DNA from: a virus
Virus record (IMG/VR): IMGVR_UViG_3300027734_000264
Location: 1 to 27,054 of that record
Direction: 5' to 3' (one strand)
DNA: 27,054 nucleotides
Positions 1 to 27,054 of the stretch are shown here, one piece after another (position 1 is the first letter of the stretch; each line of letters begins with the position of its first letter). The notes beneath the pieces were generated by a model. The model had not been told where the DNA came from. It did not search any database and worked only from the letters and a program-made list of their open reading frames with translations. Both the position numbers and the translations under genes were made by a program.

Positions 1-162
1 ATACTCACCTTTTCTGAATTGTAGACTTTTTTCGTCTGCAATTGTTGAAATATTATTCAAAGGTTCAATCATTTTGTCAACATCTTCCATCAATTCTTTC
101 CACCCTTGAGTGGACATCATGGAAAATCTCTCTTCGTAGTACTTCTGAAGTTCTGGATTCAT
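1..162 (-). CDS. Partial small protein downstream of portal (N-terminal 54 residues only)
   Basis: An open frame starts at ATG 162-160 and runs off the left edge without a stop. Its start overlaps the portal stop codon as ATGA, so it is translationally coupled to the portal gene. The visible product begins MNPELQKYYEERFSMM and is mostly charged and probably helical. I do not recognise a family. In phages with this order the next genes are usually a small accessory protein, scaffold and major capsid protein, so a head-morphogenesis role is possible, but only position supports that. Confidence 0.75.
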   Translation of the reverse strand, partial: MNPELQKYYEERFSMMSTQGWKELMEDVDKMIEPLNNISTIADEKSLQFRKGEY

Positions 163-2129
163 TGTCTAGTCATCTGTTTTTCAACAATCTTAGCCTTGTT
201 CTGAATATCAGCTTCTTTAAGCATCAATTCAGCAACTTTGACACGCTTATCAAACTCTTTTGAAGCCAAAGCGTCATCAGTAGGGAGGTTCTTGGTATTA
301 GCCGCCATACTCTTTGCTTGCAACTCAATAGGCATCAATTGCGCTTCAGTCAATAACTTTTGCGCTTCAGCCTTATTCTGCTCTGCTTGTGTAGTTTGGA
401 CAGCAATCTGAGCTTGAGCCAGTTGCATAGCCAATTGTTGTTGCATCTGAGCTGCTTGTTGAGCCTGTGGATCAGCCGTAGCCATCTTGTCTAGCATCGC
501 AATCAACTCAAATCTGTTTGACAGAGAAGAATTAGCCATGATGCCCTTCAAAATGATAGGCAAAACAGGTGTATTAGGGCCAAGAGTTTGAAGGAGCGCA
601 ATAAATTGTTGTTGCTCATGCTCTCTCGCAATGATTCCAAGCGCTGCCGTAGGAATGAACTTCATGTCCACAGTAGGATAACGCTCTGGATCGAACTGCA
701 TATAGCGATAGGCGGCTTTGGTGATGAAGGGGATCATAAAATCCTCTTGGAAGTTCACCAAGGTACGCTTGTATTTCTTGATAATTGAGGCAGTAGCCAT
801 CGAAATACCGCCCTGACCCGCATCTCTGGCAACCGCAGATACCATTCCCTGAGAGTCAAGAGTGCCTGTTGCCATCAAAAGCATACGCTCAAACTCTTTG
901 GCAGTTGTCAGGTTAGAACCATCCGTATTTCCGAACTTGAACGGGAACAAAATCTCATTGGGATTGCCGTTTGTCAGGATAGCCTTGCCTGGCTTTACTT
1001 CAAACTTAGCACCCCTTGGTAGGCGGGTGGCATCCATAGCCATCATTGGGCTAGTTGTCAGAGCTAGTGAATCTAAGTGGCTACGCACTTGGGCATCAAT
1101 AGCCTTTTGTGAGTTGTAAGCCTTCTCTACAGTACCACGACCCAACAAGCGATTAGGAACTGTATCGTCCTGATAAGCAAGAATCGGTCTGTCCTTCATC
1201 ATGTATGGGTTCTTTTCTGCCTTTAGAAGAACACCATCATTGGCGATCACTACGATAGCCTCAACCAGATCGGAATACTCATCCTGAATACTGTCTTCAG
1301 GGAATAAGTCTTCTACCTCTGAGCCATCTTCTTCTACTTGGTCAAGATACTCTCTAGGAACTAAACCATAGTAGGTCAAAAGTTTAACTTTATCGTCTTC
1401 GTACTGAGAAACCTCTTGTGTAGGCTCTAAGTCTATATCCATAGAGTCAGTGCCGACCTTTACCTTGCGGTAGATGCCTTCTTCTTGACCTTTTACGATT
1501 TTGTGGATAGATACATACTTCTCAATAGCCACACCCATACAGTCATCAATAGATGTTCCATTGGGGTCAAACAAGAAGTTACGGGGGTTAACAGGAACAA
1601 TCTTGACTGCAATGCGGTCTTGTTCTACCACTCCGATAGCCGCTTGTCCCATTTGACCAGGTATTGCCTGAGTAGCTGGGACAAAGACTTTCTCTGTTTT
1701 GACAACAATCTCACCAATACCAGTACCATAGATTTCAGCAAGTAGTTCAATCTGGTCAATAGACTTGCGAATCTTGTCTACTTTGAAGTCTTCCATCAGT
1801 TGTGCTTTGATGGCAGCAACATCTAGGGGACTACCATTGACATCACGAATATCGTCTTGAATATCAAAGAACTCACCTTGACCAAAGATAGCCTCCATGA
1901 TTTCAGCATGGCGTGTCTCTACGGCTTGTTGGGTAGCGGGGGTAACGATACGGCTACGCTCTGACTCACGGGTTTTATCTTGAGCATCCCATTCACCATT
2001 GAAGATACGCTCATACTCTAGCCAATCATCAAGGCAATTGACATCTCTCCAATCCCTCCATCTGTCACAATGGTCGACAACAAAGTTAACTATCTCTTTG
2101 TCTGAGTCACTAGGTTCTTGGAATTCCAT
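159..2129 (-). CDS. Portal protein (head-tail connector)
   Basis: The 656-residue product fits phage portal proteins of the P22-like podovirus type, the dodecameric ring through which DNA enters and leaves the capsid. The N-terminus is acidic and tryptophan-rich (CDRWRDWRDVN), followed by the RSRIVTPATQQAVETRHAEI stretch typical of these portals. The middle has the alternating strands and helices of the wing and stem. About residues 565-640 are a long glutamine- and alanine-rich helix (repeated AQ/QQ), as expected for a C-terminal barrel helix. It lies 2 bases downstream of the large terminase gene, the classical order. The start is ATG at 2129, after GGGG 7 bases upstream. Length is normal and no break is seen. 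Assignment is by family resemblance and position. Confidence 0.9.
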   Translation of the reverse strand: MEFQEPSDSDKEIVNFVVDHCDRWRDWRDVNCLDDWLEYERIFNGEWDAQDKTRESERSRIVTPATQQAVETRHAEIMEAIFGQGEFFDIQDDIRDVNGSPLDVAAIKAQLMEDFKVDKIRKSIDQIELLAEIYGTGIGEIVVKTEKVFVPATQAIPGQMGQAAIGVVEQDRIAVKIVPVNPRNFLFDPNGTSIDDCMGVAIEKYVSIHKIVKGQEEGIYRKVKVGTDSMDIDLEPTQEVSQYEDDKVKLLTYYGLVPREYLDQVEEDGSEVEDLFPEDSIQDEYSDLVEAIVVIANDGVLLKAEKNPYMMKDRPILAYQDDTVPNRLLGRGTVEKAYNSQKAIDAQVRSHLDSLALTTSPMMAMDATRLPRGAKFEVKPGKAILTNGNPNEILFPFKFGNTDGSNLTTAKEFERMLLMATGTLDSQGMVSAVARDAGQGGISMATASIIKKYKRTLVNFQEDFMIPFITKAAYRYMQFDPERYPTVDMKFIPTAALGIIAREHEQQQFIALLQTLGPNTPVLPIILKGIMANSSLSNRFELIAMLDKMATADPQAQQAAQMQQQLAMQLAQAQIAVQTTQAEQNKAEAQKLLTEAQLMPIELQAKSMAANTKNLPTDDALASKEFDKRVKVAELMLKEADIQNKAKIVEKQMTRQ

Positions 2130-2131
2130 TC

Positions 2132-3391
2132 TTATACCCCACTAATAATATCTACTGGTTCCCAATCTTCTGAATCATCTTCTTCCATGTAAGATGTAAC
2201 AGCAAGTTGGTCAATGTAACTAAGGGAGTCAGGTAAGTCATCATGGACTCCTTGAGCAGGGAACAGGATTAACTGGTCTACAAACTCATCCCAATCTTCT
2301 TCCGAATTTAACACAATTCTGCCATGCTCGAACCTACCTTGTAAAGCCCAGATTATTCTGTCTGCTTTTTTTCTATTCCCGTGGGTCAAATCTATAATGT
2401 GAGCATAGGTGTTGTTCTTTCGCATCAAGTCGCTTAGATAGGGCAAAACAGCGTTCTTTAGTGCCCCCCTCTCTATTCCTACAGATAAAGGGCGGTAGTC
2501 TCTGATGGCAATCAGTATCTTGGAGGCTGTCTCACGGATATCCCATCTTCCATGTTCAATCTTCTCAACAAACCACTTTCCATCGTCTGTAACCTTAACG
2601 ATTGAGATAGCAGACTCATCCAGACGCTTCTTAGAGTTAGCCGCTTGTTTGGCAACTTCCTCAAATCCCGCAAGGTCAACAGCAATGAAGTAGCTTCCAT
2701 AATCAGGTTCTACCCCGTATTTAATCCACTCCTCCTTGAAGATGTCTGAGCCAGCATTGGTAAACGAAGCCATGTACTCTTGTTTAAAAGCAAAAGTACT
2801 TAGGGTTTTCTTAGCGGATTCAATCTCTTTTTGGTCAATCAGAGGGTTATCAGCAGTGGTGAAGTGCCATGATTTCCAATCAGGATCATCTTCTGACTCG
2901 CCTAGTTTAAAGGTATCGTAGAACCAATTTCTCCCCTTTGGAGTTCCGATAAAGAGTGCTCTCCCCCGTTTATCACTCAAACTGGCCCTGATGACCTGTT
3001 CCCAAGCTTCAGGCTTAATATCAGCAACCTCATCCAGAACGGCATAGGTCAGACTGACACCACGAAGGGTATCAGGTCTATCTGCCCCACGAACGTATAT
3101 CCTAGCCCCGTTTATCAGGGTAATGTCTAGGTTGTTCACATGGGATGACTGAATAACCTCTCTACCAAGGTCTAACAATAAGTCCCAGATGATCTGTCTT
3201 GATTGTCCCATAGTGGGACTAACGTACAGAACCGCAGAGCCTTGTGGACACTTGAGTCCCTCAATCAGTAGAGTAACTGCCGCCATCCGTGACTTACCGC
3301 ATCTACGCCCAGCAGCCACAACCTTGAATCTAGTCGTATCCTTGAATACCTCTTGTTGCCAAGGAAGTAGAGAGAAATTCAGATCAGCCAT
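2132..3391 (-). CDS. terL: Terminase large subunit (packaging ATPase and nuclease)
   Basis: This is the motor that pumps DNA into the prohead and cuts it. The 419-residue product shows the complete set of motifs. Walker A is AAGRRCGKS (26-34) and Walker B is VLDE (118-121) with its catalytic glutamate. The coupling motif is FIGTPKG (147-153). The C-terminal RNase H-like nuclease domain begins at AVDLAG, with D239, E307 (GIERG) and D384/D385/D388 (HDDLPDSL) as metal-binding candidates. It overlaps the upstream small-subunit gene by 8 bases and is followed closely by the portal. All key residues are present, so it should be active. Confidence 0.96.
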   Translation of the reverse strand: MADLNFSLLPWQQEVFKDTTRFKVVAAGRRCGKSRMAAVTLLIEGLKCPQGSAVLYVSPTMGQSRQIIWDLLLDLGREVIQSSHVNNLDITLINGARIYVRGADRPDTLRGVSLTYAVLDEVADIKPEAWEQVIRASLSDKRGRALFIGTPKGRNWFYDTFKLGESEDDPDWKSWHFTTADNPLIDQKEIESAKKTLSTFAFKQEYMASFTNAGSDIFKEEWIKYGVEPDYGSYFIAVDLAGFEEVAKQAANSKKRLDESAISIVKVTDDGKWFVEKIEHGRWDIRETASKILIAIRDYRPLSVGIERGALKNAVLPYLSDLMRKNNTYAHIIDLTHGNRKKADRIIWALQGRFEHGRIVLNSEEDWDEFVDQLILFPAQGVHDDLPDSLSYIDQLAVTSYMEEDDSEDWEPVDIISGV

Positions 3392-3752
3392 ACTTTGCCT
3401 CTACGTCTTCAGGTTGTTCATCAATTATGGTTGGTTCTTGTCCTAAACCAGTGATATTGATGGTCACTGCTGATCTCTGGCTCTTGTCCTTTTCAAACAA
3501 AGAAACAGGGAGAGTCCTATCAAGACACATCTTCAGTGCTACTAGTTGATGGGGATGGTCATCATTAAGGGCTATCTCAATAACCTTCTGAGCCACATCC
3601 TTACCACCAGACCTAATCATCAGCTCTTTAAGCTCTTTAAGACGTTGATGGTCTGTCTTAGGTAGTACAAGGGGTGGATTGTCAGCAAACCTCTGTATGG
3701 TCATCTTGACGCTTCCCTTTGGTCTTCCTCTTCCTCTTTTCAATTGTTCCAT
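3384..3752 (-). CDS. terS: Probable terminase small subunit
   Basis: The 122-residue product sits directly before and overlaps terL, the usual place of the small terminase subunit that recognises the packaging site. It opens with an AT-hook-like element, GRGRPKGS (about residues 6-13), that could bind the minor groove of AT-rich DNA. A helical centre (HQRLKELKELM) and a region resembling other phage small subunits follow, and the tail is acidic. The start is ATG at 3752 with a good ribosome site (AAGGAG, 5 bases before). Identification rests mainly on synteny, length and the DNA-binding N-terminus. Another small DNA-binding protein is possible. Confidence 0.72.
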   Translation of the reverse strand: MEQLKRGRGRPKGSVKMTIQRFADNPPLVLPKTDHQRLKELKELMIRSGGKDVAQKVIEIALNDDHPHQLVALKMCLDRTLPVSLFEKDKSQRSAVTINITGLGQEPTIIDEQPEDVEAKYG

Positions 3753-3818
3753 TAGTTCTCCTTGGAATTGTCAATTTAGCTTTTTCGGTATAGGGGCGGC
3801 TCCACAAATATCTCACAA

Positions 3819-3850
3819 CCCAACCTACCCCCTCCCCCCCCATACTTCCC
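3819..3850 (-). other. Potential G-quadruplex in the leader of the terminase operon
   Basis: Read on the minus strand, the tract contains guanine runs of 3, 8, 5 and 3, separated by loops of 6, 1 and 6 bases. This satisfies the usual G3+ N1-7 rule. It lies about 70-100 bases upstream of the terS start, so it would be in the messenger leader if transcription starts further up. Whether it folds is unknown. Confidence 0.6.
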
Positions 3851-3857
3851 ACCACCT

Positions 3858-3901
3858 AGGGTTTACCCTCATGTCTTTTTATACAGCTTATGGTTTACCC
3901 T
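3858..3901. promoter_or_regulatory. Paired operator-like repeats flanking a TATAAA box
   Basis: AGGGTTTACCCT (3858-3869) is an inverted repeat with arms AGGGT and ACCCT and a 2-base centre. ATGGTTTACCCT (3890-3901) is a degenerate copy. Both continue with CATG, and their starts are 32 bases apart, about three helical turns. A minus-strand TATAAA (3883-3878) sits between them and could be a -10 element for the terminase operon. No clear -35 was found. The layout suggests a repressed promoter; this is inference. Confidence 0.5.
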
Positions 3902-3944
3902 CATGGTTATCCGTACATCACTGTCAATCTATCCAGTTGTTCCA

Positions 3945-4037
3945 AATGAGAATCGTTCGCATTTACATCTTGTTGTGTGAAAGAGACAGATGCACCTTTT
4001 TAGGGTTACTTGAATCTTAATGAGAACTGTTCGCATT
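3945..4037. repeat. Two Fur-box-like 19-base direct repeats
   Basis: AATGAGAATCGTTCGCATT (3945-3963) and AATGAGAACTGTTCGCATT (4019-4037) match at 17 of 19 positions, and their starts are 74 bases apart. Each is an imperfect inverted repeat with AATGMGAA-type arms, similar to binding sites of the host iron regulator Fur in proteobacteria. They lie between the 77-residue gene and terS. Binding by Fur is inference; a phage regulator could use them instead. Confidence 0.5.
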
Positions 4038-4063
4038 CCCTTCTCTTATCCTTCCCTTAGTGT

Positions 4064-4297
4064 TTACCCTACCATTGAATCCTCTGTTTGGGGCTGTTGT
4101 TTATCTGCGACAATATTTAAAATACTCATGTCCATGTCAGGGCGAAACCCTTGATTGTGGGCGTAGTGGTATAAATCCAACACTGTTTCAAACCCTCTGC
4201 ATATATTGCCCTTACCCGCAGAAAGCAAGATGATTCGTTCTGGGTCTGTCAATGTCCTTTGGAAATATCGGGTATTAGGTTTTGAGGGTCTGCCCAT
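4064..4297 (-). CDS. Small basic protein, unknown function, possible regulator
   Basis: The 77-residue product starts MGRPSKPNTRYFQRTL and carries a compact helical centre (ERIILLSAGKGNICRGFETVL) that could be a DNA-binding fold, but I recognise no family. It is a single gene between two gene-free control regions. Operator-like palindromes occur upstream (4537-4548 and 4571-4586) and downstream (3858 and 3890), and another copy overlaps its own stop codon (4059-4070). That context makes a self-regulating DNA-binding protein plausible but unproven. The start is ATG at 4297 with a weak purine-rich site (TAGAGAAAA) before it. Confidence 0.7.
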   Translation of the reverse strand: MGRPSKPNTRYFQRTLTDPERIILLSAGKGNICRGFETVLDLYHYAHNQGFRPDMDMSILNIVADKQQPQTEDSMVG

Positions 4298-4443
4298 TGT
4301 TTTTTCTCTAATTTATTGAATTTAAATAATTGTAAACCATTGTTTTAAGGGTTTCTACTTATTTTAATAAAAGGCTCAGGAAGGCCATTTTTAGCCCCTC
4401 AGAGCGTCTCAATGTGTTGCCCATACTTTCCCCTGAAAAAAAG

Positions 4444-4510
4444 TTATTCACACCAGTAGTGATACTTGTCCACATTTTGACTCTTATATAAGACTAAAGC
4501 CTGTGAATAA
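4444..4510. other. Candidate replication origin: inverted DnaA boxes
   Basis: TTATTCACA (4444-4452) and TGTGAATAA (4502-4510) are exact matches to the DnaA-box consensus TTATNCACA in opposite orientation. They lie inside a 10-base perfect inverted repeat (4443-4452 with 4502-4511). Between them TTGTCCACA (4466-4474) differs from the TTATCCACA box at one base. The AT-rich stretch 4298-4380 next to it could be the unwinding element. That the phage starts replication here is inference. Confidence 0.45.
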
Positions 4511-4536
4511 CTGGTACTCCATAGGGTATCAGCATC

Positions 4537-4586
4537 AGGGTTTACCCTTAAGGGTTTAAAGTTGTAAAACATAGGGTTTTCCCTAT
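4537..4586. promoter_or_regulatory. Two operator-like palindromes before the early operon
   Basis: AGGGTTTACCCT (4537-4548) is identical to the site at 3858. ATAGGGTTTTCCCTAT (4571-4586) is a perfect inverted repeat of six-base arms around TTTT. Half-site-like AGGG elements also occur at 4523 and 4551. The pair lies 78-127 bases upstream of the first early gene, a normal place for operators of a plus-strand promoter. TTTACC (4541-4546) inside the first site could serve as a weak -35. Confidence 0.5.
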
Positions 4587-4663
4587 AGGTCGGCTCACTG
4601 GTAAAACTAAAATATTGCTTAGGAACTGACCTTTTCAGTGTTTATTAAATAGGCGTAAACATC

Positions 4664-5236
4664 ATGACCAACACCCGCGAACAATGGCTTTCAGAGGCTA
4701 CCTCAGAGCTTCGTACACTGTTTAAACAACATGGCATTGACTTACCTTTAGAGGTTCGCTCAAGCTGTGGGTTTCCCTCAAAATCTGCCCTCTCGAATAA
4801 GAATCGGAGAATCGGAGAATGTTGGTCAGCCAGAGCATCAGCCGACAAACACGCTGAGATTTTTATCTCTCCAACGATCAGCGATTCAATGCGGGTTCTT
4901 GACATCTTGGCGCATGAGCTTGTCCATGCTTGTCACCCTAACGATGGACATGGCAAGCTGTTTAAACGCACTGCCTTGGCAATCGGCTTAGAAGGCAAAA
5001 TGACCGCCACAGTAGCGGGCGAGAAATTCAAGCTCTGGGCTTCTCCTGTTTTGGAAAAGTTAGGCATTTACCCACACGCTGACTTGATCCCCTCAAACGC
5101 TCAAAAGAAACAGTCAACCCGAATGCTCAAATGTGTTTGTCGTGATTGTGGTTATACAGTTCGTGTGGCGGGTAAGTGGCTCAATGAAATGGGTGCGCCT
5201 CATTGCCCAGATCACGGAGAGATGGACGCTGTTTAA
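4664..5236 (+). CDS. SprT-like zinc metalloprotein with C-terminal zinc ribbon
   Basis: The 190-residue product contains the zincin signature HELVHACH (84-91; H84, E85 and H88 as zinc and catalytic residues). A histidine-rich follow-on (HPNDGHGKLFKRTALAIGLEG) is characteristic of SprT/Spartan-like phage proteins. A zinc ribbon follows, with C159-x2-C162 and C181-x2-H184. The family hydrolyses or remodels proteins, often those bound to DNA; the phage role is not established. It is the first gene of the plus-strand early operon, with leader GGCGTAAACATC just before ATG 4664. Its coding sequence holds two GTTTAAAC palindromes (4720 and 4960), and a third overlaps its stop (5231). Confidence 0.85.
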   Translation: MTNTREQWLSEATSELRTLFKQHGIDLPLEVRSSCGFPSKSALSNKNRRIGECWSARASADKHAEIFISPTISDSMRVLDILAHELVHACHPNDGHGKLFKRTALAIGLEGKMTATVAGEKFKLWASPVLEKLGIYPHADLIPSNAQKKQSTRMLKCVCRDCGYTVRVAGKWLNEMGAPHCPDHGEMDAV

Positions 5237-5248
5237 ACAACATACACT

Positions 5249-5300
5249 GAGCCAACGTGACAGGTTGGCTTGTTGTGCGCTGTTGCACTACTTTGAAAGG
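5249..5300 (+). ncRNA. Structured leader, copy A (two hairpins before a ribosome site)
   Basis: Hairpin 1 is AGCCAAC (5250-5256), loop GTGACAG, GTTGGCT (5264-5270). Hairpin 2 is GTGC (5275-5278), loop GCTGTT, GCAC (5285-5288). GAAAGG (5295-5300) and ATG 5309 follow. Copy B upstream of the gene at 5805 has the same layout with compensating base changes in both stems. It is probably a cis-acting RNA or an operator controlling the following gene. Confidence 0.65.
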
Positions 5301-5308
5301 CTTTAATT

Positions 5309-5515
5309 ATGTCAGCAATCACTAACCCAGATCACATTGCACAATTCCAAATTCTTGCTTTGAGGCAAGCTCTCAATCTTGAAATTATGGGCATGAAAAA
5401 GCGTGGCTCAAGTGCTTATGCAACCCTCAAGGCGATGGGCTTTAAAGGTACACGCCAAGAAATATTCGATCAACTCTCAGAGCTTCGCACCCAGTGGCTA
5501 GGTGAGAGCGTTTAA
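5309..5515 (+). CDS. Small early protein, unknown function
   Basis: The 68-residue product is mostly helical. It has a basic middle (MGMKKRGSSAYATLKAMGFKG) that resembles a short helix-turn-helix-like stretch, but no family is recognised. It starts at ATG 5309, eight bases after GAAAGG, at the end of structured leader A. Its last codons, GAG AGC GTT TAA, are part of the repeated TGAGAGCGTTTAAACA element, so its C-terminal ESV is shared with the next gene only through that DNA repeat. The following gene begins 20 bases later. Confidence 0.75.
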   Translation: MSAITNPDHIAQFQILALRQALNLEIMGMKKRGSSAYATLKAMGFKGTRQEIFDQLSELRTQWLGESV

Positions 5516-5535
5516 ACAACTTCAAAGGCTTACAA

Positions 5536-5733
5536 ATGAACACTTACAACCCAATTATTGCTTATCACTCAAAATCAGAATTAAGGGGATGGAATGAGGT
5601 TTGTCGCTATCCCTCAGACTGGGAGGGTTGGCACTCATTCGACAAAAGTATGATTCAAGAGCTTTTAAACAATGGCTCTCAGGTCGTAACCTGTGGGTGG
5701 AATATGTATCAACTTGTGAATGAGAGCGTTTAA
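5536..5733 (+). CDS. Small tryptophan-rich early protein, unknown function
   Basis: The 65-residue product has five tryptophans (RGWNEVC, DWEGWHSF, CGWNMY) and no recognised domain or membrane segment. The start at ATG 5536 is set by a clear ribosome site (AAAGG) in the short leader GTTTAAACAACTTCAAAGGC; a closely similar leader precedes the gene at 7009. It ends, like the previous gene, in ESV-stop inside the GTTTAAAC repeat. The position in the early operon suggests a host-takeover type protein, but nothing in the sequence proves it. Confidence 0.7.
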   Translation: MNTYNPIIAYHSKSELRGWNEVCRYPSDWEGWHSFDKSMIQELLNNGSQVVTCGWNMYQLVNESV

Positions 5734-5745
5734 ACAGTTTCTCTT

Positions 5746-5796
5746 GAGCCACTGTGACAGAGTGGCTTTGGATGCACTGTTGCATTATTTGAAAGG
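5746..5796 (+). ncRNA. Structured leader, copy B
   Basis: Hairpin 1 is AGCCACT (5747-5753), loop GTGACAG (5754-5760), AGTGGCT (5761-5767). Hairpin 2 is ATGC (5772-5775), loop ACTGTT, GCAT (5782-5785). GAAAGG (5791-5796) and ATG 5805 follow. Compared with copy A, paired positions change together (AAC/GTT to ACT/AGT; GTGC/GCAC to ATGC/GCAT). Loop 1, the 4-base linker length and the distance to the start are kept. Such covariation supports a selected structure. Confidence 0.65.
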
Positions 5797-5804
5797 CGTT
5801 AAAA

Positions 5805-6032
5805 ATGACTTACGATTTTGAAGACATGGTTCAGGCTTGCCGTTGGAATGCCCTACACAATGCGGCAAAGACTATGCGTGAGCATGGCGGTGGTTTTGCG
5901 GGTTCTATGGCTGAGGCTTGGCAAAAGGCAGATAAAACAAATAAGACCAGAATTGAAGAGGCTTTCCCTGATCTGTTTTTCAGGTTTATGGGTGAGTCTG
6001 ATCGTTCTTACTTTGGCGACAAAATTCACTGA
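5805..6032 (+). CDS. Small early protein, unknown function
   Basis: The 75-residue product (MTYDFEDMVQACRWNALHNA) is helical and soluble-looking, with a glycine patch HGGGFAGSMAEAW in the middle. I recognise no family. The ATG at 5805 follows leader B with its GAAAGG ribosome site. An overlapping frame from 5818 is less likely because it lacks such a site. The stop at 6030-6032 is followed at once by the AAGCGTTTAAACATC leader of the next tiny gene. Confidence 0.72.
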   Translation: MTYDFEDMVQACRWNALHNAAKTMREHGGGFAGSMAEAWQKADKTNKTRIEEAFPDLFFRFMGESDRSYFGDKIH

Positions 6033-6047
6033 AAGCGTTTAAACATC

Positions 6048-6152
6048 ATGTCTAATTTTAAAGAAACTTTGCTCGACATCTTGACTTGTATTGGGTTGGG
6101 GCTTGCCCTCTGTGTGGGTTTGATGGCTTATTTCGATATATTGGTTAAGTGA
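6048..6152 (+). CDS. Tiny single-pass membrane protein (34 residues)
   Basis: An open frame from ATG 6048 to TGA 6152 encodes a 34-residue peptide, MSNFKETLLDILTCIGLGLA at its start. A hydrophobic segment at about residues 11-33 would make one membrane helix. The preceding leader AGCGTTTAAACATC matches the one before the first early gene (GCGTAAACATC). It fills an otherwise empty slot between the genes at 5805 and 6223. It could be a small host-membrane-directed early protein; the function is unknown. Confidence 0.6.
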   Translation: MSNFKETLLDILTCIGLGLALCVGLMAYFDILVK

Positions 6153-6156
6153 AATT

Positions 6157-6213
6157 CCAACGGGTAGGCTCACGGGTTGGGTCTATTCGGTGCAATGTCG
6201 CATCATTTAATAG
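6157..6213 (+). ncRNA. Structured leader, divergent copy C
   Basis: CCAAC (6157-6161) can pair with GTTGG (6176-6180) around a 14-base loop. A second hairpin GGTGC (6189-6193), loop AATGTC, GCATC (6200-6204, one G-U pair) matches hairpin 2 of copies A and B in its 6-base loop with central TGT. An AATAGG ribosome site and ATG 6223 follow. The first stem has diverged, so membership of the family is less certain. Confidence 0.45.
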
Positions 6214-6222
6214 GTGTTCAAA

Positions 6223-6627
6223 ATGTCAGCTTTTATCGTTTCCGATTCCCACATCAACGCTCTGGTTCGCTATGCCTCAAGGCATAAGGTGGGCGTTTCC
6301 TATGGCGCAACAGTAATGCGTTTAAACGCTTTAGGCAATGAGCAAGCCGTGGCGCAGATTCTCTTTGAGGAGAACGTGAAAAGCGTCAATTATCGCTACG
6401 GAGAGAGCGAAACTACACAGATAGATTACGACCGAGGCGCACCCATTCTCACGGCTATTCAAGCGATCAAAGCGGCTCAGTGCTTGCGCTATCAATCTTG
6501 CGAACATCCAGACTTTGAGGACTCTCTGGCTTCTAAGTTTATCGAGGCGATCATCTCTAACGCAATCCCTGACTTAGAAGGTTACGACACGGCTCAATGG
6601 GCTATTTATGACAAGGTGTCAGCATGA
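6223..6627 (+). CDS. Conserved-looking phage protein, unknown function
   Basis: The 134-residue product (MSAFIVSDSHINALVRYASR) is a soluble alpha/beta-looking protein. It reads like proteins found in other phages of Proteobacteria but has no domain I can name. ATG 6223 is chosen over the GTG at 6214, because AATAGG lies at a proper distance from the ATG and leader C ends there. A GTTTAAAC copy (6320) encodes its Leu-Asn pair. The stop overlaps the next start as ATGA. Confidence 0.75.
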   Translation: MSAFIVSDSHINALVRYASRHKVGVSYGATVMRLNALGNEQAVAQILFEENVKSVNYRYGESETTQIDYDRGAPILTAIQAIKAAQCLRYQSCEHPDFEDSLASKFIEAIISNAIPDLEGYDTAQWAIYDKVSA

Positions 6628-6809
6628 AAAAGTTTGAAGTTCAATATGTACGAATCGAGCATCAAGTTTATTTTCTTGAGGTGGAAGCTGAAGATGAAGA
6701 TGATGCCGAAGATGTGGCGCACGATGAATTCACAGGAAGCGAGAACTATAAAGTTGTTCACGCTGAAGAGTTTATTCAAGATGTAAAAGAATTGGTGGTA
6801 ACAACATGA
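6624..6809 (+). CDS. Small very acidic protein, unknown function
   Basis: The 61-residue product has a dense acidic centre (EVEAEDEDDAEDVAHDEF, about residues 20-37). Very acidic small phage proteins can mimic DNA and block host DNA-binding proteins, but that is only a possibility here. It is coupled at both ends by ATGA overlaps (6624-6627 and 6806-6809), which fixes start and frame. Confidence 0.75.
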   Translation: MKKFEVQYVRIEHQVYFLEVEAEDEDDAEDVAHDEFTGSENYKVVHAEEFIQDVKELVVTT

Positions 6810-7012
6810 GAAAACCTCCAAGTGGGTTCAAAGCCCGATCATTTGACGAGCGAATCTGTGATCTCGACCATTTGCAATTTACGCACAAGAAACGAGCCAA
6901 ACGAGGGTTTTATTATTGGTCAGAGAAAAGCCCAGACCAAATATTGCATGAGTTTCATTTGTCAGACTTTGCTAAGTGCAGAGCGTTTAAACAACTTAAG
7001 GTTCAATTATGA
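6806..7012 (+). CDS. Small basic protein, unknown function
   Basis: The 68-residue product is rich in Lys, Arg, His and aromatic residues (HKKRAKRGFYYW) with no recognised family. The ATGA overlaps at both ends (6806-6809 and 7009-7012) support this frame over the overlapping frame at 6822-7016. A GTTTAAAC copy (6985) encodes part of AFKQ near its end and sits in the leader of the next gene. A DNA- or RNA-contacting role is conceivable from charge alone. Confidence 0.7.
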   Translation: MRKPPSGFKARSFDERICDLDHLQFTHKKRAKRGFYYWSEKSPDQILHEFHLSDFAKCRAFKQLKVQL

Positions 7013-7206
7013 ATAAAAAAGAAATCCAAGAACTTGCAGAAAATGCTTTGCATGAGGCTTGCAGACACATTCAGGACGCTTTAGGCGTGACAACTGGCGA
7101 CACTGCGGGTTTGTTTTTCTGCGGTCAGCAAGAAGAGGAAATCCACGAAATTCTTTGCCGTTATATCGACACTGAGTTAATGGTTAAAACCTATGAAACA
7201 GAATGA
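7009..7206 (+). CDS. Small helical protein, unknown function
   Basis: The 65-residue product (MNKKEIQELAENALHEACRH) is acidic and helical. It carries scattered Cys and His residues but no recognisable zinc site. It is coupled to the previous gene by an ATGA overlap, and the AAGGTTC site in the leader GTTTAAACAACTTAAGGTTC lies just upstream. No family is recognised. Confidence 0.7.
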   Translation: MNKKEIQELAENALHEACRHIQDALGVTTGDTAGLFFCGQQEEEIHEILCRYIDTELMVKTYETE

Positions 7207-7207
7207 A

Positions 7208-7396
7208 ATGGACAATAAAATGACTTTTAGAACTTATCTCATTGAGTTTTACCCATACCCTGATTGTGTTCACGCTGAATATGACGAAATAAGCGCAGAA
7301 TCTTTAGAGGATTCGGTGGCTGAACTTAAAAAGTATCACCCAGACGCTGAGATTTTGAACACCTACATACACACAGCGTGTTTAAACGATCTATGA
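7208..7396 (+). CDS. Small acidic protein, unknown function
   Basis: The frame runs from 7193, 7208 or 7220 to the stop at 7396. ATG 7208 is chosen because it begins just after the previous stop (7206); 7193 would overlap by 14 bases, and 7220 is also possible. The 62-residue product contains MTFRTYLIEFYPYPDC and an acidic helix (ISAESLEDSVAELKKYHPDAE). It resembles the alpha/beta layout of the acidic protein at 6624 only loosely. A GTTTAAAC copy (7380) lies at its C-terminus. Confidence 0.65.
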   Translation: MDNKMTFRTYLIEFYPYPDCVHAEYDEISAESLEDSVAELKKYHPDAEILNTYIHTACLNDL

Positions 7397-7446
7397 TTTA
7401 TGCGTGTATTGCTCTAATTCTGCGAATACTTAGCGGGAAACGCTAA
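7393..7446 (+). CDS. Possible 17-residue hydrophobic microprotein
   Basis: ATG 7393 overlaps the previous stop as ATGA, the coupling style of this operon. It opens a frame encoding MIYACIALILRILSGKR, a short hydrophobic peptide with a basic end. The stop falls exactly at the end of a hairpin (7430-7446). It is too short to trust on sequence alone. Confidence 0.25.
   Translation: MIYACIALILRILSGKR
7430..7446 (+). other. Short hairpin before the terminator
   Basis: TTAGCG (7430-7435) pairs perfectly with CGCTAA (7441-7446) around GGAAA. It lies 8 bases ahead of the intrinsic terminator and may protect the transcript end or assist termination. Confidence 0.5.
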
Positions 7447-7454
7447 ACTCTCAG

Positions 7455-7475
7455 ACCCTCTCAGGAGGGTTTTTT
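7455..7475 (+). terminator. Rho-independent terminator of the early operon
   Basis: ACCCTC (7455-7460), loop TCAG, GAGGGT (7465-7470), then a run of T to 7475. It stands after the last plus-strand gene and before the end of the opposing operon (7518), as expected for convergent units. Confidence 0.85.
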
Positions 7476-7517
7476 CTTGTCTTGCGTAGGTTGCGATTGG
7501 CAAGCCCTTAAAATGGT

Positions 7518-7808
7518 CTAGAAAGGGCTTTTAGAGCCTTTGGTTGGCATTTCCTCGCACAATCTGCGAATGGTCTCATTCAGTGCGTCTATTTCTTCCA
7601 TTTTATTGATAGCCCATGCACGTTTTTGCCCATGCCATCCCATTATTGGATTTCGGTGGCAATCGACACATAGTGCAATGCAAGTGTATTGAAGCCCTTG
7701 TTTGTAGTGGTGGGCTTCGCTTGGGGCTGATGCTTCACAGACTGAACACGGCAAAGACTTGACCCTTGCTAGGTGTAGCCTCTCCTTTGCGTTCAATTTG
7801 TTGTTCAT
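7518..7808 (-). CDS. Ref-like HNH nuclease
   Basis: The 96-residue product has the treble-clef layout C21-x2-C24, H33-H34, C47-x2-C50-H51 and a later H59. This matches the small phage nucleases related to P1 Ref (recombination enhancement, a RecA-dependent HNH nuclease). ATG 7808 is used because it overlaps the upstream stop as ATGA; the longer frame from 7856 would overlap by about 50 bases. It probably cuts DNA during recombination or repair. A different HNH subfamily is possible. Confidence 0.75.
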   Translation of the reverse strand: MNNKLNAKERLHLARVKSLPCSVCEASAPSEAHHYKQGLQYTCIALCVDCHRNPIMGWHGQKRAWAINKMEEIDALNETIRRLCEEMPTKGSKSPF

Positions 7809-8128
7809 TGGGTGGCTTTTTGCTCTATACGGGCTGAGTATTGCTCTGTTCGCCACACCTCAATGCGGGCTTGTGCCGCAGTCATGAGCCATCTAAAACG
7901 CTCTTCCTTCTCTACGGCCTCCCTGATTCCTTCAAGGATTTCGATGTATTCAGGGTGGGCATAAGCAAAGGTTTCTTGTTTTCCAAGAACTTCTGTGCCC
8001 GCTTGGCTTGCCAATTGAGCCTTGCGTGATTTGCGAAACTCCTCTAAAAACATCCTGTCAGCTTTAGCCTTTGCATAAAGTGGCGCAGTGTCGATTAGGT
8101 ATTGGATTGCTTTGGTGGGTTCGTTCAT
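7805..8128 (-). CDS. Conserved phage protein, unknown function, coiled-coil-like
   Basis: The 107-residue product is nearly all helix and rich in Lys, Glu, Ala and Arg (KADRMFLEEFRKSRKAQLA). It resembles a class of small proteins common in replication regions of other phages, with no established function. It is coupled by ATGA overlaps to the genes on either side (7805-7808 and 8125-8128), so it is co-expressed with the Ref-like nuclease. Confidence 0.75.
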   Translation of the reverse strand: MNEPTKAIQYLIDTAPLYAKAKADRMFLEEFRKSRKAQLASQAGTEVLGKQETFAYAHPEYIEILEGIREAVEKEERFRWLMTAAQARIEVWRTEQYSARIEQKATQ

Positions 8129-8358
8129 ACATCCTCCATTTTGTAGTTGAGTTTGTGATGCTGAAACCGCATTGCCGCCTCACACTCCAACTCTTTGAAA
8201 GATTCGTCACTCAGCAAACCGATACAGTTGCGACCCTCAAACCAAACCTCACGAATAGACTCGTTAAAGGTGGAATCATGGTCTTGCTCATATTCGTAAA
8301 CGACTGTTACGACTTCGCTACCCGCACCGATTGTTGTATCAAATTCCCATGTGTTCAT
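8125..8358 (-). CDS. Conserved phage protein, unknown function
   Basis: The 77-residue acidic product starts MNTWEFDTTIGAGSEVVTVV, a beta-rich opening resembling small proteins in many tailed phages. It ends with a helix (FKELECEAAMRFQHHK). The start is ATG at 8358 with a strong ribosome site (CAGGAGTGAATT), the same sequence used before 11212. It is the first gene of a three-gene ATGA-coupled set ending in the Ref-like nuclease, with an operator-like palindrome 52 bases upstream. Confidence 0.75.
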   Translation of the reverse strand: MNTWEFDTTIGAGSEVVTVVYEYEQDHDSTFNESIREVWFEGRNCIGLLSDESFKELECEAAMRFQHHKLNYKMEDV

Positions 8359-8409
8359 AATTCACTCCTGTTAAAAATTAAATGTTATCAAATTGTTTAC
8401 GTAATACCA

Positions 8410-8424
8410 TAGGGATTTACCCTA
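8410..8424. promoter_or_regulatory. Operator-like palindrome upstream of the 8358 gene
   Basis: TAGGG-ATTTA-CCCTA is a perfect inverted repeat with a 5-base centre, of the same type as the sites at 3858, 4537, 4571 and 11116. It overlaps the end of the VRR-NUC gene (stop at 8417). It lies upstream of the 8358-7518 operon, whose promoter should be in 8359-8416. Confidence 0.5.
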
Positions 8425-8683
8425 ATGTCTGAATCATTCTTAAAGCGGCTTCAGGATTGTCAATTCTGCACAAAGTACCGCCACACCAATTCTCAAAAAA
8501 GTTTGCCTGTAGCTTTGTTAATCTCTTTTTAGAGTCTGTTTTGATCTCTACCAAGAAAGTATGGTTTTTATATCCCACAAGCAAATCCACAGGCAAACCA
8601 ATAATCCACACAGTTGCACCAGAGGCACGAAGCACACTGACGATTTGCTCTTGATTAGCGTCAACACGGGCGGCTCTCCTCAT
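8417..8683 (-). CDS. VRR-NUC domain nuclease
   Basis: The 88-residue product is a minimal PD-(D/E)xK nuclease of the VRR-NUC type. E12 lies in the first helix, D33 in PVDLLVG, E46 and K48 in FLVEIK, and Q59 in the following helix. These proteins act on branched or flap DNA and phages often carry the single-domain form. It is coupled by ATGA (8680-8683) to the preceding small gene. Length and catalytic residues are normal for stand-alone phage versions. Confidence 0.85.
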   Translation of the reverse strand: MRRAARVDANQEQIVSVLRASGATVWIIGLPVDLLVGYKNHTFLVEIKTDSKKRLTKLQANFFENWCGGTLCRIDNPEAALRMIQTLG

Positions 8684-8892
8684 AGTAATGTCCCATCTTT
8701 GATTCGGTTCATATATTCCCTTATGCGGTCTCTTGCACCTATGCCATAGATTCGTTCTGCTCTCTCAAGTCTGGCACGAATGAGATCACGATTTTTACTC
8801 CACTCCCAATTCCGATAAAGCTCTCTTGCCTCGGCTTGCTCAAGAATTACTCTATCGCTTGGGTTCTCAGTGTTTCTTCTACTCCAAGTCAC
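8680..8892 (-). CDS. Small basic helical protein, unknown function
   Basis: The 70-residue product is rich in Arg and Glu (RARLERAERIYGIGARDRIREYM) and strongly helical. It uses a GTG start at 8892, overlapping the preceding 35-residue gene by 14 bases. It is coupled by ATGA to the VRR-NUC nuclease, which suggests a nucleic-acid-related partner role. No family is recognised. Confidence 0.7.
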   Translation of the reverse strand: MTWSRRNTENPSDRVILEQAEARELYRNWEWSKNRDLIRARLERAERIYGIGARDRIREYMNRIKDGTLL

Positions 8893-8986
8893 CAGTTAAC
8901 TCCAGTGCTGTATTTATCAGGTGTAAGGGGTAAGGAACACCCTCTTTCACTCTGTCCAAAAGTCTCATTGCTTCAAAGTAGTTCAT
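8879..8986 (-). CDS. Small conserved-type phage protein (35 residues)
   Basis: The frame from ATG 8986 to TAG 8879 encodes a 35-residue peptide starting MNYFEAMRLLDRVKEGVPYP and ending ELTGDLE. Similar short proteins with this pattern (leucine-rich helix, a proline, an xLTGDL ending) occur in replication regions of other phages. The start overlaps the Mom-like gene stop as ATGA (8986-8983), strong support that it is translated. Function unknown. Confidence 0.65.
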   Translation of the reverse strand: MNYFEAMRLLDRVKEGVPYPLHLINTALELTGDLE

Positions 8987-9639
8987 ACAAATAAAAGTTG
9001 TTGGGTTTTTACAGTTGTTCCAGAGTCGTATCTCTGTGAGTTGCCTTTGGGATACGGCATTACTTCGTATTTCAACTTAGATCGCATGACTTTTTTGTCA
9101 GTCTTTGACCCGTGAAAGATGATGTAACGATGCTTCCTAGATCGTTCGACATAGTAAAAATCATCACCATGACGCTCTTTTATCTCGGATAAGGTCAGGC
9201 CATCGCCAATAGTTTTAGCGTGTTTATGCTCTTGTCCTTTAATTGTCCAATCAATTCTGTTTGCTGATAAACCCGTGTACAGAAAATTGGTGGCTTGATA
9301 AACGTAGCCAACATGACCTTTGCTTGTGTCGGCAAATGAAACAACAATCATTGGTTTTGGCAATAACTTAATTGAGTTCGCAACCAAGAATGATGCTTCG
9401 TTTTTATGGTTGTCCAACAAGCAGACTCGGTTTAGCTCTAAAACTTTGTCTGAGTATTCTTTGCCACAGATTCCCATGCAAAGTGGTGGTGAGGCGGGAA
9501 TCCCATAAGTCACTACGCCAACCAGAATGTCATCTTTATAAAGCCCAAACGCAAACATTATCTGCGGCATCCGCTTGGCATAGTGTTTTTCAAGCAACCA
9601 AGGCTCAACTTCAAAGTTGTTTATTGGCAACACTTTCAT
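8983..9639 (-). CDS. Mom-like DNA adenine modification enzyme
   Basis: The 218-residue product matches the Mom family of GNAT-like enzymes. In phage Mu, Mom converts adenine to N6-carbamoylmethyladenine and shields DNA from restriction. Recognisable stretches are EPWLLEKHYAKRMP (12-25), the beta-strand pair FGLYKDDILVGVVTYG (31-46), CGKEYSDKVLELNRVCL (58-74) and SFADTSKGHVGYVYQATNF (101-119). A C-terminal basic part (RSRKHRYIIF) follows. It is coupled by ATGA to the replication gene upstream. No Com-like translational activator was recognised next to it. Which bases it modifies cannot be read from sequence. Confidence 0.82.
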   Translation of the reverse strand: MKVLPINNFEVEPWLLEKHYAKRMPQIMFAFGLYKDDILVGVVTYGIPASPPLCMGICGKEYSDKVLELNRVCLLDNHKNEASFLVANSIKLLPKPMIVVSFADTSKGHVGYVYQATNFLYTGLSANRIDWTIKGQEHKHAKTIGDGLTLSEIKERHGDDFYYVERSRKHRYIIFHGSKTDKKVMRSKLKYEVMPYPKGNSQRYDSGTTVKTQQLLFV

Positions 9640-10400
9640 GCGCTTTTCCTCAACTGAGCCATCTTTGCTAAAACTTCTAGCGGAATAGGTGCGGCTTTAA
9701 GGTCATCAGCTTTGATCTTTTCCAAAGCGGCATCAGGCTCATTCTTTGAAGGAACTGTGAGCCTAACAATGTCTGCGGGGTTTGGTTTAACAACCCAATC
9801 AGCTTTGAATGCTTGCCAACCACGAACTACACATTCTTCCAAGGCTTTCTCTAGCGACCAACCAATCTTTTGCGCTTCGCTTGAAATTGCATCAATAGCT
9901 CTATGAGTTATCGGTGCTCTTTTGGCTTTCCTCAAAGTTTTGAATTCTTGCCAAACAGAATTAGAAACGCCTTCAGGCGGTGCAACGCTAGTTGTTCTTT
10001 TCTGTATCTGTTCTGTATCTGTATCTGTATCTGTATCTATAGCGTTACTTGGGCGTTTCTGTAACGTTTCAGCAACGTTACTTACCTTTTTCTTTTTATT
10101 ACGATGCTTCGCAACCCGCATGGTGCTTGAGTCTGAGACAAATTGACGTTTATCCCAATTAAGCAGATTCCAATGTTTATCAATGAAATTCTTGCTGATA
10201 AACAAGTCTTTAGTTTCATTCAATTCGCTTGTGGATAACCTAAGTTGAAACGCTATTTCTGTTTCATGTAACGTTTCAAGAACTTCGCTACATCGGAGGC
10301 ACATGAGCATGACATAACGTCTTTGCATTGCCTCTGAAAGCATTTGAATTTTTGGGTCGTGTGCGAACTCTGAATAGAGCCTAAACCAAGGATTAGCCAT
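9636..10400 (-). CDS. Replication initiator / replisome organiser-like protein
   Basis: The 254-residue product begins MANPWFRLYSEFAHDPKIQM, the opening of phage replication-organiser proteins with an N-terminal winged helix; residues 1-90 would form that domain. A basic linker (KHRNKKKKVSN) leads to a low-complexity DTDTDTDT stretch at about residues 122-129. A C-terminal helical domain of the kind that contacts helicase or its loader follows. The DNA under the linker contains repeats, an inverted repeat and, nearby, a DnaA box, reminiscent of the origin inside lambda gene O. It is the first of the ATGA-coupled block ending in VRR-NUC. Confidence 0.65.
   Translation of the reverse strand: MANPWFRLYSEFAHDPKIQMLSEAMQRRYVMLMCLRCSEVLETLHETEIAFQLRLSTSELNETKDLFISKNFIDKHWNLLNWDKRQFVSDSSTMRVAKHRNKKKKVSNVAETLQKRPSNAIDTDTDTDTEQIQKRTTSVAPPEGVSNSVWQEFKTLRKAKRAPITHRAIDAISSEAQKIGWSLEKALEECVVRGWQAFKADWVVKPNPADIVRLTVPSKNEPDAALEKIKADDLKAAPIPLEVLAKMAQLRKSA
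10001..10081. repeat. Hexamer repeats and inverted repeat inside the replication gene
   Basis: TCTGTA occurs at 10001 and four times in tandem at 10012-10035. Then GTAACGTT (10061-10068) and AACGTTAC (10074-10081) form a perfect 8-base inverted repeat around TCAGC. GTAACGTTTC recurs at 10268-10277. The arrangement looks like iterons next to a stem, as in origins embedded in initiator genes. An alternative is plain low-complexity coding sequence. Confidence 0.55.
10230..10238 (-). other. Perfect DnaA box inside the replication gene
   Basis: TGTGGATAA on the plus strand is TTATCCACA on the minus strand, the strongest DnaA-box sequence. It lies 149 bases from the hexamer and inverted repeats. 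Confidence 0.5.
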
Positions 10401-10415
10401 GATGTGTACCGCTTT

Positions 10416-10475
10416 TTAAACACCCTTAAAGGAATTGCCAGCAGGAGAAGGGATAACTCTTTTCGATGCGCTCAT
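10416..10475 (-). CDS. Possible 19-residue leader peptide before the replication gene
   Basis: ATG 10475 with AGGTG 8 bases upstream opens a short frame, MSASKRVIPSPAGNSFKGV, ending at TAA 10416, 16 bases before the replication gene. It lies in a 128-base stretch (10401-10528) with no other gene. It could be a leader peptide or chance. Confidence 0.25.
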   Translation of the reverse strand: MSASKRVIPSPAGNSFKGV

Positions 10476-10528
10476 GACTTCGCACCTAGCTGGATTCCAT
10501 AATATCAAACTAATTCTACTTTGTAAAC

Positions 10529-10903
10529 TTAAATAAATTGATTATTTGTGATTTCTTTAGTGAAATTAGGATTGCCATTGAATAACCTTCTGGCTTGATT
10601 GTTCATCACCGCATACTCAGACTTAGTAAAAATACCCTTGGCATTGCGTACATCAAAGGGATTTAGCTTGTCATAAGGCTCATCATTGGCGGCTTTTGTA
10701 GCCTCAATCATGTGCGGCTCTAAGGTGTATTTTTGTATCCAAGAACGGCCTAACTTAATCTTTTTAGTTGTCAATTGCTTTTTGCGAAACATCTTCTTAC
10801 AGGCTGCAACAATTGAAGTCCTTGGGATGCCCGTCAGGTTCTCCATTTCATAGGATGTTAGCGATCCATTTTGCAGACATTTGATGATGGCTTCTTGAGT
10901 CAT
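10529..10903 (-). CDS. Winged-helix-like DNA-binding protein, possible regulator
   Basis: The 124-residue product starts with a helix-turn-helix pattern (residues about 1-45: ALIIKCL-type first helix, SLTSYEMENLTGIPRTSIVA recognition segment, then KKMFRKKQLTTKK as a wing). A second conserved stretch, DVRNAKGIFTKSEYAVMNNQ, follows. It is coupled by ATGA to the preceding 59-residue gene and is the second gene after the divergent region with the palindrome at 11116-11130. It is a candidate for the protein that reads the palindromes; that is inference. Confidence 0.65.
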   Translation of the reverse strand: MTQEAIIKCLQNGSLTSYEMENLTGIPRTSIVAACKKMFRKKQLTTKKIKLGRSWIQKYTLEPHMIEATKAANDEPYDKLNPFDVRNAKGIFTKSEYAVMNNQARRLFNGNPNFTKEITNNQFI

Positions 10904-11079
10904 TTGTATAGGTTCTCCAGGTTGATTGGGCGGTTTAGATGGAGTTCTAGGGTTCTAGCAAGTAGAGCAGTTACAGAGGCGGTAAAGTCCTCTGGCTCGT
11001 CCACATAGACACTAGCCATTCGGTTTGCGTAGCCCTGTAGGGTTTCGGCACAAGTTTGTTCAAGTTGTTCGATGTTCAT
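10900..11079 (-). CDS. Small helical protein, unknown function (59 residues)
   Basis: The frame from ATG 11079 to TGA 10900 encodes a 59-residue helical product beginning MNIEQLEQTCAETLQGYANR. Its stop overlaps the start of the winged-helix gene as ATGA, which supports it as the first gene of this minus-strand operon. It is short and leucine- and glutamate-rich, with no recognised family. Confidence 0.65.
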   Translation of the reverse strand: MNIEQLEQTCAETLQGYANRMASVYVDEPEDFTASVTALLARTLELHLNRPINLENLYK

Positions 11080-11211
11080 ACGAGTAGCCTAGCATGATAA
11101 AAAAGTTGCGTAAATTAGGGAAAACCCCTATGTAAATTCTGGAATCCATGTGGCACATTAGTGGTGTGGGCAACAAAAAACCCACATTTTAATAAACTAA
11201 CAGGAGTGAAT
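11080..11211. promoter_or_regulatory. Divergent control region between replication and recombination operons
   Basis: The 132 bases between oppositely oriented genes contain the palindrome TAGGG-AAAAC-CCCTA (11116-11130). A possible minus-strand -10 (TATCAT, about 18 bases after TTTTCC of the palindrome) suggests the palindrome overlaps a -35. On the plus strand a hairpin (11165-11186) precedes the ribosome site AGGAGTGA of the next gene. Confidence 0.55.
11165..11186 (+). other. Hairpin with T-tract in a leader (attenuator-like)
   Basis: TGTGGG (11165-11170) pairs with CCCACA (11181-11186) around a 10-base A-rich loop, followed by TTTT. It lies between the divergent promoter region and the gene at 11212, so it could attenuate transcription. 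The T-tract is short and the stem only 6 bases. Confidence 0.35.
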
Positions 11212-11394
11212 ATGAAGACGTTATTTGAACAGTACAGAGAGCAGTTTGCAGATATTTTGTACTGCTGTTACTGCTTAGAACCAAAAGGCGAAAGCTACAG
11301 ATGTTGCGATGAGAACCACTTTATCGAGTTTAAAGACTTATATATTGAGGATCAAAAAGAAATCATCGAAGCTGAATTAGATCAAAATACTTAA
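11212..11394 (+). CDS. Small cysteine-rich protein, unknown function
   Basis: The 60-residue product from ATG 11212 has CCYC and, 12 residues later, RCC (C at about 18, 19, 21, 31, 32), possibly a small metal site, then an acidic helix. The ATG is chosen over the upstream GTG (11161) because AGGAGTGA lies just before it and the intervening DNA forms a hairpin. It leads the recombination operon. Confidence 0.65.
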   Translation: MKTLFEQYREQFADILYCCYCLEPKGESYRCCDENHFIEFKDLYIEDQKEIIEAELDQNT

Positions 11395-11403
11395 GGAAAT
11401 ATC

Positions 11404-12018
11404 ATGGGCGTACATAAAAAACTGATGGATGCAAGGATTCTCTTGCAACAAGCACCACTCAAGAAGTCAGGCCACAACAAGTTTGCGGGCTATTCTTACT
11501 TCGAGTTGGGTGACTTTCTGCCAACAATCAACCAAATCTTTTCAAGGGTCGGTCTGTGCGGTGTTGTTTCGTTCGATAAAGAACTTGCAACCCTGACCAT
11601 TACCGATACTGAAGACAGTACAGAGATCAAGTTGACAAGCCCTATGGCAGATGCCAATCTAAAGGGCTGCCATCCCATCCAAAATCTTGGTGCGGTAGAG
11701 ACTTATACCAGGCGGTATCTGTGGGTTTCAGCAATGGAAATTGTTGAGCACGATGCCTTAGATTCTTCTGCTCCACTAAAGGAAGATAAGTTAATCATTA
11801 GCCCGACTCAAGGCGCAATGGATAATATTCCTCCAGATGAGGTGCAGTATTTACAAGAGATGGCAGTTGAATTGATTGCTACTTGTGAGCAAGGTGACCC
11901 CAAGGCAGCTTGGGATAAGCTGGAAGGAGAGAACCTAGATTCAGAACAAAAAGTGGCTCTATGGACACTCCTTCCTAGTAAAGTGCGTGCAGCGTTAAAG
12001 AAAGCAAAGGAAATCTAA
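11404..12018 (+). CDS. erf: ERF-family single-strand annealing protein
   Basis: The 204-residue product carries the ERF superfamily core. An N-terminal helix is followed by KFAGYSYFELGDFLPTINQI (26-45) and the strand GLCGVVSF. The signature LGAVETYTRRYLWVSAMEIVEHDALD (95-120) closes the core. The C-terminal third is a helical, variable region. ERF proteins anneal complementary single strands during phage recombination and can circularise terminally redundant genomes. The next gene, 0 bases away, may be its single-strand-binding partner. The start is ATG 11404 with AAGGAAAT upstream. Confidence 0.88.
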   Translation: MGVHKKLMDARILLQQAPLKKSGHNKFAGYSYFELGDFLPTINQIFSRVGLCGVVSFDKELATLTITDTEDSTEIKLTSPMADANLKGCHPIQNLGAVETYTRRYLWVSAMEIVEHDALDSSAPLKEDKLIISPTQGAMDNIPPDEVQYLQEMAVELIATCEQGDPKAAWDKLEGENLDSEQKVALWTLLPSKVRAALKKAKEI

Positions 12019-12255
12019 ATGGAAAAACGTGATAACAGTGGTGTTTTATTCCGATCAGATAAGAAAGAAAATGATCGTGCGCCTGATTACAAAGGGAACA
12101 TAACTGTAAATGGTCAGGATTACTGGCTATCTGCATGGATTAAAGAGGGCAAGTCAGGTAAGTTCATGGGTTTAGCAGTATCACCTAAAGAAGACTATCA
12201 GCCCAAACAAGCCCCTAAAAAGGCTAGTTTTGAAGACGAAGACCTGCCCTTCTAG
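12019..12255 (+). CDS. Small protein with SSB-like C-terminal tip
   Basis: The 78-residue product starts immediately after the ERF stop. It has a beta-rich core ([29 protein letters not shown], about residues 26-54; ITVNG, YWLSAW and FMGLAV look like strands) and a linker rich in Pro, Lys and Gln. It ends in FEDEDLPF. The last six residues closely resemble the acidic tip (DDDIPF) through which bacterial SSB recruits partners. With its place after ERF this suggests a small single-strand-binding or SSB-mimicking protein. The core is too short for a standard OB fold, so the function is inferred. Confidence 0.6.
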
Positions 12256-12264
12256 GAAAAACAA

Positions 12265-12459
12265 ATGTATTTTGCTATCAGTCCAAATTCTTATGTAGGA
12301 CATGGAGAGTCACCATATCTTGCACTTGAAGATTTAAATGATGTAGACCATGAATCTCATTGTTTGACAGATGTTGTTTTTTACAGAGGGCAAAAGATCA
12401 ATGTTACTTTGGAAGAAGTACCAACAGTCGTAGTTGTAAAAACAACCAAAAAAAAGTAA
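12265..12459 (+). CDS. Small protein, unknown function
   Basis: The 64-residue product is beta-rich with a lysine tail (VVVVKTTKKK). No domain is recognised. The start is ATG 12265, 6-7 bases after TAGGAAA. It is followed by the structured element at 12469-12524. Confidence 0.65.
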   Translation: MYFAISPNSYVGHGESPYLALEDLNDVDHESHCLTDVVFYRGQKINVTLEEVPTVVVVKTTKKK

Positions 12460-12468
12460 ACTTTAACT

Positions 12469-12524
12469 GAGGGGAGAGCTGTGCAAAGGATTTTCCTAGC
12501 TTGCAGACGAGCAGTTTTCCCCTC
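12469..12524 (+). ncRNA. Nested stem structure between genes (candidate structured RNA)
   Basis: The outer stem GAGGGGA (12469-12475) pairs with TCCCCTC (12518-12524). Inside, CTG TGCAA AGGA can pair with TCCT, TTGCA and CAG, with bulges. The whole makes a roughly 56-base multi-part hairpin in an 84-base gap, ahead of AGGAG and the gene at 12544. No T-run follows, so it is not an ordinary terminator. The strand is assigned from the surrounding genes. Confidence 0.5.
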
Positions 12525-12543
12525 ACCCAATAGGAGTTAATAA

Positions 12544-12873
12544 ATGAATGATGTTTTTGGAAGCATGAAAGAGTCAATGGAGAGATTCTTTGGTACGCCA
12601 GCGTTTAAACTGGCTAGAAGAGAAGACCCTGTAACGAGTCATCAGGCGGCTCAAGCAGTTGATACCACCAAGCTAGAAACAATGGTCTATGAGGCCATTA
12701 AGAGCTTCCCAGACGGGTGTATCTCAGACGAGATACTAGCGATGTATCCAAACTACCCATATTCCTCTATAACAGCAAGGTATCGTGCTTTGTTAGACAA
12801 GGATTTGATTGAAGTTTCGGGGGTCAAACGAGGTCGGTTTGGCAGAAATCAACGAATTATGAAGGCCAAGTAA
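12544..12873 (+). CDS. Winged-helix-like phage protein with DPVTSHQAA motif
   Basis: The 109-residue product contains RREDPVTSHQAAQA (about residues 25-38), a motif common in small phage proteins found near recombination genes. A helix-turn-helix or winged helix follows (KLETMVYEAIKSFPDGCISD, then SSITARYRALLDKDLI). It probably binds DNA; the exact role is unknown. The start is ATG 12544 with AGGAG upstream. The gene contains the tenth GTTTAAAC (12603). Its stop overlaps the next start as TAATG. Confidence 0.75.
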   Translation: MNDVFGSMKESMERFFGTPAFKLARREDPVTSHQAAQAVDTTKLETMVYEAIKSFPDGCISDEILAMYPNYPYSSITARYRALLDKDLIEVSGVKRGRFGRNQRIMKAK

Positions 12874-13052
12874 TGCTAGAAAAACCACCGCATTCCAAGA
12901 TTAGTTATCCATCGGTAGCAACAAAAGACTTCAAATGGGAGTCTGGATCAGACGTTCAGGCATTATGGAGAAAGCATGGATGGTGTCCACCAAGCGAAAA
13001 GATGCTGCCACCACCACCCGAGAAGGTGATGGAATTAAGGAGAGTTAGATGA
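12873..13052 (+). CDS. Small phage protein with LWRKHGWCPPSE motif
   Basis: The frame from ATG 12873 (TAATG overlap) to TGA 13052 encodes 59 residues, with ALWRKHGWCPPSEKM in the middle and a PPPP run after it. Short proteins with a WRxxGWxPPSE motif recur in other phages, often next to DPxTSH proteins as here; their role is unknown. The stop overlaps the next start as ATGA. Confidence 0.7.
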   Translation: MLEKPPHSKISYPSVATKDFKWESGSDVQALWRKHGWCPPSEKMLPPPPEKVMELRRVR

Positions 13053-13351
13053 GCTATGCCGATATTGAAATAAAGATAATCCAATGGGCAGAGGCTCGAA
13101 AGATTATTCCTAATAGCAACCCAGAGTCTCAGTTACTCAAGGCGGTCTCTGAAATAGGAGAGCTTGCAGATGCCACAATTAAAAAGGACAAAGAAGCTAT
13201 TGTGGATTCTGTTGGTGATGTCATGGTTTGCCTTATTAACTACTGCGCTTTGCAAGACATCAATCTGGTAGACTGCATGGAAGTTGCATACGATCAGATT
13301 AAGAATCGACGGGGTATAATGAGCAAAGAAGGCATTTTTCACAAGGATTAA
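13049..13351 (+). CDS. MazG-like nucleoside triphosphate pyrophosphohydrolase
   Basis: The 100-residue all-helical product shows the MazG-type metal site: E35-x2-E38 in KAVSEIGELADA, then D53 and D57 in VDSVGDVMVCL. These enzymes hydrolyse nucleoside triphosphates to monophosphates. In phages they are thought to clean nucleotide pools or lower the alarmone level of the host. It is coupled by ATGA to the previous gene. The single-domain length is normal for the phage form. Confidence 0.85.
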   Translation: MSYADIEIKIIQWAEARKIIPNSNPESQLLKAVSEIGELADATIKKDKEAIVDSVGDVMVCLINYCALQDINLVDCMEVAYDQIKNRRGIMSKEGIFHKD

Positions 13352-13353
13352 AT

Positions 13354-14034
13354 ATGCGTGGTATTGCTCAAGATTTGATTGGTATGAGAAGCGGAAGAAT
13401 TGTTGTTATTGACGGCCCATTTAAGAGGGATGGGATGGTTGGTTACTTCTGGCAATGTAAATGTGACTGTGGAAATATATTGAAAAATTTTATAGTCACG
13501 AATTCGATTACTACAAAAAAAACAAAAAGTTGCGGTTGTTATCAGCTTGAGCAAGTCAAAAAAGCCAACAAAACACATGGCGAAACAATGGGTAGAACAA
13601 GGACAAGAACATACAATTCTTGGCGATCTATGTGGCAGCGATGTACTGATGTTAATCACAAAAGCTATTCTTATTACAAAGATAAGACCCCTGTTGATAG
13701 ATGGAAATCGTTTGAATGTTTCATGGAAGATATGGGCGAGAGACCTCTTAATACTTCTATAGAAAGAATTGATAATTCAAAATCATACAGTCCAGATAAC
13801 TGCAAATGGGCAAGTATCAGCGAACAACAACAAAACAGAGATACGAATATATTTTTAGAAATTGACGGCAAAAAAGTTTGTCTTAAAGAGGCTTGTAGAA
13901 TTAAAAATGTCAAATATAGTAGAGCAAAAGCAAGGGTATCTCATGGGTGGAATCCTTTAGATGCTATTATGCTTCCAGCCTTTTCAAGGAAAGGGCATAC
14001 TATTGCCAAACGGCGTGTTCCAGAAGACACTTGA
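13354..14034 (+). CDS. HNH homing-endonuclease-like protein (possible mobile gene)
   Basis: The 226-residue product has an N-terminal zinc-finger-like part (CKCDCG at about 36-41 and SCGCY at about 59-63). Next is YNSWRSMWQRC and then the stretch ERIDNSKSYSPDNCKWA, a pattern shared by phage proteins related to HNH homing endonucleases. A C-terminal DNA-contact helix region follows (CLKEACRIKNVKYSRAKARV). It starts 2 bases after the MazG gene. It looks more AT-rich than its neighbours and breaks the run of coupled genes, consistent with a selfish insertion. The catalytic histidine pair is not obvious, so activity is uncertain. Confidence 0.65.
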   Translation: MRGIAQDLIGMRSGRIVVIDGPFKRDGMVGYFWQCKCDCGNILKNFIVTNSITTKKTKSCGCYQLEQVKKANKTHGETMGRTRTRTYNSWRSMWQRCTDVNHKSYSYYKDKTPVDRWKSFECFMEDMGERPLNTSIERIDNSKSYSPDNCKWASISEQQQNRDTNIFLEIDGKKVCLKEACRIKNVKYSRAKARVSHGWNPLDAIMLPAFSRKGHTIAKRRVPEDT

Positions 14035-14060
14035 CTGACACAAATTAAGCCTAGTATTTC
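14031..14060 (+). promoter_or_regulatory. Weak candidate sigma70-type promoter
   Basis: TTGACT (14031-14036) with TATTTC (14055-14060) at 18 bases, or TAGTAT at 15. It lies between the HNH gene and the gene at 14093, where a new start of transcription would be useful. The -10 match is poor. Confidence 0.25.
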
Positions 14061-14092
14061 ATTGCAACAATTGGTTGCTTCAGGAGAACATC

Positions 14093-14308
14093 ATGAAATT
14101 TGAAATGGAATTTGGTTGGATAGGCAGTGAGAAAGTTACAGTTGAAACCCATGACTTCGAGAAGATTCAAATCATTCAAGAATTTATCGAGTTCCAAGAG
14201 GAAAATGGTTGGGCAGTTGACTATGAAGCAATTGACTGTGATGAGGATGAATTTGAAGAAGACGCAGCAGAGAAAGTAATTGTTGCTGGTTTAGACGATA
14301 GCGAATAA
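14093..14308 (+). CDS. Small acidic protein, unknown function
   Basis: The 71-residue product (MKFEMEFGWIGSEKVTVETH) is beta-then-helix with an acidic patch (CDEDEFEEDAAE). It recalls the acidic early protein at 6624 in length and charge only. ATG 14093 is preceded by AGGAGAA at a good distance, so it is preferred over the TTG at 14075. The gene ends 1 base before the opposing gene, leaving no room for a terminator. Confidence 0.7.
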   Translation: MKFEMEFGWIGSEKVTVETHDFEKIQIIQEFIEFQEENGWAVDYEAIDCDEDEFEEDAAEKVIVAGLDDSE

Positions 14309-14309
14309 G

Positions 14310-14453
14310 CTACTTTGCCAACAGATAAAGACCTATATTTGAACTAGCGTAACCTGCATAGACAATCGCCATGTGCGGGTTACCCTTCATAAACTGCTCT
14401 ACTGCAATGTATGCGTAGATCAAGCCTGTTAAAGCAATTAGCCAGGCACTCAA
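14310..14453 (-). CDS. Small two-helix membrane protein (47 residues)
   Basis: The frame from TTG 14453, overlapping the phosphoesterase stop as TTGA, to TAG 14310 encodes 47 residues. Two hydrophobic helices (ALTGLIYAYIAVEQFM and AIVYAGYASSNIGLYLLAK) are joined by KGNPHM. Small two-helix proteins of this pattern (a WLIALTGxIY start and a GLYxLAK end) are common in phages. The absence of an ATG is the weak point; the hydrophobic pattern and coupling support it. Confidence 0.6.
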   Translation of the reverse strand: MSAWLIALTGLIYAYIAVEQFMKGNPHMAIVYAGYASSNIGLYLLAK

Positions 14454-15436
14454 AATGCACCTACATCAATCACTTCACCCCTAAACTGAATCTGATCCTC
14501 ATCAAATTTATGGACGAGTTCAGGCCATAAAAGCTGACCATTGAAGAAGTTTAACACTGCAAAGCCCGATCTGTGGTTACTTGGGTTTATCTCAGCATAA
14601 GTAAATTGTGGCCCATCAGTTTCAGCCAAAGTCCCCGTATCCACACCATACCGAACCCCGTTATAGTCGCTAAAAGGGGTCACTTTAAGGCTATGAAGGT
14701 GTCCAGTAACTACTGACACACCTGCATTGACAGTATTGTTGTGAGTGGCGTGAATACCATTTTTGTAACGATGCTTAACAATTACGTTATCTGTAGGCCA
14801 TACTGCCCAACAGAAGTCCCACTCGGTAATGTGGTCTGTCAGCTTAAAGCCCTGTACCTCTTTAAACTGTGGTGCGTGTTGCGCCAATCTATTGCCAAAC
14901 CGAATATCGTGATTGCCCCATGTAAACAGGAGCTTTACATTGTGTCTCGCTGCTTTAGCAGTTTCCTCTATCTCACCCAACGCACCTTGCGTAGCTTTTA
15001 ACTCTTGGATAACAGAAGTTTGTGGTTGGTCAGTAACGTCATGCCGTGATATAGACGCTCCATCAAAGGCATCCCCGTTACATATCACCGCATGAGGCTT
15101 GAACTCTTGGATAGCCCATAGAAGTCCTTTAAATGCCGTTGTACGCTGACTTGGGATGAAGTGGGCATCTGAGAACACAATCACACATGAATCCAACATC
15201 CCAAGTTTTACTTGTCTTAAAGGAGAGAAGGATTTAGGTCTGTTAACGGCATAGTTAGCACCACGATGGTCTTTTGCGATTAGGGTAATCTTGTGGTTTT
15301 CCTCAATCCACCTTCTACGCAAATGAACTGCTCTATTGGGTATTCCAAGGTGTTTGGCTATTTCAGTTGCAGATTGAAGTTTCTCCCATAGTTGGATGAA
15401 CTCCATATCCGTACACGTTTCGTTATGTGAACCCAT
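14450..15436 (-). CDS. Calcineurin-like metallophosphoesterase with N-terminal HTH
   Basis: The 328-residue product shows the metallophosphoesterase metal-site motifs in order: SDAH (D90, H92), NGDAFD (D122), WGNHD (N175, H176, D177), IHATHNN (H229) and VTGHLHS (H246, H248). The first 60 residues form a helix-turn-helix-like segment (ATEIAKHLGIPNRAVHLRRR) not part of the catalytic fold, suggesting DNA binding. Phage enzymes of this family may act as DNA nucleases or phosphatases. It overlaps the metallopeptidase gene by 14 bases and has AAGGGAT before its ATG. Confidence 0.88.
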   Translation of the reverse strand: MGSHNETCTDMEFIQLWEKLQSATEIAKHLGIPNRAVHLRRRWIEENHKITLIAKDHRGANYAVNRPKSFSPLRQVKLGMLDSCVIVFSDAHFIPSQRTTAFKGLLWAIQEFKPHAVICNGDAFDGASISRHDVTDQPQTSVIQELKATQGALGEIEETAKAARHNVKLLFTWGNHDIRFGNRLAQHAPQFKEVQGFKLTDHITEWDFCWAVWPTDNVIVKHRYKNGIHATHNNTVNAGVSVVTGHLHSLKVTPFSDYNGVRYGVDTGTLAETDGPQFTYAEINPSNHRSGFAVLNFFNGQLLWPELVHKFDEDQIQFRGEVIDVGAF

Positions 15437-15797
15437 TGGAATCCCTTGAAAGTAACTTTTCTAGCAGATTGATGACTCTATGCTCTTGCATCTCTACCTC
15501 ATCCTGAGATGATTTAGGGTCTTGAGCCACAGTCATTAAGTCGTGCAGAAACACATGAAGTAACTCATGTAAAGCAGTCTGATCCAGAGATTCTGGTGTG
15601 ATCTTCTCAGCACCAAAATCACCCAATCTGTAAGTAGCCAATCGAGCTGAAGCATTGAACTCCACAGAAGCCATAGCAGCCTTTGCCGCCTTGCTTCCCT
15701 TCTCTATTCTCCAATCACCAAGGCTAAGTACTTGTTGCCACTTCTTAACACTTTGTGCAAACAGTTGTGATTGTTCTGGCGTAGGAATGTTAGGCAT
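15423..15797 (-). CDS. Small HELLH zinc metallopeptidase-like protein
   Basis: The 124-residue product has HELLHVFLHDLM (77-88) with H77, E78 and H81 as the zincin site. Helices before (WQQVLSLGDWRIEKG) and after (DEVEMQEHRVINLLEKLL) complete a minimal metallopeptidase fold common in phages. The glutamate-rich helix near 100-105 may give the third ligand. It lies between endolysin and phosphoesterase on the late strand. Substrate unknown. It is distinct from the HELVH protein at 4664. Confidence 0.75.
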   Translation of the reverse strand: MPNIPTPEQSQLFAQSVKKWQQVLSLGDWRIEKGSKAAKAAMASVEFNASARLATYRLGDFGAEKITPESLDQTALHELLHVFLHDLMTVAQDPKSSQDEVEMQEHRVINLLEKLLSRDSNGFT

Positions 15798-15827
15798 TTC
15801 AACACCTTATACAATGTTTATGACAAT

Positions 15828-16271
15828 TTAATTTAACAAGGCACACTCAGCAACTCTGCGCTTTGTCAGACCTGCTAGAACTTTACCACCGCCTTTGTTC
15901 CACAACATTAGTTGTTCTTTAGCACCTTCCCAATCAGAAGCATTGATTTTCCGCTTGAGAGTTGATGTTTGTAGTCTGCCAATACCAAGGTTGTAAACGA
16001 AGTCAACAATGGCATTGCACTTGCGTTCATCTGTCAAAAGGATCGGACAGTTTCTTAGAACACCTGGTAGGTAGGTATGTTCCAATTCGTGCATCAAAAG
16101 AACATGAGCCTCCTCTTGTGTCGTTGGAGGGTCATTTAAAGTAACCTTCACCCCATTGGCATAGTAAGTAGACCCATAGCCAATCGTGGCTACGTTAGCG
16201 GGGCAAAGGTAGGGCTTAGAACGAAAGCCCTCAAACCTTTTACATAGTTCTGCTGCCAGTTCTAAGTTCAT
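15828..16271 (-). CDS. Endolysin, GH24 lysozyme
   Basis: The 147-residue product is a T4-type lysozyme (muramidase) that cuts peptidoglycan at the end of infection. The catalytic triad spacing matches T4 lysozyme exactly: E14 (CKRFEGFR), C23 and T29 (ATIGYGS), against E11, D20 and T26 in T4. Cysteine at the middle position is a known variant in other phage lysozymes. There is no signal peptide or membrane anchor, so export depends on a holin. It is coupled by ATGA to the holin candidate upstream. Length is normal. Confidence 0.92.
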   Translation of the reverse strand: MNLELAAELCKRFEGFRSKPYLCPANVATIGYGSTYYANGVKVTLNDPPTTQEEAHVLLMHELEHTYLPGVLRNCPILLTDERKCNAIVDFVYNLGIGRLQTSTLKRKINASDWEGAKEQLMLWNKGGGKVLAGLTKRRVAECALLN

Positions 16272-16762
16272 AACCCACGCTTAGACAGAGTTCTATCAAG
16301 AAACCAGTAGTTAATAGTTCCTGATAGCAAAGCAGAAAAGTCTGGTGTCATCATTGTTTTGAACACTTCAACGGCTGGCGCACCACCTAACCATGCGTTC
16401 CATGCAAACCAAACATGAATGAATGACCATACGAATAGTACCCAATATGTTACTACTGGACGCACAGAAGCTGAAAGTGAAGCTACCCATCCACCAGCGG
16501 CTTTAACCATCGTTGCTTGTTGTTCTATGGCTGATTGAAAGGCATTCATGACTCCTACGTCAACAGCGGCTTCACGTTGAGCACCAATCTCAGCTAATTT
16601 TTGCTGACCACGTTGAGCCTCCAAGTCGCATTGGAACTTGAACATATTGAGTTCATGAGAGCGTTCGTTCTTCTTATCCATCCATTTAAGAACTTCAGGG
16701 GCTAGTCGAAACACCCCACCAAAGATTGATCCTAAGATTCCACCAGATAACATTTCAAACAT
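16268..16762 (-). CDS. Probable holin (3TM type)
   Basis: The 164-residue product has an N-terminal hydrophobic glycine-rich stretch (3-20), a charged helical middle (28-80), a strong membrane helix (VRPVVTYWVLFVWSFIHVWF, 100-119), and a last hydrophobic segment (FSALLSGTINYWFLDRTLSK, 142-161). The SVRP...YWF-x-D/S-R ending is like holins of three segments found in phages and gene-transfer agents. Its ATGA coupling to the endolysin supports a lysis role. The start is ATG 16762 with AAGGAAT. Confidence 0.72.
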   Translation of the reverse strand: MFEMLSGGILGSIFGGVFRLAPEVLKWMDKKNERSHELNMFKFQCDLEAQRGQQKLAEIGAQREAAVDVGVMNAFQSAIEQQATMVKAAGGWVASLSASVRPVVTYWVLFVWSFIHVWFAWNAWLGGAPAVEVFKTMMTPDFSALLSGTINYWFLDRTLSKRGL

Positions 16763-16764
16763 GG

Positions 16765-17043
16765 TTATTCCTTACATTTAGATTTTTCGTCATTCTGACT
16801 GAGCTTGATACCACTCAGGAAGCCAATCATGCCTCCGATAAGAGTAGAAAAAGCGGGTGAAATCATCTTGAATATTTCCCCGTTGTCCACTTCTTTTGCC
16901 CAAAGTCCAAGCATAAAGCTGATTACCATAGCCAAAACAGAGATGCACAGGGTTGCGCTTACCATTAGCGTCACCCAAAGGGTTAGTTTTTCTTTCACTT
17001 CTATCTGTGGTTTCTTTATTCTGACTATTGGTTTTCTGGTCAT
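16765..17043 (-). CDS. Small two-helix membrane protein, possible second holin or antiholin
   Basis: The 92-residue product has a basic N-terminus, a membrane helix at about 20-48 and a second at about 58-79 (SPAFSTLIGGMIGFLSGIKL). The tail is charged. Just upstream of the holin candidate, such a protein could be a second holin, an antiholin or an envelope protein. The overlapping frame 16790-17080 is a shadow. The start is ATG 17043, overlapping the previous stop as ATGA. Confidence 0.65.
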   Translation of the reverse strand: MTRKPIVRIKKPQIEVKEKLTLWVTLMVSATLCISVLAMVISFMLGLWAKEVDNGEIFKMISPAFSTLIGGMIGFLSGIKLSQNDEKSKCKE

Positions 17044-17279
17044 ACATAAACATCCAGTTTGCGGTTAGTAAAAATCTCAAGACTAAGTTGATTGCGCTCT
17101 GCTTTCTTCACATACAACTCAAACTCAAGTTCATCAATTTTGATTTCCATTTTATGCATCTTCAGAGCCTGTTTGTACTCTTCATCAAGACGTTCAGCGC
17201 TTCTTTCAAGCGCATCTGTCCTAGTTGGATACTCTGGTGCTTCCACCATTGGATACCATTTGTATAAAGGCGGTATCAC
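17040..17279 (-). CDS. Small coiled-coil protein in the lysis region
   Basis: The 79-residue product is mostly a charged helix (ALERSAERLDEEYKQALKMH onward) likely to form a coiled coil. It lacks a membrane segment, so it is not a classical Rz. It starts at GTG 17279, overlapping the upstream stop as GTGA, and ends in ATGA with the next gene. It may be a lysis-cassette accessory or virion protein; unknown. Confidence 0.65.
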   Translation of the reverse strand: MIPPLYKWYPMVEAPEYPTRTDALERSAERLDEEYKQALKMHKMEIKIDELEFELYVKKAERNQLSLEIFTNRKLDVYV

Positions 17280-17563
17280 TTCTTTTCCCTCTCAAGTGCC
17301 TCTTTGTATCCAAGAACCACCAATCCCCTTAACTGATGCGAATCAGCATTTCCTGCCCATTCACTCAAGTTATTCCAGATTACTCTAAAGTCGGAACTTT
17401 TACATAAGTACTGATGTTTTGTAAGCCACTCAGTCATCTGTTTGTACCTCTCAGTAGGGTCATGCACACCCCAAGCAATTGAGTAAAACTCACGCACACT
17501 ACATAGGTCTTTCCCTGTAGATTGAAGCGATAGAGTTAAAACAAGTGCTACTAGCCATCTCAC
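17276..17563 (-). CDS. Exported small protein, unknown function
   Basis: With the GTG start at 17563 (GTGA overlap with the previous stop) the product is 95 residues. It begins MRWLVALVLTLSLQSTGKDL, a typical signal peptide. The mature part has two cysteines (KDLCSVREF and YLCKSSDF) and several tryptophans. A TTG at 17575 would add four residues. It probably acts in the periplasm during lysis or at the envelope; no family is recognised. Confidence 0.65.
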   Translation of the reverse strand: MRWLVALVLTLSLQSTGKDLCSVREFYSIAWGVHDPTERYKQMTEWLTKHQYLCKSSDFRVIWNNLSEWAGNADSHQLRGLVVLGYKEALEREKK

Positions 17564-17652
17564 GGGTACGCCCAAATTATGATGTAACTACAAAAGACAA
17601 CAAAGCAAGTGATACAGATTGCCGCAACAAATGCTTCGGCAAAGTCTCTCAT
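17560..17652 (-). CDS. Tiny membrane protein (30 residues)
   Basis: The frame from ATG 17652 (TAATG overlap with the stop of the 711-residue gene) to TGA 17560 encodes 30 residues. One hydrophobic helix, AFVAAICITCFVVFCSYIII, makes up most of it. It fills the gap between virion and lysis genes and is coupled on both sides, which supports translation. It may be a small holin-like or pinholin-like protein; the length is at the extreme low end. Confidence 0.55.
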   Translation of the reverse strand: MRDFAEAFVAAICITCFVVFCSYIIIWAYP

Positions 17653-19787
17653 TATTGTGGCTCAACAGACCAATCGATACTACTTGGAGACACAACAGGT
17701 TGTTGCTCTTGTTTGCCATAAACCATCTGATTAACTTCTGTCAGATATTCATTGTCAATAATTCCTGATTTGTTTAGCATATTCGCAATCTTTGCTCCTG
17801 CCGCGCCAGCAAAAACAGGACTTTTTTGAGCTTTAGAAAGCATGGCTAAAGCATCCATTCCTTCTTTGTTTGTCAAAGCCTTAGAAATAATCTTTGGTGT
17901 TAAATATAAAGCACCAAGAGCTGCTATAGATGGCAATAGATTATTTGATACTTCTTCTGGAAAAGCTAAAAAAGCACCGCCACTAGCTATTGCCGCAGTT
18001 CCAGCTGTTGCCGCAGCACCAATAAGTCTAGAACGTAAAACAGTTGATCCCGCACCTTCTTCTAAGCCGTATTTAGCCGCATTTGCAATGTCAAGCAATT
18101 GTTTACGAGTATTTGCATCTCTAAAAAGATAATTAAATCCTTCTTTAAATGTTTTATCGTCTAACTTTTTAACAAATGTCTCAATTCCATCGGGAGAACC
18201 AAACATCTTATTGATATAACCATATTGCAATTCACCTAACAGACCTTTGCTTTGCTCTTTAGGAAGATACTTTTGCATCTCAACAAGAGCTTTATTTACA
18301 TCTTGCAATCTTTCTGGTCTATCAATGTTAAAAAGATACTCTCCAACTGCTGATGGTTCACTCTTAATGGCAGTTTTCATTGCGCCACCATAAAGACCAT
18401 CTAAAGCGTTTTTATAGCCTTGTTGGGCATTAAAATAATTGCGTAACATTTCATTGTTTTTAGCATTTGCTTCAGTTGTAGGCAAATTTAACTTAGACAA
18501 TTCGTCAATGTTGTATTCTTTAAACTGACCTTGGCGTAGACCTGCGGGCTGGTCAATTCCACCAACTAAACCAAGTCTACGAGCTGCATCCTTTTGTTCT
18601 TGGCTACCAAATGTGATAACTGCAATGTTATCCATATTGTTACGAAGACCTTGGGCATACTTTTTATAATATGCCTCAAGAGTTGTTGCTGGAACACCCT
18701 CTTTTACCGATTCTCTAGCACTTGTCAAGAAATCACTTCTTAAATCATGTGCTGTGCTAAATGAAATCTTGTCTTCTTGTGCCAATATTTGTTCAAGAAC
18801 TTTTCTCTTATCTTCTGCGGATGAAGACATTGCCTTATTTTTGTTAAGACGATCAAGTTCTTCTTTTGCAGAAGTTTTTAATGGTGTCAAATCAACCAAT
18901 AAGCCATCACCTTCTTTTTCAACTTGTTCGTAAATTGGACGATATTTAGCCTTCATTTCTTTGTCAGCTACTTCAATAGCAGTTTGCCAACGATTGCCTA
19001 AAGTCATTTGTGTTGGATCGCCTTGTTTTAATGCTTGTAAAAACACATCAGATGTATCTAGTGTGTTCTTAACTTCATTAACACCTTGCTCAAGTGCTTT
19101 TTTAACATTTGCTTGTTGTTCTGCAAAATCTTTAGCACCAGTTGTAAATTTAAGAGTTCCCTCTATGGCTTCTGTGCCAATGTCGCCAGTTAATTGACCA
19201 CGAGTTAAAGTTGCACCTTCTCTAGAAGATAACCACTCTTGCGCGGCTTTACGGGCAGCCCCTTCTTCTGTATCAAATAAACCTTGTTTTAATCCAGATT
19301 TATTAAGGCCAGTTTTAATTGTTTTACCAAGTACATTAAAAACAAGATTTCCACCAAGATCAAAAGCGGCATTCTCAATGTTATTGGCAAGTAATTTCAT
19401 GCCAGTTTCTGAACTAACAATATTTTTACCTGTTAACAATTGCTCAGCAAAAGTGCCAGCAGTTGTTCCCATTGCCGAACCAGCTAAAGACGGAATATAT
19501 GGACGAGCTATAGCGGGTGCGGCTTGCGTTAATCTTGAAATTGGTGCGGCAAACCTTGATTGAGGCATTGCAAGAGCCGCTATTCCACCAATCAATCCAC
19601 CCGCTTGAGGCAAAGAAGTTGGTTGGTCAATTGGCAATACTTCTAATGGTAAAGAAACAAAAGGATTTAATGCTTTAGCAAGACCAACCCTAGTTATATT
19701 TAGTTCTTGTTGTTTTCTTGCCTCTTCTTCACGAGATGGGCCTGCTTTCATTTCTTGAGGAGCAACACTCCAATCTATTTCTGCCAT
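17652..19787 (-). CDS. Large virion-associated protein, probable internal/ejection protein
   Basis: The 711-residue product has hydrophobic, glycine- and alanine-rich segments near both ends (about 60-125 and 610-650) around a long helical charged centre. This is the make-up of proteins ejected with phage DNA. It begins and ends with nearly the same motif: IDWSVAPQ (4-11) and IDWSVEPQ (704-711, the very C-terminus). It is the last of three long proteins after the tail fibre gene. No enzyme motif is recognised. The start is ATG 19787 with AAGGAG. The role is inferred from composition and place. Confidence 0.6.
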   Translation of the reverse strand: MAEIDWSVAPQEMKAGPSREEEARKQQELNITRVGLAKALNPFVSLPLEVLPIDQPTSLPQAGGLIGGIAALAMPQSRFAAPISRLTQAAPAIARPYIPSLAGSAMGTTAGTFAEQLLTGKNIVSSETGMKLLANNIENAAFDLGGNLVFNVLGKTIKTGLNKSGLKQGLFDTEEGAARKAAQEWLSSREGATLTRGQLTGDIGTEAIEGTLKFTTGAKDFAEQQANVKKALEQGVNEVKNTLDTSDVFLQALKQGDPTQMTLGNRWQTAIEVADKEMKAKYRPIYEQVEKEGDGLLVDLTPLKTSAKEELDRLNKNKAMSSSAEDKRKVLEQILAQEDKISFSTAHDLRSDFLTSARESVKEGVPATTLEAYYKKYAQGLRNNMDNIAVITFGSQEQKDAARRLGLVGGIDQPAGLRQGQFKEYNIDELSKLNLPTTEANAKNNEMLRNYFNAQQGYKNALDGLYGGAMKTAIKSEPSAVGEYLFNIDRPERLQDVNKALVEMQKYLPKEQSKGLLGELQYGYINKMFGSPDGIETFVKKLDDKTFKEGFNYLFRDANTRKQLLDIANAAKYGLEEGAGSTVLRSRLIGAAATAGTAAIASGGAFLAFPEEVSNNLLPSIAALGALYLTPKIISKALTNKEGMDALAMLSKAQKSPVFAGAAGAKIANMLNKSGIIDNEYLTEVNQMVYGKQEQQPVVSPSSIDWSVEPQ

Positions 19788-19796
19788 GTCAACTCC

Positions 19797-21206
19797 TTAG
19801 AGGCTAAGTTCTTGTTTCAGTTTTGCGGCTTCAGTACGCTCTTCAGGTGTGATTGTCTTGTTAAGATATTTCTTTTCATAATCACGATACTGCTGAATTT
19901 TCTGATAATTCTTACCTTGTGCCAACTTAGCATTAAAGTTAGTACGCTCATTATCAGGAAGATTAGCCATTTGCTCATACGTTTTAGTCTGAGAAAGCAT
20001 TTCATCTTTAATTTGACCAACCAAACGTAAAATTGTTGGAAGTTCTTGCTGAAGATTAAACTTACTTTTGAGCAATTGATCCAATTCTTTATTAGATTGA
20101 CTACCTGGGAATACTTTGGCAATCTGCTGAACAACTTGAGCAGAGATGGCATCACCAAACTCAGTATCTGTTGCACGATCACTAACTTTTACACCTAATG
20201 CAGACAATCCTTTGCTTAAAGCTAGTTTGTAGTTTTGACCAGCACCTGTAAACGCATTACTTACTGTGTCTTCAACAGTTTTTAGTTTACTAATCAATGG
20301 AATTGTAATTGTGTAAGCCTCTCCTGCTTGACCAAATGCTTTAGCAGCGTCTTCACGTTCTCTGGATTGAAATACTTTCTGAAGAACATCACCAAGAGGT
20401 ATCTGAATTGCCTGTGCACCTGCTTTTTTGGCAGAAATATTTTCATTAAACAAAGCTGTATTTACTTTACCAACTTGTTCAGATGAATAATCACCATATT
20501 TAGATTTTTCACCAAATCCAAGTTCAACAGCTTTGGAAATAAATGATGCTTCTGGCTTAACCATCTTATCAATAACTTCCAACTCGCCTTTTCCTGCCGC
20601 CCAGTTGTCAACGCTTTTAGGTAAAAATTTGCCAGTTTTAAGCAAATCAAAACCTTGTTGAGTTTTAGGTGTTAAGTATTGTTTTAACAAATCAGCATTA
20701 GAAGCAATTGCAGTAGCTTGAGTTTCTTCCATGCCAAATTGAGACATCAATTGCCGAACCTGACTTTGTTTGGTTAAATCTTCAGATTGTACTTTTGTTG
20801 TTTCAGCACTAAGTTTTCTTGTCTCTGCCTCTGACTTTAAGCGATCTTGATTTTGTTTTGCAATAGTTTGTGATTGCATAGCAAGAGCTTGTGCCGCTTG
20901 AATATCACCAGTTCGAGTAAACAAATCAACACCACGAGCAAGTGATGCGGGGTTTGTTAAATCAAGTTGTTGAATAATCTGTTGACGTTGGCTAATCATC
21001 TTAAGTTGTGGGTCTTCTATGCCCATAGCACCACCTAAAGCAGTACCAAAGCCTTTAGCACCCGCATAGGTCATAGCCGCACCACGAGCAGAAGGGTCTA
21101 GTTGTGCAAGGTTAATACCTTCTTGTAGAGCATTAACGCGTTGTTGCTCACCATACATTTGTGGGTTCATGCCAAACAGACCCGCTACGATATTACTTTC
21201 TGCCAT
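19797..21206 (-). CDS. Virion protein, probable internal/ejection protein
   Basis: The 469-residue product begins MAESNIVAGLFGMNPQMYGE. It has a glycine-rich N-terminal part (30-65), then a long coiled-coil-like helix (about 105-160, rich in Gln, Lys, Ser and Thr) and a helical C-terminal half. It lies between two other long helical proteins, as in sets of three ejection proteins. No catalytic motif is seen. The start is ATG 21206 with AAGGAATT. Virion structural protein is likely, exact role inferred. Confidence 0.6.
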   Translation of the reverse strand: MAESNIVAGLFGMNPQMYGEQQRVNALQEGINLAQLDPSARGAAMTYAGAKGFGTALGGAMGIEDPQLKMISQRQQIIQQLDLTNPASLARGVDLFTRTGDIQAAQALAMQSQTIAKQNQDRLKSEAETRKLSAETTKVQSEDLTKQSQVRQLMSQFGMEETQATAIASNADLLKQYLTPKTQQGFDLLKTGKFLPKSVDNWAAGKGELEVIDKMVKPEASFISKAVELGFGEKSKYGDYSSEQVGKVNTALFNENISAKKAGAQAIQIPLGDVLQKVFQSREREDAAKAFGQAGEAYTITIPLISKLKTVEDTVSNAFTGAGQNYKLALSKGLSALGVKVSDRATDTEFGDAISAQVVQQIAKVFPGSQSNKELDQLLKSKFNLQQELPTILRLVGQIKDEMLSQTKTYEQMANLPDNERTNFNAKLAQGKNYQKIQQYRDYEKKYLNKTITPEERTEAAKLKQELSL

Positions 21207-21215
21207 GATAATTCC

Positions 21216-23267
21216 TTAGAAGTAAAGCGAACCGAAGTATTCGCCTGTCGATGGGTCTATACCAGTTCCATATTGTCCATAACTGAAGCCACTTGTTGCG
21301 GGTTGACTACCAAATAATCCGCCTACTACTTGACCAAATACGGGAGAAGCAGTTAAGCCGCCTAAAGCCGTTGCATAAGGATTGGTAGTAGCCGCAGGGC
21401 TTGTAGCTAAAGCGGTACTTAATTTAGCACCTCCTAAGCCCAATTGACCAACATTAGAACCCGCTTGAGCCGCTTGTTGAGCTAGAGCCGCACTCATAGT
21501 GAAGGGTTGTTGTGCCGCAGTCTCCAATCCTTGAACTTGTCCCAAAGCAGTTGTATAGGGCGTATAAGCGGCTTGCTGACCACCATAATACTGACCCATA
21601 GTCTGAGCACCTTGGTTAAGCAATCCCGCGCCAAAAGTAACTTGCTGTTGACCATACTGTTGGGCATTAGCCGCCAATTGAGCCTCTTGTTGAGCACGAG
21701 CATTATATAAAGCCTGTAATTCAGGAGTAGTAGCACCCATAGTGCCACCTTGAGCTACAGAAAGACCACCACGACCTTGTTGTTGGAGTCTGTTTTGCAG
21801 ATTAGCAAGTTCAGTCTCTCTACCTGGTTGCAATAGAGCCATCTGCTGATTGAGATAATTCTGAGCAACATCTTGAGGATTCTGAGCCAAATATTTATTG
21901 CCCAAACCAAACAAACTTTGTGCGCCTGTTTGCAAAGGAGCAAATTGAGCTTGTGCGCCTTCAGCTTGTTGCAGACCAGACTCAGCCAACTTAACCAAGC
22001 GGTCTTGAGCGTTCTTAGCTTCAGGGCTTAGTGTGTATCCTGCGCTAGTCAATTGACCTGTAACAGGATCAACTGCAAACTGTGAAGTACCAAACCTAGT
22101 GGTCATGCCAACAGGACGGAAAGCCGCAGACTGTTTAGCCGCAAGAGTCTCAGCCTCAATCATTGCTCTTGCTTTATCAGCCGCTTCTTTTGAAGTCTGT
22201 TGTTGCAGAAGACCTGCCGCAGTTTGTGCGCCTGTCTGGACTAGATTACCTAGATTAGTTTTATTACCAAGAACAGTATTTAAAAGACCAGTTCCAACTA
22301 CTTTACTCAAATCAGTAATCTTGCTTAAGTCTGTCAGTTTACTTAAATCTGTCACTTTGCTGAGATCAGTTACCTTACTCAGATCAGTTACTTTACTTAA
22401 ATCTGTTACCTTGCTTAAATCTGTTACTTTACTTAAGTCCGTCACCTTGCTTAGATCAGTGACTTTACCTAAATCAGTAACTTTACTTAGATCAGTAACT
22501 TTGCTTAAATCAGTTAAACCACTAGCACCAGCATTAGCCAACTCAAATTGAGTAGCCGCATCTGCTGCTAATTTAGACGCTACAGAATCAGCAGTAATAC
22601 CAGCTTCTAAACCCGTTAGAAGTCCGCTACCACCAGTTAGGTTAGTCAAAGTTGAAACATTTGCACCAGTAGCTAAAGCATTGGCTAAAGAAGTTGCACC
22701 CGCAGAGCCACCAGCACCGCCAAGAGCCAAGTCTAGTTGAGCAAGTTCAGCCGCAGTCATTCCTGCTGTTCCAGCCGCTGCACCCGTAGCCGCACCACCA
22801 AATAGACCACCCGCAGCCGCACCACCTAAAGCGGCTAAAACTACTGGGTCTTTAAAAGCATCTACCAAACCACCAATAAATGATTGTTCTTTTTTAGTTT
22901 TAACAGTATTTACCAAGTCACCATCAGCACTGTAAATATTTACTGGTGTGCCAACAGGAGTTTTATAGTTAATATCACCATTAGATTTGGATGATGCAAA
23001 ACTCTCAAGCTCACCAATTTCTTGTGTTTCACCAGAACCAATGGTTCGATACTGAGGAACAATAACAGTGTCGCCAAGCGTTACTGATGAACCTGGAGGA
23101 ACAGTAGCCGCCACACGAGCCGCTACTTGTCCCTCTGGTAAACCAACAGCTTGAGCCATCTGAGCAGGAGAGACTCCATATTGCTCCATAGCCGCAACAA
23201 TGTCGGCATCACTCATGCCTGGATTAGCAAGCAAGAAATCTATAATTTGACGACTTGTTACGGCCAT
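21216..23267 (-). CDS. Large virion protein with hexapeptide repeats
   Basis: The 683-residue product has an N-terminal helical domain (1-50, ADIVAAMEQYGVSPAQMAQA). A beta-rich part follows, then a glycine-alanine-rich hydrophobic segment (about 140-215). Twelve tandem TDLSKV-type hexapeptides lie at about 251-322, and then a Gln- and Ala-rich helical region with many aromatic-glycine pairs. The composition suits an internal or tail-associated virion protein that crosses or contacts a membrane. The start is ATG 23267 with GGAG. No enzyme domain is recognised. Confidence 0.6.
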   Translation of the reverse strand: MAVTSRQIIDFLLANPGMSDADIVAAMEQYGVSPAQMAQAVGLPEGQVAARVAATVPPGSSVTLGDTVIVPQYRTIGSGETQEIGELESFASSKSNGDINYKTPVGTPVNIYSADGDLVNTVKTKKEQSFIGGLVDAFKDPVVLAALGGAAAGGLFGGAATGAAAGTAGMTAAELAQLDLALGGAGGSAGATSLANALATGANVSTLTNLTGGSGLLTGLEAGITADSVASKLAADAATQFELANAGASGLTDLSKVTDLSKVTDLGKVTDLSKVTDLSKVTDLSKVTDLSKVTDLSKVTDLSKVTDLSKLTDLSKITDLSKVVGTGLLNTVLGNKTNLGNLVQTGAQTAAGLLQQQTSKEAADKARAMIEAETLAAKQSAAFRPVGMTTRFGTSQFAVDPVTGQLTSAGYTLSPEAKNAQDRLVKLAESGLQQAEGAQAQFAPLQTGAQSLFGLGNKYLAQNPQDVAQNYLNQQMALLQPGRETELANLQNRLQQQGRGGLSVAQGGTMGATTPELQALYNARAQQEAQLAANAQQYGQQQVTFGAGLLNQGAQTMGQYYGGQQAAYTPYTTALGQVQGLETAAQQPFTMSAALAQQAAQAGSNVGQLGLGGAKLSTALATSPAATTNPYATALGGLTASPVFGQVVGGLFGSQPATSGFSYGQYGTGIDPSTGEYFGSLYF
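22300..22515 (-). repeat. Twelve tandem 18-base coding repeats (TDLSKV)
   Basis: Twelve in-frame 18-base units encode TDLSKV, with TDLGKV, TDLSKL and TDLSKI as variants. Codon choice differs between units (for example ACTTTACTTAAATCTGTT against ACCTTGCTTAGATCAGTG read on the plus strand) while the amino acids are kept. The repeat is therefore old and under protein-level selection, not a fresh slippage product. Confidence 0.9.
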
Positions 23268-23272
23268 GATGT

Positions 23273-23416
23273 TTACTCCGCTTCTTTAGGAACTTGCGCT
23301 TCAGCCTGTTCTTTAATCTTTACGATAAGAGGCCACACGCCACTACTCGAGGGCAGTTGCCCTAAAGTTTGTAATACAAAGTTAATCTCGTTAACGTCTA
23401 GCTCTAAATTCATCAT
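23273..23416 (-). CDS. Small conserved-type phage protein, unknown function
   Basis: From ATG 23416, which overlaps the previous stop as ATGA, the product is 47 residues, starting MMNLELDVNEINFVLQTLGQ and ending EAQVPKEAE. The core pattern (LxVNEINxVLxxLGxLP...IxKIxxQA) is one I associate with short proteins near tail genes of other phages, function unknown. A longer frame from 23491 would overlap too much. Confidence 0.7.
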   Translation of the reverse strand: MMNLELDVNEINFVLQTLGQLPSSSGVWPLIVKIKEQAEAQVPKEAE

Positions 23417-23730
23417 GCACTCCAAGGCAAAGGCTGTGAGGATGGGCTGACTGGTGGTGTGATCATTGAGTCGATCTGTCCTTGAACACACGCTTGTGCG
23501 CTTGCAATAGCGTCAGCGGGAATCCAACCAATGACAATTGCTTCTGTGAGACTTGCATAAGGAGTTATTGCACCCTCTTGGTCAGCAGAGTTAAACTGAG
23601 TGTTGCCACCGATAGAGGCAGTGTTAGTGCCATCTACGCCAGTGACTTCATACAGTACGTTTACAACGTAATCTGGCTCAGGTGTATTGAGCGTGTACAT
23701 CGAGGTGATGCGAGTGGTAAATGTTGTCAT
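23413..23730 (-). CDS. Conserved-type phage protein near tail fibre, unknown function
   Basis: The 105-residue product from ATG 23730 begins MTTFTTRITSMYTLNTPEPD, a beta-rich protein with VVNVLYEVTGVDGTNTASIG. The second half is ALTEAIVIGW-like (SLTEAIVIGWIPADAIA). This reads like a protein found beside tail genes in many aquatic phages; its role is not known to me. GAGG lies 7 bases before the ATG. A TTG at 23736 would add two residues. Confidence 0.7.
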   Translation of the reverse strand: MTTFTTRITSMYTLNTPEPDYVVNVLYEVTGVDGTNTASIGGNTQFNSADQEGAITPYASLTEAIVIGWIPADAIASAQACVQGQIDSMITPPVSPSSQPLPWSA

Positions 23731-23732
23731 GT

Positions 23733-23981
23733 TCAAGCCTCAGTAGGGTTGTAAGGTTGTGGAGATGTCTGAGTCCAAGCGTATGTAGCAATGTTGAGGT
23801 AATAAGCCTCATCCAATACTGTTGATGCTTGTGGGTCATTGGGTACTAGAGTTGTACGCCAGTAAGTTGTTGAGATGACAACTCCGTCTTTTAAAACATC
23901 TGTGCTTTTGCGAACACCAATGCAACCATTAGGCTGAATGTCAAACTGAGAGATGTAAACGACTTCGGTAAATGTGGACAT
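23733..23981 (-). CDS. Conserved-type phage protein near tail fibre, unknown function
   Basis: The 82-residue product contains the pattern FDIQPNGCIGVRKSTDVLKD followed by GVVISTTYWRTTLVPND, seen in small beta-rich proteins near tail fibres of other phages. It may be a fibre-associated or chaperone-like protein, but there is no direct evidence. The start is ATG 23981 with TAGGAAAC upstream. It is the first gene after the fibre stop; the 46-base gap (23982-24027) holds only a weak 5-base stem. Confidence 0.7.
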   Translation of the reverse strand: MSTFTEVVYISQFDIQPNGCIGVRKSTDVLKDGVVISTTYWRTTLVPNDPQASTVLDEAYYLNIATYAWTQTSPQPYNPTEA

Positions 23982-24027
23982 GATTGTTTCCTATAGGTTA
24001 AATATTTGACTAAGCCATCCGACTTAG

Positions 24028-27000
24028 TTAAGTTACTTCATAAGTTATGGTTCCGTATATTGCTGAAGTATTAGTAAAATTTGTGTTTGTTACAGCCGAA
24101 AAACTTGACGCGCCATTTGACCTTAAATACAAACTTGAATCACTCCAAGCCATGCAATATGTTCCAGTTGGCATTAAAGTCATATTATTTTCTCCAACCA
24201 CAGTACCAGCGTATGCTGGATTTGCGCCACCATTATTAAATGAAGCAAATGGCAATCCACTAATATTTGCGTTACCTGTTGAAGAACCTTTGCTGGTCAA
24301 AATGATTGAAAAAGAAACAGTAACAATTCTTCCAACTTTTGTATATCTTCCAACCCTAATAGTGTCATAGGTAATTCCTGTAGTCCCACCATTAAAGTTT
24401 AGTGTAGGTGTCCAAGTCCCTTCTTCATAATCATCCAACGTATTAGCGTCTGTAGATGCTGATTGAGTTGCGGGGAATGCAATACCAGTACCAGACGATA
24501 AAGTTCCACCTTGAAGCGCAAAGGTCTGTGCTGTTTTAGTAGATGCTACGATGTTTCCATCACCATCAGACAGAACAACAAAGTTGCTACCTGTTTGGCT
24601 GATAGGTGCGGCAGAACCTGTGTAACCACCAATAATGACGTTTTTAGAGCCAGATGTTACTGCATAACCACAACCATTGGTTGCGTCATTAGTACCAATA
24701 AAAGTATTACCAGTACCAGTTGTTGCCAATTGACCTGCGGCTGTTCCAACAAATGTGTTATTACCACCAGATGTTTTAGTTAATCCAGCATTTACACCAA
24801 TGAATACGTTTCCATTGCCAGTAGCGGCATAACCAGCGGCGTAACCTATAGCTACGCTTCCAGTACCTGTGGTGTTTGAATACAAGGCTTGATAACCAAC
24901 CGCAGTATTTTGAGCACCCGTACTATTGGTGTACATCGCCTGATAACCCATTGCTGTGTTATTGGAGGCTGTGGTGTTAGCTTGGAGGGATTGGTAGCCC
25001 ATTGCCACGTTGCTTGCACCAGAACTAACATTAGCAAGCGCAGATGGCCCAACGCCCACATTGTACGAACCCGTAACATAGTTAGAGTTTGTGTTAAACA
25101 TGGCTTGCCAACCAATAGCCGTGTTGTATGTACCTGTAGAAATTGACGCACCCGCACTACGCCCGATTGCCGAGTTGAAACTGCCAGTAATGTTGTACCC
25201 AGCACCTGTACCAAGTATGGTTAAGTCTGTGCCTACAGTATTTAAATATCCAGACTGATAACCCACGGCCACGTTGTTACTAGCGGTTGTGTTGGCTTTT
25301 AAAGCCTCATAGCCCACTGCTACATTGGTTGAACCAGATGAAGTTGTGTAACCTGCTGAAGCCCCAAGAAAAACATTAGAAGAACCACTTGTAAGTAGGT
25401 ATCCAGACGAAGCACCAAATGCTGAGTTTCCATCTCCTGTTATTCCTACGCTACCAGAACCAGATAACCAACCTACATAAGTGCTGTTATTTCCCGTGGT
25501 CACAGATTTACCTGCGGCTTGACCCACGGCTACGTTATTAGGGCCAGTGTTGTTATAAAGAGCTTGATAACCAACAGCAGTTCCACCATTGTTACCTGTA
25601 TTATTTGCTGTGTATAACGCTTGATAACCAACTGCTGTTTGGTTTACGCCAGTTGAACTTGTGTAAAGAGACTGATAACCTACTGCCGTGTTGTTATTTG
25701 CTGAAAGATTTAAGTTAAGTGATTGATACCCAACGGCAACATTTGATGAGCCAGTTGTATTTGTCTGCAATGCCTCTGTTCCAACTGCAACTGAATAATT
25801 GCCAGATGTGTTTGCCTTTAAAGCATTAAATCCAAAGCCATTAAGAGCATTACCTAAATTTGCATTGCCCGCTTGAAAGCCAAAAAATGAGTTGTATGCC
25901 CCTGTGCTGTTATTTGCCAACGCACTAGTACCCACCGCAGTATTTGATGACACAGCGCCCGCACCACGACCAACAGTCAACAAGTTAATTGTTCCTGTTG
26001 TAGTCAGGGTTGTAAAAGCACCAGTATTCGCTGTAGTAGCACCCACAGTACCATTGATGTTGATAGAGGCTGTACCTGTTAGATTAGTTACAGTACCGCT
26101 AGAGGGTGTACCCAATGCACCATTAAACAATACTGGCGCACCAGCAGAGCCTGTATTTACCGCTAGAGCAGTAGCAATGCCAGTTCCTAAACCAGAAACA
26201 CCAGTGCTAATTGGCAAACCAGTTGCATTAGTTAATGTTGCGCTTGTTGGAGTACCAAGAATAGGGGTAACAAGTGTCGGGCTTGTTGCAAAGACGTTAG
26301 CACCACTACCAGTTTCATCCGTCAAAGCCGCAGCCAAATTAGCTGAACTAGGAGTTGCTAGAAAGGTTGCTACACCTGTACCCAAACCAGACACACCTGT
26401 TGAAATCGGAAGACCTGTCGCATTTGTCAGGGTTGCACTTGTGGGTGTTCCCAATATTGGAGTCACCAAAGTTGGTGATGTTGCAAACACATTTGATCCA
26501 CTGCCAGTTTCGTCTGTCAAAGCAGTAGCTAGTTGAGCAGATGTGAATGAACCCAAAGAGGTTGCATTGCCAACAGAAGTGACTGCACCTGTTAAGTTAG
26601 CGTTAGTCGTTACATTACCCGCAGTCAAACCAGAAGCAGTGCCTGTGATGTTTGTGCCTACCAAGGCTGATGGAGTGCCTAAAGCGGGGGTTACCAAGGT
26701 TGGGCTTGTGGCGAACACCAAAGAACCCGTACCTGTCTCATCAGTAACGGCAGAGATTAGATTGGCAGATGATGGCGTACCCAAGAAGGTAGCCACGCCT
26801 GTACCCAAACCACTTACACCCGTAGAGATTGGCAGACCTGTAGCATTTGTTAACACTGCGGAACTCGGTGTTCCAAGGGCGGGGGTTACCAGTGTTGGCG
26901 AGTTTGACAACACTACATTGGTTGTACCTGTTGAGGTAGTTACACCAGTACCACCATTGGCAACAGGTAGAGTTCCTGTAATGTCAGCAGTAGAAAGAGT

Positions 27001-27054
27001 GACTGCATCCCAAGTAGCATTAGTGCCATCAGTTTGAAGATACTTGTTTGCGTT
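24028..27054 (-). CDS. Tail fibre / adhesin-like protein, N-terminus outside the window
   Basis: The frame is open to the right edge with no stop, giving 1008 visible residues; the GTG at 26913 is internal. In order it shows 47 residues including LPVANGGTGVTT, a motif common in phage tail fibres. Four long repeats of about 65-75 residues follow (TSPTLVTPxLGTP..., TGLPISTGVSGLGTGVAT, TDETGSGxNVFA). Then come roughly 20 YadA-head-like repeats (NTAVGYQALYxNTTGxxN). The C-terminal domain starts at GTWTPTLNF, of the kind that ends many phage fibres and may bind receptor. It is probably a trimeric beta-roll fibre. The last 130 residues are the best receptor-binding candidate. Confidence 0.85.
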   Translation of the reverse strand, partial: NANKYLQTDGTNATWDAVTLSTADITGTLPVANGGTGVTTSTGTTNVVLSNSPTLVTPALGTPSSAVLTNATGLPISTGVSGLGTGVATFLGTPSSANLISAVTDETGTGSLVFATSPTLVTPALGTPSALVGTNITGTASGLTAGNVTTNANLTGAVTSVGNATSLGSFTSAQLATALTDETGSGSNVFATSPTLVTPILGTPTSATLTNATGLPISTGVSGLGTGVATFLATPSSANLAAALTDETGSGANVFATSPTLVTPILGTPTSATLTNATGLPISTGVSGLGTGIATALAVNTGSAGAPVLFNGALGTPSSGTVTNLTGTASININGTVGATTANTGAFTTLTTTGTINLLTVGRGAGAVSSNTAVGTSALANNSTGAYNSFFGFQAGNANLGNALNGFGFNALKANTSGNYSVAVGTEALQTNTTGSSNVAVGYQSLNLNLSANNNTAVGYQSLYTSSTGVNQTAVGYQALYTANNTGNNGGTAVGYQALYNNTGPNNVAVGQAAGKSVTTGNNSTYVGWLSGSGSVGITGDGNSAFGASSGYLLTSGSSNVFLGASAGYTTSSGSTNVAVGYEALKANTTASNNVAVGYQSGYLNTVGTDLTILGTGAGYNITGSFNSAIGRSAGASISTGTYNTAIGWQAMFNTNSNYVTGSYNVGVGPSALANVSSGASNVAMGYQSLQANTTASNNTAMGYQAMYTNSTGAQNTAVGYQALYSNTTGTGSVAIGYAAGYAATGNGNVFIGVNAGLTKTSGGNNTFVGTAAGQLATTGTGNTFIGTNDATNGCGYAVTSGSKNVIIGGYTGSAAPISQTGSNFVVLSDGDGNIVASTKTAQTFALQGGTLSSGTGIAFPATQSASTDANTLDDYEEGTWTPTLNFNGGTTGITYDTIRVGRYTKVGRIVTVSFSIILTSKGSSTGNANISGLPFASFNNGGANPAYAGTVVGENNMTLMPTGTYCMAWSDSSLYLRSNGASSFSAVTNTNFTNTSAIYGTITYEVT
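24600..25975 (-). repeat. YadA-head-like coding repeats in the tail fibre
   Basis: About 20 units of roughly 22 residues are built on VAVGYxALxxNTTGxxN. They resemble the left-handed parallel beta-roll of trimeric bacterial adhesin heads. Boundaries are approximate. Units vary, so this is an old expanded array. Confidence 0.75.
26090..26925 (-). repeat. Long tandem repeats in the fibre shaft
   Basis: Four units start with SPTLVTP(A/I)LGTP. Three of them contain the whole TNATGLPISTGVSGLGTG block and three end in TDETG(S/T)G. At DNA level the copies around 26200-26300 and 26380-26480 are clearly related but differ at many silent positions. Boundaries are approximate. Confidence 0.75.

Follow-up and report, generated by a model that had tools for sequence, protein, structure and literature searches.

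The window that we analysed is a linear IMG/VR virus record of 27,054 bases (IMGVR_UViG_3300027734_000264) that carries terminase, portal, endolysin, and virion genes. (In its virion region, a 711-aa ORF at 17652-19787 on the minus strand had no PHROG match at E 0.001.) Positions 8983-9639 are filled exactly by a minus-strand ORF of 218 codons, with its ATG at 9639 and its TGA at 8983; the plus strand has many stops across this interval. The ORF is a mom homologue in a leftward operon (Table 1). It was originally predicted to be coupled to the replication initiator, and this is borne out by the ATGA with which it overlaps the DnaD/O-like gene. As described below, related phages carry different genes at two places in this operon, and we will term these slot 1 (between the initiator and the 35-aa ORF s35) and slot 2 (behind the conserved ORF p8680).

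Table 1. Features of the mom operon and of the divergent Erf operon in the window.
Feature	Positions	Strand	Evidence or remarks
Two ORFs (7805-8128; 8125-8358), slot 2 right border	7805..8358	-	
Endonuclease-like 88-aa ORF, slot 2 content; presumably of VRR-NUC type	8417..8683	-	phrog_93 endonuclease, 1.2e-6
p8680, conserved 70-aa ORF separating slots 1 and 2	8680..8892	-	without Pfam family
s35, 35-aa ORF, slot 1 right border	8879..8986	-	matches in 49/80 Erf-anchored loci, many of them fragmentary; median identity 83%
Right junction ATGA: mom stop overlapping ATG of s35	8983..8986	-	sequence
mom homologue, 218 aa, slot 1 cargo	8983..9639	-	Pfam Mom; phrog_1384; AF2 model vs 8bv8; S83 = Mu S124
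Left junction ATGA: initiator TGA overlapping mom ATG	9636..9639	-	sequence
GAGG, Shine-Dalgarno-like, within last initiator codons, 8 nt ahead of mom ATG	9648..9651	-	sequence
Replication initiator / helicase loader (DnaD-like, O-like), slot 1 left border	9636..10400	-	phrog_10469, 7.2e-16; phrog_678, 6.7e-15
First two ORFs of leftward operon (10900-11079; 10529-10903)	10529..11079	-	10529-10903: weak Ren/sigma/MarR-like matches
Erf-like ssDNA-annealing protein, divergent operon	11404..12018	+	phrog_155, 1.1e-19

Mom identity and control of the gene

The original prediction placed the product in the Mom family, and profile searches and a structural model agree. The 218-aa protein matches the Pfam family Mom (PF25680) with E 7.3e-37 (127.4 bits, against a cut-off of 27.1), and the match is full-length (residues 14-198 to positions 15-202 of a profile of 202). 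It also matches phrog_1384, "Mom-like DNA modification protein" (E 3.9e-56), and Mu Mom itself (PDB 8bv8, E 4e-10). Given these values, the identity is far above chance. An AlphaFold model built from 41 sequences (pLDDT 88.9, pTM 0.82) has Mu Mom 8bv8 as its best match in the PDB (Foldseek E 1.2e-10; VIA-align Z 19.2, rmsd 3.3 over 183 residues); the second-ranked entry is a glyphosate acetyltransferase, with Z 12.7. According to its title, 8bv8 is the S124A "inactive mutant," and S124 of Mu corresponds to S83 here, which is invariant in all 41 rows of the alignment. Among 22 Mom sequences including that of Mu, 13 residues are invariant (among them H19, Y20, E68, R71, and Y114), and no fewer than 90% of the sequences retain S83 and D104. 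The original prediction had allowed for the outcome that modelling would reveal a GNAT fold lacking the Mom active-site residues; what we found is the Mom fold with S83 present, and the Mom reading stands. By sequence and by predicted structure, the protein is a member of the Mom family with the Mom variant of the GNAT fold and the active-site serine.

The product of Mu Mom is a carbamoylmethyl group on adenine (N6-carbamoylmethyl), and the molecule in 8bv8 is named "Methylcarbamoylase mom." Across 80 loci that were picked by Mom similarity, the median pN of mom relative to the window copy is 0.010 and the median pS is 0.30, so the Mom protein is maintained by selection.

In Mu, mom is expressed late and depends on Com, according to passages in PMC4461284 and PMC6483171. 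It had been noted that no Com-like gene is seen here, and within the 27,054-base record this holds: the Zn_ribbon_Com profile had no match at E ≤ 10. A search of 22 close records with the profile likewise gave nothing at E ≤ 1. As a linear IMG/VR record may be a fragment, a com gene beyond its ends is possible. GATC occurs once in the 400 bases before mom and is absent from the 160 bases before the first ORF of the operon, whereas Mu has four such sites in the 400 bases preceding com. In other words, we found neither the Com gene nor the cluster of Dam sites (GATC) of a Mu-type com-mom operon. Position in the operon is, by itself, what suggests early expression of mom. Promoter and terminator scans yielded sites no more numerous than in shuffles, so we do not claim a promoter.

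A Mom homologue is encoded in 278 of 50,697 phage-collection records. For a view of other mom genes, we chose 23 neighbourhoods by hand for diversity (Mu, the positive control in the Com search, and 22 others). Com (PF10122) scored above the cut-off in three phages (Mu, PhiR68_1, and F_MX560), all of them Mu-like; the other 20 had no match above the cut-off, although one of these has a sub-threshold match. On the basis of these 23 records, Mu is the exception among mom phages in having Com. By our reading, annotated replication or recombination genes lie in the stretch viewed around mom in 12 of the 23 (CRP-902, EauM-23, Jing313, Cassita, BaconJack, BossLady, P12002L, Appa, VSiP, PK3.6, pAEv1818, and Alsa_1). 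Several others have hypothetical neighbours only, one record is without annotation, and the mom of Riggi adjoins the terminase. (A ParB-like gene lies beside mom, or one gene before it, in BossLady [L092, Arthrobacter], phiEf11 [L096, Enterococcus], and Appa [L098, Microbacterium].)

Contents and junctions of slot 1

Our first relatives were the best 80 of 245 loci by Mom identity, and in these Mom is 93-100% identical while the neighbours are 26-96% identical. Other sets were anchored on genes other than Mom: the best 80 of at least 592 loci for Erf, the best 80 of 246 for an HTH-like ORF, and the best 80 of 321 for p8680. Counting loci from earlier sets once, both slot borders were present in 63, 65, and 59 loci, respectively. 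Mom occupied the slot in 7 of the 63 Erf loci (plus three with a distant Mom), in 11 of the 65 HTH loci, and in 23 of the 59 p8680 loci. The census of slot 1 comprises 155 dereplicated loci, with the window included and the anchors chosen without reference to Mom.

In this census, 66 loci carry an established DNA-modification gene in slot 1, six carry a possible one, 35 carry other ORFs, and 48 are empty. The established occupants are Mom (31 loci, namely 30 with Mom and one with a distant Mom), N4/N6 methyltransferases of two families (14 loci), a DpdA-like gene together with a transporter-like gene (11 loci), C5 methyltransferases (six loci), and a TET-associated glycosyltransferase or TAGT (four loci). 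The possible modifiers are GNAT-ABC proteins and PAPS-reductase-like proteins, in three loci each. Thus, at least six unlike families of modification genes, along with small ORFs and empty alleles, lie between the same borders. Pfam and PHROG searches with representatives of the cargo matched N6_N4_Mtase (1.6e-51 and 2e-21), DNA_methylase (6.9e-31), TAGT (8.9e-44), Mom for the distant Mom (6.3e-20), phrog_887 queuine tRNA-ribosyltransferase (3.5e-69), and Vut_1 (1.1e-9). The 35 loci with other ORFs have mostly small genes with no assigned role, and two of them are HNH genes. Recurrent small cargo encodes proteins of 68, 78, 63, and 62 aa; neither Pfam nor PHROG matched the 78-aa protein, and NCBIfam gave no match for those of 68 and 63 aa. 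With 48 empty loci and 35 that have other ORFs, modification accounts for the majority of occupied slots but is no rule.

Some of these families lie mainly in slot 1, which holds 30 of 31 Mom genes, 14 of 15 N4/N6 methyltransferases, and 11 of 14 DpdA-like genes. Others lie mainly outside it, namely the C5 methyltransferases (27 of 33, although five of these 27 are weak matches of about 33% identity) and the PAPS-reductase-like genes (17 of 20). The PAPS-reductase-like protein of one locus (L158) matches the PADLOC model of SspD with E 1.8e-19. SspD is a DNA phosphorothioation protein. We graded this cargo as possible only, because most of its copies are outside slot 1.

When we took only families that have two or more members of 100 aa or longer, five of the eight found mostly in slot 1 are established modification families, versus two of 66 outside (Fisher P = 7e-5), where the slot families were already known to us when they were classed and the outside classing came from 25 of 32 Pfam families. 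A broader count of modification-type families gave seven of eight versus four of 66 (P = 1e-6). In both counts, the C5 family was added by hand as the 66th outside family, as it had merged with the initiators via a 451-aa ORF. (This ORF, at L226:5458-6813 in operon orientation, links the initiator and C5 methyltransferase clusters and is a possible fusion across the slot junction.)

At the left junction of the slot, ATGA closes the initiator gene in 129 of 155 loci, and in 86 of the 107 occupied loci the first cargo gene opens in this overlap with the initiator. In all 48 empty loci, the initiator stop and the start codon of the following ORF share the sequence NTGA. At the other end, the last cargo gene overlaps the following ORF in 73 of 107 loci, and mom ends in ATGA in every one of 117 mom loci. 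Homology between alleles breaks at these points. A Shine-Dalgarno core lies inside the initiator gene, at −15 to −5 of the ATG, in 86 of the 129 ATGA junctions, versus 7.0% at random initiator codons, and therefore the tail of the initiator can serve any gene that is plugged in. (The main exceptions among the junctions are 10 loci in which a P-like replication gene comes first.) These counts show that the coupling to the initiator belongs to the slot and not to mom.

Slot 2, near-exclusion, and exchange

Of the 104 loci with both borders of slot 2, 73 have RusA there, 29 the endonuclease-like ORF, 23 a C5 methyltransferase, and 11 a PAPS-reductase-like gene; a slot can hold more than one of these genes. 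No two established modification families were found together in slot 1 (0 of 188 loci). Across the two slots, when slot 1 carried an established modification gene, slot 2 held a C5 methyltransferase in only one of 46 loci; when slot 1 did not, slot 2 held one in 22 of 58 (Fisher P = 6.6e-6; P = 1.3e-5 and 2.6e-5 with stricter dereplication). With tree-independent pairs the tendency is unchanged: of 11 pairs, 6.1 showed the two slots changing in opposite ways and 0.1 in the same way (median P = 0.031). This tree-aware test is weak, and the exclusion could in part reflect lineage structure. There is also a counter-example (L235). In another locus (L201), mom lies in slot 2 beside a C5 methyltransferase, and this is the sole mom outside slot 1 among 31. 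Among loci with a distant mom, four of 67 have a second modification-type gene nearby (a DpdA-like gene in L374, a GNAT-ABC gene in L384, and a methyltransferase in L397 and L404).

In this group, genomes that are related elsewhere differ in the gene at this one place, which is what defines a flexible gene. On a tree of the HTH protein (136 rows), the cargo changed at least 74 times, versus a mean of 79 (range 68-85) for shuffled labels; close copies had been removed from this tree, which raises the number of changes. We considered a recent spread of mom, as Mom is 93-100% identical between loci whose neighbours have diverged, but we rejected this because Mom identity itself had been used to select these loci (the best 80 of 245). 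In loci chosen by other genes, pairs of Mom proteins have a median identity of 94.5%, versus 68% for the HTH protein and 40% for the initiator, and the difference at fourfold sites is 0.38 for mom, 0.37 for p8680, and 0.62 for p7805. We read the high identity of Mom mainly as a result of strong purifying selection, to which some sharing by recombination may have added.

All of the loci are metagenomic, and no isolate was found. A scan of 84,980 species genomes with a Mom pattern gave no relative, and neither TerL nor Erf pointed to a close cultured phage. Relatives of Erf were limited to four contigs from MAGs or drafts, including Herbaspirillum and Burkholderiales.

We also looked at restriction-site avoidance. 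CCGG is absent from the window (28 expected), and CGCG and GGCC are strongly avoided as well. However, across loci without modification cargo, CCGG is found 23 times with 376 expected, and we saw no effect of cargo on the avoidance of CCGG, CGCG, or GGCC, which is about equal with any cargo or none. Because the avoidance varies so little with cargo, we did not use it as evidence of protection. (Unlike in the rest of the group, GATC is absent from each of four loci with a C5 methyltransferase in slot 1 [L178, L206, L236, and L249]. In the four TAGT loci [L171, L227, L242, and L253], GATC is found 0 times with 121 expected.)

A proposed exchangeable slot for DNA modification

We propose, with a probability of about 75%, that this gene encodes a Mom-type enzyme that probably adds a bulky group to adenines in the phage DNA, and that it is the current occupant of an exchangeable modification slot. 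The slot itself is read directly from the sequences: on one side it is bordered by the 3' end of the initiator gene, where a ribosome-binding site is often present ahead of a final ATGA, and on the other by a short conserved ORF with an ATG start. A gene recombined into the slot would be read in the replication operon and would usually be translationally coupled to the initiator. Here, the Mom enzyme is predicted to be made alongside the initiator as replication begins, and, if it is catalytically active as we infer, it would probably modify adenines in the phage's own replicating DNA with a bulky group. New phage DNA would then be marked before packaging, so that the progeny would resist host restriction. 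Related phages have one of several unlike DNA-modification systems in this place, or small genes, or nothing; the other modification cargo would give the same protection by different chemistry. Exchange is likely to proceed by homologous recombination via the tail of the initiator and s35/p8680, perhaps aided by the Erf annealase. The Erf-like protein of the divergent operon is a possible recombinase for this.

The slot might instead be an ordinary hypervariable region, in which modification genes are common simply because the accessory genes of phages often are of this kind. About a third of the occupied slots (35 of 107) do hold other genes, mostly small ORFs or HNH genes, and methyltransferases were the commonest known variable genes in cryoconite phages (51 of 482, in a section of PMC7468147). 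We consider this rather unlikely because it accounts neither for the enrichment of modification families in slot 1 relative to the families outside, by either count, nor for the near-exclusion with the C5 methyltransferases of slot 2. It is more improbable still that mom is under an unusual early control that makes this gene special. Its position in the operon, its ATGA overlap, and the lack of Com do suggest such a reading, and the original prediction of control unlike that of Mu is correct as a contrast with Mu. But the arrangement is not special: Com is missing in 20 of the 23 mom phages, replication neighbourhoods are common among them (12 of 23, with recombination genes counted), and the coupling is a property of the slot, as the junctions of the other alleles show.

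It is also conceivable that the Mom homologue has another target (host DNA, RNA, or a protein) and acts as a factor for host takeover or as a toxic factor. Untimely expression of mom from Mu is toxic to cells (as described in part of PMC4461284), and the GNAT fold is a general one, with many protein acetyltransferases among the fold matches. Yet Mu Mom is the closest fold by a wide margin, the essential serine and other invariant residues are kept, and the other known genes found in the slot mostly encode DNA-modifying enzymes, all of which makes such a role very unlikely. We therefore prefer the reading of mom as one of several exchangeable DNA-modification genes.

A broader and more tentative idea is that the 3' end of the initiator, with its own ribosome-binding site and ATGA, is a standing connector for one anti-restriction chemistry at a time, with slot 2, 0.3 kb further on, as the C5 alternative. 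By association, the small cargo (68, 78, 63, and 62 aa), the GNAT-ABC proteins, and the SspD-like proteins might then be undescribed anti-restriction or modification factors; we regard this idea as a whole as possible, but would not put its odds as high as even. If it is true, this group of phages can change its DNA chemistry in one recombination step, as a single translation-ready slot would take adenine, guanine, or cytosine modification systems. It would also give a search rule, which is to look between the initiator and s35 for new DNA-modification or anti-restriction genes. A further question that becomes testable is whether each phage is held to a single modification; a pair might, for instance, be toxic or redundant, or attract modification-dependent nucleases.

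Parts of this picture are known. Interchangeable methyltransferases of phages have been described (in a portion of PMC7468147), as have the Mom, DpdA, TAGT, and GNAT-ABC families. We found no description of the slot in searches of the open-licence literature, including passages of PMC8594841, PMC12707154, PMC12373910, and PMC7468147. The range of chemistries in one slot appears to be new.

A parallel is found in the metagenomic islands of cryoconite phages, where, as is likely here, genes are swapped at fixed places by recombination. There, methyltransferases and a few glycosyltransferases are found among many variable genes (according to the same portion of PMC7468147). In contrast, here a single slot takes Mom, DpdA-like, glycosyltransferase, N4/N6, and C5 genes, has ATGA connectors, and shows near-exclusion with a second slot.

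Individual cargo genes also resemble known systems. The DpdA-like cargo matches phrog_887 and proteins of the Salmonella phages SEN1 (40% identity), SW9 (46%), and 7-11 (31% over 93%, E 7e-25), and the DNA of phage 7-11 was reported to contain a 7-deazaguanine (in a section of PMC8306585). A difference is that the gene is paired here with a gene like Vut_1 or a queuosine-precursor transporter, whose NCBIfam matches are far below the cut-offs; this pairing suggests that the precursor may be imported. The 361-aa cargo of locus L148 has GNAT and ABC-type matches and is likened, by domain make-up only, to the GNAT-ABC ATPase proteins, for which nucleobase modification has been predicted (in a passage of PMC7824862).

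As for mom itself, the protein shares with Mu Mom the fold, the invariant residues including the essential serine, and the family model, at 27-28% identity. It differs in that the record here shows no Com gene and carries mom behind a replication initiator, whereas the mom of Mu is a late gene, and in that the product here is a predicted one. Riggi, A511, ICP1, CRP-902, and others also have Mom without Com, often near replication genes; the announcement of phage Riggi in 2013 described a mom without Com or C (PMC3853051).
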